Below, piece by piece: positions 1 through 64,000 of a stretch of 64,000 bases of DNA. The notes under the pieces were generated by a model. It worked only from the letters and a program-made list of their open reading frames with translations, ran no database searches and had not been told where the DNA came from. Both the position numbers and the translations under genes were made by a program. This stretch comes from Thermotogota bacterium. GTDB lineage: Bacteria; Thermotogota; Thermotogae; Thermotogales; DSM-5069. Within the stretch, counting starts at the first letter, position 1; every line of letters starts with the position of its first letter. The stretch lies in the NCBI GenBank assembly GCA_029551145.1, contig JAKPGA010000022.1, positions 1 to 64,000 on the forward strand, written 5' to 3'.

Positions 1-456
1 CCAGTCCTTGCGAGCGATGTTTATACAGTTGATTCCGTTGCGGCAGCCATTGCAAGTCTATCGTCCGACCTGAGGGCAGACGTGCTCACCGAACTTGGCA
101 AACTCAATCCCGTAAAGGCTGCCCAGGTGATGAATAGGATAGCATCGATCGAGAATATACTCCAGGATTTGCAGCGAAGGCAAAGTGAACTTGCCGAAAG
201 GCAAAAACAGATTACAAATGAACTATCTCTCTTGATTGATGCCAAAATAGTCCGAGACCTTTCAATACAGTCTTTGAACCAGTTCACCGACGAACAGATA
301 CTTCAGATGATCGACTCTCTCTCCTTAGATGAGAATTCGGTAATGGTAATACTCTCCATCTTGAAAAATGAACGATCAAAGGAAATACTCAAAAAACTGA
401 AAGATCAAAAGCCGCAGTTGTTCCAAAAACTGGTGATCAAGGGGGTGAATTTATAA
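1..456 (+). CDS. MotE/MgtE-N-like flagellar protein, 5' partial
   Basis: The reading frame is open from base 1, so the GTG at 82 offered by the ORF track is internal and the gene begins upstream of the window. The visible 151 residues contain two helical units of MgtE-N/MotE type (around SDLRADVLTELGKLNPVKAAQVMNRI and again SLDENSVMVILSILKNERSKEILKKL), linked by a Gln/Glu-rich stretch that looks like a coiled coil. Proteins of this kind sit just before fliK in many flagellar operons, and in Bradyrhizobium-type systems MotE acts as a periplasmic chaperone for the stator. Here it is followed directly by fliK, flgD and flgE, so a flagellar role is likely; the exact role is inferred from context and fold only. 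Confidence 0.7.
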   Translation, partial: PVLASDVYTVDSVAAAIASLSSDLRADVLTELGKLNPVKAAQVMNRIASIENILQDLQRRQSELAERQKQITNELSLLIDAKIVRDLSIQSLNQFTDEQILQMIDSLSLDENSVMVILSILKNERSKEILKKLKDQKPQLFQKLVIKGVNL

Positions 457-2660
457 CAACCCAACCAGTTTCAAACAGCGAGTTCTCAGAGCAAAAACCC
501 GTAAAATCCTCAACCTCTGTGTCCTTTGCTGCTATCTTGCAATTGGTGAAAGTCAAGATGCAGCAGGGTCAGATTGATGCACCTCAGTTTGTGAACCTTG
601 CCAGTACACAAGATCAGAAAAAAACCGATGCGAATAACACAGGAGCCAAAGATTCCAAGTCCTCTGCTCAGATAACTACTACTGCAAAACAAACTGAATC
701 CATCAAAAATATCTCTTCAGAAAACTTGCCTCAGCCGGCGGTTGTGTCAGTTCAAAAAGATAATGCTGAATCAGAGCAGATTCAGAAGGAAAAAGTGCTA
801 ACTGATCTCAAAGCAAAGCCTGTGAACAATCAGAAAACCGAACAAAAACAAGATGAGGGGGAATTCTTAAAGGTTCAGTCAACAGACCATGAAAAACCAA
901 AAACTGAAACCATAAAATCGACATCGATCAAAACAGACACACAGAACTTCAAGAATTTGGCAAATGTACGAGATTCGCAGATACAAGATCAAGAGCAAGC
1001 AACAGTCCAATCTTCTGGCAAACAGGAGAAGTTGGCAAACCAACAAATTGCTCAGACCATTCAGAAACCACTCGTTCAACACAAAAACACCAATGATAAT
1101 CAAGCCGTTGATAGCTCGAGCAAAGTTGCCACAAGATCAAATGAAGAGAATCAATCATTAGATAGATCTTCTCAAACAATGAATATGAAAAAAGCAAAAG
1201 ATGGTTTTTCAGCATCAGATCAAATGAGTCAGACTGTGCAGAAACAAAACACTTGGCAGATTACTCAGAACAACAAGAGTTCACAAAACATTGAAAAAAC
1301 AAATGTCCAAAATAGCTCCACGGAACAACCAAGAACGCAAACCTCATCAATTCAAGATAAATACGCCATGAATCCAGATCAAACAGTCATAACGCAGATG
1401 AATCAGATCAAGCAGGGTGCTCCAACGATTCAGCAAACTGTGCAGCACCCTTCACATAAGAGAGCGCCAGTGCAGCAAAACTTGCAAGAGCAGAACATAA
1501 CAGCGGATAAACCAACCAGAACTGTTTTAAGCGATGACGCAAAAACCCAGTTTCAGACTAATGATTTAAAACCGCAGGTCTCTTACAAGATCGTTCAGGA
1601 GCAAAACATTGAATCTTCAAAGACACTGAAAAATATTCAAACATTGAGGGATTCTGAGTCAAAGTCGACCAAAGCCAATCTCAGATCATCGCAGCAATCG
1701 ATAACAAATGAGTCCCAAGACCAACAGAAAATAGTGCTTTCAAGAAACACTCTTGAATCTCTCGTCTCTCAATCCCAGTCAAATCTTCAAAGTACGACGG
1801 AGAATAATCAAAAAACTAAAGAGAGATCACAGAAAAGCACTCAGCAAAGTGGTGTAATTGTTGAAAATCTTATTGCAAGCAAGAATTCTGTTGCGCCAAC
1901 AACTTCTCAAACACCTTCTATCACGGTCAGACAGGCTCAGGTGATCATCAGAAATGCCATCATCTAGATTCAAGACAGCACAAGTGAATTCACACAATTC
2001 AAGCAGATCAAGAGGGAGTTACCGGATCAGTTAAAAACATCTCAACCGATAAAGATAGAGAACTTCAAGCTTGAGATAGCAAGAGATCTGAAGAAGGACT
2101 CACCTCAGATCATTCAGCAGCCACAACCGGAAAAACTACACCAAACAGAACAGATTAGAGAATTGATGAACACTAAACTTGCCCGCAAGACTTATGAAAA
2201 TGAGCAAACGGTCCAGAATCGTCAGCAACTCCAGCAGACCATCGAAACGGTAATGGTTCGCGTAGAACAACAGGAAAAAAGCTCAAACATCCAGACAATC
2301 GCCGAAACAATAAGGCAAATGCAAAACAGCTCGATCGAAAAAGCCACCGTTGACCTTTCGCCACCAAATCTTGGGAAATTGGAGATCGAGATCCTCAAGC
2401 AGCAGGATCGACTGATGATTACCCTAAAGGTTGCAACCGATGAAACTAAAGAAATGATCGAGAAAAGTTCGAAGGATCTCATGTCAAGATTGAACGCACT
2501 CGGGTTCAAGGTAGAACAAATCGATGTGAAAACAACTCAGAAGGCACAGGAAGATCAACTGTACAAAGATCAAGACCATGAACAAAATCAACATCAAAAC
2601 GAAAGAAGGCACAAAAGATATCAACAAGAGGAGGTGAATGAAGATGATAAACGCGATTGA
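453..2660 (+). pseudogene. fliK: fliK flagellar hook-length control protein, interrupted by in-frame TAG
   Basis: One reading frame runs from about 453 to 2660, broken only by a TAG at 1965-1967; the ORF track shows it as two pieces, 519..1967 and 2163..2660, which share that frame. The N-terminal part is long and Gln/Ser/Thr/Lys-rich, as in FliK rulers. The C-terminal part holds the hook-length domain (Flg_hook), recognisable from VDLSPPNLGKLEIEI and the following RLMITLKVATDETK. FliK measures hook length and switches the export gate to filament substrates. Its position before flgD and flgE fits. The start is unclear: GTG 519 is the first standard start, but a strong SD (AAGGGGGTGA, 439-448) lies just before an ATA at 453, and the extra residues carry a plausible export signal ending in SFAAIL. 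As written, the product would lose its C-terminal domain. Confidence 0.8.
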
Positions 2661-3312
2661 CTATTCTTACTCCACCTACACAACTTCTCAAAGAAAAGCA
2701 AGTAATACACTTGATAAAGAAGCATTTCTTTTGTTGCTGATCACTGAATTGAAGAATCAAAACCCGCTCGACCCCATGGACAACAAAGAGTTCATTGCTC
2801 AGCTCACGCAGTTTTCAACCTTAGAACAGATCACAAATATGACCAAATCGATTCAGGATTTCTTGTCGCTCCAAGAAGGTGCACTTCAAGCACAAGCTGC
2901 TTCATTGATAGGAAAATACGCCGCCGTTCAAACAAACCAAATAGCAGTTAAGGATGGTACGGCGGAGAGTATAGTTTTTGACTTAGATATAGCCGCACCA
3001 GTTGTAGTGAGAATCTACGACTCAAATGGGAATTTAATAAGGGAAGCCACCTCGAGCACCCTCGATGCGGGGACTCACGCGTACGTATGGGATGCGAGAG
3101 ATAGCAGCGGTCTGCAGGTAAAGGATGGAGTTTACACCTACGTTGTTTCAAAGATCAACTCAGATGGAACTGAAACAGAAATCGGTGGCATTGAAGGTGG
3201 CAAAATCGAGTCGGTCAAATTCAGAAACAACCAGATCTACGTTTATATCGGTGGCAGAGAATATCCTCTTGCTTCAATTGTGGAGATTACTGAGGAGGGT
3301 GATAATACATGA
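2644..3312 (+). CDS. flgD: Flagellar hook assembly protein FlgD
   Basis: Scaffold (cap) protein for hook polymerisation. The N-terminal third has the FlgD signature: KEAFLLLLITELKNQNPLDPMDNKEFIAQLTQFSTLEQ. The C-terminal half is the Ig-like/FlgD-Tudor portion, including VRIYDSNGNLIREA and DARDSSGLQVKDGVYTY. At 222 residues it has normal length. Two ATGs compete: 2638 is only one base from the SD (GAGGAGGTGA), while 2644 has a spacing of about seven bases, so I chose 2644. The gene overlaps the end of fliK and ends in an ATGA-type overlap with flgE, so the three are probably translationally coupled. Confidence 0.92.
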   Translation: MINAIDYSYSTYTTSQRKASNTLDKEAFLLLLITELKNQNPLDPMDNKEFIAQLTQFSTLEQITNMTKSIQDFLSLQEGALQAQAASLIGKYAAVQTNQIAVKDGTAESIVFDLDIAAPVVVRIYDSNGNLIREATSSTLDAGTHAYVWDARDSSGLQVKDGVYTYVVSKINSDGTETEIGGIEGGKIESVKFRNNQIYVYIGGREYPLASIVEITEEGDNT

Positions 3313-5198
3313 TGCGCTCAATGTTCAGCGGTGTTGCAGGAATGAAGAATTTCCAGTATGCAATCGATGTTGTTGGCAACAACATAGCGAACGTCAACAC
3401 TGTCGGCTTCAAAGGCTCTCGCGTGACTTTTCAAACAGCACTCTTGCAAACGATGAAAGCAGCGCGAAGCCCGCAAAACAACATGGGTGGGACCAATCCA
3501 ATTCAGATCGGCTTAGGTTCACAACTTGCGACAATAGACAAGATAATGACGCAGGGTTCCTTCGAAAACACTGGTAGAAAAACCGACGTTGCGATCGAAG
3601 GTGACGGCTTTTTTGTGCTCAGCAATGGAACACAGTATTACTACACACGCGCTGGTTCACTTGATGTGGACATGAACGGAACTTTTATCCAGAGTTCCAC
3701 AGGTTTGAAGGTTCAAGGATGGCGCGCGATCCAAGACCCAACGACCGGCACAAGATATGTCGACACGAACCAACCCATAGGCGACATAGTAATAAGTGCT
3801 GGAATGACTATGCCTGCAAATGCAACCACAGCCGCCACGATTGGAGGAAACCTTAATTCAAGGGTTGGACCAATACCATTTTCAATGACCGTTGCTGATA
3901 CACAGAGTAATACTGACTACACCGTAAGATTTGTCTTCTCAAGAACAAGTGCCGATTTCATCAGACAGACTGACCCATTTACCACCTCGCAGAGCTACAC
4001 CTGGGATCTCTATGGAGAGGATGGCAAAGTCAAAGCTGTTGGTTTCATGGTACTGAATGAATTCGGCAGAGTTGTCAATTCTGGCACAGCCTTTCAGGCA
4101 GATGCAACTGCAAATGGTCAACTCACGCAGAATGATTTTGGAGGAAACGTGCCAGCTGATGGAACGTACTACACAATAGTTAAAGATGAAAATGGACAAG
4201 TGATCTTTAAAGACAATGTGCCTGTGGCCGGTGGGAACTTTACCATTAGTGCCACAGGGATAGCAACCGGACAGAAATACTTTGTAATCTTTGGAAGCCA
4301 GAGTGCTGGAGATGAAGTTGCGCTCGGAGGAGATGCAAACATATCAATTCCTACCGCTGGTGAAGCAAGATTCTACGAGTCAGATAACCCGTCCAATTTC
4401 TCCTCACTTGAATACCAAAGTCCAAAATATATCACAGCAATTCAGATGTATGATTCACTTGGAAATCCATACTCTGTTTATTTTGAATTCACAAGAATAG
4501 GACAATTTGAGGATATGCAGAATGCTTGGTTGTGGAGGGCCTACACAGCAAGTGGTGAACCCATAAGCTATGTTGATGCCAACGGCCAGAGTGGTGATGG
4601 AACGAATGACTATGTTGGTGGAGTTATCAATTTCAACGAATCTGGAAGAATCAGCGGTATGTACGGAATCACCTGGAATGGCAGTACACTTGATGTTAGC
4701 GACACAGAGTTGAGAACTATCAAATTTGATGCTACTCACATGGGAGATAGCACGGTGCAGGCAAACATAGATTTCACATCCTTGACACAGTTTGCGGGTA
4801 GTAATTCAGCGGCATTCACATATCAGAATGGAAATGCCTTGGGAACACTGCAATCTTTTGCCATCAACGAGAACGGTGAGATAATAGGCACCTTCAGCAA
4901 TGGTTTGACAGACATTCTTGGACAAGTAGCGCTGGCAGTCTTCAACAACCCGGCAGGCCTCACAGACATTGGCAATTCTCTTTATGTTGTCTCTGCAAAC
5001 AGTGGACTTGCACAGATAGGCACCGCCGGTAGCGGCGGAAGAGGTACACTCATACCGGGTGCACTTGAGATGTCGAACGTTGATCTTGCCGAAGAATTTA
5101 CAAAGATGATCATAGCACAGCGTGGTTTTCAAGCGAATGCAAGGGTCATAACAACGGCTGATACGATTCTGGGTGAGCTTGTGGCACTGAGAAGATAA
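3309..5198 (+). CDS. flgE: Flagellar hook protein FlgE
   Basis: Structural subunit of the flagellar hook, exported through the flagellar type III system. The N-terminus is diagnostic (MFSGVAGMKNFQYAIDVVGNNIANVNTVGFKGSR), as is the C-terminal helix (LEMSNVDLAEEFTKMIIAQRGFQANARVITTADTILGELV). At 629 residues it is longer than the roughly 400 residues of enterobacterial FlgE; the extra length lies in the middle, surface-exposed D2/D3-type region rich in Gly, Thr and Asn. The start ATG overlaps the flgD stop codon (ATGA). Next is flbD, after a gap of eleven bases. Confidence 0.95.
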   Translation: MMRSMFSGVAGMKNFQYAIDVVGNNIANVNTVGFKGSRVTFQTALLQTMKAARSPQNNMGGTNPIQIGLGSQLATIDKIMTQGSFENTGRKTDVAIEGDGFFVLSNGTQYYYTRAGSLDVDMNGTFIQSSTGLKVQGWRAIQDPTTGTRYVDTNQPIGDIVISAGMTMPANATTAATIGGNLNSRVGPIPFSMTVADTQSNTDYTVRFVFSRTSADFIRQTDPFTTSQSYTWDLYGEDGKVKAVGFMVLNEFGRVVNSGTAFQADATANGQLTQNDFGGNVPADGTYYTIVKDENGQVIFKDNVPVAGGNFTISATGIATGQKYFVIFGSQSAGDEVALGGDANISIPTAGEARFYESDNPSNFSSLEYQSPKYITAIQMYDSLGNPYSVYFEFTRIGQFEDMQNAWLWRAYTASGEPISYVDANGQSGDGTNDYVGGVINFNESGRISGMYGITWNGSTLDVSDTELRTIKFDATHMGDSTVQANIDFTSLTQFAGSNSAAFTYQNGNALGTLQSFAINENGEIIGTFSNGLTDILGQVALAVFNNPAGLTDIGNSLYVVSANSGLAQIGTAGSGGRGTLIPGALEMSNVDLAEEFTKMIIAQRGFQANARVITTADTILGELVALRR

Positions 5199-5209
5199 GG
5201 TGAGCTCTG

Positions 5210-5425
5210 ATGATATGGCTTACTCATTTGAGAGGTAAACAGTTCGTTCTAAATGCCGAGATGATCGAGTCAATTGAGGCATTGCCTGACACCACTATCA
5301 CGCTCTTCAATGGTAGAAAGTACATTGTGCAGGAGAGAGTCGAAGAAGTTGTATCAAAAGTGATAGAATACAAAAAGCAAGCCTATCCAGTGCTTGATAT
5401 TTTGAAATATTTACCTCGGCAGTAG
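5210..5425 (+). CDS. flbD: FlbD family flagellar protein
   Basis: Small protein (71 residues) of the FlbD family: it begins MIWLTHLRGKQFVLNAEMIESIEALPDTTITLFNGRKYIVQE, the family's hallmark pattern, with a conserved hydrophobic start, an IE.LPDT.I.L.NGRKY core and a VIEYKK helix. In Gram-positive and Thermotogota operons it sits between flgE and motA, exactly as here. Its biochemical role is not well established. It is not the sigma-54 activator of Caulobacter that shares the symbol. Confidence 0.85.
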   Translation: MIWLTHLRGKQFVLNAEMIESIEALPDTTITLFNGRKYIVQERVEEVVSKVIEYKKQAYPVLDILKYLPRQ

Positions 5426-5437
5426 GTAGGTGATTAG

Positions 5438-6226
5438 ATGGACATATCGACAATACTCGGAATCGGTTTGGCGTTCGGAATGATTGCCTTTGGCATTATT
5501 TCAAACCAGTCCTCGCTGATGACCTATTACAATTTGCCGTCGCTGTTCATCACAGTTGGTGGTGCATTGGCTTCCACGATTGCGTCGCACCCAAAGGAGA
5601 AAAGTTTCAAGATCATTCAAGTGATGCTCTCGACTGTCAAAGAACCTAAGGTTGACAACATAGGGCTTGTTAGAACCTTGGTTTCTTTTTCCGAGAAAGC
5701 AAGGCGAGAAGGGCTTCTGTCGCTTGAAGAAAACCTGAACGAGATAGAAGATCCATTCATGAAAAAAGCTGTCCAACTTGTCATTGATGGAACAGACCCA
5801 GATCTGCTGAGAAGCATGATGGAAACGGAAATGGATCTGATCGAAGAAGATCTATCGGCTGAGAAGGCTTTGATGGATTCAGCTGGTGCCTTCGCACCCG
5901 CCTATGGAATGATTGGCACACTGATAGGTTTGATAGCGATGCTCAAGACGTTGAACAACCCAGAAACGCTTGGTCCAGGCATGTCAGTGGCGTTGATAAC
6001 GACCTTCTATGGTTCAATCCTTTCTAACAGCGTCTTTCTGCCTATGGGTGAGAAGATAGGTCGAAGAGCCACCAAGATATTGAGACAAAAACAAATGATT
6101 TTGGAGGGTGTTCTTTCGATTCAGGCAGGAGAAAACCCAAGGGTGCTGGAAGAAAAGCTCAAATCATTCTTGAACATTCAGGAAAAAACAGCCTATGAGG
6201 CGGCAACTCAGGAGGTAACCGCTTAA
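5438..6226 (+). CDS. motA: Flagellar motor stator protein MotA
   Basis: Inner-membrane stator subunit forming the ion channel with MotB. Four hydrophobic segments are visible: near residues 5-20, 28-48, around 145-170 (GAFAPAYGMIGTLIGLIAMLKTL) and 180-200 (GMSVALITTFYGSILSNSVFLPMGEKI). The long cytoplasmic loop between the second and third segments contains charged residues (KEPKVDNIGLVRTLVSFSEKARREGLLSLEE), the region that contacts the rotor protein FliG in this family. At 262 residues it matches the short Bacillus/Thermotoga MotA/PomA type. Its stop codon overlaps the motB start (TAATG). Ion preference (H+ or Na+) cannot be settled from the sequence. Confidence 0.95.
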   Translation: MDISTILGIGLAFGMIAFGIISNQSSLMTYYNLPSLFITVGGALASTIASHPKEKSFKIIQVMLSTVKEPKVDNIGLVRTLVSFSEKARREGLLSLEENLNEIEDPFMKKAVQLVIDGTDPDLLRSMMETEMDLIEEDLSAEKALMDSAGAFAPAYGMIGTLIGLIAMLKTLNNPETLGPGMSVALITTFYGSILSNSVFLPMGEKIGRRATKILRQKQMILEGVLSIQAGENPRVLEEKLKSFLNIQEKTAYEAATQEVTA

Positions 6227-7095
6227 TGCCAAGGAAGAAGAAACAGCCTGAAGCACCAAAAGGTAGCTGGCTGACCACATACGGTGATATGGTAACTCTG
6301 TTACTAACCTTTTTTGTGCTCCTGTTCTCTATGGCAACCATAAGCCCTGGAAAGTTCCAGCAGGTAGTGGTTGGGTTGAAATCAGCCTTGACGGGCATGC
6401 CACCGAGTGTTCTGACAGGTGGTAAGAGTTTGTCGGAGGAGCCATTGATTACATCGCAGAGGGGAGTCTACCAGGAACTGATAAGAATAGCCGAGGAATA
6501 CAAAGGAAAGATAACGATTCAGGAAAGAGATGAAGGAACGATCATTATCATGCAAGATATGGCCTTTTTCGCCCCAGGAACAGCCAAATTGACTGTTCAA
6601 GCCAAGGAACTGTTAGGAAAAATCGGATCAGTCATCATAGAACACACGACAAATGTTCTTCAAGTCTATGGTTACGCTGATGATCAGCCTGTTCCAGAAG
6701 ATTCCATTTACGTATCAAACTGGCATTTGAGTTCAGCAAGGGCTTCGAGTGTTGTCCAATTTTTCACTGAAGAACTCAAAAAGCGAAGGTCCATCGAACG
6801 GCTGGCAGATATCAGGGCAGGCAGGTTTGACCCAGAATATTTCTATGATCAGCAGAGATTCTACCCAATAGGAATGGGAGATTGGTCGATAAGAAAAGAG
6901 ATAGAGGCATTAGAGAATTACATCGAAAATGAGAAACAGCTCGCGACTATCAGATACCAGCAAAATGAGATTGATCAGAACGCATACAACGAGATGTTGG
7001 CTTCGTTGAACAAGCAGTATTCTGCTCGCGTAGCTCAGTTAAGAAATGAGTATCGAAGGATTGATATACTTATAAAGAGAGAGAAAGCGAAGTAG
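6226..7095 (+). CDS. motB: Flagellar motor stator protein MotB with an interrupted OmpA-like domain
   Basis: Stator partner of MotA that anchors it to peptidoglycan. A short basic N-terminus precedes one membrane helix with the ion-binding aspartate (WLTTYGDMVTLLLTFFVLLFSM, Asp21). The periplasmic part carries an OmpA-like domain: VYGYADDQPVP, then NWHLSSARASSVVQFF and IGMGDWS. Normally the final NRR(V/I)(E/D)I strand follows shortly; here about 60 charged residues (roughly 226-285, helical in appearance) come first, and the equivalent YRRIDILI lies at the very C-terminus. That suggests a helical insertion inside the peptidoglycan-binding domain. The gene is tightly coupled to motA and followed by fliL. 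Confidence 0.92.
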   Translation: MPRKKKQPEAPKGSWLTTYGDMVTLLLTFFVLLFSMATISPGKFQQVVVGLKSALTGMPPSVLTGGKSLSEEPLITSQRGVYQELIRIAEEYKGKITIQERDEGTIIIMQDMAFFAPGTAKLTVQAKELLGKIGSVIIEHTTNVLQVYGYADDQPVPEDSIYVSNWHLSSARASSVVQFFTEELKKRRSIERLADIRAGRFDPEYFYDQQRFYPIGMGDWSIRKEIEALENYIENEKQLATIRYQQNEIDQNAYNEMLASLNKQYSARVAQLRNEYRRIDILIKREKAK

Positions 7096-7103
7096 GTGAT
7101 CCA

Positions 7104-7597
7104 ATGGCCGACGAAGAAAAAAAGAAAAAGGGACTCGGGGGCATTTTAATGCTCATAATCATACCAGCAGTTGTAGCTGTAGGTGCAACGGTGGCAACCA
7201 TCATGCTCTTAGGAACGAATTTGACACCAAAAGGCAGCAGACAACCACGACGACACCAACGGAGATTAAAGCTGTGGTCATACAATCAGGAACTTACACT
7301 ACCTTCATGCTCAAGGGTGGTAAAGAGGTAGCGGTGATCGACTCACTGAGTTTTACTGTGGCAAGCGATGCTTGTCGAGCAGCGATCGCAACCAAGCATG
7401 ATGAGATCATGGACGGCCTGATGTTGATTTTCCTCAGCAAAGAAAAATCTGAACTTAATACTGCTGCGGGTATTGAACTTCTCAAAAAGCAGCTAAGAGC
7501 AATGGTGAATGAGGTGACGGGTTTCACTGGAGATAGAGAGCGGCTCGGTGTAGTTACAGTTTATCTTTACATTAAGGCCATCAGTTCCGTCGAATGA
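7104..7597 (+). pseudogene. fliL: fliL flagellar basal body-associated protein, frameshifted
   Basis: The first part (from ATG 7104) encodes a basic start and one membrane helix (GGILMLIIIPAVVAVGATVATIMLLG), as in FliL. After LTPK that frame drifts into Arg-rich junk. The adjacent frame, from about 7230 to 7597, continues a sensible FliL: a Thr/Pro linker (TTTTTPTEIKA), then GTYTTFMLKGGKEVAVIDSLSFTVA and a C-terminal ELLKKQLRAMVNEVTGF helix. The switch falls at an AAAA run in CACCAAAAGGCAG; one more A would restore a single frame of about 165 residues. FliL is an inner-membrane protein that encircles the stator. A sequencing error, a real mutation or -1 slippage at AAAA are all possible. The gene ends in an overlap with the fliM region. 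Confidence 0.8.
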
Positions 7598-7608
7598 GAG
7601 GTGATGGC

Positions 7609-8601
7609 GTGACCGATGTCCTCAGTCAAGAAGAAATAGACAGATTGTTGCAAGCAGTTAGTTCTGGGGAAGTGTCAATAGAGGAGATCAAAAAAGAAGA
7701 GGAAAAGAAAATAAAGCCCTATGACTTTCGAAGGCCAAGCAAATTCTCCAAAGAGCACATAAGGGTCTTTGATATGATTCACGAGAACTTTGCAAGATCT
7801 GTATCCACATATCTATCGGGAAGGGTGCGTACCTTCACAAATATAAACCTTGCGAGTATAGATCAAATATCTTATGAAGAATTCATAAGGTCACTTCCAA
7901 CGCCGTCTTTCATCGTGGTCTTCAATGCCCCAGAATTTGTTGGTAACGCCATCATTGAAATGAATCTCGAACTCTTTTACACGATATTGGATCTGATCCT
8001 TGGTGGTCCTGGTATTCCACATGTAAAACGTACGCCTTCTGACATAGAAATATCGATAATGAGGAAAGAAATCATAAATATACTGACCAGCCTTGCCCAA
8101 GCTTGGAGTGATGTTTATCACTTCGTACCAAGTATCGAAAGTATCGAGAACAACCCTCAGTTTGTCCAAATCGCGCCACCAAACGAGATGGTGCTTTTAG
8201 TGTCCCTGTTTGTCACCATAGGGAAAACCGAAGGATTTTTGAACGTGTGCTGGCCTTCGTCCCTGACCGAACCCTTTATGGACAGATTGACCTCAAGAAG
8301 CTGGTTTGTCACCAAACGAGAACAAGTCTCAGAAAAGACACTTGAAGATCTGAAACAGAATATCAAAACGATGAATATCAGTCTGTCTGCAATCCTTGGC
8401 GAGACCATTCTAACTGTGAAGGAAGTTTTGGACTTGGAAGTGGGTGATGTCATACGGTTAAGAACTCATAAAGACGACGAGGTAATGGTCGAAGTTCACG
8501 GAAAAGCCAAGTTCGTGGGTCAACCCGGCGTCTTCAAGGGGCATAGGGCTGTCCGGATAACCCGGATCTTCAAACCGGAGGTGGAGGAAGATGAACAGTG
8601 A
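7609..8601 (+). CDS. fliM: Flagellar motor switch protein FliM
   Basis: Part of the cytoplasmic C-ring. The N-terminus holds the CheY-P-binding motif TDVLSQEEIDRLLQAV, then an acidic/basic linker, then the CheC-like middle domain (YDFRRPSKFSKEHIRVFDMIHENFARSVSTYLS; LILGGPG) and the C-terminal SpoA domain (LDLEVGDVIRLRTHKDDEVMVEVHGKAKFVGQPGV). I chose GTG 7609, which gives the usual short lead before LSQEEID and is five bases after GAGAGGTGA; the ORF-track ATG 7594 overlaps the fliL stop and sits before that SD. The product is 330 residues. Its end overlaps fliY by eleven bases. Confidence 0.95.
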   Translation: MTDVLSQEEIDRLLQAVSSGEVSIEEIKKEEEKKIKPYDFRRPSKFSKEHIRVFDMIHENFARSVSTYLSGRVRTFTNINLASIDQISYEEFIRSLPTPSFIVVFNAPEFVGNAIIEMNLELFYTILDLILGGPGIPHVKRTPSDIEISIMRKEIINILTSLAQAWSDVYHFVPSIESIENNPQFVQIAPPNEMVLLVSLFVTIGKTEGFLNVCWPSSLTEPFMDRLTSRSWFVTKREQVSEKTLEDLKQNIKTMNISLSAILGETILTVKEVLDLEVGDVIRLRTHKDDEVMVEVHGKAKFVGQPGVFKGHRAVRITRIFKPEVEEDEQ

Positions 8602-9616
8602 TTTTCTCACACAAGATGAACTCAATGAACTTCTGAAAGGACTGAGTGAGGATCTAACAGATGAGGACAAGAAAATAATAGCCGATATCTCAGATACAAT
8701 AATGAGCTCATCTACTGTCGCACTTGGGATAGTTGTCGGAAGGGAAGTGAGGTTTTCTGTCAGGGATATATCAAGTAAAACGCTGAAAGATTTGCTTCAA
8801 TCGATAGATGAGGATATGGTCAGTGCTGAAGTAGAATTTGCCGATGGGGTAAAAGGTGGCTTATTGTTCCTGTTTCCACAATCTTTGGGCGCACGTATCG
8901 CAGATATGATGATGGGTGGCTCGGGCGAACCTGAGAGTTTTGAATTAGATGAAGTTAGGATTAGTGCTATAACCGAAACCATGAACCAAATGATGGGAGC
9001 TGCAACTACTTCTCTATCTGAGAAAACCAAGAAAAAGGTTTCAATCGCAAATTTGAAAGTTTCTCTTTTGAAAAAAGGTACCGAGCCAATGATGATTTTC
9101 AATCCCGCCCAGATATTGGTATGTGTGACCTACGGTATTGATCTTGAAAACGGCAAATCTTCAACGATGATGTTACTCGCTCCAATTTTGTTTTTCAAAG
9201 ATATTTACAATACAATACATCCACAAGCGAGTGAACAAGCAAAACCAAAGAAAGAAGAATCAAAAGTCAAGGTACAACCAGTACAATTTCAAGAGTTCAG
9301 CAAGAAAGAAGAAACCACAGTAGCGCCACCATCCGAGTTCTCAGGGAAATTGGAGTTACTCTTGGACGTACCTTTAAAGGTAGTGGTTGAACTGGGACGT
9401 GCCAAAATGACTTTGAAACAGATCCTTGAGCTGAACATTGGTTCACTTATAGAGCTGGACAAACTCACAGGTGAGCCCGTTGACATACTCGTGAATGGCA
9501 GGCTCGTAGCAAGGGGAGAGGTCGTTGTAGTAGATGAGAATTTCGGTGTTAGAATAACGGAGATAGTAAGTCCAAAACAAAGAGTTTATTCTATAAGGGA
9601 GACAAACGGTATTTGA
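8591..9616 (+). CDS. fliY: Flagellar motor switch phosphatase FliY (CheC-FliN fusion)
   Basis: C-ring protein that joins a CheC-type phosphatase domain to a FliN/SpoA domain, 341 residues. The N-terminus (NSDFLTQDELNELLKGL) resembles the CheY-binding segment of FliM/FliY. The CheC part has one well-formed active-site pattern, S-x3-E-x2-N, in SAITETMNQMMGAATTSLS; the other half, DISDTIMSSSTVALG, is degenerate. A Lys/Glu linker leads to the C-terminal SpoA domain (LLDVPLKVVVELGRAKMTLKQILELNIGSLIELDKLTGEPVDILVNGRLVARGEVVVVDENFGVRI). FliY both builds the switch and removes phosphate from CheY-P in Bacillus and Thermotoga. It is coupled to fliM and to the next gene. Confidence 0.93.
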   Translation: MNSDFLTQDELNELLKGLSEDLTDEDKKIIADISDTIMSSSTVALGIVVGREVRFSVRDISSKTLKDLLQSIDEDMVSAEVEFADGVKGGLLFLFPQSLGARIADMMMGGSGEPESFELDEVRISAITETMNQMMGAATTSLSEKTKKKVSIANLKVSLLKKGTEPMMIFNPAQILVCVTYGIDLENGKSSTMMLLAPILFFKDIYNTIHPQASEQAKPKKEESKVKVQPVQFQEFSKKEETTVAPPSEFSGKLELLLDVPLKVVVELGRAKMTLKQILELNIGSLIELDKLTGEPVDILVNGRLVARGEVVVVDENFGVRITEIVSPKQRVYSIRETNGI

Positions 9617-10212
9617 TGAATAGAATAACGATACTGCTGATTCTATCAATCGCGCTCACTGCAGTGGCAAATCCCGTCTTTGATCTTGTGGAGAATTTTG
9701 CCGGCGCGAGAGACATATTCATTGAGTTTGAATTATCCATGCACGTGAAGAACAATGGACAGTACCAGGAGTCTTCAATGAAGGGTGATTTGGCGATAAA
9801 AAACCTCGAAGATTTTTATCTGCTGATAAAAGAACCATCCGTGATCTCTCAACTGTCCTTTGCCTACATAAGCAGAACAAAACGGCTTTATTTCTCATAC
9901 CCAGGGTATCTTGATATGGAAAATATCGATATACCGATTACCAATTTCTTTGAAATTCTTCAGAGCGTCCTGAAATTACTCCAAACGCCTGTCGTCATAA
10001 CGAAATTCGAAGGTGACACCGTCACTATAGCACCGTCTGCTCTCGTTGTTGGAAGGTCTGCAGACCCAGTTATCTTCAAGATGCAAATAAAAGATGGGCT
10101 CATCAAAGAATTCACCATAACCAACAAAAACCAGGATGAATATATAAAGATAAAGATCGACAGAATATCCTTAAATAGCAATGTTGATGAATACTTTCAT
10201 TTTGCTCGCTGA
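9616..10212 (+). CDS. Exported LolA-like protein
   Basis: A 198-residue protein with a clear signal peptide (MNRITILLILSIALTAVANP). The mature part reads like the LolA/LolB beta-barrel family: FEFELSMHVKNNGQYQESSMKGDLAIKNLEDFYLLIKEPS, a tyrosine-rich middle and DEYIKIKIDRISLNSNVDE near the end. LolA carries lipoproteins across the periplasm to the outer membrane; Thermotogota do have a toga-like outer layer. The ATG overlaps the fliY stop (TGATG), so it is transcribed as the last gene of the flagellar run, though a motility role is not proven. Its 3' end overlaps the opposing metallo-hydrolase by 16 bases. Function is inferred from fold-level likeness. Confidence 0.6.
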   Translation: MNRITILLILSIALTAVANPVFDLVENFAGARDIFIEFELSMHVKNNGQYQESSMKGDLAIKNLEDFYLLIKEPSVISQLSFAYISRTKRLYFSYPGYLDMENIDIPITNFFEILQSVLKLLQTPVVITKFEGDTVTIAPSALVVGRSADPVIFKMQIKDGLIKEFTITNKNQDEYIKIKIDRISLNSNVDEYFHFAR

Positions 10213-10943
10213 GCCACTAAATTCTCAAGACCCCAAGAGAACAATTCGGGAAATCCCCTCTTTGAGAAGTTCTCGTCTGATAATATCTCCGCGTAGGTAA
10301 TGGTCCCATCAACAAGACGTTGGATTTTCTTGAGATATCTTATCATCGAATCCAGGCAACCTTTGTCCGCAAAATTTCCATGGCCAGGAACGACCCAGTC
10401 GACTCTGTACTTCCTGAGGCTCTCTAAGGCACTCAACCATGCATCTAAGTCACTATCCGAAACGATCTCAGCGTGAAAATCGTTGAAAACAAGATCACCG
10501 GCTATCAAAACTCGTTCCTGTTCCAAGAGTACTATCGAAGAATCGGGCGTGTGACCTCCCATTCTTTTGATGAAAACTTGGCCTTCTCTGTATTCGTCCT
10601 CGAATGTGGCGGTGGCAGGCACCAATTTGCCAGACGCTGGAAGATTTTCAAGATAGTGCTCGTCCATGAGCATGATCTTCTCTCGCGTTAGGCTTGAAGA
10701 GATGATTGACTTGTTTTCGAAAACGATGTTACCAAAGGTGTGATCCGGGTGGTAATGTGTATTCACCAAGAACTGTATCTCTCTTTTCAAAACATTCTCC
10801 ACGAAATCACGGATCTTCTGCGCCTTCTCTGAAAACAGAGAAGTATCCACTATTATTACACCTTTCGGCTGTACTGCCACCACAACATTAGCAGATCCTT
10901 CGCTTCCTATCACAAAAACCCTTTCATTGATCTTTTGAATCAT
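10197..10943 (-). CDS. Metallo-beta-lactamase-fold hydrolase
   Basis: A 248-residue MBL-fold enzyme. The first metal site is the HxHxDH motif in VNTHYHPDHTFGN (His63, His65, Asp67, His68). Further ligands follow in the expected order: GGHTPDSSIV, AGDLVFNDFH and VPGHGNFADKG. No signal peptide is present, so it is probably cytosolic. The fold covers glyoxalase II-like thioesterases, beta-lactamases, sulfur dioxygenases and others; nothing here selects one substrate. The start is supported by GGGAGG upstream. It is divergent from csaB, and its end overlaps the LolA-like gene. Confidence 0.85.
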   Translation of the reverse strand: MIQKINERVFVIGSEGSANVVVAVQPKGVIIVDTSLFSEKAQKIRDFVENVLKREIQFLVNTHYHPDHTFGNIVFENKSIISSSLTREKIMLMDEHYLENLPASGKLVPATATFEDEYREGQVFIKRMGGHTPDSSIVLLEQERVLIAGDLVFNDFHAEIVSDSDLDAWLSALESLRKYRVDWVVPGHGNFADKGCLDSMIRYLKKIQRLVDGTITYAEILSDENFSKRGFPELFSWGLENLVAQRAK

Positions 10944-10961
10944 TAAGATCCTCCCATTTGG

Positions 10962-10967
10962 TATAAT
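10962..10967 (+). promoter_or_regulatory. Candidate -10 box upstream of csaB
   Basis: A perfect TATAAT lies 37 bases before the csaB start codon. No good -35 is found at 16-18 bases; TTGAAT occurs 21 bases upstream. The assignment rests on the -10 alone. Confidence 0.35.
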
Positions 10968-11003
10968 CTCAATGAATCATTCTCTGGAAAGGGATGTTTT
11001 TCC

Positions 11004-11996
11004 TTGAAAAATGCCTTAGTTTTTGGATACTACGGATACGACAACCTTGGAGACGAACTTCTTTGCCAAGCGACGATCAATCTTCTCAAAAAGGCTCGTT
11101 TTGATAGAATATACCTGCTCGTTCCAAAAAACAGAATAGAGGATTACCAGCAGAAGCAAATCTATCCGATTAACAGGTTCGACCCCATTTCTATCATCAA
11201 TGCCATTCTACGGAGCAATTATGTGATATGCGGTGGTGGCGGTATATTTCAGGACCAAACGAGCTTGAGGAGTTTCATATACTATTCGTCCATAGTGGGA
11301 CTGTCGATATTCTTTGGTAAACCAGTTATATTACTTGCAAACAGTTTGGGACCTGTTAAGCGAAGACTATCAAGAATGATCTTGAGGTATTTACTTTCTC
11401 GGAAAAAAGTGTATTTCATCGCAAGAGACTGTGTCAGCGCAAGATACGCGAAAAGGTTCAGCAAAAACGTTTTTGATGGAACAGATCTCGCACCCATGGC
11501 ACTGGAAAACAACAACATAGAAATCGACCGTAAACCTCAAGCAACCTTCTGCTTGAAATCACCAACAGAAATTCACCAGATAATGAGTTTTCTCAGACAC
11601 GCTGGTGTTGAGAAATTTGTTCTGGCACCGCTAAGTCCACAAGATCAGAGGCTCTCCTGGAATCTGTCGAAGAAGTATCCTGAAATTGAGCTCTCGAATA
11701 ATCCCATTCAGTCAATCGCCTCTTCTTCGATAGTGATCTCACAAAGAATGCATGGATGCCTCATTTCAGCCTATTTTGGAGTGCCATTCATTGCCATAAA
11801 TAATTCAAAGGCTACGAGGTTCATGAAAAAGTACCTGCCCAACTATGAAGGATATACCAGCGAAGAACCAAGCAGTATAGCTATGGCCATTGCAAGAGTG
11901 ATGGGAAAACCTGTTGATGTGAGAGAGAGGATGCTCTCAGACTCAAAGAAGATGGAAGAACAGTTTATGAGATTGTTAAGGTTTTCTCGCCGCTGA
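11004..11996 (+). CDS. csaB: CsaB-type polysaccharide pyruvyl transferase
   Basis: Starts at TTG (LKNALVFGYYGYDNLGDELLCQATINLL), nine or so bases after AAAGGGA. The opening FGYYGYDNLGDELL is the family hallmark, followed by YVICGGGGIFQDQTSLRS, a central SLGPVKRR segment and, in the C-terminal half, QRMHGCLISAYFGVPFIAI, the conserved RxHG catalytic region. CsaB adds ketal-pyruvate to secondary cell-wall polysaccharide, the ligand of SLH domains in S-layer and outer-sheath proteins. Thermotogota outer-membrane proteins with SLH domains make that role plausible here. At 330 residues the length is typical. It stands alone, followed by the tRNA cluster. Confidence 0.85.
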   Translation: MKNALVFGYYGYDNLGDELLCQATINLLKKARFDRIYLLVPKNRIEDYQQKQIYPINRFDPISIINAILRSNYVICGGGGIFQDQTSLRSFIYYSSIVGLSIFFGKPVILLANSLGPVKRRLSRMILRYLLSRKKVYFIARDCVSARYAKRFSKNVFDGTDLAPMALENNNIEIDRKPQATFCLKSPTEIHQIMSFLRHAGVEKFVLAPLSPQDQRLSWNLSKKYPEIELSNNPIQSIASSSIVISQRMHGCLISAYFGVPFIAINNSKATRFMKKYLPNYEGYTSEEPSSIAMAIARVMGKPVDVRERMLSDSKKMEEQFMRLLRFSRR

Positions 11997-12004
11997 TTAG
12001 GTAC

Positions 12005-12033
12005 TTGAAAAATGAACAGTGGTATGCTATCAT
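12005..12033 (+). promoter_or_regulatory. Promoter of the tRNA-Lys/Leu/Gly operon
   Basis: TTGAAA (12005-12010) and TATCAT (12028-12033) are separated by 17 bases, and the first tRNA begins 22 bases later. This is a good sigma-70 type match in the right place. Confidence 0.6.
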
Positions 12034-12055
12034 CAGATTGCACTGTTGCCTGGGC

Positions 12056-12131
12056 GACCCGCTAGCTCAGCCGGAAGAGCACCTGACTTTTAATCAGGGG
12101 GTCCCGGGTTCGAGTCCCGGGCGGGTCACCA
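12056..12131 (+). tRNA. tRNA-Lys (anticodon TTT)
   Basis: The acceptor stem GACCCGC pairs with GCGGGTC, the D-arm is GCTCAGCCGGAAGAGC, the anticodon loop CTTTTAA carries TTT, the T-arm is CCGGGTTCGAGTCCCGG, and the 3' ACCA is encoded. Confidence 0.96.
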
Positions 12132-12133
12132 GA

Positions 12134-12218
12134 GCGAGAGTGGCGGAACTGGCAGACGCGCTGGACTTAGAATCCAGTGGACGATGAGTTCGTGTGGGTT
12201 CAAGTCCCACCTCTCGCA
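12134..12218 (+). tRNA. tRNA-Leu (anticodon TAG)
   Basis: Acceptor GCGAGAG pairs with CTCTCGC. The anticodon stem CTGGA/TCCAG encloses the loop CTTAGAA, giving TAG (reads CUN codons). The long variable arm typical of leucine tRNA is present (GGACGATGAGTTCGT), and the T-arm is GTGGGTTCAAGTCCCAC. The 3' sequence reads ACCCA rather than ACCA, so CCA is probably added or trimmed after transcription. Confidence 0.95.
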
Positions 12219-12227
12219 CCCAGGGCT

Positions 12228-12302
12228 GCGGGCGTAGCTCAGCGGTAGAGCGTCTGCTTGCCAAGCAGAAGGTCGCGGGTTCGAAACCCGTCGCCCGCTC
12301 CA
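12228..12302 (+). tRNA. tRNA-Gly (anticodon GCC)
   Basis: Acceptor GCGGGCG pairs with CGCCCGC. The anticodon arm CTGCTTGCCAAGCAG gives GCC, the T-arm is GCGGGTTCGAAACCCGT, and the 3' TCCA is encoded. Confidence 0.96.
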
Positions 12303-12309
12303 AAAGATG

Positions 12310-12334
12310 CCCCCCAAAGTCTGGGGGGTTTTTT
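12310..12334 (+). terminator. Rho-independent terminator after the tRNA cluster
   Basis: CCCCCC-AAAGTCT-GGGGGG followed directly by six T residues, eight bases after tRNA-Gly and before the uvrA ribosome-binding site. Confidence 0.9.
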
Positions 12335-12350
12335 CTCAATGAGGTGTGAA

Positions 12351-15119
12351 ATGATAGATTCCATAAAGATCAAGGGAGCACGGGTACATAATCTCAAGAA
12401 TATCTCCGTTGAAATCCCGAAAAACAAAATAACAGTGGTTACAGGTTTATCTGGATCTGGGAAGTCCACCCTCGCGATGGACACAATTTATGCTGAAGGT
12501 CAGAGAAGATATCTGGAATCATTATCGACCTATGCCCGCCAGTTTCTTGGTGAACTGAAGAAGCCCGACGTGGACTCCATCGAAGGTCTTTCACCTGCAA
12601 TTGCGATTGATCAAAAGAGTGTTTCTCACAACCCACGCTCTACCGTCGGTACAACCACTGAGATCTATGATTATCTGAGGGTGCTTTTTTCAAGAATAGG
12701 TGAACCGCATTGTCCTTCGTGTGGAAGACCTGTCGAAAAAAAGGATGTAGACCAGATTGTGAAAGACCTGTTCACCAAGTTCAAACCTGGAGCAAGGTTG
12801 TACATACTTTCCCCTGTAGCCACTGATAAGAAGGGTACTTTCAAAAAAGAGTTTGCCTCATACATCGCAAAAGGTTTTGTAAGAGCCGAAGTTGATGGCC
12901 AGATTGTGAGGCTTGAAGAAATAGATGAACTCGACAAAAATAAGAGGCATACCATAAGAATAGTCATTGATAGATTGGAGTTGCAACAAGATGAGAGACA
13001 CAGAATTGCCGATGACATTGAAATAGCCTTTCGTGAAAGCTCTGGTTTTGTCCTGATAAGAAACATCGATTCAAATGAAGAGTTGATTTTCAGCGAGCAC
13101 ATGATGTGTCCAGTCTGCAACATTGGTCTTCCTGAGATAAACCCAAAACTTTTTTCTTTCAACAACCCATATGGAGCGTGCCCAAATTGCCATGGGCTTG
13201 GCTACAACCTTCAGGTGGATCCACAACTGGTTGTCGACGAAAGATGGAGTATAGATCAAGGTGCAATCATACCGTACCACAACGATGGCTACTATCTATC
13301 ACAAATAAGACAGCTGGTACATTTGCTCGGCGGCTCTACGAGCATTCCATTCCGCGAGTTGCCACAGCATATTCAAGAGGCAGTCATGTATGGGTATGGC
13401 GACTTCGAAGGAATTGTCAATAACCTCGAGAGAAGATACAGAGAAACCGAATCAGAGGAGATCAAAGAATGGATCGAGAGAAAATTCATAGTTCAGAGAA
13501 CGTGCCCTGTTTGTGGTGGGAAAAAACTCAAACCAGAGGCTTTATCGGTAACAATAAAGGGATTGAACATAATCGACTTCACACAGATGACGATAGAGAG
13601 GGCTCATGATTTCATTTCGGATCTTGAGGCGTCATTCACAGAAAGGGAACACAGAATCGTTGGAGAATTGGTCGAAGAGATCAAAAGGCGTTTGCGATTC
13701 ATGTTAGATGTTGGTCTTGGTTATCTGACACTTTCAAGAACTGTAAACACTCTTTCTGGTGGAGAAGCCCAGCGAATCAGACTCGCCACGCAGATTGGGT
13801 CTGGTCTCACGGGAGTGACTTACGTGCTTGATGAGCCGACGGTCGGCCTACATCAAAGGGATAACATCAGATTGATAAACACATTGAAGAAACTAAGAGA
13901 TTTGGGTAACACCGTAATCGTAGTTGAACACGATGAGGAAGTCATAAGGAATGCCGATTACATAGTCGACCTTGGTCCACTGGGTGGTGAGAACGGCGGC
14001 CGTGTTGTCTACTCAGGCCCCATAGACAAATTGATAGAAAATCCCGATGATTCTCTCACCGGTCAATATCTATCTGGTCTGAAGAAGATTCATTGTCCAC
14101 AAACGCGTAGATCCGGAAATGGCAGGGTGTTGACAATTGTCGGCGCGAAACACAACAATCTGAAAGGCGTAACAGTTCAGATTCCGCTTGGCACTCTTGT
14201 GTGTGTAACAGGTGTCTCTGGTTCTGGAAAATCATCGCTCATAGTCGACACGCTTTATCCAGCATTGATGAATGAGATCTATCGAACAAGACTGCCAGTT
14301 GGTGCACATGAAAGAATTGAGGGTATGGAAAACGTCGATAAGGTGATCGCCATCGATCAATCCCCGATAGGAAGAACACCAAGGAGCAATCCAGCAACAT
14401 ACACAAAAGTATTTGATGATATCAGAGAACTCTTTGCCATGACACCAGAGGCGAAGGCGAGAGGTTACGACAAAAGTAGATTCAGTTTCAATCTCAAGGG
14501 TGGAAGGTGTGAGGCCTGCCAAGGGCATGGCCTTGTGAGGATTGAGATGCTCTTTTTACCTGACGTCTACGTCGAATGCGAGGTTTGCAAAGGCAAACGC
14601 TATAATGAGGAAACGCTCCAGGTTAGATACAAAGGAAAGAATATACATGAAATTCTTGAAATGTCCGTCGACGAAGCATTGGAGTTCTTTAGGAATGTCC
14701 CGCACGTTTTTCGTACTTTAAATCTGCTTGCCGAAGTGGGACTTGGGTACATAAAACTTGGACAGCCCGCCACGACACTCTCCGGTGGAGAATCTCAAAG
14801 AGTAAAACTTGCTTCAGAACTCAAGAAGATCGCCACGGGAAAGACAGTTTACATTCTCGATGAACCCACGGTAGGACTACATTTTGAAGATGTGAAGAAA
14901 TTGGTCAACGTTTTGCACAGACTCGTGGATAAGGGAAACACTGTGATCGTCATCGAGCACAATTTGGACATTATCAAGAATGCTGATTACGTAATAGACC
15001 TTGGACCAGAAGGTGGCGATAATGGTGGTTATGTGGTTGCCAGTGGAACGCCAGAACAAGTTGCAAAGGTCGAATCTTCTCACACGGGAAGGTTTCTCAG
15101 ACAGATTCTGACAAGGTGA
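12351..15119 (+). CDS. uvrA: Excinuclease ABC subunit A
   Basis: DNA damage recognition ATPase of nucleotide excision repair, 922 residues. It has two ABC modules: the first with Walker [12 protein letters not shown], signature [18 protein letters not shown] and Walker [11 protein letters not shown]; the second with [26 protein letters not shown] and [10 protein letters not shown]. Zinc-binding cysteine sets are seen at CPSCGRP, CPVCNIG...[14 protein letters not shown] and CEACQGHG...CEVCKGKR. The ORF track starts inside tRNA-Gly; the real start is ATG 12351 ([17 protein letters not shown]), five bases after GAGGTGTG. Confidence 0.98.
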
Positions 15120-15131
15120 AGAGGTGGAAAG

Positions 15132-16850
15132 ATGAGAAAACTGATCACCCTTTATTTCATATTCGCTTGTTTAGTTGCGTTCTCCTACAACTTCTACTTT
15201 GCCAACATTCATGCCCACACAAGCTTTTCAGATGGTCAGGGTACCCCAATTGAAGCATATCAATATGCAAAAAAGTATGTTCATATCCAAGGTGTAACAG
15301 ATCACGCGTATTATTTCAGGCAGAAGGTAAACGGGACAGATAAACTGGCTCTGACTAAATCGATGGCAGAGCAAGTCACGGAAAACGGAAAATTTGTGGC
15401 TCTGTGGGGTTTTGAATGGACTGGTGGAGTTGGACATATAAATGTCTATGGAACGCAGAACTGGACAGACAGAAACGAATCCGATTTGAAAGCCCTTTAC
15501 AAGTGGATTGTTCAGAACAAAGCCTTGGCACAGTTCAATCATCCTGGAGTGACCTACGGCAATTTCTACGATTTTGATTACGATCTTGAAGCAGATACCT
15601 ACATCAACCTTATTGAGGTAGGCAATGGGAACACCTCAAACAGAACGATAACAAAGGAGATGTATTCCAACTACAAGCTGGCGTTGAACAAGGGATGGCA
15701 TGTGGGAGCAACCGCTAATCAGGATAACCACAGACCAAATTGGGGTTCTGCCAATGATACCAGAACGGTGATACTTGCAGATTCACTCACCTATGAGTCA
15801 ATCATGAGTGCATTGAGAGAGAGACGAGTTTATGCGAGTGAAGACAGAACCGCAAAGATAGTTTTCAAATGCAACGGTCAGTGGATGGGGTCAATTCTCA
15901 AAGATGCCACGCAACTGGTTTTTGAAATTGAACTGCAGGACGATGAACCATTCTACGAGGCAACACTGGTTTCACAGAGTGGTGATTTGAAAACCTGGAG
16001 GATAAATTCAAATGAATTCAAAACGCAGTACGTCTGTCAGCCTCAAGATGGATATGAGTGGTATTTTCTATACGTCATCCAGAAAGACTGGGACGAAATG
16101 ATCACTGCCCCTGTATGGGTTCAACATGGCGAGGTTTATGTGGTTAATCTCAGGGCGAATCCTTTTGGAGATGGAGCCGAACTGTTCTTCGATCTGATAA
16201 ACACCACCAACGAATCCACCGAATGCGATCTGCAAGCTTTCATAGGAGATCAATCTCAGTCACTGCGAGTGAGCGTCGAAGCCCGAACAAAAAAGGAGAC
16301 TGTGTTGCAATTTCAAAACTTACCCGCGGGAGTTCACAACATCACAATTGCGATCAACGGGCAAAAGGCACAGACAGGTGTAGTGGAGATCAAAAAGAAT
16401 GCTGTAACCATAGATCAGTCACACGAGAACGCGTATGGAGATTTTTGGAAATCCGTGGAGAGCTATTTGAATCAACTGGGTGTTCAAATTAGATATAGCA
16501 CCACTTATTTGAAGAGGATTCCAAGCACACCATGGCTTTTCATAGCCCTTCCCAAGAAAGGTGGGTTTGCCGAGTCCATGACTCTGAATGATTTTGAAAT
16601 AGATACTCTTGTCTCGTACCATCGAAATGGTGGCAAGATCGTTTTTGTGGCCCTGAAGGATTCAGTAGTCGAAGAAAGTTACAACAAACTCTTGGAGAGA
16701 CTTGTAAGTACAGTCAGGTTTGCACAGACGGACAAGGTTGTTTTCAAAGTGAACGATCTAATCTTTGACAGTTACGCCGAAGATTCAATCTTTTTCGTAT
16801 CATGTGAACAACCCTCTCAGTTGATACAGTTCATCGGAGGAAGATTATGA
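15132..16850 (+). CDS. Secreted PHP-domain metallohydrolase (CehA/McbA-like)
   Basis: A signal peptide (MRKLITLYFIFACLVAFS) leads a 572-residue protein. Residues 20-260 form a PHP domain with its metal ligands in order: NIHAHTSFSDG (His27, His29, Asp34), GVTDHAYYF, ALWGFEWTG, QFNHPGV and ATANQDNHRPNWG. This arrangement is typical of CehA/McbA-type phosphoesterases. The remaining 300 residues look like beta-sandwich and hydrolase-like accessory segments (INLRANPFGDGAELFFDLINTTNESTECDL; WLFIALPKKGGF). Probably a periplasmic or extracellular phosphoesterase; the substrate is unknown. It sits between uvrA and tsaB, and its end overlaps tsaB (ATGA). Confidence 0.8.
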   Translation: MRKLITLYFIFACLVAFSYNFYFANIHAHTSFSDGQGTPIEAYQYAKKYVHIQGVTDHAYYFRQKVNGTDKLALTKSMAEQVTENGKFVALWGFEWTGGVGHINVYGTQNWTDRNESDLKALYKWIVQNKALAQFNHPGVTYGNFYDFDYDLEADTYINLIEVGNGNTSNRTITKEMYSNYKLALNKGWHVGATANQDNHRPNWGSANDTRTVILADSLTYESIMSALRERRVYASEDRTAKIVFKCNGQWMGSILKDATQLVFEIELQDDEPFYEATLVSQSGDLKTWRINSNEFKTQYVCQPQDGYEWYFLYVIQKDWDEMITAPVWVQHGEVYVVNLRANPFGDGAELFFDLINTTNESTECDLQAFIGDQSQSLRVSVEARTKKETVLQFQNLPAGVHNITIAINGQKAQTGVVEIKKNAVTIDQSHENAYGDFWKSVESYLNQLGVQIRYSTTYLKRIPSTPWLFIALPKKGGFAESMTLNDFEIDTLVSYHRNGGKIVFVALKDSVVEESYNKLLERLVSTVRFAQTDKVVFKVNDLIFDSYAEDSIFFVSCEQPSQLIQFIGGRL

Positions 16851-17506
16851 GAATATTCGCACTCGACAGTTCTTCTCAAGCACTTGTGTTATGTTATACA
16901 GACGAACAAGATATTGTGACTCTTACGTACAAAGGAATAGAGAAGCACGCGAGTGTGATTGGCACACTTGCAAGAGAATTTCTCAATTGCACAGGCAGAA
17001 CGCCCCAAGAGATTGACTGTTTCGGATGCGGTATAGGACCAGGGAGCTTGACAGGTTTGAGAATAGGGATTGCATTCATTCAAGGGATGGCTTGTTCGCT
17101 ACAAAAGCATGTCGTCCCTGTGGTATCATCGGAGCTCATCGCAAGAAACTTTCCCTACCATCGGGGTGAAATAGTCATCAGCAAAAGGGCAAGGGAAGGA
17201 TATGTGTATATCTCAAGCTATAAACAAAACCATCAACTACTAAGTCCTTGCATCATGGACATCAAGTCTGCCGAAGAATTCATCAAACGCCTCAATGATC
17301 CACTCATTGCTGGTGATGCGAAACATTATTTTGAAAACTTTGGGACGATTTGTTCTGATGAATTTGAAATCATAAACGGTCAGATCTTGGCAACGCAAGT
17401 CTTATTGAAAGCAAAAACCAAAGACACAGTCGAGCCTCACCAGATCGAACCACTGTACTTGCAGAAGTCCATAGCCGAGATGAACTTTGAAAAGAACCAC
17501 CATTGA
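16847..17506 (+). CDS. tsaB: tRNA threonylcarbamoyladenosine biosynthesis protein TsaB
   Basis: Scaffold partner of TsaD in making the t6A modification at position 37 of ANN-decoding tRNAs. The ASKHA-fold start is clear (MRIFALDSSSQALVLCYTD), followed by the family region IDCFGCGIGPGSLTGLRIGIAFIQGMACSLQKHVVPVVSSE. The 219 residues are typical. The ATG overlaps the stop of the PHP gene. It converges on the Lon-like gene with only three bases between. Confidence 0.9.
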   Translation: MRIFALDSSSQALVLCYTDEQDIVTLTYKGIEKHASVIGTLAREFLNCTGRTPQEIDCFGCGIGPGSLTGLRIGIAFIQGMACSLQKHVVPVVSSELIARNFPYHRGEIVISKRAREGYVYISSYKQNHQLLSPCIMDIKSAEEFIKRLNDPLIAGDAKHYFENFGTICSDEFEIINGQILATQVLLKAKTKDTVEPHQIEPLYLQKSIAEMNFEKNHH

Positions 17507-17509
17507 ATA

Positions 17510-19879
17510 TCATTTCCTTTTTCTCTTTTTCTTTTGCACGACCTTACCTTCAGCCAACTGTTTGGCCCTTTTCAAAGCTTTGACAACCTGATCGTTCACC
17601 GAGCCACTTTGATATGACCCAGAACGAGTTATTTTACCAGCCTTTCTGCCTGTCAAGATCTCTATGGCTTCGTCTACATGTTCTACAGCCCAGATGTGGA
17701 ACGCCCCGCTTTTTATGTCCTCCAAGACCTCGTCTTTGAGTATGAGGTTTTTCAGATTTGCCTTTGGTATAATTACGCCTTGATTTGCTGTCAGGCCCCG
17801 CAACTTGCATGCCCTGTGAAAACCTTCAACCTTCTCAGTTACCCCGCCAACCGGTTGTACCTCTCCATGTTGATTCATAGAACCTGTCACGGCTATCTCC
17901 TGATTTATCGGTATCTTAGCGATTGCGCTTATGAGTGCGACGACCTCGGCGATAGAGGCACTGTCTCCTTCGATCATTCCATATACCTGCTCGAAACTGA
18001 GCGAGGCACTTATAGAAAGAGGAACGTGTTGTGCATATCGTTCTCCGAAGAAACCTTCGATCGTCAAAACAGCCTTACTATGAATTTTACCGCTTAGATC
18101 AGCCTCTCTTTGTATATCGACAACACCAGGTTTGCCTAAATGAACTCTTGCCGTTATCTTCACAGGAATTCCGAAACTGTGATCAGCAAGATCAAAAACC
18201 GTTAATCCATTGACTTGGCCTATTTTCCTTCCTGTTGTTTCAACCATCAGATCGTGCGCCCTTATTTGTGAATCATACTTGAGCTGAATCAAATTGACTC
18301 TCTCTTCCATTTGTTCTATCGCATTTTTCACATCTTCCTCGCGAACGACCTTGTGGTTGTCCCTGGACGCTATGCTACATGCCTCTCTTATCAATCCGCT
18401 TATTTCTCCAAACCTGACGGAAAGTTTTTCCTTGTCCGAAGCGAGTCTTGCGGAATACCAGAGTACTTTTTCCACAGCATTTCTATCAAGGTGTGATAAC
18501 TGATATCTGCAACAAGTTGACGAGACAAACCCAAGGTACTTCCTAATGTTTTCTTCGTTTACATCAAGCTCCCAGTCAAACTCACTCTTTATCCTGAACA
18601 ACTTTCTGACATCTTCATCGTAGGTGTACATCAAATAGTAAAGCCTTGGAGATGCAATCAGAAAAACCTTGACATTCAGTGGTATTGGCTGAGGCCTTAG
18701 GGAGACTATGTTTGAGAATCCAAGTGCACTCTCCAGGTTCTCAATGGATATCTCCTCAGACAGAAGTGCTCTTTTAAGATATTCCCAAGCATACGGATTT
18801 CTGAGCAGGCTCTCCGCTTCGAGTATCAAGAATCCACCATTTGCCCGATGCAATGCCCCGGCTTTTATGAATGTAAAATCTGTGAAGAGCATCCCACTTC
18901 GACTGTAGTATTCAACCTTTCCTGCCAAATTAGAATAGGTCGGGTTTCTTTCGTATACCACAGGTGCACCTGCAGTATGTGAATTGTCCACTATCAAATT
19001 CACCGAGTACCTTTTTTTGTAAAGCTGCCTTATTTCAGCTTCTTCGCTTCTCAAATCAGTCAGGTTGTTGAGTATGTCATTTTCAACATCTGTCAAGTAC
19101 TGAACCACATCGTAGTTTGAGTCATACTGCTTTCTCATCTCATCGAAAAGCGCCCCGATTGTGAACAGTGCAGCGTATTTGTCCAGTTCCCTGAGTCTAT
19201 CTTTGTATTCCCGATCGAGTTTCCTCGACTTGTAAAGTGTACCTTCTATTATATGCTTGAGTTTCCTGCTGTTTTCACTGAAGACTTGCTTTACATCTTC
19301 CGGTAAGGAATCCAGCACCTCTTGCGTGACAGGCTTTCCATCGTAGATTGGGACGCTCACAACCCCCGTCGGAGTCAGTTGAACCGAGAAGCCAAGTTCC
19401 TTTGCCTTCTGCTGTAACTCCTCCCACAGCTGACTTTTCTTGCTCATGTAGTCATCTTCCAGCTCGGACTTTTTCGCCGCATAATCTTCACTCTCAAATA
19501 TTTTCTCAATGGACTCGATCACTTCCTCTGAAAGTTTCTGCATATCGGATTTGAACTGTGAGCCTTTCCCAGGGTCGAGAGAAATGGCTCTTGGTTCAGA
19601 TGGATTAGAGAAATTATAGACATACACCCAGTCGTTGGGAGTAGCCATCTTAGTTGCCTCTTTTTCAAGAAAGGACGTCACAAAACTTCTCCTGCCAGTC
19701 CCTGGCATACCGACAACGAATACATTGAATCCCTTTTCATTTATTTTCAGTGCTTCTTCAACTGCCTTCTTTGCCTTTTCTTGTCCTATGAATCCTTCTA
19801 TTGGCTCAAGTTCTGCACTTGTGTTAAAATCGGGCAGATATGGACATTTGTAAACCAGATCTTCATGATTTACCTTCAC
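17510..19879 (-). CDS. Lon-like ATP-dependent protease (AAA_32 / S16 family)
   Basis: 789 residues. The N-terminal part begins like AAA_32/LonB-related proteases (PLEPIEGFIGQEKAKKAVEEAL), and its P-loop reads GMPGTGRRSF, with Arg where most ATPases have Lys. A helical insertion rich in Lys/Glu follows, then an AAA core containing NGGFLILEAESLLRNPYAWEYLKRAL. The C-terminal S16 protease domain has the catalytic serine in EGDSASIAEVVALISA and the catalytic lysine in GGVTEKVEGFHRACKLRG. Start chosen at GTG 19879, eight bases after GAGGAG; GTG 19888 overlaps that SD. It ends in a Lys/Arg-rich tail. Likely a cytosolic quality-control protease. Confidence 0.9.
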   Translation of the reverse strand: MKVNHEDLVYKCPYLPDFNTSAELEPIEGFIGQEKAKKAVEEALKINEKGFNVFVVGMPGTGRRSFVTSFLEKEATKMATPNDWVYVYNFSNPSEPRAISLDPGKGSQFKSDMQKLSEEVIESIEKIFESEDYAAKKSELEDDYMSKKSQLWEELQQKAKELGFSVQLTPTGVVSVPIYDGKPVTQEVLDSLPEDVKQVFSENSRKLKHIIEGTLYKSRKLDREYKDRLRELDKYAALFTIGALFDEMRKQYDSNYDVVQYLTDVENDILNNLTDLRSEEAEIRQLYKKRYSVNLIVDNSHTAGAPVVYERNPTYSNLAGKVEYYSRSGMLFTDFTFIKAGALHRANGGFLILEAESLLRNPYAWEYLKRALLSEEISIENLESALGFSNIVSLRPQPIPLNVKVFLIASPRLYYLMYTYDEDVRKLFRIKSEFDWELDVNEENIRKYLGFVSSTCCRYQLSHLDRNAVEKVLWYSARLASDKEKLSVRFGEISGLIREACSIASRDNHKVVREEDVKNAIEQMEERVNLIQLKYDSQIRAHDLMVETTGRKIGQVNGLTVFDLADHSFGIPVKITARVHLGKPGVVDIQREADLSGKIHSKAVLTIEGFFGERYAQHVPLSISASLSFEQVYGMIEGDSASIAEVVALISAIAKIPINQEIAVTGSMNQHGEVQPVGGVTEKVEGFHRACKLRGLTANQGVIIPKANLKNLILKDEVLEDIKSGAFHIWAVEHVDEAIEILTGRKAGKITRSGSYQSGSVNDQVVKALKRAKQLAEGKVVQKKKRKRK

Positions 19880-19901
19880 ACTGTTCACTCCTCACAATCG
19901 A

Positions 19902-20099
19902 TTATGAAGAACACCCACTGCATCCTGAACAGTTACCTGATGAGCAGGAAGAACTCCCGTGGCTTTTTACCTGAATTCTTGGCAACTGCTTTGTCATCTT
20001 TTCACCACATTCAGGGCATTTTGGATCTTGGTCTTTCATGCTCATAAGCATTTTGTATTCCTTCTTACACTTTTCGCAATAATAACGATAGATCGGCAT
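19902..20099 (-). CDS. FmdB-type zinc ribbon protein
   Basis: 65 residues. It starts MPIYRYYCEKCKKEYKMLMSMKDQDPKCPECGEKMTKQLPRI, the FmdB/CxxC_CxxC_SSSS family pattern with two CxxC knuckles for one zinc. The tail is the family's Ser/Gly/Cys-rich string. Role unknown; the name comes from a putative regulator next to formamidase genes. It lies between glmS and the Lon-like gene on the same strand. Confidence 0.88.
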   Translation of the reverse strand: MPIYRYYCEKCKKEYKMLMSMKDQDPKCPECGEKMTKQLPRIQVKSHGSSSCSSGNCSGCSGCSS

Positions 20100-20110
20100 A
20101 AAGCACCTCC

Positions 20111-21907
20111 TCAGTCAACAGTTATTGTTTTAGATAGATTTCTTGGCAGATCTGGGTTCTTTCCATTCTTGATCGAGAGATGATAGGCAAGAAGCTGCAG
20201 AGGAACAACAGCAACAAAAGGCGAGAGATACCACGGGCAATCTGGATATTCGATGATCTTAGTAGCATTTGAGAAGATCTCCTCAGATCTGTTACTCAAC
20301 ACTATGGCAAGACCCCTTCGACATGTCACTTCGTTTATGTGTGAGATAATTACATTTGCCTGCGCACTGTGTGTGACGAAGAATACTGGACAGTTTTCAT
20401 CAACCGATGAAAGAGGTCCATGCTTGAATTCAGATGAAAATAGCCCTTCAAAATGGTTATAAACGACCTCCTTTATTTTCAATGCCCCTTCAAGAGCAAT
20501 TCCGTGAGTTATACCATATCCCAGCATGTACGAATTTGAGAAATCTATTTGCGAGTTGACCAGTTCGTGTATTTGAGGCTCGCTCATCTGCAGAGCATTT
20601 CTTATGAGATCGGGAATTGTCCTTATATCTTTGAGATACTGATCATCGAAACTCATCTTAGAGGCAAGATAGTAAAATGTTGCAAGTTGATTCACAAAAG
20701 TCTTCGTTGCCGGCACAGAGATTTCCAATTCGCAACACAAAGGTATATTCAGAAGACTCCTCATCATCACCGTTGAGCCCATCACATTCACTATCGACAG
20801 GATCGTTGTTTTTCCCTCAATAGCGTTAAGCACATTGATTACGTCCTTTGTTTCGCCACTTTGCGACACAAGGATAACTACGTCTTCCTGCCTTATAGAA
20901 TCTGCGTAGTTTTCTATGAATCTCCCCGCTTCACATGCTATTGCCACTTTTTTCGCCAATTTGTTGAACAAATAGCTCCCAACAAGTGACGCGTGGTATG
21001 AACTACCTGCTCCGACTAAGAAAAGGTGTCTTGCCTTAGATATGATATTCACGTATCGACTGAGATCCATGTCGAATTTTAGAAATTGGAGCAAAGCAGA
21101 AACCCTCTCAGGCTGTTCGTAGATTTCCTTTATCATGTAATGCTCATAATGGAGCTTTGAGGTCGCTTCAGAAGATATGTCCATAATTTGAGGTTCTCTC
21201 TCAATTGGATCTCCTGACTGCAGGCTACGGATTGTGAAGTTATCCCATGTGAATTCCACATATTCGCCATCACGCAACGGCACTATTCTCCTTGTCAGTG
21301 GGATGATAGATGGCAAATCTGAAGATACGCAGACAAAGTCCTTTCCAATTCCCAAATACAGTGACGACCCACGTTTAATGCAATACATCTTTTCGTCGTC
21401 TGCACGCGCAATGACGCACGCAAAATCTCCTTTTAACAGTTCCGAAGCCTTTCTGATCGCTAAGTTCATGTCTCTATACTGGTCATAGAATTTCTCTATC
21501 GCATGAACAACGATCTCACCATCATTCTCGCTTCTTACAGTATGTCCTTCGTCGAGAAAGAGTTTTCTTAGCTGAAGTGTGTTCACAATATTGCCGTTGT
21601 GAGCTCCTACCATGTCTTTGTCACAATCATAATGGGGTTGCGCGTTTTTCTGTGATGGCACACCAAAAGTAGCCCATCTCAACTGGGCTATTCCTTTAAA
21701 ACCCTTGAGTTCGTTGAAATTCAATCTCTCACTCACTTCATCGACTATTCCAACGTCTTTACGAAGTTCTATTCCGCCATCTTTGCTAATCACAGAGATC
21801 CCAACAGAATCATAACCTCTGTAAACTAATCTGCGCGCAGCATCGGTCAATATTTCTCCAAGGTTCTCGTTCTGTTCTTTATAGACGATTCCAAACACTC
21901 CACACAC
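20111..21907 (-). CDS. glmS: Glutamine-fructose-6-phosphate aminotransferase (isomerizing)
   Basis: Makes glucosamine-6-phosphate for peptidoglycan. After start-Met removal, Cys2 is the N-terminal nucleophile (CGVFGIVYKEQ), so the start must be the GTG at 21907, preceded by GGAGGG; the longer ORF-track start is ruled out. The glutaminase part continues with GYDSVGISV, LRWATFGVPSQKNAQPHYD and GAHNGNIVN. Two SIS domains follow (FLVGAGSSYHASLVGSYLFN...LVSQSGETKDVINVL and the second from about residue 450), with EFKHGPLSSVDENCPVFFV. The product has 598 residues. It is divergent from the dehydratase-type pair. Confidence 0.95.
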   Translation of the reverse strand: MCGVFGIVYKEQNENLGEILTDAARRLVYRGYDSVGISVISKDGGIELRKDVGIVDEVSERLNFNELKGFKGIAQLRWATFGVPSQKNAQPHYDCDKDMVGAHNGNIVNTLQLRKLFLDEGHTVRSENDGEIVVHAIEKFYDQYRDMNLAIRKASELLKGDFACVIARADDEKMYCIKRGSSLYLGIGKDFVCVSSDLPSIIPLTRRIVPLRDGEYVEFTWDNFTIRSLQSGDPIEREPQIMDISSEATSKLHYEHYMIKEIYEQPERVSALLQFLKFDMDLSRYVNIISKARHLFLVGAGSSYHASLVGSYLFNKLAKKVAIACEAGRFIENYADSIRQEDVVILVSQSGETKDVINVLNAIEGKTTILSIVNVMGSTVMMRSLLNIPLCCELEISVPATKTFVNQLATFYYLASKMSFDDQYLKDIRTIPDLIRNALQMSEPQIHELVNSQIDFSNSYMLGYGITHGIALEGALKIKEVVYNHFEGLFSSEFKHGPLSSVDENCPVFFVTHSAQANVIISHINEVTCRRGLAIVLSNRSEEIFSNATKIIEYPDCPWYLSPFVAVVPLQLLAYHLSIKNGKNPDLPRNLSKTITVD

Positions 21908-21923
21908 GTTTTTCCCTCCAAGC

Positions 21924-21952
21924 TTTATCACGTCTACAAAATATTGTATACT
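21924..21952 (+). promoter_or_regulatory. Candidate promoter of the dehydratase-type operon
   Basis: TTTATC (21924-21929), 17-base spacer, TATACT (21947-21952), 27 bases before the start ATG 21980. The -35 is weak and the -10 good. It lies in the short intergenic space shared with divergent glmS. Confidence 0.4.
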
Positions 21953-21979
21953 GTTTTTTGGCAATTTTCGGAGGTGAGC

Positions 21980-23224
21980 ATGAGCAAGAAAAGTGTCGGA
22001 TTTGGAAGGATTTTGAGAAAATACTCTCACAAACCTGCAACAGTTAGGACTCTGCTCAGACTGGGTCTTAGCGCTGAACTCACCAGAAGAAGGATAGTTG
22101 CCCTTTCAAAAAACACTTTCACAAGCTGGACCGATTATCTCGCTTTGGATGCCGTCTGTGGTGCTGTGAATGGTAAGAAAACGGCTTGGGTGAACATGTT
22201 CTTCCCGGTCGAAATCCTGTTCGCCTTCGGTTTGAACTGTGTTTCAGCAGAAGGCCTTTCCGGTATGTTTGCCTCTATGTTCCTGGAAGATCTGGCGATC
22301 AATAAGGCTGAGGCATTTGGGATCTGTAGGAACCTTTGCACTTTTCATAGAACAGGAATTGGAATATCACTTCTCAATGTTCTACCAAAACCACTACTTG
22401 TTGGAACCACAAACGTCTTATGCGATGGAAATATCCCAGTCTTTACGACTTATTCATCATTGAACTCGATACCTCTATACGCAATCGATGTTCCAAGAGA
22501 AGACAATCCGCAAAACCAGTCTTATCTCACCAAACAACTTGAGAAGACAATTTATTCACTGGAAAATCAACTCAAGAAAAGGTTCAATTACTCAAAATTC
22601 CAGCAAATCCTTATGATGGAGAAAGAATCATTGGATATGCTCATGGAAGAATATCCAAAACTCTGTGAGAACCCAATCTCAATGGAACTTTATCAGCACG
22701 TAAACGTATTGTACGCCCTTCATCTGAGACCATATCAGTTGTTGAACGCAGCCAAGGCACTTTCAGAAGAAAGAAAACCATCGAAAGACGACAAAACAAG
22801 ACTGCTTTGGCTTCATCTTGCGCCTTACTATGACAACGATCTGTACAGTATCTTTGGAAATAATTCTCGATTTCTAATTGCGACAAGCGAGTTCGAGTGG
22901 GACTGGTTCTACTGGAAACCAGATCCACAAAGACCTATTGAATCTCTGGCACAGAAACTTTTGAGAAACCCTGAGGTAGGAGACCTTTCAAAGAGGGCTG
23001 CTTTTGTGACAAAACTCGCAAGCGATTTCAAAGTGCAAGGTGTAGTACACTTCAGTCATTGGGGCTGTAAACAATCCTCAGGGTCGATTTTTCTTCTCAA
23101 AGAGAAATTCGAACAGCTCGGCATACCTTTCCTCTCACTGGACGGCGATGCCGTTGATCACACCAACCAGTCATCTGCCCAGTACAGGACAAGAGTAGAG
23201 GCTTTCCTGGAGATGATAAAATGA
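21980..23224 (+). CDS. 2-hydroxyacyl-CoA dehydratase / double-cubane cluster family protein
   Basis: A 414-residue HgdB/BcrC-family protein. Recognisable parts are the substrate/cluster domain opening WVNMFFPVEILFAFGLNCVSAEGLSGMFAS, conserved cysteines in FGICRNLCTFH and TNVLCDGN, and the C-terminal VVHFSHWGCKQSSGSIFLLKEKFEQLGIPFLSLDGDAVD. These proteins hold Fe-S clusters and receive low-potential electrons from an ATP-driven activator, which is encoded next in the same operon. No acyl-CoA pathway genes are nearby, so a true 2-hydroxyacyl-CoA dehydratase is less likely than a double-cubane-type reductase; this is inference. Start at ATG 21980 after GGAGGTGAGC; overlaps the next gene (ATGA). 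Confidence 0.85.
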   Translation: MSKKSVGFGRILRKYSHKPATVRTLLRLGLSAELTRRRIVALSKNTFTSWTDYLALDAVCGAVNGKKTAWVNMFFPVEILFAFGLNCVSAEGLSGMFASMFLEDLAINKAEAFGICRNLCTFHRTGIGISLLNVLPKPLLVGTTNVLCDGNIPVFTTYSSLNSIPLYAIDVPREDNPQNQSYLTKQLEKTIYSLENQLKKRFNYSKFQQILMMEKESLDMLMEEYPKLCENPISMELYQHVNVLYALHLRPYQLLNAAKALSEERKPSKDDKTRLLWLHLAPYYDNDLYSIFGNNSRFLIATSEFEWDWFYWKPDPQRPIESLAQKLLRNPEVGDLSKRAAFVTKLASDFKVQGVVHFSHWGCKQSSGSIFLLKEKFEQLGIPFLSLDGDAVDHTNQSSAQYRTRVEAFLEMIK

Positions 23225-24912
23225 TCGTTTACAATTGTCCGTTGGTCCCATTTGAGTTCTTCAAGGCACTTGGCATACAATCTCGAAGAATCGAAAACAC
23301 TGGTTGTGAATTCGATAGACTCAGCCCGAACCTGTGTTCTTTGTGCAGAAGATCTGTAGCTTCCATTGACAAGAATGATGTCCTCGTGTGGATCGATTCC
23401 TGTGATTCGAGTAGAAGAACATCAGATTTTCTTAAACTGACGAACAAGATTTTCGAACTTCATGTTCCAGTGACTTCCGATGAAGAAGCCGTTTCGAGAC
23501 TGTCGGACGACTTGAAAATACTCTGGAGATCTTTGAAAGCTGTGTTTGGTAACGTCAGCGATGAAAAACTTTACGAGGTACACAGTGACTTTCAAAAGCA
23601 AATGGCGTTACTTGAAAAAACTCTGAGAGAGGACTTGAATGAGGCAAAAAGACTGTACGAACAGATAATATCTGAAAAATGGGTAGGTTCCACACAACGT
23701 AGAGGTAAACCCATTTTGATTCTGGGTGCTCCCGTAGAGGAGAACATAGTTAAGATAATTGAAGAAAGCGGTGGATATGCCATAAATGGAACTTGTTCAG
23801 GTCCCTATTCGATGATTTCACAAATACCTGACAGAAGTAATGTGTTCAAGAACATTGCATACCGAATTTTGAACAAGAAACTCGTATGCATGAGATCGGC
23901 CTTCAAGAGGGATATATCCAAATTGATAGACACAACAAAACCAGAAGCGATAGTCCTGCACACGATAAAGTTCTGTGATTTCTACAGCTTTGACGAAAAG
24001 GAATTGCGAAAAACCAAGATTCCATTTGTCGTTGTAGAAGATGATCTAACCTCTCTTGCCAATGCTCAGATGAAGACGCGAATTGAGGCGTTGATAGAAC
24101 TCTTGAGTCACCAAGAGAATGGCATCCCAGAAAGATTCGAGTTGTTCGTTGGAATCGACAGTGGCTCAACGACCACCAAGATCGTCGTTCTTGATGCACA
24201 GGCAAAACCTTTGTACAAGAATACTGTGAAAACAGGTGCTTATCCAGTTTTGACAGCAAAAGGGCTGTACGAAGAGGTGCTGGCGAAATTCAAAGTGCCA
24301 CGTTCCAAAATCTATCTTGTGTCAACTGGTTATGGCAGAGCGTCACTTGATTTCGCAAATGAGCGCGTAACTGAGATCACTTGTCACGCCAAAGGTGTTC
24401 ATTTTTTCTTGCCAAAAGTCAAGACAATAATCGATATCGGTGGACAAGACAGCAAGGTCATAAGGGTTGAGGATGGTCAAGTCGTCGAGTTTGCCATGAA
24501 CGATAAATGCGCTGCTGGTACAGGTAGATTTCTTGAAGTCATGGCAAATATTCTTGATACACCCCTCCAGAAGATAGGCAAGTTATCGCTGGAACACAAA
24601 AATGAAGTCGATATCAGCAGTGTCTGTACTGTCTTCGCCGAATCGGAAGTAGTCTCGCTCAGGGCCTCGGGACATACAAGAGAAGACATACTCTACGCAG
24701 TCCACAAAGCCATCGCAAAGCGAGTCGGCACGATGTATGAACGAATAAAAGGTACACAACCTGTGGCTTTGACTGGTGGCGTCGCGCTTAACGAAGGACT
24801 CAAGGTTGCCCTCGAAAGAGTTCTCAATATCGAGATTCAAATCCCACCTGAGCCAGTCTTAACTGGTGCTTTCGGAGCGGCGGTCATAGGCTATTGGGCG
24901 AACCGGCAATGA
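23221..24912 (+). CDS. Fusion of a dehydratase-like domain with a HgdC-type ATP-dependent activator
   Basis: 563 residues in two parts. Residues 1-290 look like a second, diverged HgdA/HgdB-like subunit: NCPLVPFEFFKALGIQSRRIENTGCEFDRLSPNLCSLCRRS and VLVWIDSCDSSRRTSDFL, with several cysteines. From about residue 308 comes a full activator ATPase of BadF/BadG/HgdC type: FVGIDSGSTTTKIVVLDAQAKPLY, IDIGGQDSKVI, the cluster cysteines in MNDKCAAGTGRFLEVMA and DISSVCTVFAESEVVS, and the C-terminal ALTGGVALNEGLKVAL. The activator domain would form a homodimer bridged by one [4Fe-4S] cluster and drive electrons into its partner. Its 3' end overlaps ispE by 29 bases on the other strand. Confidence 0.85.
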   Translation: MIVYNCPLVPFEFFKALGIQSRRIENTGCEFDRLSPNLCSLCRRSVASIDKNDVLVWIDSCDSSRRTSDFLKLTNKIFELHVPVTSDEEAVSRLSDDLKILWRSLKAVFGNVSDEKLYEVHSDFQKQMALLEKTLREDLNEAKRLYEQIISEKWVGSTQRRGKPILILGAPVEENIVKIIEESGGYAINGTCSGPYSMISQIPDRSNVFKNIAYRILNKKLVCMRSAFKRDISKLIDTTKPEAIVLHTIKFCDFYSFDEKELRKTKIPFVVVEDDLTSLANAQMKTRIEALIELLSHQENGIPERFELFVGIDSGSTTTKIVVLDAQAKPLYKNTVKTGAYPVLTAKGLYEEVLAKFKVPRSKIYLVSTGYGRASLDFANERVTEITCHAKGVHFFLPKVKTIIDIGGQDSKVIRVEDGQVVEFAMNDKCAAGTGRFLEVMANILDTPLQKIGKLSLEHKNEVDISSVCTVFAESEVVSLRASGHTREDILYAVHKAIAKRVGTMYERIKGTQPVALTGGVALNEGLKVALERVLNIEIQIPPEPVLTGAFGAAVIGYWANRQ

Positions 24913-25711
24913 ATTTGTATCTTCCACCTGTGCGGTGAACGGAGAAGACACAAGAACCTGTACCAGTCATCATTGCGATTATTGGATTTTCGGTCCACGC
25001 TTTGTCAAGATTATTCTTTACCTCTGCGTGTTCAGCACAGACCATCTTCTGAAAGATATTGTAGGACAAAGATCTTACTCCGTGCAGATCCGCAATTCTG
25101 TAAGCCTCATACAGTTCTTCAACTGGTTTGGGTCCTTTATTGTACATGTCTTCAGTTAGTTTCTGATACATGAGTGCGGTTGAAATGCTGACCTGTGAAC
25201 AGAAAAGATTCAAGCTGTAACCTGTTATCGGTTCAAGAAAAGTAATCTTTTCTCCTTTTCCTTCAACAAGAGCGGTCCCACCTCTCAAAAGAAACGGAAC
25301 ATCAGAACCAACTCGTTCAGCGATCTGCATCATTGCTTCGTCTGACATATTGAGAATCCTTGCAAGAAACCTAATAGTTGCTGCTGCATCGGCGCTGCCT
25401 CCACCAAGACCCGAACCCATCGGTATATTCTTGAACAGTCTCACTTTCAGACCAAAATCAATTTTATAGTATTCAGAAGCGATTCTATAAGCCTTCTCTA
25501 TCAAATTCATTCCCATGATATTCGCATGGGTTTGTATTGTGATCTTTCCTGGCTCATCTGTCATATGAAACTCGATTAGATCGTACAAGTCTATCGTTTG
25601 GAAAAGTCCTACGATATTGTGATAACCATCATCTCTTTTTGAGAGCACATCAAGGTATAAATTTACTTTTGCATAAGCTCTCTCAGTTTCAACAAGGTGA
25701 GGTATGACCAT
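24884..25711 (-). CDS. ispE: 4-diphosphocytidyl-2-C-methyl-D-erythritol kinase
   Basis: GHMP kinase of the MEP isoprenoid pathway; phosphorylates the 2-hydroxyl of CDP-ME. The N-terminus is AYAKVNLYLDVLSKRDDGYHNIVGLFQTIDLYD, the ATP-binding loop NIPMGSGLGGGSADAAATIRFLA, and the C-terminal GHMP motif MMTGTGSCVFS. I chose ATG 25711 (MVIPHLVETERAYAK) as the last start before the conserved core; it lies inside the end of the upstream NUDIX gene (49-base overlap in another frame). The product has about 275 residues, normal for IspE. Confidence 0.92.
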   Translation of the reverse strand: MVIPHLVETERAYAKVNLYLDVLSKRDDGYHNIVGLFQTIDLYDLIEFHMTDEPGKITIQTHANIMGMNLIEKAYRIASEYYKIDFGLKVRLFKNIPMGSGLGGGSADAAATIRFLARILNMSDEAMMQIAERVGSDVPFLLRGGTALVEGKGEKITFLEPITGYSLNLFCSQVSISTALMYQKLTEDMYNKGPKPVEELYEAYRIADLHGVRSLSYNIFQKMVCAEHAEVKNNLDKAWTENPIIAMMTGTGSCVFSVHRTGGRYKFIAGSPNSL

Positions 25712-26253
25712 CCCTCCATATTTTGTTCGATTCCACTTAGCTGGTCCAAAGACTCCCACGTGTACTCAAACATGTCTGGTTCGTTAAGTCCTTCAAAGAT
25801 AACTTGGGCCAGATACAGAAGGCCAACATGCACTCGACTAACCGAAGAGGCAAGATCGTTTATTAGTCCGATGTAGTTCAGACTCACTATCTGAGCTTTG
25901 ACTTCTTCGTCTATCTCCCTTTTCATGCCATTCAAGAATGCCTGCCAAGGGTGTAAGCCATCCTCGAGCCTCACATGACCACCTACACCGATCGAGTACT
26001 TGTTGTGAAGTCTTTTTTCACCTTGATTTTCTGTTCTGCGTAGAAGAAGTATTTCATCACCGCTCTGCATGACCACATATGGTATAACCTGTCTGAAGTT
26101 CTCATCATATTCAACAAGATCACGCTTAATGAATCTCCCTTTCTTCTCAATTACTCTCTTAATTTGTTCCAGTTCAACCACAATTACACCTGTCTTGTTA
26201 TCAGTTAAATTGTCAACCTCGTAGCTTGGGATCACTAAAACGCTTTCTTGCAA
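25663..26253 (-). CDS. NUDIX-family protein (COG4112-like)
   Basis: 196 residues starting at TTG after AAAGGGGGAC. The middle carries a NUDIX fold: QVIPYVVMQSGDEILLLRRTENQGEKRLHNKYSIGVGGHVRLEDG and the NUDIX helix region FLNGMKREIDEEVKA, which supplies the REIDEEV metal ligands. The segment before it (VLVIPSYEVDNL...KGRFIKRDLVEYDENFRQ) matches predicted NUDIX phosphoesterases of the COG4112 type. Substrate unknown; a nucleotide derivative is probable for the superfamily. It sits between tdk and ispE in a tight run. Confidence 0.82.
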   Translation of the reverse strand: MQESVLVIPSYEVDNLTDNKTGVIVVELEQIKRVIEKKGRFIKRDLVEYDENFRQVIPYVVMQSGDEILLLRRTENQGEKRLHNKYSIGVGGHVRLEDGLHPWQAFLNGMKREIDEEVKAQIVSLNYIGLINDLASSVSRVHVGLLYLAQVIFEGLNEPDMFEYTWESLDQLSGIEQNMEGWSYLTLLKLRELMQK

Positions 26254-26266
26254 GTTAAGTCCCCCT

Positions 26267-27693
<1,427 letters not shown>

Positions 27694-27697
27694 CGTT

Positions 27698-28972
27698 TCA
27701 CCAACTCATGTAATACATCAAAGCCACGTATACGTTTACCAAACAGAGCATCAAAATCGTCACTGGCATAGTTTTTTTAGTGAAATATGTAAAGGTTACA
27801 ATCTCATTCCTGTATTTCTTGAGCAAGGCAAGCCCCACGATGTTAGCAGCCGCCCCTACTGTTGTCCCGTTTGCCCCGAGAGAAACCCCCAAAGAGAGTG
27901 CCCACCACATACTTGTATTCATACCATTACTCACCAGGGACTGAACAACCGGTATCATCACAGTGGTCGTGGGAACTGCACTTAGAAACATACCTGCAAA
28001 ACCAGATAGCCAGATCATAACAGTCAAAGTTAAATATGGCGATCGAATACCCCCCACAACTCTTGTAATGTAATCTATAAGCCTGACTTCTCTCATTGCA
28101 TAGGTTATCATGAAAAGACCAACTAAAAAGAAAAGGGTGTCCCATTCTATTTCCTTGGATGCCTCTTCAAATGATTTACCGAAGATCAAAAGAGACACTG
28201 TGGCACCGATCATAGAAATCAATGCCATTTCGTAATTGAGAACTTCGTGAAGGGCAAAGCCAATTATCACGGCAACAAAGACAAACAAGAGCGCCAATGT
28301 CTTCTTCTTATCAACAATTGCCGTTTTGGGATCGGTAGCAGCGATTTGCTTCAATTTGTCCTCCATGTTTTTATCTGCCGGCACTTTCTTGAACCAGATC
28401 AGTATCAACAGTATGAGGATCAGAACACATATCGGCGCAAGATGAACGATAAAACTTGTAAAACTCAACCTACTCGCTGATCCGATGATTATATTGGGGG
28501 GATCGCCTATCATTGTGGCGGCTCCTCCGATATTCGAAGCAAGAATCGTTGAGATCATCAAGTAAGTTGCATCAATACCCACAACGTCAGAGATGAAGAA
28601 CAGTATCGGGGCAAATATCAAAATAGTTGTCACATTATCCAAAAAGGCAGAAAGTAAAGCCACCGTCAAGGTTATTATGCAAAGAGTTCTTCTTACATGT
28701 CCGTGCCCAAGCTTCACCGCCATTATTGCAACATATTGGAAAAACCCAGCAGCCTTCAGAAGGCCAACTATTATCATCATTCCCGTGAGTAATCCTATTG
28801 TGTTGAAATCTATGAAACGCGGTAGATTCTCAAGATTCATACTGGCAACCAGTCTTGCAAGGCTTACGAACAATCCCATCAAAAATACCATCACTGAAGT
28901 TTTGAATTTGCTACTGAGTATAAAGTAATAAGTCACACAGAATACCGCGAGCATGAATATCTGACCGAACAT
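27698..28972 (-). CDS. ArsB/NhaD-type ion transporter
   Basis: 424 residues with about eleven hydrophobic segments, of the ion-transporter superfamily (COG1055; ArsB, NhaD, citrate/anion carriers). Paired inverted-repeat hairpin motifs are visible: STILASNIGGAATMIGDPPNIIIGSAS in the first half and SLGVSLGANGTTVGAAANIVGLALL in the second. Start chosen at ATG 28972 (MFGQIFMLAVF), after AAGGGGTGATC; the ORF-track start adds a hydrophilic lead. It follows moeA in the same direction, thirteen bases away, which could hint at an oxyanion, but the family also includes Na+/H+ antiporters. Substrate not assigned. Confidence 0.85.
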   Translation of the reverse strand: MFGQIFMLAVFCVTYYFILSSKFKTSVMVFLMGLFVSLARLVASMNLENLPRFIDFNTIGLLTGMMIIVGLLKAAGFFQYVAIMAVKLGHGHVRRTLCIITLTVALLSAFLDNVTTILIFAPILFFISDVVGIDATYLMISTILASNIGGAATMIGDPPNIIIGSASRLSFTSFIVHLAPICVLILILLILIWFKKVPADKNMEDKLKQIAATDPKTAIVDKKKTLALLFVFVAVIIGFALHEVLNYEMALISMIGATVSLLIFGKSFEEASKEIEWDTLFFLVGLFMITYAMREVRLIDYITRVVGGIRSPYLTLTVMIWLSGFAGMFLSAVPTTTVMIPVVQSLVSNGMNTSMWWALSLGVSLGANGTTVGAAANIVGLALLKKYRNEIVTFTYFTKKTMPVTILMLCLVNVYVALMYYMSW

Positions 28973-28985
28973 CGAGATCACCCCT

Positions 28986-30218
28986 TCAGAACGCGTAGAA
29001 TTCAACGAGTTGGCCTGCGTATGCGCCTTCAACCTGTGATGGAATTCTCACAACTCCATCAGCGAGGTGTATGTTCGAAACGTGTGCGGTTTCGCTGAAA
29101 AGTGGTTCTGCCAGAATATCACCTTTCTCAAACTTCACTCTCACTCTCACAAAGTGTTCACGACCTTGTACAGAAGGCACGTTTTTGGTAAGTCTAACCA
29201 GTCCGGCAGGTCTGGGTATGAAATCTTCATCGTTTTCAAGCCTTTTCAGAACCGGCAACAGAAGGAACCTGCTGCTGACGAAAAACGAAACGGGGTTCCC
29301 TGGAAGTCCCAAAATAGGTTTTCGCCCCACCAGAGCGAAGACAGTTGGTTTCCCTGGTTGGATCATTGCACCGTGATAAATAACTCCGGGTTTACCCATT
29401 CTTTCAATTGCTCTTGCTGTGTAATCACGAGTTCCAATAGAACTTCCACCGGCTATCACAACGATGTCGTATTTATCAACGCAGTCTTCCAGCATTCTGT
29501 GTAAACTGGTCTCATCATCCTTTACATGTCCTACTCTTTGAACAGAAAAACCAAGATCCCGCAACCATGCAACAAGAGTGTATGTATTGCTATCTCTAAT
29601 CTGAGCAAAGGAAGGCGTTTGCCACGGCTCGACTATTTCGTCACCTGTCGAGATTACCGCGATTTTCGCACGTCTATAAACAGTGATCTTTGTGATACCG
29701 AGTTGTAGGAGTAATTGAATATCATTGACTCTAATCCTTCTGTTTCTTTGAAGCACGATTTCGCCAGCTTTTACATCTTCATCACTTTTCATCACATTTT
29801 CGCCAACAGCAACTGCCTTCATGATCTCAACGAAGTTATCAAAGATCTGTGTGTGTTCTGCCATCACAACCGCATCTGCTCCCTGTGGCAAAGCCCCACC
29901 AGTAGGTATCCAAGCAGTTTCACCGGGCTTCAATGTTCGATCCGGCTTTTCTCCTATTCGAACTTCAAAAGCCATTTTGAGCAAAACGGGTAAATTCGGA
30001 GAGGCACCCTTGGTGTCCGATGCATTTACAGCATAACCATCGACCAGTGACTTGTCGAAACCCGGCAGGTCTTGCGGTGAATATATATCCTTGGCACACA
30101 CGAATCCTGAGGCATTTACCGATTCGATTATTTCAATCTCCTCTATGGGTTTAATCCTCGCAACGTAGTTTTCGTAAATCTCTTGAATCATCGCGAATTT
30201 GAGAAATTCAACCCTCAT
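28986..30218 (-). CDS. moeA: Molybdopterin molybdotransferase MoeA
   Basis: Inserts molybdate (or tungstate) into adenylylated molybdopterin. Typical MoeA parts: residues 20-50 with SPQDLPGFDKSLVDGYAVNASDTKG, then GETAWIPTGGALPQGADAVVMAEHTQ, the MoCF-like core KIAVISTGDEIVEP, DIVVIAGGSSIGTRDYTARAIE, and QPGKPTVFALVGRKPILGLPGNPVSFFVSSRF. The product has 410 residues. It overlaps the end of mogA by eleven bases and lies downstream of the MoeA-PBP fusion gene; the three form one operon. Confidence 0.94.
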   Translation of the reverse strand: MRVEFLKFAMIQEIYENYVARIKPIEEIEIIESVNASGFVCAKDIYSPQDLPGFDKSLVDGYAVNASDTKGASPNLPVLLKMAFEVRIGEKPDRTLKPGETAWIPTGGALPQGADAVVMAEHTQIFDNFVEIMKAVAVGENVMKSDEDVKAGEIVLQRNRRIRVNDIQLLLQLGITKITVYRRAKIAVISTGDEIVEPWQTPSFAQIRDSNTYTLVAWLRDLGFSVQRVGHVKDDETSLHRMLEDCVDKYDIVVIAGGSSIGTRDYTARAIERMGKPGVIYHGAMIQPGKPTVFALVGRKPILGLPGNPVSFFVSSRFLLLPVLKRLENDEDFIPRPAGLVRLTKNVPSVQGREHFVRVRVKFEKGDILAEPLFSETAHVSNIHLADGVVRIPSQVEGAYAGQLVEFYAF

Positions 30219-30717
30219 TGTCTTTCACCATTTTTTGTGCACAGTCAATTGTTGATCCCTTTATCTTTTCTACGGCGTGTGGTATGACGGGTAAAATCAC
30301 CTGCAAATTTTCCTGCACAGCCTTGGGACTACCTGGGAGATTGATTATGAGCGTCTGTTTTCTCACACCAACGACCGCACGTGACAACATCCCAAAGGGT
30401 GTATGCCTTAAAGATTCATTAATCATTGCAATCTCCATACCATGAAGCCTTTTCTCTATGATCGACAAAGTTGCTTCGGGTGTAACATCTCTTGGTGACA
30501 CGCCCGTTCCGCCGGTTGTAACCACAAGATCATATCCTTTGTCGCTCAGATTTACGAGTTCATCCCTTATCAAATCGAATTCATCCGGCAGAATCTTGTA
30601 ATACTCAACTATTGCGTCTATCTTTTCGAGCATCTTGATGATGATTTTACCACTCTCGTCGTTTCTCTGACCGGTGAACCCTTTGTCGCTCAAGGTGAGT
30701 ACCGCCGACTTAATCAA
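30208..30717 (-). CDS. mogA: Molybdopterin adenylyltransferase MogA/MoaB
   Basis: Adenylylates molybdopterin ahead of metal insertion. The sequence from AVLTLSDKGFTGQRNDESGKIIIKML through DLVVTTGGTGVSPRDVTPEAT, then INLPGSPKAVQENLQVILPVIPHAVEKI is characteristic. The ORF-track start (30747) adds an N-terminal lead not seen in the family; TTG 30717 gives MIKSAVLTLSDKG, has AGAGGTGA five bases upstream, and overlaps the end of the MoeA-PBP gene by eight bases. About 169 residues, typical. Confidence 0.9.
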   Translation of the reverse strand: MIKSAVLTLSDKGFTGQRNDESGKIIIKMLEKIDAIVEYYKILPDEFDLIRDELVNLSDKGYDLVVTTGGTGVSPRDVTPEATLSIIEKRLHGMEIAMINESLRHTPFGMLSRAVVGVRKQTLIINLPGSPKAVQENLQVILPVIPHAVEKIKGSTIDCAQKMVKDNEG

Positions 30718-32629
30718 CCGAATCACCTCTGATAATTTCTCCCACATTTGAAAGATTATACCCCTGCCATGTCAACGCATTGTTGCGAAAAGATTCTGAA
30801 AGTATCGTATTCATTATCAATTGAAACCGAGAATCTTCAATGAATTCTGGTAAGATGAGTAAATCATATTCTTCCCAGAACAGAGGAATGAATTCCAAAT
30901 CCATGATCTGTGCCACAGGTGCTATACCAAGACCAACATCAGCAAGACCTCTCTTGATCTTCAGGGCAAGGTTTATGTGCGTGAACTCCTCATCATCGTA
31001 CCCATTTATCTGCGACTGGTCTATACCGAGTCTTGACAGATGGTAGTCGAGCAGTATTCTTGTGCCTGAAGCCTTTTGTCTGTTCACAAATCTTATATCT
31101 TTGCGTACCAGATCCTCGATGCCTTCTATTCTTTTCGGATTTGACTTCTGGACAATCAAACCCTGATTTCGTCTTATGAATTTCACAAGTATGAAGTTTT
31201 TCAAATACTTCTTTACATATGGGAGATTGTACTCACCAGAATTGGGGTCCAAAAGGTGGATTCCACCTATGTGAGCATAACCTTTGGCTATTGCCATGAG
31301 GCCGCCCATGCTCCCGACATTGGTTATACTCATACTAACGGTGTGATCTCTTTCTTTAATCATGTCTGCGAGAATAGAAACCAGCGGGTCGTTGCTACCT
31401 ATGAAAAGAATATTTTTGTCGATCTCCTCTATAGATTTGCAAGTTCTCACAGAGATCTTTTGACCCTCATCTAAGACTTCAACACCCTTTGGAACGACAG
31501 CGGTTCCATCCATTTTGGCGAGAGCCTCCATGGTCGCAGCGCCCCTCTTGAGTGGCACAAAGACATATCTATCTTTTACCCTTGAAAGACTAACTCTTAT
31601 GAATTCATCCTCGGAGATCGACGAGAAAATTCTTCGAGTTGAGACAGCTTCCACAACAGCTTCATTGCTCGGCAGAGTTTTGTATTTTTCAAAGATTATC
31701 GGTTTAACGATGTGATCAAGGACTACGTAGCAAGAACCAGGATAACCAGGTAGACCCACGACGGGCTTGCTGTTTACCAAAGATAGAATTGTCGGTTTGC
31801 CAGGTCTTATATTCAAACCATGAGCCACAACTTCACCGAGATCGTTCAAAACATGGTAAGAATAGTCGAAACTGCCTGCAGATGAACCTGCATTCAACAA
31901 AACCATATCGTAAGACAACACCATTTTTGAGACAGCAGATAGTATAGACTCATAACTGTCATTAACAGGTTGATGTACATCCACAACCACACCCAGTTCA
32001 TCTAAATAGTTTGATATGAGTGAGGAATTTGTCTCTGGTATTCTGCCATCATTAGGATCGCATTGTGGTGGAATTATCTCATCGCCAGTGGGAATAATGA
32101 CCGCCTTGATCTTTCTAATAACTTCTAACTCAAAGACACCCGCAGCCAAAAGAAGTGAAATATCGTAGGGTTTCAAGCGATGATAGCGCGTGAAGATCAT
32201 GTCCTTCTCACAAAGATCCTCTCCTATCAAACGAATGTTGTGAAACGGTGGCACTGACTCAAAAATCTGGACATGATCATCATCTATCACGTGGATGTTC
32301 TCAATCATTATCACGGCGTCAAAAGGTGGTTCGAGACGGCCTCCAGTGTTCACGAACTTGAATTGATCCTTAGAAAGAACCTTGGGGTTCGTTTTTGTTG
32401 CACCGGTTGTGTCAAGGCTTCTAACGAAGATTCCATCCATCGCAGCGCTGTTATAAGTTGGCACGCTTCTGTTAGCATAAACTGGTTTCGCAAGGACTCT
32501 TTTGAGAGATTCTGTCGTAGGTATGGTCTCCGTTTCCGGAACGAAAAAACCAGTTTCCTGAAGTTTTGCTTTGAACAACTCAAGCGCCTCAATGACATCG
32601 AGCTTTTTCAGATATATTTTTCTCTCCAA
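30710..32629 (-). CDS. MoeA fused to a periplasmic-binding-protein-like domain
   Basis: 639 residues, starting at TTG eight bases after GGAGGT. Residues 1-400 are MoeA-like (RSVPTYNSAAMDGIFVRSLDT; VNTGGRLEPPFDAVIMIENIH; AVIIPTGDEIIPP; MVLLNAGSSAGSFDY; IRPGKPTILSLVNSKPVVGLPGYPG). Residues 415-630 are a PBP-like/LysR substrate-type domain (ILFIGSNDPLVSILADMIKERDHTVSMSITNVGSMGGLMAIAKGYAHIGGIHLLDP...GIAPVAQIMDLEFIPLFWEEYDLLILPE). There is no signal peptide, so the binding domain is cytosolic and may sense or hold molybdate/tungstate or a pterin. This architecture is known in several anaerobes. First gene of the moeA-PBP/mogA/moeA operon. Confidence 0.9.
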   Translation of the reverse strand: MERKIYLKKLDVIEALELFKAKLQETGFFVPETETIPTTESLKRVLAKPVYANRSVPTYNSAAMDGIFVRSLDTTGATKTNPKVLSKDQFKFVNTGGRLEPPFDAVIMIENIHVIDDDHVQIFESVPPFHNIRLIGEDLCEKDMIFTRYHRLKPYDISLLLAAGVFELEVIRKIKAVIIPTGDEIIPPQCDPNDGRIPETNSSLISNYLDELGVVVDVHQPVNDSYESILSAVSKMVLSYDMVLLNAGSSAGSFDYSYHVLNDLGEVVAHGLNIRPGKPTILSLVNSKPVVGLPGYPGSCYVVLDHIVKPIIFEKYKTLPSNEAVVEAVSTRRIFSSISEDEFIRVSLSRVKDRYVFVPLKRGAATMEALAKMDGTAVVPKGVEVLDEGQKISVRTCKSIEEIDKNILFIGSNDPLVSILADMIKERDHTVSMSITNVGSMGGLMAIAKGYAHIGGIHLLDPNSGEYNLPYVKKYLKNFILVKFIRRNQGLIVQKSNPKRIEGIEDLVRKDIRFVNRQKASGTRILLDYHLSRLGIDQSQINGYDDEEFTHINLALKIKRGLADVGLGIAPVAQIMDLEFIPLFWEEYDLLILPEFIEDSRFQLIMNTILSESFRNNALTWQGYNLSNVGEIIRGDSVD

Positions 32630-32858
32630 ATCTCAATACCTCCATATCTGAATTCTACAACATATCTGCCCTGCGAAAAAGGTGACGAAATATAGTGACC
32701 GATTTTTCATTGACCACATTAACACAGACTCAACTTGGAGAATCCGCTGTTCCCCGCATCTGTTCACTGTAATTTGACCTCTCATGGCACTGCCTATTCT
32801 GTCTTTTACTTTGCATCGTAAAAGAATAAACGATCGTATAATCTTGAGCGGTGAGGCT

Positions 32859-33749
32859 ATGAGATCATCTTATCTTGCATTGAGCATCTCTGAGATTGAG
32901 AAACGAACGAAGATGTTGTACGAAAAAATGTTCACCTGTGACATTTGTCCAAGAAAGTGCCGTGTAAACAGAATGAGTGGCCAAGTAGGTGCGTGCAGAG
33001 TTGGGGATTTGCCTTTCATTTCAGGTTATGGTCCTCATTATGGTGAAGAAAGCTTCTTGGTTGGTCAGAATGGCTCTGGCACGGTGTTCTTCACTGGTTG
33101 CAACATGAGATGTGTGTACTGTCAAAATTGGACCATAAGCCAGCTTTGTAATGGTGAACAGATAACGGTTGAGCAACTTGCCAGCATCATGCTCGAGATT
33201 CAATCTCTTGGTTGCCATAATTTGAATCTGGTAACTCCAACGCATCAAATTGCAATGATACTTGAAGCTGTGTCAATTGCAATCAGGAGTGGTTTTCACA
33301 TACCAATAGTCTACAACTGTAGTGGATATGAGTCGGTGGAAACACTTCAGCTGTTAGAATCAATAATTGATATCTACATGCCGGACTTCAAATACGCGAA
33401 TGATGATATAGCTCTCAAATACTCTGGTGTTCGTGATTACGTTGAAGTAGTCAGAGACGTGCTGAAAGAGATGTACAGACAGGTCGGACCGTTGAAAGTT
33501 GAAAATGGAATAGCAACGCGCGGTGTTTTTGTGAGGCATCTCGTTCTGCCAAACAATCTTTCAACAACTCAAAAGGTATGTGAAGTAATTTCATCGGTGA
33601 GTAGAGAAATACCTGTTAACATAATGAAGCAATATCATCCGATCTACCGAGCGTACGAATATCCTGAACTCTCAAGAAGAATCACAAACGCAGAATTCAT
33701 CGAAGCGGTGCAACTGGCTAAGAAATATGGTCTCAATATCGTCAGTTGA
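32859..33749 (+). CDS. PflX-type radical SAM protein
   Basis: About 296 residues from ATG 32859 (MRSSYLALSISEIEKRTKMLYEKM), the start that fits the family; the ORF-track start is 75 bases further up. An N-terminal cysteine cluster (CDICPRKCRVNRMSGQVGACRVG) precedes the radical SAM CxxxCxxC motif in FFTGCNMRCVYCQNWTIS. Further conserved pieces are HNLNLVTPTHQ and VYNCSGYESVETLQLL, and DIYMPDFKYAND. Related to pyruvate-formate-lyase-activating enzymes (COG1313), but the physiological substrate of PflX is not established. Divergent from the molybdopterin operon. Confidence 0.85.
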   Translation: MRSSYLALSISEIEKRTKMLYEKMFTCDICPRKCRVNRMSGQVGACRVGDLPFISGYGPHYGEESFLVGQNGSGTVFFTGCNMRCVYCQNWTISQLCNGEQITVEQLASIMLEIQSLGCHNLNLVTPTHQIAMILEAVSIAIRSGFHIPIVYNCSGYESVETLQLLESIIDIYMPDFKYANDDIALKYSGVRDYVEVVRDVLKEMYRQVGPLKVENGIATRGVFVRHLVLPNNLSTTQKVCEVISSVSREIPVNIMKQYHPIYRAYEYPELSRRITNAEFIEAVQLAKKYGLNIVS

Positions 33750-33784
33750 ATACTATTCAACGATGGGAAAGATTGCTCCAAATC

Positions 33785-33809
33785 AAAAAGCGCCGGCTTG
33801 CGCCGGCGC
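33785..33809 (-). terminator. Terminator of the CpxP-like gene
   Basis: On the minus strand GCGCCGG-CGCAAG-CCGGCGC is followed by CTTTTTG, about 20 bases after the stop codon of the CpxP-like gene. It also lies downstream of the PflX gene on the other strand, where it could act as a weaker stop. Confidence 0.75.
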
Positions 33810-33828
33810 ACTCGAGGGGGTGGGGGGG

Positions 33829-34443
33829 TTACTGGAGGTATGCTCTCAACGTTTCTTCAAAATCATCGTCCAAGAGAACTGCAAGTCTAAACCCTGTTCC
33901 CGGCTGCTGATTGAAAGATCTGTTCATGTATCTGTCGTGCATAGGCACTTGCTGGTTATATGGCCTAGGCATCTGGTTCATTTTACCAAAAGGCCTTGCT
34001 GGTGCTTGCTGTATTTGCTGCCTTTGCTGGAATTGGTTTGCATAATCTCTAAATCTGTTGAAGTAATAACTCCTGAGATTTTCAAGCTGTGATACTTTTA
34101 GTATGTCTGCGACTTTCTTTTCGGCTTCTTGAAGTATTTCTGCTCGCTTTTGATTCAGTTCACGCCTTTGAGTTGCAAACTCATTGAGTGTCATGTCTTT
34201 TGACTTTTCAAGCAAGGCTTTATAGTTCTGTTCAAGATCACTGAGTTGTTGCTTTGTCTCTGTAATGACACTCAGAAGCTGCTGGGCTTGATCCTTCGAA
34301 AGATCCAAAGCCTTAATGAGTTCAGTGTAAGTAAGTTGCTTGTTGATTTGCCTCATGTTTCCGTAACCCTTGCTGAAAGCTCCTGCAAAGCTCAGCGCTG
34401 CAACTAAAACCAGACTGACCGTTAGTACCATCACCTTTTTCAC
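33829..34443 (-). CDS. CpxP/Spy-like exported protein with Gln/Pro-rich tail
   Basis: 204 residues. GTG 34443 (VKKVMVLTVSLVLVAALSFAGAFSKG) is five bases after GGAGGTGA and begins a signal peptide. The mature part has an LTxxQ-like segment (ELIKALDLSKDQAQQLLSVITETKQQL) followed by long amphipathic helices (NEFATQRRELNQKRAEILQEAEKKVADIL), as in the CpxP/Spy periplasmic chaperone family. The last 60 residues are Gln/Pro/Met/Asn-rich and end in a distinct block, GFRLAVLLDDDFEETLRAYLQ. A periplasmic chaperone or stress role is inferred; the family likeness is in the helical part only. Monocistronic, with its own terminator. Confidence 0.65.
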   Translation of the reverse strand: MKKVMVLTVSLVLVAALSFAGAFSKGYGNMRQINKQLTYTELIKALDLSKDQAQQLLSVITETKQQLSDLEQNYKALLEKSKDMTLNEFATQRRELNQKRAEILQEAEKKVADILKVSQLENLRSYYFNRFRDYANQFQQRQQIQQAPARPFGKMNQMPRPYNQQVPMHDRYMNRSFNQQPGTGFRLAVLLDDDFEETLRAYLQ

Positions 34444-34590
34444 TCGAATCACCTCCGTGAATTTTTCCGTTCACTATAATTGTCCGACTTTGAAAGTTAT
34501 ATGTTCTACTTTTTAAGAAAACTCTAATAAAACCTCGCTGTGCAAACGAAATGATCCTGAGGCGTACAATTCTGTCAGGGAGGCGTGGCG

Positions 34591-36210
34591 ATGATCAACG
34601 AGTATGAGGTATTTGAGACAACCAGGTTCATTTCCTCATTCCACCGAGCAAGGGGCAGCAATGAATACAGAAACCTTGTGGAAAGACTAATTGAAATGCT
34701 ACTTGAATGGGGTATTGATCGCGAACAGATTGATGTACTCGAATACAAAACAGGTGGGGTCAAGTTTGGCAATTTCAACTCGACGATGGTATGGAACATA
34801 AAGGATGCCGAGTTGTGGATTGACAGTCCAAGAGTTTTCATAAACTCCTTTAGATCGTGTAAGACCAGTGTTCTTTTCGGGAGTAACTCAACCAAAGGAT
34901 GGAAATCCTTGGAACTTGTCGATGAGAATTTTCAAGGTGATTTTTCAGACAAAGCAGTTCTTGTCAATGAAAATCCATCAAAAGCATTCAAAAAATATGT
35001 CAAACAACTTGGAGCCAAGTGCCTACTTGTTTACTACATGCGATCCCAAGATGAATCTATAGGCAGAATACCAGAACAAATGCCGGACACCGTGAATTAC
35101 CTTTCTTTGCCTCACACCCTTGAGGACAGTAAATTGCAAGCCTTTGGTTTCTCACTGACCTTCAATCAGTTCAAGTTACTCAAGCAAATTGCCAACAAAG
35201 GTCACAAAGTCAAACTATTTGTCGATGCCGAAACAAGAACAGGTACGCTGCAGGTGCTTCGAATAAAATTCTTCAACAGCGCTAACAAGAGAATAGGTAT
35301 AGTTGCTCACCTCTGTCACCCAAGTCCAGGCGCAAATGACAATGCATCGGGTTCAGCTTTGGCATTGCATATTTGCAGAGAATTGAAGGGCTTGAAGCTT
35401 GGTGTAGATGTAGACGTTCTCCTATTACCTGAGTTTTACGGGAGTTTGCCATATGCATTTGAGAATTCCTATGATTGTGTCATCAACTTGGACATGATAG
35501 GCGAAGATCAATCGAAAACTGGGTCTACCTTGTTTCTTTACGAAACTCCTTATCTGCTACCTGGTTACTATGATGAACTTCTGTATGAGTCTTTAGTGAA
35601 ATATGCACCGATGAGTTCAGATTCATGCAATAGGAGGTTTTTCAGAACAAAATTCAAAGGTGGTTCAGACCATGTGGTTTTTGAAAGTTACGGCATACCC
35701 TCACCCTTCATTGGACAATGGCCTGATAGATACTACCATACCAATGAGGACACACCCGACAAATGTGATCCGGCCATGTTCAAATGGATTGGTGAAGCCG
35801 TGATATATGCCCTAAGGTCATTACACAGTATTCCCAAGTATGTAAAAGAACTCTCAGACTCAAAGGTAAGAGCATTCATGATGAACATTGAAGGGTGTCC
35901 TGGAGCGGATATCATAGGAAGCACAGTCGAGAAAAAGAGAAATGCCAACACTGCAAAGATCGATTCGAAGAATAAGCTAATACCAGCAAGAGAAGGACCA
36001 CTTGGATACGATTGGCTTGATAAAGTTGGAGAATTGTCTGAGAGAAGATACATAACCGATCTGGGAGAGATTTTGAATCTGAGCGCAAGGTGTTTAAGTG
36101 ATTATGATGCCTGTGTGACGTTTGCCAGTAGCTATCTGAACCTGGACAGAAAAGAAGTGGCTGACGTACTTGACATATTGATCAAAAATGATTTCATAAG
36201 TACAAAATAA
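34591..36210 (+). CDS. M28-like aminopeptidase with DUF4910 and winged-helix C-terminus
   Basis: About 539 residues from ATG 34591 (six bases after GGGAGG; GTG 34585 is too close). The N-terminus resembles the DUF2172/PA-like segment. The zinc peptidase core has IGIVAHLCHPSPGANDNASGSALALHICREL (metal His and Asp), DVLLLPEFYGSLPYAFEN, CVINLDMIGEDQ, and KGGSDHVVFESYGIPSPFIG with DRYYHTNEDTPDKCDP. The last 70 residues look like a winged-helix module (VGELSERRYITDLGEILNLS...LDRKEVADVLDILIKNDFI). COG4310-type proteins of this build occur near polysaccharide or peptide genes; a peptide-degrading role fits the neighbouring peptide transporter. No signal peptide. Confidence 0.8.
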   Translation: MINEYEVFETTRFISSFHRARGSNEYRNLVERLIEMLLEWGIDREQIDVLEYKTGGVKFGNFNSTMVWNIKDAELWIDSPRVFINSFRSCKTSVLFGSNSTKGWKSLELVDENFQGDFSDKAVLVNENPSKAFKKYVKQLGAKCLLVYYMRSQDESIGRIPEQMPDTVNYLSLPHTLEDSKLQAFGFSLTFNQFKLLKQIANKGHKVKLFVDAETRTGTLQVLRIKFFNSANKRIGIVAHLCHPSPGANDNASGSALALHICRELKGLKLGVDVDVLLLPEFYGSLPYAFENSYDCVINLDMIGEDQSKTGSTLFLYETPYLLPGYYDELLYESLVKYAPMSSDSCNRRFFRTKFKGGSDHVVFESYGIPSPFIGQWPDRYYHTNEDTPDKCDPAMFKWIGEAVIYALRSLHSIPKYVKELSDSKVRAFMMNIEGCPGADIIGSTVEKKRNANTAKIDSKNKLIPAREGPLGYDWLDKVGELSERRYITDLGEILNLSARCLSDYDACVTFASSYLNLDRKEVADVLDILIKNDFISTK

Positions 36211-36354
36211 ACCCAGCAAGATGCCAGACCAATTCAAAGATGACTGAAGGACCATGCTTTTTTTACAAAGAGCGTGAGAATTATATGCACAAAATGCGCT
36301 TAGTGATATTCTTTTGTCAGTACAATATGAATCTTACACTTTCACTATGAACAC

Positions 36355-36384
36355 TTGACCGATCATATGAATTTGTGGTAAAGT
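36355..36384 (+). promoter_or_regulatory. Candidate promoter of the peptide ABC operon
   Basis: TTGACC (36355-36360), 18-base spacer, TAAAGT (36379-36384), 56 bases before the first gene. The rest of the 229-base space from 36211 to 36439 is AT-rich with no reading frame or hairpin I could support. Confidence 0.5.
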
Positions 36385-36439
36385 GTATTTGGTAACGTTG
36401 AAAAATTTGTGAACAAACTACACTTAAGGGGGTGTATCT

Positions 36440-37993
36440 ATGAAGAAATCTCTGTTGATCGTTGTTCTAGTCATAACAACAGTATTTGTTTTCGCTCAAA
36501 CTCCTAAGAGAGGCGGAGTATTGTACGACTACTGGACGGCGGACCGAATGATCTTCGATCCACAGGAAGACACTTACCTTCAGACCTATGCTATGGCCCG
36601 ATTGCTTTTCAGCACACTGGTCAGGTACAAAGGAGACACACTTGAGCTTGAACCTGAACTGCTTGCGAAGATGCCAGAGGTCTCGCAAGATGGTCTTGTT
36701 TACACATTTGAACTGAAGAAAGGAATCAAATTCCATGACGGCAAAACCGAACTCAAGAGCGACGACGTCAAGTTCACGATCGAGAGAATGCTCAGTCCTA
36801 AGGGCAGAGGTGCAAGCAAATGGCTGTTCGAGCCTATACGCGGTGCTACTGCCTTCATGAAGGGTGAAGCCACATCTGTTGAAGGTTTTAAGAAGATCGA
36901 CGATTACAAGTTCCAGATTATCTTAGCGCAGCCGTATGCTCCATTTCTACAAAATCTCGCAGTACCAGCGGCAAGTATATTCTCAGAAAAACTTGTAACC
37001 ACTGCAGGAGACAACTGGAGACTCAAACCAATCGGAACAGGTCCATTCAAGCTCAAGTCACACACACCAAACACGGAGATTGTGTTTGAGAGAAATCCAT
37101 ACTACTTTGAAGAGGGCCTGCCATATCTGGATGGTGTGGTATACAGAATCATTCCCGATTCAACGGTGGCATTGATGGAATTCGAGGCTGGCACACTGGA
37201 CGTCGTGACAATACCTGTGCTTGAGTACGAGAGAATCAAGAAAACGGGCAAATACAATATCATTGAAAAAGAGGCACTGAATACCTATTATTTCATAATG
37301 AACCTGAGTGATCCAAAATGGTCGAACCCGATGCTGAGGAAGGCAATGGCGCTTGCGATAAACAAACAGGAACTCGCGCAGTCACTCTACGGTCCTCGCG
37401 CAACTGTTGCGAAGAGTTTTGTCACACCTGGAATACCCGGAGCCTATTCACTTGGAGAAGGCCCTGCTTACGATTACAATCCCGAAGAAGCCAGGAAGAT
37501 AGTTGCGCAACTTGGAAACATCGGGAAGGTAACAGCTTGGCAGTCCGGTGGAGATACACTCAGTGACGCCAATGTCATTATCCAGGCAATGGCAAAAGAA
37601 GTCGGAATAGACCTTGAGATAATACCCGTTGAAAGAGCAGCATACCGTCAAGCAAGAAACGAAGGTAAGATACCTGCAACCTATGCTAACTGGTGGGCAG
37701 ATATACCGGATCCTGACAACTACATAGGAGTCTTCTTTGGAAAGGGAAATCAGATGTCTTCTGGTTACAGCGACAAAGAGATACAGGAAATGATAGAAAA
37801 AGCACGTGTAGAAGTAGATCCGCAGAAACGAGAGCAGATGTACAGACAAATCGAGTACAAAATCGTCAGAGAAGATGTGGCTGTGATACCATTGTTCCAT
37901 CTGAAGTATTTACTCGCTACACAGAAAAATGTGCACGGCGTTATTGCTCATCCAACTGGTATAACACTGTACTTGTACGCTTATAAACAATAA
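36440..37993 (+). CDS. ABC transporter substrate-binding protein, peptide/oligosaccharide (DppA) family
   Basis: 517 residues with a signal peptide (MKKSLLIVVLVITTVFVFAQ, no lipobox cysteine). SBP family 5 features follow: DPQEDTYLQTYAMARLLFSTLVRYKGDTLELEPELLAKMPEVSQDGLVYTFELKKGIKFHDG, then VKFTIERMLSP, GTGPFKLKSHTPNTEIVFERNPYYF and LRKAMALAINKQEL. It binds the ligand outside the membrane and hands it to the permeases encoded next. In Thermotogota this family also binds oligosaccharides, so peptide specificity is not certain; the NlpC/P60 gene in the operon favours peptides. AAGGGGGTG precedes the ATG. Confidence 0.9.
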   Translation: MKKSLLIVVLVITTVFVFAQTPKRGGVLYDYWTADRMIFDPQEDTYLQTYAMARLLFSTLVRYKGDTLELEPELLAKMPEVSQDGLVYTFELKKGIKFHDGKTELKSDDVKFTIERMLSPKGRGASKWLFEPIRGATAFMKGEATSVEGFKKIDDYKFQIILAQPYAPFLQNLAVPAASIFSEKLVTTAGDNWRLKPIGTGPFKLKSHTPNTEIVFERNPYYFEEGLPYLDGVVYRIIPDSTVALMEFEAGTLDVVTIPVLEYERIKKTGKYNIIEKEALNTYYFIMNLSDPKWSNPMLRKAMALAINKQELAQSLYGPRATVAKSFVTPGIPGAYSLGEGPAYDYNPEEARKIVAQLGNIGKVTAWQSGGDTLSDANVIIQAMAKEVGIDLEIIPVERAAYRQARNEGKIPATYANWWADIPDPDNYIGVFFGKGNQMSSGYSDKEIQEMIEKARVEVDPQKREQMYRQIEYKIVREDVAVIPLFHLKYLLATQKNVHGVIAHPTGITLYLYAYKQ

Positions 37994-37999
37994 AAAAGC

Positions 38000-38023
38000 G
38001 GGTGGGGAGATCCCCCACCCTTT
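38000..38023 (+). terminator. Intercistronic hairpin between binding protein and permease genes
   Basis: GGGTGGGG-AGATC-CCCCACCC followed by TTTCC. The T-run is short, so it probably terminates only part of transcription or shields the upstream mRNA end, allowing more binding protein than permease, a common layout in ABC operons. Confidence 0.6.
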
Positions 38024-38038
38024 CCAGGAGGATATGAC

Positions 38039-38959
38039 GTGATTCAGTACATAATCCGACGTTTGATTTTCTCAATACCAGTTGTTATAGGTGTCACCCT
38101 GATAACTTTCATTCTCTTGAACGTCGTCCCAGGTGATCCTGTGCTCGAAATGGTTGGTAAATATGCCGACCCGCAAACGGTTCAACAAATCAGAGAACAA
38201 TTAGGGCTTAATGATCCGTTGATTATCCAGTACCTAAGATTCGTATTCAATGCCGTTCGAGGCGATCTTGGAAAATCCTTCAAAACAGGCCTACCAGTTT
38301 CAAAGATGATCGCAGAAGCTTTTCCAACTACCTTGAAACTCGCACTATCCGCGTATCTTGTGGCGATTGTAATAGGGGTTTCAGTGGGTATCATATCAGC
38401 AGTGAGACAATATTCTTTCTTTGATCACTCTATGATGATCGTCGCCCTTGCAGGCATAAGTGCCCCAGTTTTCTGGGTAGCAGTCATTGCGCAACTGATC
38501 TTCGGTCTGAAATTGGGTTGGTTTCCCATATCTGGTTACTATAGCCTCAAACACATGATATTACCGGCGATAGTACTTGGAACGAGATTTGCCGCTTCAA
38601 TTGCCCGTTACACGAGAAGCGCACTTTTAGACGTGATTCGCCAAGATTATATTAGGACGGCTCGAGCAAAGGGATTGAGTGAAAGGGCAGTAATATTCAT
38701 CCACGCCCTGAAGAATGCCATGATACCAGTAGTCACAATACTTGGTATGCAATTGAGCGGGCTCTTAACAGGTTCAATTCTCACAGAAAGTGTCTTTGCG
38801 ATACCCGGGCTTGGTAGACTCTCTGTCTGGGCGTTGTCTGAGAGAGATTATCCACTTGTGCAGGGGGTTGTACTGTTCACGGCAGTTATCTATATTCTTG
38901 GTAATCTTATTGTTGATATCTCTTATGCCTTTCTGAACCCGAGAATTCGTCTACAATAG
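38039..38959 (+). CDS. Peptide ABC transporter permease (DppB family)
   Basis: 306 residues, GTG start after AGGAGG. The N-terminus is typical (IQYIIRRLIFSIPVVIGVTLITFILLNVVPGDPV), as is the LREQLGLNDPLIIQYLRFV segment and the EAA loop contacting the ATPase (DVIRQDYIRTARAKGLSERAVIFIHALKNAMIPVVTILG). About six membrane segments. Pairs with the DppC-type permease next to it. Confidence 0.94.
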   Translation: MIQYIIRRLIFSIPVVIGVTLITFILLNVVPGDPVLEMVGKYADPQTVQQIREQLGLNDPLIIQYLRFVFNAVRGDLGKSFKTGLPVSKMIAEAFPTTLKLALSAYLVAIVIGVSVGIISAVRQYSFFDHSMMIVALAGISAPVFWVAVIAQLIFGLKLGWFPISGYYSLKHMILPAIVLGTRFAASIARYTRSALLDVIRQDYIRTARAKGLSERAVIFIHALKNAMIPVVTILGMQLSGLLTGSILTESVFAIPGLGRLSVWALSERDYPLVQGVVLFTAVIYILGNLIVDISYAFLNPRIRLQ

Positions 38960-38974
38960 GAGGTAAAACAATCG

Positions 38975-39856
38975 GTGGCTGAAAAGAAATCCGTTTCAAT
39001 TTACAAAGATGCTTACAGAAGATTGAAAAGGAATAAGCCAGCGATCTTTGGATTGATATTCATAATCATAATCGTATTTGTCGCGGTCTTTGCGCCACTT
39101 CTCGCCCCGGCTGACCCGAACAAAATAGATTTGCCGAATCGTTTGAAACCCAGCGGATCACCTTCCAGAATATGTAAGAATGGTATTTACCTGTTGGGTT
39201 CAGATGAATATGGAAGGGACATCTTTTCAAGATTGCTTTACGGTGCACGAGTGTCTTTGATAATCGGTGTTGTTACCCAGCTCATCACAACGGTAATAGG
39301 AATCGTTGTCGGTGCGCTGGCTGGCTACTATGGAGGGACAATAGACATGATCACGATGAGAGTGGCTGATATGTTATTTGCCTTTCCAGATTTGCTGTTC
39401 TATATAGGCATGATGTTTGCTCTTGGCCCTGGTATCGTAAACATGTTCATTGCTCTCTCCGTAATAGGTTGGGCAGGCAAGGCACGATTAGTTAGAAGCC
39501 AAGTGATATATTTGAAAGAAACGGAGTTTGTGGAAGCAGCAAAGGCACAGGGATTATCTGATCTCAGAATCATAACAAAGCACATTCTTCCCAACTGTAT
39601 GGGGCCTATTATCGTCTCTGTCTCGATAGGCATACCTGGATCGATTTTGGCAGAGGCGGGTCTTTCATTCCTGGGTCTTGGTATACTCCCACCAACACCG
39701 AGTTGGGGTAACATGATAAGGTCTGCCAGTTCATATTTGAGGATTCAGCCATGGTATGCGGTTTGGCCTGGCCTTGTACTTATGTTGACAACCTTCGCCT
39801 TCAATCTTTTGGGTGATGGCCTTCGCGATGCACTCGATCCCAGGTTGAAGCAATGA
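38975..39856 (+). CDS. Peptide ABC transporter permease (DppC family)
   Basis: 293 residues from GTG 38975, ten bases after GGAGGT. It shows the DppC/OppC N-terminal helix (RLKRNKPAIFGLIFIIIIVFVAVFAPLLAPADPN), LLGSDEYGRDIFSRLLYGARVSLIIG and the EAA loop ETEFVEAAKAQGLSDLRIITKHILPNCMGPIIV. The C-terminus LRDALDPRLKQ is characteristic. Forms the membrane channel with the preceding gene product. Confidence 0.94.
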   Translation: MAEKKSVSIYKDAYRRLKRNKPAIFGLIFIIIIVFVAVFAPLLAPADPNKIDLPNRLKPSGSPSRICKNGIYLLGSDEYGRDIFSRLLYGARVSLIIGVVTQLITTVIGIVVGALAGYYGGTIDMITMRVADMLFAFPDLLFYIGMMFALGPGIVNMFIALSVIGWAGKARLVRSQVIYLKETEFVEAAKAQGLSDLRIITKHILPNCMGPIIVSVSIGIPGSILAEAGLSFLGLGILPPTPSWGNMIRSASSYLRIQPWYAVWPGLVLMLTTFAFNLLGDGLRDALDPRLKQ

Positions 39857-39872
39857 ACTGGAGTGTGAGCAG

Positions 39873-41012
39873 ATGATCAGAAAATTAATCATCATTTTGC
39901 TGAGTCTTACAGTAGTCATCTTTGGGAGTGATGGAGCAATGGATTTGTTGGAAAAAGTGAATCAAATCATAGCGGATTTCAAAAGCGAAAGGCAAATTGA
40001 CGCAAGAGAAACTGTATTTGCTGTTCGGGCCGATATGCAAGACTCAAAGATCGTTTTGAGAGGAGAAATCAGCAAGATCGAGTTGAAAAACGACCTGCTC
40101 TTGAAGATCGCGGATGCCCTGAAAGTCGAGCCACAAGACAGATTAACAGTTCTTCCAGATCCTTCTCTTGGTGAGAAGATCTACGGTATTGTGAAGGTCC
40201 CTGTCATAAACCTGATGGACGGTCCAAGAAAGACATCTCAGAAGAACGCTGTCACCCAAGCAAGGATGGGTGAGTTAGTGACGATTCTAAAACAGAGTGA
40301 TGAGTGGTACCTTGTTCAAATGGAAGATTCATATCTTGGCTGGGTTGAGGGGAAAAATCTTCATATCACCGACAAAACAGGGTTAAATGACTATCTCGCT
40401 CACAAATTCGTCTTAGTAACAAGCAAATTCGCTGTCATCTTCAAAAGCATGGATGAGCATGATCAACTTCAAGAGAAACTTGTCCAGGGTACTGTCTTGC
40501 CATATCTGAAAACGGATGGTGAATGGACCTTAGCGCAGTTACCTGATTCAGAAAGAATCTATCTAAGGACCAGTAATCTTGAGTTTTTCAACTCACGCGC
40601 AGAGGTGTTCTCAATCAAAAAAGGCGCTAATTACGTGATTAATGTAGCCAAACAACATCTTGGGCTTCCTTATCTGTGGGCTGGGACTACATCCTTTGGC
40701 TTTGACTGCTCTGGCTTCACTCAGTTTTGTTTCAAGATGGCTGGATATTTTTTGCGAAGAGATGCAGACATGCAGTTCAATCAAGGCAAGGTAATTGAGG
40801 ACAGGAGCAATCTTCTACCTGGAGATTTGGTGTTCTTTCAGACATACAAACCAGGCCCATCCCATGTGGGTATTTACATAGGTGGTATGAAATACATCCA
40901 TTCTGGGAGCAATGGGGTAGCAATCAACAGTTTTGATCCAACCAGTTCAGATTATTCGGAAAGTTTGGACAGAAAATACATAGGTGCCCGAAGAATAATC
41001 GGTGGTGAATGA
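39873..41012 (+). CDS. Exported NlpC/P60 peptidoglycan endopeptidase with SH3-like domains
   Basis: 379 residues with a signal peptide (MIRKLIIILLSLTVVIFG). A short helical segment is followed by two bacterial SH3-like domains (YGIVKVPVINLMDGPRKTSQKNAVTQARMGELVTIL...WYLVQMEDSYLGWVEGKNLHI and KFAVIFKSMDEHDQL...GEWTLAQLPDSERIYLRTSNLEFF) and a C-terminal NlpC/P60 domain with catalytic Cys in FGFDCSGFTQFCF, His in SHVGIYIGGMKYIHSGS and a downstream polar residue. Such enzymes cut gamma-D-Glu-diaminoacid bonds in stem peptides. Its place between permease and ATPase genes suggests uptake of the released peptides. Confidence 0.88.
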   Translation: MIRKLIIILLSLTVVIFGSDGAMDLLEKVNQIIADFKSERQIDARETVFAVRADMQDSKIVLRGEISKIELKNDLLLKIADALKVEPQDRLTVLPDPSLGEKIYGIVKVPVINLMDGPRKTSQKNAVTQARMGELVTILKQSDEWYLVQMEDSYLGWVEGKNLHITDKTGLNDYLAHKFVLVTSKFAVIFKSMDEHDQLQEKLVQGTVLPYLKTDGEWTLAQLPDSERIYLRTSNLEFFNSRAEVFSIKKGANYVINVAKQHLGLPYLWAGTTSFGFDCSGFTQFCFKMAGYFLRRDADMQFNQGKVIEDRSNLLPGDLVFFQTYKPGPSHVGIYIGGMKYIHSGSNGVAINSFDPTSSDYSESLDRKYIGARRIIGGE

Positions 41013-41016
41013 ATAA

Positions 41017-42000
41017 ATGAACGAAACGATACTGGAAGTTAACGATCTCTCGGTGAAGTTCTTCACCAGTGATGGAATAGTAAACGCAGTCGATCATGTC
41101 ACCTTTCACATACAGAAAGAAGAGATACTTGGTTTGGTAGGAGAATCTGGGTGTGGAAAATCTGTGACATCACTCGCGGTTATGAGATTATTGCCTATGC
41201 CACCAGCTAAGATCACATCGGGCAAGATTGTTTTCAATGGTGAGAACCTGCTCGAAAAGACTGAACCTGAGATGAGACAGATCAGAGGCAACGTGATATC
41301 GATGATCTTTCAAGAGCCAATGACATCACTTAATCCAGTGATCACTGTTGGCAAGCAAATAACAGAGGCAATCGTTGTGCATCAGAACATTGGCAAAGAT
41401 GAAGCTAAAAAGAAAGCCATCGAAATGCTCAGAACTGTTGGGATACCAAATCCCGAGAAACGCTACAACGATTACCCGCATCAAATGTCGGGTGGAATGC
41501 GCCAAAGAGCTATGATCGCTATGGCTTTGTCATGTAATCCAAAGCTTCTGATAGCGGATGAGCCAACAACAGCCCTCGATGTGACAGTACAGGCTCAAAT
41601 ACTCGATCTCATGGTACAGTTGAAAGAGAGTTTCGGCATGAGCTTGCTTTTGATTACACACGATCTTGGTGTGATCGCTGAAATGTGCAACAGAGTTCTC
41701 GTGATGTACGCCGGTCAGGTAGTTGAAGAAGCCTCATGCATAGAGCTATTCGACAATCCGCTGCACCCATACACAGTAGGGCTGTTGAAGTCAATACCAA
41801 AACTTGAACCGGGGAAGAAACCGCTTCACACAATCGAAGGCAATGTGCCAAATGCGATCGACTTTCCCTCAGGTTGCAGATTTCACCCCAGATGTAACGA
41901 AGCCACAGAGATATGTAAACGAAAGCTCCCAGCGCTGATAACCGTCGATACAAACAGAAGAGTTCGATGCTTTCTGCGAGGCTCTGTTCCAGAGGAGTGA
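41017..42000 (+). CDS. Peptide ABC transporter ATP-binding protein (DppD family)
   Basis: 327 residues. Walker A is [22 protein letters not shown]-loop [12 protein letters not shown]; signature [15 protein letters not shown]; Walker [16 protein letters not shown]-loop [13 protein letters not shown]. The C-terminal oligopeptide-transporter extension has the cysteine-bearing [22 protein letters not shown] with a later RRVRCFL, the pattern linked to an Fe-S cluster in some family members. It energises uptake with the DppF-type partner. Confidence 0.94.
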
Positions 42001-42004
42001 AAAG

Positions 42005-42982
42005 ATGCCAGCAAAGATAGTTGAAGTGCATGATCTCGTGAAGTACTTTCCAATAAAAGGTGGCGTATTTCAAAAGACCATAGCAAATGTGAAAGCAGTT
42101 GACGGTGTGAGTTTCTATATACAGAGGGGTGAAACCTTCGGACTGGTTGGAGAAAGTGGCTGCGGCAAGACCACCGCGGGTAGATGTGTTTTGAGGTTGA
42201 TAGAACCGACAAAGGGAAAGATCATTTTCAACGGAATTGAGATCACCAATATGAAAGAGAAAGAGTTGAGACGACTCCGCCCGAAGATGCAGATAATCTT
42301 TCAAGATCCGTACAGTTCACTCAATCCGCGCTTGACAATAAAAGATATTATCGGTGAAGCAATGGTCTACCACGGCATCGTCAGCTCAAAGGATTCTGAG
42401 AAAAGAGTGAAAGAATTACTTGATATGGTTGGACTTTCTTCAGAGCATATAAACAGATATCCACACGAATTCTCAGGGGGACAGAGACAGAGAATATGTA
42501 TCGCAAGAGCTTTGTCAACTGAGCCAGACCTGATAGTCTGCGATGAAGCGGTCTCTGCACTGGATGTCTCAATACAGAGTCAGATATTGAAATTGCTTGA
42601 GAATCTGCAACAAAAACTTGGAGTGGCATATTTGTTCATATCTCATGCTTTGAATGTAGTCAAGTACATTTCTCATAGGATCGGTGTGATGTACCTTGGT
42701 AAGATGGTTGAGGCGGCCGAAAGTGAAGAGCTCTACTCACATCCTTTGCACCCATATACAAAGGCTTTGATTTCAGCTGTGCCAGTGCCTGATCCAAAGG
42801 TAAAAAGACAGAAGATCATTCTAAGAGGAGATGTGCCAAGCCCGATTAATCCACCTGCTGGTTGCAGATTTGTGTCAAGATGCCCGTATGCAATGTCTAT
42901 CTGCAAGGAGACAGAACCACAGCTTCAAGAAGTTGCTTCAATGCACTCCGTTGCTTGCCATCTGTATAAAGAAACCTCATAA
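42005..42982 (+). CDS. Peptide ABC transporter ATP-binding protein (DppF family)
   Basis: 325 residues. Begins AKIVEVHDLVKYFPIKGGVFQKTIANVKAVDGVSF, the DppF/OppF lead. Walker [22 protein letters not shown]-loop IIFQDPYSSLNPRLT; signature FSGGQRQRICIARAL; Walker B LIVCDEAVSALDVS (Ala where most have Pro-Thr); H-loop YLFISHALNVV. C-terminal GCRFVSRCPYAMSICKETEP. Last gene of the operon. No terminator could be recognised in the 108 bases before the convergent ECF gene. Confidence 0.94.
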   Translation: MPAKIVEVHDLVKYFPIKGGVFQKTIANVKAVDGVSFYIQRGETFGLVGESGCGKTTAGRCVLRLIEPTKGKIIFNGIEITNMKEKELRRLRPKMQIIFQDPYSSLNPRLTIKDIIGEAMVYHGIVSSKDSEKRVKELLDMVGLSSEHINRYPHEFSGGQRQRICIARALSTEPDLIVCDEAVSALDVSIQSQILKLLENLQQKLGVAYLFISHALNVVKYISHRIGVMYLGKMVEAAESEELYSHPLHPYTKALISAVPVPDPKVKRQKIILRGDVPSPINPPAGCRFVSRCPYAMSICKETEPQLQEVASMHSVACHLYKETS

Positions 42983-43090
42983 GTCTTAGTTCTGCAAGAT
43001 CTGTGATCAAGTCAATCCCAACTTTCGCCAATGACTATCACTCACGTTAGTATAACATGTTTTGCGAAGTACTGGTTCTTTCTATCGGTT

Positions 43091-43753
43091 TCAAACAGAA
43101 TCGACCTTCGATAATCTTCCTGACTGAAGATTGAAGATCTTGTTTGCAAGGTCAGTAAGGTACTTTAGTTGGTGAGAGACAACTACGGTGGCTCTGTTAT
43201 TCTTCTTCCAGTTTTCCAAAACCTTTCTGAGAAATTGCTTTCCAGCCTTATCCAAGCCTACAAAGGGTTCATCCAAGACCAAAAGGAATGGATCGTGTGC
43301 AATTACTGAAGCTATCGCCAATCTTCGCATCTCGCCATTTGAAAGATCGTAAGGACTCTTAGAAAAAGCCTCTTGATCTATCCCCATGATCCTTGCAGCA
43401 TTCTGTACACGTTCTTCGATCCTGTCAAGCCCGAAATTTCTCGACGCAAATGCAATTTCATCAAAGACAGTGTCACAGCAGAATGAGTCCTCAGCGTACT
43501 GCATAACGAAACCTATCATTTTGAAATAATCCTTCTGTCTGTAGATAGATCTTCCATTGATTTTCACCGTGCCTGACTTCGGTTTCAGTATCCCAGAGAT
43601 TAGTCGAAGCAAAGTCGATTTGCCAGCACCGTTTTGACCAGTAATTAAAACGAAATCTTGAGATTCTATCACCATATTTATCTCATGCAGAATTAATTTC
43701 GAGTTATCATAAGAAAAGCTCACATCTTGCAATTCCAGCTGGAAAATCCCCAT
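43091..43753 (-). CDS. ECF-type ABC transporter ATP-binding protein
   Basis: About 220 residues from ATG 43753 (MGIFQLELQDVSFSYDNSK), preceded by GAGGTAAAG; the ORF-track start lies inside the upstream gene. Walker A LITGQNGAGKSTLLRLISGIL; Q-loop-region GFVMQYAEDSFCCDTVFDEIAFASRNFG, the V.DE.AFG-like segment typical of ECF/cobalt-type ATPases; signature LSNGEMRRLAIASVIAHDP; Walker B LLVLDEPFVGLD; H-loop VVVSHQLKYL. It is one half of an EcfA/EcfA' pair with the next gene upstream. No EcfT or S component lies in the window. Confidence 0.88.
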   Translation of the reverse strand: MGIFQLELQDVSFSYDNSKLILHEINMVIESQDFVLITGQNGAGKSTLLRLISGILKPKSGTVKINGRSIYRQKDYFKMIGFVMQYAEDSFCCDTVFDEIAFASRNFGLDRIEERVQNAARIMGIDQEAFSKSPYDLSNGEMRRLAIASVIAHDPFLLVLDEPFVGLDKAGKQFLRKVLENWKKNNRATVVVSHQLKYLTDLANKIFNLQSGRLSKVDSV

Positions 43754-43763
43754 CTTCTTTACC

Positions 43764-44450
43764 TCATTTTTCAACATCATCTATTGGAGAAGATATAAAT
43801 TCGTCAATTGAACCGTCGAAATCCACAGTTCCTCTGCAAAGGTGAATCACTCTTCTTGCAAGATCTGTGAATTGATAAATCTCATGGGTTGAGATAACTA
43901 TACTCATACCCATTTGATTCAGCGCCTTTAAAACTTGATTCACTTGATGGCAACCAAGATCGTCCAGCATTGAAGTTGGTTCATCGAGCAGCAGATACTT
44001 TGGCTTCAGCACAGCCACCGAGGCTATTGCCAGTTTCTGCGCCTGACCTGCGGACAAACTCATTGGATCTTCATTTTTCAGTTGAGACAGTTGAAATATC
44101 TCAAGAATTTCAGTTACTTGTTCATGCATCTTGCTTCTTGGTACACCCATGTTCTCGAGACCAAATGCCACATCCTCTTCCAACGTCGAACCAATTATCT
44201 GATTGACTGGGTTATGAAAGACGTATCCGCACAACATCCTCAGATCGTTCTGTGAGAGTACTTTACCATCAAAGAGTATCTCACCAGACTGAACTGGCAG
44301 TAGTCCTGCGAGTATTTTCAGAAGAGTTGTCTTTCCCGAACCATTTGCGCCAGTCAGAAGAAGAAAATCACCGTCATGAACAACAAGATTGACCCGATCA
44401 AGTGCTTTGTCGATTTTGTACTGAAAACTCAGATTGACTACCTGTAACAT
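43764..44450 (-). CDS. ECF-type ABC transporter ATP-binding protein
   Basis: 228 residues. Walker A LLTGANGSGKTTLLKILAGLL; Q-loop segment GYVFHNPVNQIIGSTLEEDVAFGLENMG, the NP..Q...STV.EDVAFG-type pattern of EcfA; signature LSAGQAQKLAIASVAVLKP; Walker B LLLDEPTSMLDDLG; H-loop VISTHEIYQ. It would pair with the downstream ATPase to power a vitamin or metal uptake complex, whose membrane parts must be elsewhere. It starts three bases after the methyltransferase gene, so the three minus-strand genes probably form one operon. Confidence 0.88.
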   Translation of the reverse strand: MLQVVNLSFQYKIDKALDRVNLVVHDGDFLLLTGANGSGKTTLLKILAGLLPVQSGEILFDGKVLSQNDLRMLCGYVFHNPVNQIIGSTLEEDVAFGLENMGVPRSKMHEQVTEILEIFQLSQLKNEDPMSLSAGQAQKLAIASVAVLKPKYLLLDEPTSMLDDLGCHQVNQVLKALNQMGMSIVISTHEIYQFTDLARRVIHLCRGTVDFDGSIDEFISSPIDDVEK

Positions 44451-44453
44451 ATT

Positions 44454-45047
44454 TCACACCTTGATCGATCTGTAAATTCTTATGCCACCCTCTTTATGTA
44501 TGTCAGTGACATTTTTAAAGACTTCCATCATAGCCCTTTTTACATAACTCCCACCCTTGTTGTGGTATGCAACTACCTGCAGCGAACCATTTTGGTTCAA
44601 ATGTTCGATCGACTCGGCGATCATCCTGAGAACCACCTTTTTGCCCGCTGCCATGGGTGGATTCATCAAAATCATGTCGAATTTCTCATTCTCCCATGGT
44701 TCGTAAAATGCACCCTGTTTAACAATCACATTCGCGTTGTTATTCTTGGCATTGATTTTGGCAAATTCAGTTGCCCTTGAATTGATATCACTCATAAAGA
44801 CTTCAAGATCAGGATACTCACCCTTAAGCACAACACCAATCACACCATACCCACACCCAAGATCGAGCAATCTGAGTCCATCGATAATCGCATGCTCAAT
44901 CAATATCCTGGTGGCTTTGTCGATCTCACCGAAACTGAAAACGCCCGAAGGCGTTTGAAAATGATATGTTCTACTACTCCTTGTTTTGAAAGAAACAGTC
45001 CTCACTTTCAGCTCACTGCTTGGATTTTCACTGTAATAGTGCTCCAT
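44454..45047 (-). CDS. RsmC-like class I methyltransferase
   Basis: 197 residues with the small-methyltransferase (MTS/RsmC) fold. The family lead is RTVSFKTRSSRTYHFQTPSGVFSFGEIDKATRILIEHAII; the SAM-binding motif I is LLDLGCGYGVIGVVLKGEYP; motif II ends in MSDINSRATEFAKINA; the catalytic NPPx motif is MILMNPPMAAGKK. NPPM/F motifs point to base N-methylation in rRNA or DNA; 16S rRNA guanine is the usual RsmC target, here only likely. It begins just after the ppdK terminator and has GGTGA at normal spacing. Confidence 0.88.
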   Translation of the reverse strand: MEHYYSENPSSELKVRTVSFKTRSSRTYHFQTPSGVFSFGEIDKATRILIEHAIIDGLRLLDLGCGYGVIGVVLKGEYPDLEVFMSDINSRATEFAKINAKNNNANVIVKQGAFYEPWENEKFDMILMNPPMAAGKKVVLRMIAESIEHLNQNGSLQVVAYHNKGGSYVKRAMMEVFKNVTDIHKEGGIRIYRSIKV

Positions 45048-45057
45048 AAAGTCACCG

Positions 45058-45077
45058 AAAAGGGGGCAAGAGCCCCC
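45058..45077 (-). terminator. Terminator after ppdK
   Basis: On the minus strand GGGGGC-TCTT-GCCCCC is followed by TTTTCGG, four bases after the ppdK stop and just ahead of the methyltransferase start. Confidence 0.75.
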
Positions 45078-45081
45078 AGAT

Positions 45082-47742
45082 TCAGTGTTCGCCTTTCTTT
45101 GGCTTCTCTGAAAGGGCTGCCTGCGCAGCGGCGAGTCTCGCCACAGGAACCCTATAAGGTGAACAACTCACGTAGTCAAGACCTGCCTTGTGGAAGAAAT
45201 GAATCGAACGAGGATCACCACCGTGTTCGCCACAAACTCCAACTTTCAGATTAGCCCTGGTCGCTTTGCCTTTCTTCGTTCCCATTTCGACAAGAGCTCC
45301 GACACCAACTTGGTCTATTGACTTGAATGGGTCATGGTCAAGAATACCCTTCTGCAAGTACTCAGGCAGGAATTTACCAACGTCATCACGACTAAAGGCA
45401 AAGGTCATTTGAGTCAAATCGTTTGTACCAAAGCTGAAAAACTCTGCTTCCTTCGCAATCTCATCGGCGGTAACGCATGCCCTTGGAACTTCGATCATGG
45501 TTCCCACTTTGTACTCTATTTTGACCCCGGATTCCTTTATCATCTGGTCCGCAACTTCTTTGATTATCTTTTTGAGGAAGATCAGTTCATTCACATGTCC
45601 AACGAGTGGAATCATTATCTCTGGGATGACACTAAGGTTCAACTCTTTTTTCAGCTCAATTGCAGCGCCAATGATTGCTCTTGTTTGCATGACAGCTATT
45701 TCTGGGTAGGTAATTGTCAGACGACATCCTCTGTGACCGAGCATTGGATTCAACTCGCTCAGAGATTCAACCACGTCTTTCAGCTCTTTCTCAGATATTC
45801 CAAGTTCCTTTGAAGTGGCTTTGATCTGTTCATCGTCATGTGGCAGGAATTCGTAGAGTGGTGGATCAATAAGCCTTATTGTTACTGGATAACCTGCCAT
45901 TGCTTTGAACAAGCCTTTGAAATCATCTTTCTGTAACGGCAGTAGCTCAGCCAGTGCCTTTTCCCTTTCTTCTTTTGTTTTTGCAACGATCATCTTCCTC
46001 ACTTTGGGTATTCTGTCTTTCTCAAAGAACATGTGTTCAGTACGGCACAAACCTATGCCTTCTGCACCAAATTTTCTTGCCACCTCTGCATCTCTTGGTA
46101 TGTCCGCATTGGCTCTTACACCAAGTCTTCTTATCTGATTGGCCCATTCGAGTAGTTCTGCAACCTCACCCTCAAGACCTACGGGTTTGATCGTTGGAAC
46201 TTTTCCAAGGAGTATTTCACCAGTAGATCCGTCTATCGATATCCATTCTTCTTCTTTTACAATTGTCTTGTTGACTCTGAAAAATCCCTCTTCTTCCTTA
46301 ACCTCAATCGTTTCAGCTCCAACAACAGCGGGTTTACCCATGCCTCGAGCTACCACCGCTGCGTGAGATGTCATTCCACCTCTGGACGTGAGAATTCCCT
46401 GTGCAAAGGCCATACCACCTACATCCTCAGGACTTGTTTCCGGTCTCACCAGAATTACTTGTTCACCAGCACGACCCAACTCTTCAGCCTTGGCTGCGTG
46501 GAAAATGACTCTTCCAGTCGCTGCACCAGGAGAAGCGGGTAAGCCTTTTGCAATAACAGGGACAGAGGCTCTGGCTTTGTCATCGAAGCGAGGATGAAGC
46601 ACTCTTTCTACATCTTCTGTTTTCACACGCATTACGGCATCTTCTTTCGTAATGAGCCCTTCGTGTACCATGTCAACAGCGATCTTTATCGCTGCACGAG
46701 AAGTTCTCTTGCCACTTCTTGTCTGAAGCATAAACAGTTTTCCCTCTTCGATTGTAAACTCTATATCTTGCATATCTTTATAGTGTTTTTCGAGTTTTCT
46801 CATTATTCCAGTTAATTCATGGTAAATTTCGGGCATTAACCTTTCCAATTCTGTCAGTGGCAGAGGTGTTCTGATGCCAGCTACTACATCCTCACCTTGT
46901 GCATTTTGCAAAAACTCACCATAAATCACATTCTCACCGGTATTCGGATTCCGTGTGAATGCGACACCTGTCCCGGATCTGTCCCCCATGTTTCCAAAAA
47001 CCATTGCTACAACGTTTACGGCTGTTCCGAGCATTTGGTCCTCTCGTATATTGTTGATTTCTCTGTACTTGATCGCCCTATCACTCATCCAGCTACCAAA
47101 GACTGCATCGATGGCAAGCCAAAGCTGCTTTTCAACATCCTGTGGAAATTCTTTGTTTTCTTCTTTGTAGATCTCTTTGTAAATCTCAACAAGCTTCCTC
47201 AAGTCTTTCTCGTCAAGCTCGACGTCGAGTTTTACACCCTTCGCTCTTTTCATTTCATCAAGCGCATTTTCAAATTTGCTTTTTGGCATACCAAGAGCAG
47301 TATCACCGAACATCTGAAGAAATCTTCTGTATGCGTCATAGGCAAATCTCGGGTTATTGGTCATCTTGGCAAGACCCTCAACGGTTTTGTCGTTCAAACC
47401 AAGGTTGAGGATTGTGTCCATCATACCTGGCATCGATACAGCCGCACCGGATCTCACAGATACTAACAATGGCTTCATTGGATCTCCAAAACCTTTTCCA
47501 GTAACTTGCTCAAGTTTCTTCATTGCTTTGGAAACTTCTTCCCGCAGTTCCACGGGATAAGTACGATTGTTCTGATAAAAGTACTTACACACCTCGGCAG
47601 AGATAGTGAAACCTGGCGGAACAGGTATACCAAGGTTTGTCATCTCGGCAAGATTTGCACCTTTCCCACCGAGAATGTCTTTCATATCAGCACTGCCTTC
47701 GGCTGACCCGTTCGCAAAGAAATAAACCAACTTTTTTGTCAT
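45082..47742 (-). CDS. ppdK: Pyruvate, phosphate dikinase
   Basis: Interconverts pyruvate + ATP + Pi and PEP + AMP + PPi, 886 residues, the standard length. The N-terminal nucleotide domain opens KLVYFFANGSAEGSADMKDILGGKGANLAEMTNLGIPVPPGFTIS; the swivelling domain carries the catalytic histidine in TSRGGMTSHAAVVARGMGKPAVVGAE; the C-terminal PEP/pyruvate barrel includes RTEHMFFEKDRIPKVRKMI, GHRGCRLTITYPEIAVMQTRAI, SFGTNDLTQMTFAFSRDDVG and the catalytic cysteine in KVGVCGEHGGDP. Start ATG 47742 (MTKKLVYFF) follows GAGGAGGTG by five bases. The preceding secreted-protein gene ends nine bases upstream. Confidence 0.97.
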   Translation of the reverse strand: MTKKLVYFFANGSAEGSADMKDILGGKGANLAEMTNLGIPVPPGFTISAEVCKYFYQNNRTYPVELREEVSKAMKKLEQVTGKGFGDPMKPLLVSVRSGAAVSMPGMMDTILNLGLNDKTVEGLAKMTNNPRFAYDAYRRFLQMFGDTALGMPKSKFENALDEMKRAKGVKLDVELDEKDLRKLVEIYKEIYKEENKEFPQDVEKQLWLAIDAVFGSWMSDRAIKYREINNIREDQMLGTAVNVVAMVFGNMGDRSGTGVAFTRNPNTGENVIYGEFLQNAQGEDVVAGIRTPLPLTELERLMPEIYHELTGIMRKLEKHYKDMQDIEFTIEEGKLFMLQTRSGKRTSRAAIKIAVDMVHEGLITKEDAVMRVKTEDVERVLHPRFDDKARASVPVIAKGLPASPGAATGRVIFHAAKAEELGRAGEQVILVRPETSPEDVGGMAFAQGILTSRGGMTSHAAVVARGMGKPAVVGAETIEVKEEEGFFRVNKTIVKEEEWISIDGSTGEILLGKVPTIKPVGLEGEVAELLEWANQIRRLGVRANADIPRDAEVARKFGAEGIGLCRTEHMFFEKDRIPKVRKMIVAKTKEEREKALAELLPLQKDDFKGLFKAMAGYPVTIRLIDPPLYEFLPHDDEQIKATSKELGISEKELKDVVESLSELNPMLGHRGCRLTITYPEIAVMQTRAIIGAAIELKKELNLSVIPEIMIPLVGHVNELIFLKKIIKEVADQMIKESGVKIEYKVGTMIEVPRACVTADEIAKEAEFFSFGTNDLTQMTFAFSRDDVGKFLPEYLQKGILDHDPFKSIDQVGVGALVEMGTKKGKATRANLKVGVCGEHGGDPRSIHFFHKAGLDYVSCSPYRVPVARLAAAQAALSEKPKKGEH

Positions 47743-47754
47743 CACAGCACCTCC

Positions 47755-49056
47755 TCATTTGAGATACCAATTTACCGCGAAGGTTTTATCATCCACTGTA
47801 CTTGTTAACACAAGAATTGAATCAACATTCATGCCGAGTAGTTTCTCCAACATTGGCGCGAAATCCACGTAGACAAAAACTGGCATGTTCTGCGGTTCAT
47901 ACAGTTTTGTCGCCTTGTCAAAAGAGCCTTTCTGGTTTGAGAACTCAGTTGGTATAGACGAATAGAATTTGATTCGTCCATTTTCACTGGTTACGTAGAT
48001 GCCTTCCAAGTCAAGATATCGAACGTTCTTCGCTGTTTTTATCTGACCTTTCAAAGCCTGCTGAAGCTCTTCAAGCTTCACATTCCCGCCAACAATTGCA
48101 TAAATAACTGGGTTGACCATACCCTGACTCTGCTGATTCTGCTGAGGAGAAAGAAGACCTTCGAGGACGTTGCTTATTTTCATCGAAAGAGCAACTTGCC
48201 CCGTCAGTTTGTTTGAGAGATTCATTAGTTCCTCAATTTGTCCCTGCACCGCCTCCGTTTCTGTTGCAGCCAAAGAAGCGGGAATCTTTGAGAACAAATC
48301 GGAAAAGTTCAGGCTTTGGTATATGGAACCGAATGAAGCGAAATTCGATACATTACCGAAGAAGAATATCTCTCCGCCAATGTTCGGGTCCTTGTACATA
48401 TCGAAACTCTTCGAAGGCCTCATATCCCTTAAAAGTGCAGCAGCCTTTTCATTCTGCGCATAAATTATCCATTCACCAGACAGCCTGTCTTGAAGTACCT
48501 TGATTGTACCTCTCATAGTAAAAACAGAGTCTTGCACAGCCATTTTCGGTGAAAAGATAACAGCCCATATACTTGAATCAGAAAACTGATTTTGTATCTC
48601 GCTGGGTACCTTTCCTCCGCCTTTTTGGCACTTTTGTAGGAATTCAGCACTTGTCGAGATCAAAATATAATCACCGTTTTGTGCAACATACATTCCTGAA
48701 CCAAGCAAATTTGAAATGGCTTTCACGAGTTTTGATACATACTTCGAAGGACCCACAGCCAAAGCCATGTCCTGGCCCGAGAAGACTATCAGTGTATCTT
48801 TGCTCAAAAGGTCGTTTAATTGATCCACAGTTGCTCCATATTGAACCAATGAGCTTGCCAACATTCCTTGGATCATCGATTCGACTCCAAGCCCGTTCGC
48901 TATGATATCGATCAATTGTACTTTTTTTGCCATTGCATAATGATCACCGTTGTTCTTCATCAGGACCAACTGGTCATAATCCACTGACACAAACTGCGTC
49001 ACCGCAAACAAATACATGACGAATAACAACATAAAAGATACACAGATCTTTTTCAT
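47755..49056 (-). CDS. Exported protein of unknown function
   Basis: 433 residues with a signal peptide (MKKICVSFMLLFVMYLFAVTQF) and otherwise soluble, mixed alpha/beta composition. Segments such as KDTLIVFSGQDMALAVGPSKYVSKLVKAISNLLG, WAVIFSPKMAVQDSVFTMRGTIKVLQDRLSGEWIIYAQNEKAAALLRDM and NPVIYAIVGGNVKLEELQQALKG recall the repeated-domain layout of exported DUF3352-like proteins, but I do not recognise the family with certainty. It is co-directional with ppdK and separated by nine bases, so the two are probably co-transcribed; why a secreted protein should sit with ppdK is unclear. Confidence 0.65.
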   Translation of the reverse strand: MKKICVSFMLLFVMYLFAVTQFVSVDYDQLVLMKNNGDHYAMAKKVQLIDIIANGLGVESMIQGMLASSLVQYGATVDQLNDLLSKDTLIVFSGQDMALAVGPSKYVSKLVKAISNLLGSGMYVAQNGDYILISTSAEFLQKCQKGGGKVPSEIQNQFSDSSIWAVIFSPKMAVQDSVFTMRGTIKVLQDRLSGEWIIYAQNEKAAALLRDMRPSKSFDMYKDPNIGGEIFFFGNVSNFASFGSIYQSLNFSDLFSKIPASLAATETEAVQGQIEELMNLSNKLTGQVALSMKISNVLEGLLSPQQNQQSQGMVNPVIYAIVGGNVKLEELQQALKGQIKTAKNVRYLDLEGIYVTSENGRIKFYSSIPTEFSNQKGSFDKATKLYEPQNMPVFVYVDFAPMLEKLLGMNVDSILVLTSTVDDKTFAVNWYLK

Positions 49057-49240
49057 GACAAACCCTCCCAGATAGTTGCATTTTCAATCAATAATACCAT
49101 GAAAAATCGAAATAGATAGCTTTTACTTCCAAAATCGCTGTGAAACACGGTTTTTCTCTCAACTTCACAACGAAAGTGATGTTTCCATCAGAGATTCTCT
49201 GATATCACAGAATGATTTTTCACCTTTGATCAGGGGGGAC

Positions 49241-49270
49241 TTGAAATGACCCTCCAAAAAGTGCTATTAT
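49241..49270 (+). promoter_or_regulatory. Promoter of the HU gene
   Basis: TTGAAA (49241-49246), 18-base spacer, TATTAT (49265-49270), 55 bases before the start codon, with a long GAAGGAGGGGG ribosome-binding site following. Confidence 0.6.
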
Positions 49271-49325
49271 TCTTGCAAGAGGGAGATCATATCTCCCAAA
49301 CCCTATAGAAGGAGGGGGATAACGG

Positions 49326-49598
49326 ATGAACAAGAAGGAGCTTGTCGACAAAGTAACAAAGAAGGCTGGACTTAAAAAGAAGGATGTAAAGAAAGTCGTA
49401 GACATGGTCTTCGAATCGGTCACAGATGCACTTGCCAAGGGTGAAAAGGTTCAGCTCGTTGGCTTTGGCAGCTTTGAGGTCAGAAAAGCAGCATCCAGAA
49501 AAGGCGTTAACCCACAGACCAAAAAGCCCATCACGATTCCTGCAAGAAAAGTACCGAAATTCAAACCTGGCAAAGCATTGAAAGAGAAGGTCAAGTGA
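49326..49598 (+). CDS. hup: DNA-binding protein HU
   Basis: 90 residues: MNKKELVDKVTKKAGLKKKDVKKVVDMVFESVTDALAKGEKVQLVGFGSFEVRKAASRKGVNPQTKKPITIPARKVPKFKPGKALKEKVK. This is a complete HU, including the GFGSFEVRKAASRKGVNPQT arm region and the intercalating Pro in the beta-ribbon (GVNPQT). Very lysine-rich, as in thermophiles. Monocistronic, with own promoter, strong SD and terminator, as expected for an abundant chromosome-compacting protein. Confidence 0.98.
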   Translation: MNKKELVDKVTKKAGLKKKDVKKVVDMVFESVTDALAKGEKVQLVGFGSFEVRKAASRKGVNPQTKKPITIPARKVPKFKPGKALKEKVK

Positions 49599-49604
49599 TT
49601 TTCA

Positions 49605-49632
49605 AGAGGGAGGTGTCTTGCCTCCCTCTTTA
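49605..49632 (+). terminator. Terminator of the HU gene
   Basis: AGAGGGAGG-TGTCTTG-CCTCCCTCT followed by TTACTTC, seven bases after the HU stop codon. It also lies at the 3' end of mnmE on the opposite strand. Confidence 0.8.
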
Positions 49633-49641
49633 CTTCTAACT

Positions 49642-50994
49642 TCATTTGCCTACACAAAAATCTCTGAAGATTGTTTCAATGAGATCCAGTGAGTAATCGG
49701 TTCCAAGTAACAGATCGAGGTTGCTAACTGCATCTTTTATATGTTGAGCAATCAGGTCAAAAGAGAATCCTTCCTCAAATCCTTTCAGTGCATGCTCTAT
49801 GTTTGTTCTGCATCTTGAAAGACATTCGTACTGCCTCTCAGTGGTGATGTAACCATGAGTGCCATGGATTATGTCGGACACGGATTCAACAATTCGTCTC
49901 TCAACTTCTTCAATACCTTGTCTGTGCAGCGCAGAGATTGTTATTGTATGTACATCTGTTTTTAGAACTTCTTTGAGCAGTTCTCTGTTGACCAAATCAT
50001 TTGCATCGATTTTGTTTATGACCACCAGATATCTTTTGTTTCTTATCAGCTCGAGAATCCTAATGTCATCTTCGTCCACAGGTGTAGTTGCGTCGAGTAC
50101 AAACAGGATTAAATCGGCTTCTGAGGCTGCTTTTATAGCCCTTTCTATTCCTATCTTTTCCACTGTATCTCGTGATTCTCTTATGCCCGCAGTGTCTATG
50201 AGAGTGAAAGAAATGCCCTCGATTGTGATCGGAACTTGAATCAGATCTCTTGTCGTGCCTGGAATCTCTGTAACTATTGCACGCTCTTCTTTGACAAGTG
50301 CATTCAGAAGGGAGGATTTTCCAACGTTGGGCTTACCAACAATCACGATCTTGATCCCTGATGACAAGACCAACCTGTTTTGGGCGTTTTCCAATAGTTT
50401 TTCGGCAAAATCTGAACTTTGCTTCAATCCATCCAGCAATTCAGTTCTCTCTACTAAGACCTCATCGGGATAATCAAACTCCACCTCAATCTTGGCAAGA
50501 ACGTCTATGAGCATTGTTCTCAACTTCATAACTGCGTCAGCCAATCTTCCAGAAAGATTACCTGCTACAAGCTTGGCAGCCGTTTTTGATGATGCTTCAA
50601 TAATCTGTCTAACGGCTTCCGCCTTTGTCAAGTCAATCTTTCCATTCAAGAACGCCCTTTTTGTGAATTCGCCCGGCTGAGCAACCCTTGCGCCATTACC
50701 TACCAATACATCCAAGATTGCCTGACTGACTACTGGACCACCATGGCACATTATCTCGACCATGTCTTCTCCCGTGTAAGAGCGAGGTTTTTTGTAAAAT
50801 ACAACGGTCACCTCGTCAAGCAAAGTACCATCGATGTCTTTTATAAAGCTGTGAAACAGTTTTCTTGGCTCTACGTCTATCGTTTTGGCAAGTACCTTTT
50901 GACATATCTGCCAAGAATCATTGCCACTCATCCTCACTATGGCTATTGCTCCGATTCCTTTCGGAGTTGAGATTGCAGCAATTGTGTCTGTCAA
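49642..50994 (-). CDS. mnmE: tRNA modification GTPase MnmE
   Basis: Works with MnmG to make cmnm5U at the wobble position. The N-terminal formyl-THF-binding domain starts TDTIAAISTPKGIGAIAIVRMSG and includes PRSYTGEDMVEIMCHGG. The G domain has IVIVGKPNVGKSSLLNALV (G1), VTEIPGTTRDLIQV (G2), FTLIDTAGIRE (G3) and VVINKIDA (G4). The family-specific C-terminus ends FCVGK, matching the C-(I/V/L)-G-K motif. The product has 450 residues. Same direction as the YqeY-like gene just upstream. Confidence 0.97.
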   Translation of the reverse strand: MTDTIAAISTPKGIGAIAIVRMSGNDSWQICQKVLAKTIDVEPRKLFHSFIKDIDGTLLDEVTVVFYKKPRSYTGEDMVEIMCHGGPVVSQAILDVLVGNGARVAQPGEFTKRAFLNGKIDLTKAEAVRQIIEASSKTAAKLVAGNLSGRLADAVMKLRTMLIDVLAKIEVEFDYPDEVLVERTELLDGLKQSSDFAEKLLENAQNRLVLSSGIKIVIVGKPNVGKSSLLNALVKEERAIVTEIPGTTRDLIQVPITIEGISFTLIDTAGIRESRDTVEKIGIERAIKAASEADLILFVLDATTPVDEDDIRILELIRNKRYLVVINKIDANDLVNRELLKEVLKTDVHTITISALHRQGIEEVERRIVESVSDIIHGTHGYITTERQYECLSRCRTNIEHALKGFEEGFSFDLIAQHIKDAVSNLDLLLGTDYSLDLIETIFRDFCVGK

Positions 50995-50999
50995 CGAAT

Positions 51000-51446
51000 C
51001 TAACCTCCCAGTAATTCCTGGACTATTCTGTTAACTGTCTTACCGTCTGCCTTGCCTTTCACCTGAGGCATTATGAACTTCATAGCAGTTCCTATGTCTC
51101 TTGGGCTTGAGAGATTGTATTGCTGAATTATCTTTTTCGCCAGATCTCTTATTTGCTCTTCACTCATTTGCTCTGGCATATAGGATTTTATGATTTTGAG
51201 CTCACTTTCTTCCTCAACCGCAAGATCATCTCTTTTTGCCTGCTTGTACAGTTCGATAGACTCGAGCCTCTTCTTAACCTCTTTTGCCATAACCTGTAAG
51301 ATTTCTTCATCGGTGGCTTGTCCCATCTTCTCTACTTCAAAATTCCTTATCGCGGCTATCAAAAGTCTTATCGTACGAACCTTGGTTTCTTCTTTGGCTT
51401 TCATCGCTTGCTTGAGATCCTCCGAAAGTTTCTCCTTCAAACCCAT
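51000..51446 (-). CDS. GatB/YqeY domain protein
   Basis: 148 residues: MGLKEKLSEDLKQAMKAKEETKVRTIRLLIAAIRNFEVEK at the start, YKQAKRDDLAVEEESELKIIKSYMPEQMSEEQIRDLAKKII and the C-terminal IGTAMKFIMPQVKGKADGKTVNRIVQELL. This is the stand-alone YqeY family, which shares the tRNA-binding tail domain of GatB and may act in tRNA-dependent amidation or related steps; its function is not settled. Five bases separate it from mnmE. Confidence 0.9.
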   Translation of the reverse strand: MGLKEKLSEDLKQAMKAKEETKVRTIRLLIAAIRNFEVEKMGQATDEEILQVMAKEVKKRLESIELYKQAKRDDLAVEEESELKIIKSYMPEQMSEEQIRDLAKKIIQQYNLSSPRDIGTAMKFIMPQVKGKADGKTVNRIVQELLGG

Positions 51447-51684
51447 CTTCTCGCCTCCTCACCGTTGTACTTCGATGTTATAATATATCTCAACTACAAA
51501 AAAATGATGCTACAATCTCGCACCCGTTTGATGACCTTTCAGCACGAGTAAATAGTTCTTTGAACAATGAATAGTTTCTCAAAACAAAGATGATCCGTTT
51601 CACAAAGACTGTTCACAGAAAAACGTGCCCTCAAATTCAGTAAACCTATTTCTTGGCAATCTTTTTCATAGGGAGGTGATCTTC

Positions 51685-52167
51685 GTGGATCAGCAAATCG
51701 AGATCGTTTTGCGGTATGCACTTGCACGAGAAGTGGAGGGAAGGGAATTTTATAAGAGTAGGTTAGAACGCATTTCCAGTCACCAGTTGAAACAGGTTTT
51801 TGAACAATTGGTTCAAATGGAACAATCTCATGTCGATTACATCAGCGATCTGTTGAAAACAACATCGATCAGTCAAGAAGTAACGCCTCATAGACCAAGT
51901 GATTTTGAAATCAGGGAGCTTGAGGAATCTGCCGGAGATATCGATTCAATGACAGACCTTTCCATACTAAGGATGGCCTATTTGATTGAACACGATTTTG
52001 CAGTCTTTTATGAGAATGCAGCAAAAAATGCCTCTGATGAATCCATCAAAAATGCTCTTCTTGAATTATCCAGTTGGGAGAAATCACACAGGGAAGCGCT
52101 CAGAACTCTGTACGACGAGGCGATGAGAAACTTTTGGTATGAACAGGGATTTTCTCCAATCTTCTGA
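51685..52167 (+). CDS. Ferritin-like (rubrerythrin-type) diiron protein
   Basis: 160 residues from GTG 51685, five bases after GGGAGGTGAT; the ORF-track start is upstream of the SD. Four-helix-bundle pattern with carboxylate/His ligands: ALAREVEGREFYKSRLERI (E in the first helix), QLVQMEQSHVDYISDLL (ExxH), MAYLIEHDFAVFYENAAKNASD and LSSWEKSHREALRTLYDEAMR (ExxH). No rubredoxin domain is present. Likely an oxygen/peroxide-scavenging or iron-handling protein. It ends 26 bases before fdhA and is in the same direction, so protection of the oxygen-sensitive dehydrogenase is a reasonable guess. Confidence 0.8.
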   Translation: MDQQIEIVLRYALAREVEGREFYKSRLERISSHQLKQVFEQLVQMEQSHVDYISDLLKTTSISQEVTPHRPSDFEIRELEESAGDIDSMTDLSILRMAYLIEHDFAVFYENAAKNASDESIKNALLELSSWEKSHREALRTLYDEAMRNFWYEQGFSPIF

Positions 52168-52193
52168 TCTTGAAGTCCAAAGGGGGTATATGC

Positions 52194-54887
52194 ATGAAGG
52201 TGACGATTAACGGGCGCACATATGAAGCCATTGAAGGACAGACCATCTATGATTTGGCAATGCAAAACGGCATAGATATCCCAGTGTTGTGCCATCATCC
52301 TGCACTTGAGCCAATAGGTGCGTGCAGAATTTGTGCGGTCGAGGTGGAAGGTCTCAAAACACTTCAAACTGCTTGTACCACTAAGGTTTTTGAAGGGATG
52401 AAAATCCATACTGCAACCGATAGAGTAACCAACGCAAGGAAAACAAATCTTTCTCTCTTGCTGAAAGTTCATCCAAATGACTGCATGACCTGTGATGCCA
52501 ATGGAAACTGCAAACTTCAAGAGCTTGCCTATGAGTACAATATCAAAATACCTTCACAAGAAGTACAATTGAGGGGATTACCACTGGATGATGCAGATCC
52601 ATTCATTGTGAGAGATTTGAATAAATGTATCCAGTGTCAGTTGTGTGTAAGAGTGTGTGATGAAATAGAGAATATGTCAATCTATTCAATGGTTGAGAGA
52701 GGATACGAAACACTTCCACAACCTGCTTTTGGTACGCCTTTGAAGGAAAGCGAATGTGTTTTTTGTGGGCAGTGCGCCACAGTATGCCCGGTCGGTGCAA
52801 TCGTTGAAAAACCAGCTATTGGTAAAGCTCGATGGTGGGAGGTTGATAAAGTCACGACGACCTGCCCATATTGCGGTGTGGGATGTCAGATAGATGTGTA
52901 CGTAGATAAAAGAAAGAAGGAAGTTGTCAGGGTTTACGGGTCTGGCATAAATCCTGATGTCAATGACGGTGTAGCCACCTGCGTCAAAGGCAAATTTGGC
53001 CTGGATTTTGTTAACGATCCTGCGAGATTGAAAAAACCACTGATAAAAAGAAACGGAGAATTCACTGAAGTTTCTTGGCAGGAGGCTCTTGACTATACTG
53101 CAAATGGTCTGAAGGCAGTGATCACCAAGTATGGCAGCGAGAGTGTTGGTGTATTGTCTTCAGCCAAATGCACAAACGAAGAAAACTATCTAATGCAGAA
53201 GTTTGCAAGAGCAGTTTTGAAGACGCCAAATGTCGATCACTGTGCAAGATTGTGTCATGCCTCTACCGTTGCAGGGCTTGCCCGTGCCTTTGGAAGTGGT
53301 GCAATGACAAATAATCTGAAGGATATTCTTCAAGCACAAGTAATTCTCGTTACAGGCTCAAACACGACTGAAGCACATCCTGTTTATGGTTCGAGAATCA
53401 AGAAAGCTGTCAGAAATGGTGCGAAACTCATAGTTTCAGATCCAAGAAAGATCGAATTGGTTAAGTATGCGACGATTTGGCTTAGGCAAAGGCCGGGTAC
53501 CGATGTAGCACTTTTCAATGGTTTGCTGCACGTGATAATCAAAGAGAACTTAGTAGATTGGCCTTTCATATCCAACAGGACAGTGGGTTTTGAGGAACTA
53601 AAGAAGATAATTGGTAAATACACACCCGAATACGTAGAATGAATAACTGGAGTGCCAAAAGAAAAGATCATCGAAGCTGCGAGACTTTACGGTACGGCAC
53701 AACGAGCCGCGGTTGTTTACTCAATGGGTATAACACAGCACGAACATGGCACGGACAACGTTCTTGCGATCGCAAATCTTGCAATGGCAACAGGTAATCT
53801 TGGAAAAGAAGGGGCAGGAGTAAATCCACTTCGAGGTCAGAACAATGTACAAGGTGCTTGTGATATGGGAGCATTGCCAGATGTATTGACAGGTTATCAG
53901 AAAGTAACCTCATCTGACGCGATCGAGAAATTCGAAAAGGCATGGAAAACGAAAATCCCAGCGAAAGTCGGGTTAACTGTCGTTGAAATGATACATGCAG
54001 CTTTGGAAGGAAAGATAAAAGCTCTTGTGATCATGGGAGAAAATCCAAGACTCTCAGACCCAGATGCATCTTTGGTTGATGAAGCCCTGTCAAAACTTGA
54101 TTTCTTTGTTTCAATAGATATGTTCTTGAATGAAACAAATAAACATGCTCACGTAATATTACCTGCTGCTTCGTTTTTGGAGAAGGATGGAACTTTCACC
54201 AATACTGAAAGACGTGTCCAACTTGTTAGAAAGGCTTTCGACCCAGTTGGAGAAAGCAAGCCTGACTGGCAGATCATAATGGAACTATCGAGAAGATTAG
54301 GTTATGATATGACCTACTCCTCACCAGCCGAGGTAATGGAAGAAATCAGATCCTTGATACCAATTTACGGTGGTATAACCTACGACAGAATAGAGGAAAA
54401 AGGTCTACAGTGGCCATGTAGAACACTTGAAGATGCTGGCACTCCTATACTGCACACAAATAGGTTTGCATCCACTGATGGTTTAGGTCGTTTCCACGTC
54501 GTCGAATATCGAGATCCTCCTGAACTTCCAGATGAAGAGTATCCCTTCTACCTCACGACAGGTCGAGTGCTGTTCCATTTTCACACCGGTACTATGACAA
54601 GAAGGAGTACCATAGCAAAATACATGAACGAGCCATATGTTGAGATGAACCCAGTTGATGCTCAAGAAATTGGCGTGAATGATAAAGATGAAATCTACAT
54701 AACTTCAAGAAGAGGAAGGGTCAAGGGAATCGTGAAGATCACAGAGAAGGTCCCACCAAGAACGATCTTCAGCTCATTTCATTTTCATGAGACCCCCATA
54801 AATGAACTAACTATATCTGATCCACTCGACCCAATAGCCAAGATTCCAAATCTCAAAGTGACCGCTGTGAGAGTGGAAAGAGCATGA
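52194..54887 (+). pseudogene. fdhA: Formate dehydrogenase alpha subunit (Cys type), interrupted by in-frame TGA
   Basis: One frame of 897 codons from ATG 52194 (after AAAGGGGGT), broken only by TGA at 53640, codon 483; the ORF track shows two same-frame pieces. Domains in order: 2Fe-2S ferredoxin (LCHHPALEPIGACRICAVEVEG...TACTT), NuoG-type His/Cys site (HPNDCMTCDANGNCKLQ), two 4Fe-4S sites (CIQCQLCVRVCDE; CVFCGQCATVCPVGAI), catalytic-domain 4Fe-4S (TTCPYCGVGCQID), bis-MGD domain with cysteine in place of selenocysteine (CARLCHASTVAGLARAFGSGAMTN), and C-terminal FYLTTGRVLFHFHTGTMTRRS...NDKDEIYITSRRGRVKG. The TGA sits in EYVE-stop-ITGVPKEK, where relatives carry an ordinary charged residue. As written, the enzyme would be truncated. 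Confidence 0.85.
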
Positions 54888-55489
54888 TCGGTGTCATTTT
54901 GAATGGTGGGAATTCTGAAAGATTTGGAGAAGACAAGAGTACATACCTTCTAAGAACAAAAACTATGATAGAACATGTCTATCAGAGATTGACAAGCGTC
55001 TTCGACCGAGTTGTACTCGTGGGGAAACCATACAAGAATATGCAATATGTTGAGGATCAATACAAAACGGGTCCCGTTGGTGGTGTTCTTACAGCACTGA
55101 ATGTGCTCAAAGACAATATCTTTGTTGTTGGATGCGATATGCCATTTGTTCAGCCAGCCGTTATCAGAAAAATGTGGAGTCATTTCGAAAAAAGTAATGT
55201 AGATGCCGTTGTTCCAAAACTGCTCGATGGCATTCATCCACTTCATGCATTCTACAATGTGTCCATCAAAGAAAATCTGATATGGTCCATGAAATATGCA
55301 GATAGTTCCTTTCACTCAGCTTTTGACCGAGCTGAAATTGATTATCTAACAGAAGATTTCTTTAAAACGATACCAGATTGGGAATGGAGCTTTTTCAATA
55401 TAAATACAAAATCAGATCTAAGGTTTTTAGAGGTGAACAGATGTTCAGGAAAACCTACAGGGTTAGATATGACGGGCAATGCGAAATAG
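54884..55489 (+). CDS. mobA: Molybdenum cofactor guanylyltransferase MobA
   Basis: Adds GMP to molybdopterin to give the guanine dinucleotide cofactor used by formate dehydrogenase. The N-terminal nucleotidyltransferase motif is MIGVILNGGNSERFGEDKSTYLLRTKTMIEHV (LxGGxSxRxGxDK type). Further: YKTGPVGGVLTALNVLKDNIFVVGCDMPFVQPAVIRKM and AVVPKLLDGIHPLHAFYN. The product has about 201 residues. Its ATG overlaps the fdhA stop (ATGA), and its end overlaps fdhD by 49 bases. Confidence 0.9.
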   Translation: MIGVILNGGNSERFGEDKSTYLLRTKTMIEHVYQRLTSVFDRVVLVGKPYKNMQYVEDQYKTGPVGGVLTALNVLKDNIFVVGCDMPFVQPAVIRKMWSHFEKSNVDAVVPKLLDGIHPLHAFYNVSIKENLIWSMKYADSSFHSAFDRAEIDYLTEDFFKTIPDWEWSFFNINTKSDLRFLEVNRCSGKPTGLDMTGNAK

Positions 55490-56127
55490 TAGATGATCAA
55501 CTTATAGATGACAAACTGATCGACTTATATGTTAACAACAAACTTGCTGAACAAATTCACTGCTACCCAGAAAACATGGAAGAACTGGTGATTGGTAAGT
55601 TGGTGTCTCAAGGCACAAAGCCAATTAATTGGAGCTTCCACTCAAACACAAATGAAGTTCGCATAGAAATTCTGGAGTCTCAAAGGCTCAATCCAGCAAG
55701 ATTAAGCGAAAAAACTTACCTAAGCGCACCAGTACTGATTGATTCTATGCGTGATCTCCTCAATAATCCATTGCATCAGCATACCGGCGCAGTGCATTTG
55801 GCAGGAATCTATACTGTTGGTGGAGAGTGTGTGGCAAAATTTGAAGACATTGGCAGACACAATGCTGTCGATAAAGTCATAGGATGGCTTGCCAAGAACA
55901 AGGTAGATCCATTTAATAAGGTACTTTTGTGTAGCGGGAGATTACCAATGGATATGGCTCTCAAATGTGTGTTATCAGGTATTGAGATACTGGCGTCAAA
56001 AGCGCCTGTTTTGGGCAGTGCAATCGAGTTTTCAGAAAGATTTAATCTCACAATAATCGGTTTTGTGAGGGAAAACAGGATGAACATATACACTCATCCG
56101 CAGAGAATCAAGGAGGTGTGTTTATGA
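55441..56127 (+). CDS. fdhD: FdhD-like formate dehydrogenase sulfurtransferase, lacking CxxC
   Basis: 228 residues from ATG 55441 (after TAGAGGTGAA); the ORF-track start lies deep inside mobA. The family regions are clear: ENMEELVIGKLVSQG, HTGAVHLAGIYTVGGECVAKFEDIGRHNAVDKVIGWL, LLCSGRLPMDMALKCVLSGIEILASKAPVLGSAIEFSERFNLTIIGFVRENRMNIYTHPQRI. FdhD passes sulfur to the Mo/W-bis-MGD cofactor of formate dehydrogenase. In E. coli this uses a CxxC loop; here the matching stretch (ARLSEKTYLSAPVLIDSM) has no cysteine, and no CxxC occurs anywhere in the protein. Whether it still transfers sulfur is open. Confidence 0.88.
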   Translation: MFRKTYRVRYDGQCEIVDDQLIDDKLIDLYVNNKLAEQIHCYPENMEELVIGKLVSQGTKPINWSFHSNTNEVRIEILESQRLNPARLSEKTYLSAPVLIDSMRDLLNNPLHQHTGAVHLAGIYTVGGECVAKFEDIGRHNAVDKVIGWLAKNKVDPFNKVLLCSGRLPMDMALKCVLSGIEILASKAPVLGSAIEFSERFNLTIIGFVRENRMNIYTHPQRIKEVCL

Positions 56128-56930
56128 AAACACCGTTGGAGGTTCAGAAAACGATAGTTGAGGAGGTTTCGGTCAAGAAAGCCAAACTGAGTTTTACTCA
56201 GATGGCGCTCTTGGGCATTCTCGCAGGTATGTACATCGGATTTGGTGGTATCATGGCGCTAACAGCGATGACTCAGGTTGAACCTTATGGGTTGAAAAAG
56301 GTTCTTGGCGGAGCTTTCTTCACTGTTGGACTGATGCTTGTAATTATAGCTGGGGCTGAACTCTTCACAGGAAACGTTCTTATGTTGACATCGCTCTACG
56401 CAAGAAAAATAAGTCTCAGGCAGATGCTCAGGAACTGGATAGTCGTTTATCTTTTCAATTTTGTTGGATCACTATTGATCGCTTGGATGCTTCTTCAAAC
56501 AAACTTATGGGGTATGGGGCAGAATATCAACGATTTTGGAAAGACTGCGATTTCTGTTGCTAACTCGAAAGTAGCTCTCGGTTTTAGTGCGATCTTTTTC
56601 AGAGGTATGCTCTGCAATATATTAGTCGATCTTGCCGTCATACTTGCACTTGCGGCGGACAGTGTTGAAGGCAAAATACTTGGCATATTCTTCCCCATAA
56701 TGACCTTTGTTGCGATAGGTTTTGAACACAGTGTGGCAAACATGTCCTTGATACCCATCGGGCTTTTCATAAAAGCGGCTTCTGGTGTTGGGCCAGAGAC
56801 TCTCAACTGGCTGGGATTTTGGAAAAACATCATCGCTGCGACGCTGGGGAACATAGTTGGGCCAGGTATTTTCACTGCGCTTTTTTATTATCTCAGCTAT
56901 TATAAAACAAGTAATCAGTCCAAGACCTGA
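56124..56930 (+). CDS. focA: Formate/nitrite channel, FocA family
   Basis: 268 residues from ATG 56124, five bases after AAGGAGGTG, overlapping the fdhD stop. Six membrane segments of the FNT fold are visible. Diagnostic parts are ILAGMYIGFGGIMALTAMTQV, GAELFTGNVLMLTSLYARKI, FFRGMLCNILVDLAVILALAADSVEGKILGIFFPIM and FEHSVANMSLIPIGLFI, which holds the conserved pore histidine. Next to fdhA, mobA and fdhD, formate is the likely substrate; the wider family also moves nitrite and hydrosulfide. Its 3' end overlaps the HD-GYP gene by 16 bases on the other strand. Confidence 0.9.
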   Translation: MKTPLEVQKTIVEEVSVKKAKLSFTQMALLGILAGMYIGFGGIMALTAMTQVEPYGLKKVLGGAFFTVGLMLVIIAGAELFTGNVLMLTSLYARKISLRQMLRNWIVVYLFNFVGSLLIAWMLLQTNLWGMGQNINDFGKTAISVANSKVALGFSAIFFRGMLCNILVDLAVILALAADSVEGKILGIFFPIMTFVAIGFEHSVANMSLIPIGLFIKAASGVGPETLNWLGFWKNIIAATLGNIVGPGIFTALFYYLSYYKTSNQSKT

Positions 56931-57961
56931 ACGATAGTTAACCCTTTTTCTTCAGCAAGATCGATATTTTCGCCGTTGTCCAATCTCAAGATTGGCTGTG
57001 TTGCGCGGCCTCTTGTGTTCCCAACCACGATTGCTTTCTCACCAGAGTTCAGAAGTACCGTTGTGCCAACTGGATAAAGACCTACAACGGAAACAAAGGC
57101 TTGAACAAGCTCTCTATCGAGTTTTCCAAAAGACGCCATCTTGATGATCTCTGAAATGGCCCTGTAGGGTGACCAGGAAGATTTGTAAGATCGATTTGAG
57201 ATCAGAGCATCGTATACATCAGCGATCGCTATGATTCTTGCTTCTAAAGATATCTCACCCTTCTTTGATCCTTTCAGATAACCAGTTCCATCCAGTTTCT
57301 CGTGGTGGTCTCTAACACCAGATATGATTTCAGGATCTCTTATGTCGGAGTTCTCACATATTCTGCTGCCGTATTCTACATGCTTCTTGACAAGTTCAAA
57401 TTCTTTTTCATTCAACCTTCTTGGTGCATAGAGAATATCTTTTGGAACAAGGATTTTTCCGATATCGTGAATGATCGCAGCGAAACTCAGACGAGATAAT
57501 TGGTTTATTTTCAGTCCTGACTCGAGGCCTATGAGTGTCGATATCATTCCAGCGTGTACTTCATGAACATAGGTGTATTCTTCATCATTCTGCTGTATGA
57601 GCAGGATCAACGACAATTTATCAGAGTAATTCTTAACAATGTCATTGACAATTTCATGTGAAAGATTTGCAATCTCTCGTCTGTCCACGCGCAACTTTTC
57701 AGCAGCATCACCGAAGATATCTTTTATCTCTTCCTTCAACTGCTCAATCTTCTCAGGTTTCACGACAGGAGGTTTAACCGATGAAATCTGAACCCACAGA
57801 TATCTGACACCCTTTTCCTTGAGTGTTTCAACCATATCTTCTGTGAGGCTTTGACCAATACGAACTATAGGAGGCTGATCATCACTGAGTCTCACAGTCT
57901 CCATAGATATCTCACCAGGCACCAGAGATTCAACCTTTTTCCACACAACTGGTCCAGTCAT
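56915..57961 (-). CDS. HD-GYP domain phosphodiesterase
   Basis: 348 residues. An N-terminal segment (residues 1-70) is followed by the HD-GYP domain: FAAIIHDIGKILVPKDILYAPRRLNEKEFELVKKHVEYGSRI and ISGVRDHHEKLDGTGYLKGSKKGEISLEARIIAIADVYDALISNRSYK. The name-giving motif reads HHEKLDGTGYL, with Leu where GYP has Pro. A C-terminal beta-rich segment (YPVGTTVLLNSGEKAIVVGNTRGRATQPILRLDNGENIDLAEEKGL) is common in this family. HD-GYP proteins degrade cyclic di-GMP or related dinucleotides. The ATG overlaps the stop of the M16 peptidase gene. Confidence 0.88.
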   Translation of the reverse strand: MTGPVVWKKVESLVPGEISMETVRLSDDQPPIVRIGQSLTEDMVETLKEKGVRYLWVQISSVKPPVVKPEKIEQLKEEIKDIFGDAAEKLRVDRREIANLSHEIVNDIVKNYSDKLSLILLIQQNDEEYTYVHEVHAGMISTLIGLESGLKINQLSRLSFAAIIHDIGKILVPKDILYAPRRLNEKEFELVKKHVEYGSRICENSDIRDPEIISGVRDHHEKLDGTGYLKGSKKGEISLEARIIAIADVYDALISNRSYKSSWSPYRAISEIIKMASFGKLDRELVQAFVSVVGLYPVGTTVLLNSGEKAIVVGNTRGRATQPILRLDNGENIDLAEEKGLTIVQVLD

Positions 57962-59187
57962 ATATTTTCGATCAAGTCCTCACTCCCTTTTGGTATCAAC
58001 AAAGACCAGTGCCACTCCTTTGAACAAACCTCTTTCCATATTCTCTGAACATCTTTGTATTTCACCGATTCCACCTTTTTGATCAGATTCTCCAACTCGG
58101 AAGGTTCGACTTTGGCCAAGAGGAATTCTAAGATGTAGCTAAACATTGCAGGGACACTCTCTGTAATCATTTGAAGTTTTCCCATCAGTCTTTTCTTGCC
58201 GTATTCAAAGTAACTCTTGGAAATAGACGCGTCTTGGAATATCTTCTTCATTTCGTCCACATAACGCGTGAATTTGTCAACACTTGTCGAAGCGTATATC
58301 CCCAGCAAAGAACTACTCTTCCATACATGACTCAACAAGTCTATATCATAAACTAAACCAAGTTTTTCCCTTATCCTGGTGAAGAATAAAGAACTCATAC
58401 CACTCCCGAGTAAGGTATTCAGAACAAGAAAAGCAGGATACTCTTGGCTTGTCAGTCCCAGGTCAACTGAAAGTCCGGTAACGGCATGTACCTGTGTGAG
58501 ATCATTCTTCTGTTCAAAAACATGGGAAATACTTTTGAAAGAAACCTGAGTATCTCTTTCATCCACAGACCTATTGTATTGCACGGCAACAGACTCGAGT
58601 CTCTCAAGAAGTGGCTTTGTTATTCTACCTACCGCAACTAACCTCAGATTACCATATCTGTTCGAGTGAAATTCTTTCAGAACTCTCGAATTAAGTCTTG
58701 TGACAGTTTCTTCGTACCCGCTGACAGGTCGAGAATATGGTTCCTCCATTATACTCTCAGCGAAAAGATCCTGAACTCTACTGATGTGATCTTCATTAAA
58801 GGATTTTATCTCCTCCGTGACTACAGATTTTTCAAGTTCAACAGCATCCTCCTTGATCAGCGGATTGAAAACCAACTCACTCAAAATGTCAATTGCCTTT
58901 TCAAAATGCGAATAAGGTACACGGGCATAATAAACTGTGAAATCCTTAGTTGTGAATGCGTTCAGACCTCCTCCAACTACCTCGAGGTCATACTTGAGAG
59001 TAAACTCTTCGTACTTCTTTGTACCTTTGAACACCACATGTTCTAGTAAATGCGCTATTCCAGCCAACTCTTTTGGTTCATGCGCCGAACCTGCTGGCAC
59101 CACAAATGCAACTGATAGTGTCTTTACACCTCTCACGGGCAAGTAATAAATCGTGCAAGATCCAATCTCTTTTCTTCCAACCTTCAA
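57958..59187 (-). CDS. M16 family zinc peptidase
   Basis: 409 residues starting at TTG, eight bases after GGAGGT. The inverted zinc motif HxxEH is in GIAHLLEHVVFKGTKKYEEF, with the third ligand downstream in ELEKSVVTEEIKSFNEDH. The second, inactive M16 domain has GLTSQEYPAFLVLNTLLGSGMSSLFFTRIREKLGLVYDI, the typical R..Y-containing loop. PqqL/MPP-like proteins of this size lie next to pnp in many bacteria. No signal peptide, so probably cytosolic. Coupled to the HD-GYP gene by an ATGA overlap. Confidence 0.92.
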   Translation of the reverse strand: MKVGRKEIGSCTIYYLPVRGVKTLSVAFVVPAGSAHEPKELAGIAHLLEHVVFKGTKKYEEFTLKYDLEVVGGGLNAFTTKDFTVYYARVPYSHFEKAIDILSELVFNPLIKEDAVELEKSVVTEEIKSFNEDHISRVQDLFAESIMEEPYSRPVSGYEETVTRLNSRVLKEFHSNRYGNLRLVAVGRITKPLLERLESVAVQYNRSVDERDTQVSFKSISHVFEQKNDLTQVHAVTGLSVDLGLTSQEYPAFLVLNTLLGSGMSSLFFTRIREKLGLVYDIDLLSHVWKSSSLLGIYASTSVDKFTRYVDEMKKIFQDASISKSYFEYGKKRLMGKLQMITESVPAMFSYILEFLLAKVEPSELENLIKKVESVKYKDVQRIWKEVCSKEWHWSLLIPKGSEDLIENI

Positions 59188-59203
59188 ACATATCTACCTC
59201 CAT

Positions 59204-59234
59204 AGAAAGTGCCAGCTTTGAAAACGCTGGCACT
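59204..59234 (-). terminator. Hairpin between pnp and the M16 peptidase gene
   Basis: Nine-base arms AGTGCCAGC/GCTGGCACT with a nine-base loop, followed on the minus strand by TTCTATG. The T-run is poor, so this may be a partial terminator or an RNA-processing/stability site. Confidence 0.5.
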
Positions 59235-59253
59235 CAGGATTCAACTGTTTATT

Positions 59254-61386
59254 CTATTCATCTATCCTGCTTTTTCTGTTAGGTCTACTGGGTTGTCTTT
59301 GTCTCTTACCTGCACTATCTGAAACTTCCTCAAGCTGAAACCTTCCTATATTATCGATGCTGCTAACCTTTACCTTAACGATATCTCCTATCTTTATCGA
59401 TTTGAGATTTCTCACAAGCTTACTCTGATGAAGTAATCCTATTTTCCCGGGTGCAATCTCTACAAAAACACCAAATGGCTCGATGCGCGTGACCTTACCA
59501 TCAGAGACATCGCCCACGGTAACCTCTCTAACTATGCCATTTATATGCCTGATTGCCGCATCAACCTTTGTTTGATCATCACCAATCACGCTCACCTTAC
59601 CAGTTAAATCATCAACGGACACCTTGACATCATAATCTTTGACAATAGCTTTAATAACTCTACCGCCTGGTCCGATAACCTCAGCCACCTTTGATGGATC
59701 GACACTGGTGACCTTAATGACTGGGGCGTACTTAGAAAGCGTCTCTCTGGGTCTGTCGATTGCCTCGTAAAGTTTCTCAAGAACGTATAATCTTGCCTCC
59801 TTAGCTTGATTCAAAGCACTTTCAAGAAGTTCACGAGACACGCCTGAGACTTTACAATCCATCTGAAAAGCTGTAATACCATCCTTTGTACCCGCAACTT
59901 TGAAATCCATATCACCCCAGTGATCCTCAGCTCCAAGTATATCCGTTAAGACTATCTGTGCATCCTTTTCAAGTATCAAACCCATCGCTACACCTGCGAC
60001 ATGCTTTGACACAGGTACACCTGCATCCATAAGCGCGAGCGAACCAGAACAAACAGTAGCCATAGAAGATGACCCATTTGATTCAAGGATCTCCGACACG
60101 ACTCTTACAGTATACGGGAACTGATCCTCGCTTGGGAGAACAAATTTCAGTGCCCTCTCTGCCAAGTGACCGTGTCCAATTTCTCGACGGCTCGGACCTC
60201 TCAGCGGTTTGACCTCACCTGTTGAAAACGGTGGGAAGTTATAATGAAGCATAAATCTCTTTGTTCCTTCCTCGAGCAGAGAATCTATTATTTGTTCATC
60301 CATTGGTGCACCAAGGGTAACGATACCAAGACTCTGTGTCTCTCCCCTTGTGAACAAAGCTGAGCCGTGAACTCTTGGAAGTATTCCTGTTTCACAACTT
60401 ATTGGTCTTATCTGCTTTGGATTTCTCAGATCAAGCCTTATTCCTTCTTCGACTATGATCCGTCTCATTCTGTGCTTCAGTTTTTCTTCGTAGGTATCTT
60501 TCAGAAGAACAGACAATTCCTCAATCTTCTCTGCTCCATACTTTTCTTGCAGACTATTACATATCTTCTGGTAATATTCGTCTAAAGCCGCACCTCTTGA
60601 CTTCTTACCTTGTGTCAGAAGCCTTGTTCTCAATTCATCTTCGTCAATCAGAGATAAGAAGTCGTTTGCGATCTCCTCGGGCAAAAGTTCTTCCTGCACT
60701 TCGATTTTCTTGATATTGAATTCGGATAGTATTTGCTTTTGAAAATCAATTATCTGCTTTATGACTTCATGTGCTTTGAAGAGAACTTCCACCATTTGGG
60801 ATTCGCTTACTTCCTTTGCTTCACCCTCAACCATTGTTATTGCATCCTCTGTACCAGCGATCACGATGTCCAGTAAACTTTTCTTCAACTCTTCCTCCGT
60901 CGGGAAGAAAACAACTTCACCATCGACGAGTCCGACCCTAACAGCGGCAACGACACCATCAAACGGAATATCTGAGATGTTGAGTGCCAATGAAGTACCA
61001 AAAACTCCAACTATATCAGGTGGATTAAATGAATCAGCAGAAATGACTGTAACAACAACTTGAACTTCATTTCGAAGGTTTTTCGGGAATAATGGTCTAA
61101 TAGGCCTGTCAATTGTTCTTGCTGACAGAATAGCCATCTCACTTGGCTTGCCCTCTCGTTTGACAAACCCTCCCGGTATTTTTCCAGCGGCATAAAAACG
61201 CTCCTGGAACTCAACGGTTAAAGGAACAAAATCAATTCCCTCCGTAACAGAGTCAGCCATCACAACGGTCGCAAGCACCGTTGTCTCACCTATTCGAGCC
61301 ATCACAGCCCCATTCGCTTGTTTAGCAACTCTCCCGTGCTCAACAAAAAACTCTCTTCCAGCAATTTCACGTTTCCAAATCTTCAA
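59254..61386 (-). CDS. pnp: Polyribonucleotide nucleotidyltransferase
   Basis: 3'-to-5' phosphorolytic exoribonuclease, 710 residues. Two RNase PH-like cores: residues 1-230 ([27 protein letters not shown]...[36 protein letters not shown]) and a second with [40 protein letters not shown] and [30 protein letters not shown] domain near [29 protein letters not shown] and S1 domain [34 protein letters not shown]. Start TTG 61386 (MKIWKREI) follows AGAGGTGA; the ORF-track start overlaps that SD. Confidence 0.97.
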
Positions 61387-61411
61387 AAAAATCACCTCTA
61401 CTTCTAAGAAA

Positions 61412-61433
61412 CTAAAAGCGGGCAGATGCCCGC
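61412..61433 (-). terminator. Terminator or attenuator between rpsO and pnp
   Basis: On the minus strand GCGGGC-ATCT-GCCCGC, preceded by a further GG and followed by TTTTAG. It lies 26 bases before the pnp start, so it separates rpsO and pnp transcripts at least in part. Confidence 0.7.
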
Positions 61434-61453
61434 CCTTTCAGTTTTTTCACTTT

Positions 61454-61717
61454 TTATTTCCTCAAATTGAGTTTCTCAATTAACATCCTGTAAGAATCAG
61501 GATTTGCCTTTCTCAAGTACTTCAAGAATTTTCTGCGCCTACCTACCATTTTCATCAAACCTCGTCTTGAGTGGAAGTCCTTTGGGTGCGCCTTCAAATG
61601 TTCTGTCAAATGTCTAATTCTCGCCGTCAAAATCGCTACCTGAACCTCCACCGAGCCTGTGTCCTTCTCGTTGATTCGGAATTGCTCAATAATCTGCTGT
61701 TTCTCTCTCTGATCCAC
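61454..61717 (-). CDS. rpsO: Small ribosomal subunit protein uS15
   Basis: 87 residues from GTG 61717 ([87 protein letters not shown]), a complete S15 with the 16S-rRNA-binding [11 protein letters not shown] region. GGAGGTG precedes it at good spacing; the ORF-track start (61732) lies in the SD. The order rpsO then pnp is the same as in E. coli and Bacillus. Confidence 0.97.
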
Positions 61718-61785
61718 TGCATGCACCTCCAACTATTGTAATCCTTCAACCCAGGCAGGGTTAAACCCATGTCCGAGTTGAGGTC

Positions 61786-61860
61786 TGGAGCGGGCGACGG
61801 GTCTCGAACCCGCGGCCCTCAGCTTGGGAAGCTGATGCTCTACCACTGAGCTACGCCCGC
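61786..61860 (-). tRNA. tRNA-Gly (anticodon CCC)
   Basis: On the minus strand the acceptor GCGGGCG pairs with CGCCCGC. The D-arm is GCTCAGTGGTAGAGC, the anticodon arm CAGCTTCCCAAGCTG gives CCC, and the T-arm is GCGGGTTCGAGACCCGT. The 3' TCCA is encoded. Confidence 0.96.
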
Positions 61861-61912
61861 ACAAAACATTTATATCACAGTTGAAAAGGACACGACCATA
61901 TTACAGAAACAT

Positions 61913-62161
61913 TTAAACACATAGTCCCTTTGATGAAACAATCTGAACTATTTTTTGTGCGTTCGAATCACTCAGAATAAAGATATAGAAATGGTAAGCT
62001 TGCAAATCAACCTGATCTGTCCTACTCAGATAATAACTCTTCACCCTCGACTCAAACTGCTCTCTCTCTTGGTCTGTCATAGCTGCAATGGATTGAACAA
62101 TCTCAAAAATTCTTCGGTCTTCAGCACAGGCTTTTACTATCTCTTGTAGGACATCATCCAT
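61913..62161 (-). CDS. Small helical protein of unknown function
   Basis: 82 residues, MDDVLQEIVKACAEDRRIFEIVQSIAAMTDQEREQFESRVKSYYLSRTDQVDLQAYHFYIFILSDSNAQKIVQIVSSKGLCV. It has no signal peptide or obvious motif; mostly helical, acidic N-terminal half. It starts three bases after the spoVS stop, so the two are almost certainly co-transcribed and co-translated. I do not recognise the family. Confidence 0.6.
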   Translation of the reverse strand: MDDVLQEIVKACAEDRRIFEIVQSIAAMTDQEREQFESRVKSYYLSRTDQVDLQAYHFYIFILSDSNAQKIVQIVSSKGLCV

Positions 62162-62164
62162 TGA

Positions 62165-62437
62165 TCAAGACTGCTTTTGTGTTACAAAAACCTTGAACGA
62201 CATACCAGTTCTTGTCTCATTATCGATCAGGGCCTCGATGAATCCTGGAATCATGTAGATGTCTTTCCCACCCTCGTTAAGAAACCGTCTTGCCACTGCA
62301 ATAGCTTTGACCGCTTGGTTAACTGCACCTGCACCGATCGCTTGGATTTCAACTTTGTCCGCCTTTGACAATGCACCTGCAATAGCCCCCGCCACTTTGT
62401 TTGGATTCGAACTTGAACTGACCTTCAAAATCTCCAT
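62165..62437 (-). CDS. spoVS: SpoVS family protein
   Basis: 90 residues from ATG 62437 (MEILKVSSSSNPNKVAGAIAGALSKADKVEIQAIGAGAVNQAVKAIAVARRFL), with GAGGAGG upstream; the ORF-track start adds an unrelated lead. The SSSSNPNKVAGAIA...GAGAVNQAVKAIAVAR pattern and the closing NETRTGMSFKVF are fully typical of SpoVS, an Alba-like fold that may bind nucleic acid. In Bacillus it affects sporulation stages; in non-sporeformers such as Thermotogota its role is unknown. It lies 52 bases downstream of galT. Confidence 0.93.
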   Translation of the reverse strand: MEILKVSSSSNPNKVAGAIAGALSKADKVEIQAIGAGAVNQAVKAIAVARRFLNEGGKDIYMIPGFIEALIDNETRTGMSFKVFVTQKQS

Positions 62438-62489
62438 TCTACCAATCCTCCTCGGAGTGAGTGTTGTACAAGATAATTTTACCATAATT

Positions 62490-63491
62490 TCATGGTATTT
62501 CAACTGCACGTAAATATTTAGCCGCCTCTTCGGGTGGCATCGGATTTATATAAAAGCCCGAGCCCCACTCAAATCCAGCTACGTTGGTGAGACGAGGGAC
62601 AATTTCCAGATGCCAGTGATAGTATTCCTTACCTTCTTCAGTCGTTGGCGATGTGTGAAGCATGAAATTATAAGGTGGATTGTCAAGTGCTTTGTAGATT
62701 CTGTAGAGTGTGTTTTTCAAAACGTGAGCAAAAGATTTGACCTGTTTTTCTGTAATACCACCGAAACTGTTCGAATGCCTTTTGGGAATGATCCATGTTT
62801 CGCATGGAAAACGCGCTGCAAATGGTTCGAGCGAAACAAAATCATCGTTCTCTTCAACGATCCTTTCCTGCCTCTGTGTTTCCTGGTCAATAATATCACA
62901 AAAGACGCACCGCTCTTTATAAGAATAGTACTCCTGAGAACCATTCATTTCTTCCTGAACTCTCTTTGGTACTATCGGAATAGCTATTAGTTGGCTGTGT
63001 GGATGCTGTAAAGAGGCTCCGGCGTCGCGACCATGATTTTTAAAGATCAAAACATATTGGATTCTCTGATCTTTTGCAATTGTGTTGTACCTTTGCTTGT
63101 ATGCCCAGACGATTTCTTCAACCTGTTTGTAATCCATCAGAGCAAGGTGGGTGTTGTGATCAGGTGTTTCAACAATTACTTCATGGTAACCAAACCCGTC
63201 CATTGCATCAAACATGCCGACGCCATATCTCTTAGCTTGAAGATCAGGGTTAACAGCACCAAACTTGTTTGGCACCACTCTAACCCACCAACCAGGAGTG
63301 TTCGATGCGGTATCAGCCGGCCTAAATGCGAGGATTTCAGGAGGAGTCGTGTGCTCATTCCCATAATCGAATGGACAGAAGGCGGGCTTTTCTTCTATCT
63401 TCGGCCTCACAAAATCATGAGGCCTTTTGGCTCGCTCAGTAGCTATAATGACCCAGCGCTTCAGGACAGGATCCTTTCTGAACTCAGGCAT
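62490..63491 (-). CDS. galT: Galactose-1-phosphate uridylyltransferase
   Basis: Leloir pathway enzyme exchanging UMP between UDP-glucose and galactose-1-phosphate, 333 residues. The N-terminus is RKDPVLKRWVIIATERAKRPHDF, with KPAFCPFDYGNEHTTPPE. The active-site HPH motif is in GRDAGASLQHPHSQLIAIPIVP; a second zinc-type CVFCDI pair follows, and the C-terminal HIT-like repeat has YHWHLEIVPRLTNVAGFEWGSGFYINPMPPEEAAKYLR. Next to glycogen synthase, it points to a sugar-nucleotide and glycogen gene group. Confidence 0.95.
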   Translation of the reverse strand: MPEFRKDPVLKRWVIIATERAKRPHDFVRPKIEEKPAFCPFDYGNEHTTPPEILAFRPADTASNTPGWWVRVVPNKFGAVNPDLQAKRYGVGMFDAMDGFGYHEVIVETPDHNTHLALMDYKQVEEIVWAYKQRYNTIAKDQRIQYVLIFKNHGRDAGASLQHPHSQLIAIPIVPKRVQEEMNGSQEYYSYKERCVFCDIIDQETQRQERIVEENDDFVSLEPFAARFPCETWIIPKRHSNSFGGITEKQVKSFAHVLKNTLYRIYKALDNPPYNFMLHTSPTTEEGKEYYHWHLEIVPRLTNVAGFEWGSGFYINPMPPEEAAKYLRAVEIP

Positions 63492-63512
63492 TTAACAATC
63501 CTCCTTGGAATC

Positions 63513-64000
63513 TCAGAATTTTCTCTTCTTCAAAGCCTCCTGATAAACTTTTATGTACTGTCTTGCAGATCTATCCCACGAAACATCTGTGGTCATGGCG
63601 TTCTTGATTATTTTCAGCCAATGATCACGCTCGTTCTTGTAAAAATACACAGCTCTCGCAATTGCCTCCAAAAGGTGTGCCGTGTCATATTCTCGAAAGC
63701 CAAATCCGTTTCCTTCTTTGGTTTTCGAATCATACTCCCTTACAGTGTCGGCAAGTCCACCGGTATAACGCACTATCGGTATCGTACCATATCTCAAGCT
63801 GTACATCTGACCAAGTCCACACGGTTCATACCTCGAAGGCATCAGGAATACGTCGCTCGCGGCGTAGATTTTCTGTGCAAGGTCTATGTCGAACTTAATA
63901 TTGCTTGAGATTCTTGCGGGATATTTCTTCTCCACATTTCTAAAGAATTCCTCGTATTTCTTATCACCCGTTCCAAGGACAACGAATTGCACATCGAACA
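63513..64000 (-). CDS. glgA: Glycogen synthase, C-terminal part (5' end outside the window)
   Basis: The frame is open to the window edge, so the GTG at 63992 used by the ORF track is internal. The 162 visible residues are the C-terminal GT-B domain of an ADP(UDP)-glucose:glycogen glucosyltransferase (GT5): FVVLGTGDKKYEEFFRNVEKKYPARISSNIKFD, then the nucleotide-sugar site DVFLMPSRYEPCGLGQMYSLRYGTIPIVRYTGGLADTVREYD and the closing VSWDRSARQYIKVYQEAL. The ExxGxGQxxxxxYG block is specific for glycogen/starch synthase. It ends 21 bases before galT. Confidence 0.93.
   Translation of the reverse strand, partial: FDVQFVVLGTGDKKYEEFFRNVEKKYPARISSNIKFDIDLAQKIYAASDVFLMPSRYEPCGLGQMYSLRYGTIPIVRYTGGLADTVREYDSKTKEGNGFGFREYDTAHLLEAIARAVYFYKNERDHWLKIIKNAMTTDVSWDRSARQYIKVYQEALKKRKF

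Follow-up and report, generated by a model that had tools for sequence, protein, structure and literature searches.

Organization of the Gene Pair

The window, that is, the whole 64,000-nucleotide stretch of Thermotogota bacterium DNA that was analyzed (assembly GCA_029551145.1, contig JAKPGA010000022.1), harbors two overlapping ORFs on its + strand, the strand of all features described below. Gene A (21980-23224) encodes a 414 amino acid protein with an HGD-D domain (PF06050; E = 7e-60), and gene B (23221-24912) encodes a 563 amino acid protein in which a beta-type HGD-D domain (Pfam match at residues 9-295; E = 1e-30) is fused to a BcrAD_BadFG activase domain (residues 310-557; E = 1e-63). 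The HGD-D and BcrAD_BadFG domains of the pair exceed the Pfam gathering score, which places them in the HGD-D/BadF superfamily of 2-hydroxyacyl-CoA dehydratases (HAD), benzoyl-CoA reductases (BCR), and DCCP, and a genome search returned A and B as the only HGD-D family matches. An earlier analysis of the letters alone (hereafter the sequence-only reading) had described this pair as a HgdB/BcrC-like gene and a fusion of a diverged HgdA/B-like domain with a HgdC-type ATPase; both ORFs lie where it had placed them, and Pfam agrees with their domains.

A strong Shine-Dalgarno sequence (ggaggtga, 21970-21977) precedes the ATG of gene A at 21980. A sigma-70-like promoter match further upstream (21925-21952) is weak evidence, since the consensus scan gave 8 such matches in this region where chance alone would give 5.2. 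The stop codon of A and the start codon of B overlap by 4 bp, as is usual across orthologous pairs. Within B, a shortened HGD-D domain (residues 1-295; 23221-24105) is joined through a 17-residue linker (residues 294-310; 24100-24150) to a BadF/HgdC-type activase, an ASKHA ATPase (residues 308-557; 24142-24891). The linker of orthologues is mostly 16-31 amino acids long, with a maximum of 72.

Gene A Encodes a Presumed Single-Cubane Catalytic Subunit

Residues of A and B were matched by column across 101 aligned HGD-D domains, among which the reference proteins were identified by NCBIfam (BzdN via TIGR03190 and DCCP via NF040772). Three Cys residues of A fall in the columns of the BzdO cluster ligands, namely Cys120 (22337-22339; BzdO Cys95), Cys148 (22421-22423; BzdO Cys128), and Cys363 in an HWGCK motif (23066-23068; BzdO Cys380), and Glu91 (22250-22252) corresponds to BzdO Glu65, which lies beside the cluster-bound water. 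These four residues are invariant in all 35 A proteins, as are His123, Asn151, and Trp277. The AlphaFold model of A (pLDDT = 92.5) has HadB, MbdO, and BzdO as its best fold matches. Based on its Pfam domain, tree position, conserved residues, and folds, A is presumed to be an alpha-type catalytic subunit with one [4Fe-4S] cluster, like the [4Fe-4S]-OH2 subunits BzdO and HadB. This departs from the sequence-only reading, which had taken A for a HgdB/BcrC-like protein of the double-cubane type; we rejected a double cubane in A on its Cys columns, as it has three of the six Cys.

Gene B Joins a Putative Double-Cubane Domain to an Activase

The HGD-D domain of B contains six Cys residues that share columns with those of BzdN and DCCP: Cys6 (23236-23238), Cys39 (23335-23337), Cys61 (23401-23403), Cys192 (23794-23796), Cys223 (23887-23889), and Cys252 (23974-23976). 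All six are invariant in the 34 B proteins, whereas two to three are missing from HadC-like proteins. This alignment suggests that the domain probably carries an [8Fe-9S] double cubane, in line with the double-cubane type assigned to it by the sequence-only reading. The fold of the domain points in the same direction, since among HGD-D proteins the AlphaFold model of B (pLDDT = 88.5; pTM = 0.77) ranks BzdN (8s02_B) first, followed by DCCP.

Through its C-terminal domain, the same model matches the folds of MbdQ, HadI, and HgdC. The activase is similar in sequence to HadI (E = 2.6e-61) and matches MbdQ well in both sequence and fold. Two cluster Cys per monomer are invariant in 34 of 34 B proteins: Cys430 (24508-24510), which aligns with HgdC Cys127, and Cys469 (24625-24627), which follows at the 39-residue spacing seen in HgdC. 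A third activase residue, Cys388, is also invariant. In addition, a single tblastn alignment of B spans E. coli yjiM-yjiL, where a DCCP gene precedes the gene of its activase; this suggests a route by which the fusion could have arisen.

Phylogenetic Placement and Family Membership

The HGD-D tree comprises an alpha half, with HadB, BzdO, a 500-aa group, and A (support 98), and a beta half, with HadC, BzdN, DCCP, the 370-aa partners, and the B domain (support 98). The A proteins form one clade (support 99) and so do the B domains (support 95), consistent with one origin of the fusion. The clade of HadB and BzdO leaves A outside (support 97). Forcing A to group with HadB-like rows was rejected by the AU test (p = 1e-6; set without BzdO), but this test overstates the case because the omitted BzdO intermingles with HadB-like rows, and the branch with support 97 is the safer evidence. 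Forcing the B domain with HadC was likewise rejected (p = 0.003). The closest unfused relatives in the tree are three-gene loci located behind a MarR gene in Deltaproteobacteria and Myxococcota; a grouping of A with two such loci (L048 and L056) was neither shown nor rejected (p = 0.46).

No NCBIfam equivalog cut-off was reached by A or B, including those of BzdN, BzdO, and BcrB, and only the general activase model TIGR00241 passes (265 bits; cut-off 125). The sequence-only reading had named placement inside a known 2-hydroxyacyl-CoA dehydratase clade, with CoA-binding residues kept, as grounds for its refutation; the tree and the constrained tests speak against such a placement, as neither A nor the B domain falls within the HadB or HadC clades. 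It is nonetheless worth considering that the pair is an (R)-2-hydroxyacyl-CoA dehydratase with the activator fused onto its beta subunit, which would account for the common fold and activase class, for HadB being the best fold match of A, and for the 68 bits that A scores with the HadB model. This explanation appears unlikely given the position of A outside the HadB/BzdO clade, the rejected constraints, the six Cys of B against three to four in HadC-like proteins, and scores far under the curated cut-offs (750 bits for HadB); moreover, no CoA-transferase or other CoA genes were seen nearby.

A strict DCCP system, in which small molecules would be reduced at double cubanes in both halves, fits the six DCCP Cys found in 34 of 34 B domains, the one-piece match to yjiM-yjiL, and the constrained test, in which a grouping of the B domain with DCCP was not rejected (p = 0.21). 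Known DCCP, however, forms a homodimer that carries two double cubanes, whereas A does not have the six-Cys set and belongs to the alpha half, and the window proteins score 60 and 75 bits with the DCCP model (NF040772) against a cut-off of 350, so that we regard this reading as improbable. Together, A and B have the three-Cys alpha subunit with Glu and the six-Cys beta subunit expected of class I BCR. In the sequence membership tests as a whole, the pair falls outside HAD, DCCP, and BCR, yet it probably works like the ATP-driven reductases of the BCR and DCCP type.

Residues Involved in CoA Ester Binding

BzdO binds the thioester oxygen through Tyr97, Tyr298, and Gln274. The equivalent residues of A in the window are Phe122, Phe305, and Leu280. 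Across the 35 A proteins, the Tyr97 position is occupied by Phe (26) or Tyr (9), the Tyr298 position by Leu (24), Phe (5), Ile (4), or Met (2), and the Gln274 position mostly by Ile, Leu, or Thr, whereas the HadB-like and BzdO proteins of the alignment have Tyr at both Tyr positions. That the thioester Tyr pair is not kept speaks against a CoA ester, and A and B probably do not act on one. Two observations count against a CoA-independent enzyme: the Tyr retained at the Tyr97 position in 9 of 35 A proteins, and the helices predicted in the AlphaFold model of A, which in relatives make up the CoA channel. In addition, A has Asn151 in place of BzdO His131, which weighs against the proposed BzdNO-like reductase.

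These substitutions also bear on the idea that the pair is a class I benzoyl-CoA-type (aryl-CoA) reductase with a fused activase. Such an enzyme would have the same inferred cluster complement and an activase like MbdQ, which B matches well. We consider it very improbable, however, in view of the altered Tyr pair, of equivalog scores far under the cut-offs, and of a neighborhood in which no aromatic-degradation or CoA-ligase genes were seen.

Distribution and Genomic Context

Fused B is present in 24 of 101 related genomes, and gene A in 26, that is, the same 24 plus two with cut contigs, so that A and B co-occur across these genomes. Fused B was also found in a dozen Clostridia loci. Of 391 Clostridia genomes, about ten contain a full-length or near full-length match. 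An assembly error as the source of the fusion was rejected on this recurrence. Gene A lies upstream of fused B in Tissierellales, Lachnospiraceae, Clostridium, Desulfosporosinus, and others as well, and both Thermotogota and Clostridia conserve this gene order, the pair recurring in many anaerobes. The contig is part of a Pseudothermotoga-like genome, and its closest named relative is an uncultured Pseudothermotoga MAG (70% identity for B). Across the neighborhoods of 38 loci, A and B were the only gene families broadly common to different phyla. Given its wide recurrence and the lack of any other conserved neighbor, the pair is a stand-alone two-gene unit and not a one-off fusion. The sequence-only reading had remarked on the absence of CoA-ester metabolism genes nearby, and by inspection we likewise saw none among the neighborhood ORFs. 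A caveat is that lone gene pairs can work with pathway genes located elsewhere in the genome.

The absence of conserved neighbors and of a recognizable substrate pathway would also fit a reductive activator that hands low-potential electrons to another metalloenzyme and not to a small substrate. Related ATPases serve as electron pumps for other proteins. Nevertheless, the complete catalytic Cys/Glu set and the alpha-subunit fold are retained in A, neither of which a mere relay would need, and we regard this role as improbable.

DCCP genes have been reported in selenium-related clusters (PMC10418091), and a selenium link was looked at for this reason; none of the related genomes reached the selD cut-off, and the link is therefore not supported in this set. 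An open-access literature search returned no paper on the fusion, and biochemistry was found for no member of the A/B clade. The pair is real, conserved, and uncharacterized.

Other genes of the window were also noted. One in-frame TGA (53640-53642) interrupts a formate-dehydrogenase-like alpha subunit at 52170-54887 (+). The gene may be broken, the TGA may be a sequencing error, or there may be another cause; the TGA does not coincide with the usual active-site Cys/Sec position, at which a Cys appears to be present. By inspection, molybdopterin-type genes (MoaB/MoeA-like, MobA-like, and FdhD-like) and a formate/nitrite-transporter-like gene, which flanks the formate dehydrogenase region, are located at 28986-32629 and 54884-56930.

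Proposed Function and Mechanism

In BzdNO, the catalytic [4Fe-4S]-OH2 cluster resides in BzdO and the electron-storing [8Fe-9S] cluster in BzdN (PMC11971306). The three Cys and Glu91 of A together with the six Cys of B indicate a BzdNO-like and not a DCCP-like make-up. We propose, with a probability of roughly 60%, that A and B together make up a single ATP-driven reductase of very low potential, with the BzdNO cluster set and a fused activase, whose substrate is probably a small non-CoA compound. The sequence-only reading, which suggested an uncharacterized reductase carrying its own electron pump, is supported on this point but not in its typing of A.

From the observed domain make-up, Cys/Glu conservation, subunit class, conserved gene pair, and fusion, we infer the cluster types, the electron path, the subunit contacts, and the loss of CoA use in the following model. 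Reduced ferredoxin, the presumptive donor, would load a [4Fe-4S] cluster held between two B activase domains, each contributing Cys430 and Cys469. ATP hydrolysis would then push electrons into the [8Fe-9S] cluster of the B N-terminal domain, where they would be stored before passing to the [4Fe-4S]-OH2 cluster of A (Cys120, Cys148, and Cys363, with Glu91 beside it), at which the substrate would be reduced. Two B chains are required per activase cluster, so that a pump dimer would come with two storage domains; an A2B2 complex would be expected, its halves alternating at or sharing the pump. Acetylene or azide as substrates would be a guess by analogy.

More tentatively, the pair could be related to the enzymatic Birch reductase but naturally independent of CoA, with a single-cubane catalyst that is fed by a double-cubane store and a pump run by ATP, store and pump being in one polypeptide, and with a free small molecule as substrate; the activase would have to homodimerize, probably with two reductase heterodimers per pump dimer. 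The need for CoA activation is a stated limitation of enzymatic Birch reduction, and the [8Fe-9S] double cubane has been reported only in BzdN and in DCCP, whose biological role is not known (PMC11971306). Against this background, A and B represent a clade of their own, present in Clostridia and in cultivable thermophiles, which, by sequence, has the BzdNO cluster set with a covalent pump. They would offer a compact, probably thermostable two-gene system for ATP-driven low-potential chemistry, possibly including reduction without CoA activation, in which the fusion constrains the arrangement of pump and store.

Comparison With Known Systems

The closest counterparts in cluster make-up are BzdNOPQ and MbdONPQ, in which an alpha subunit with a single cubane pairs with a six-Cys beta subunit holding a double cubane, the heterodimer being served by a BadF-type activase. 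Their activase is separate and heterodimeric (PQ), whereas in B a single activase domain is fused to the beta subunit; moreover, the beta domain of B is about 75 amino acids shorter, A does not keep the CoA-thioester Tyr, and the proteins belong to different clades. DCCP and its reductase (E. coli yjiM-yjiL type) resemble B in having a six-Cys HGD-D protein followed by an activase, with no pathway genes, but DCCP forms homodimers, has no alpha-type partner, and is served by an activase encoded separately. HadBC-HadI and HgdAB-HgdC share with A and B the fold, the three cluster Cys and Glu of A, and the activase type; they differ in a HadC without the double-cubane Cys set, a separate activator, CoA-transferase partner genes, and their clade.

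The likewise uncharacterized L048 (701-4358) and L056 (3221-6804) loci encode A-like and B-domain-like subunits plus an activase, which is separate, in the order MarR, beta, alpha, activase. Other domain combinations were also observed: an 802 amino acid protein from an Acetobacteraceae-labelled MAG (L058, 1947-4355) carries tandem HGD-D domains, beta-like then alpha-like, and a 1380 amino acid protein on contig C60 of the same genome as the window (L226, 1268-5410), widespread in relatives, combines DUF2229 with two stretches of BadF activase and has a weak match to HGD-D. Finally, a reversed activase-HGD-D fusion beside a very diverged HGD-D gene occurs in Aromatoleum and Sterolibacterium (L066, 6762-8912; also L092, L101, and L071). 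In the Aromatoleum loci L066, L092, and L101, the activase is fused to a six-Cys HGD-D domain with the second HGD-D gene adjoining, as in the pair described here, but these proteins belong to another clade, and their reversed domain order points to an independent fusion.
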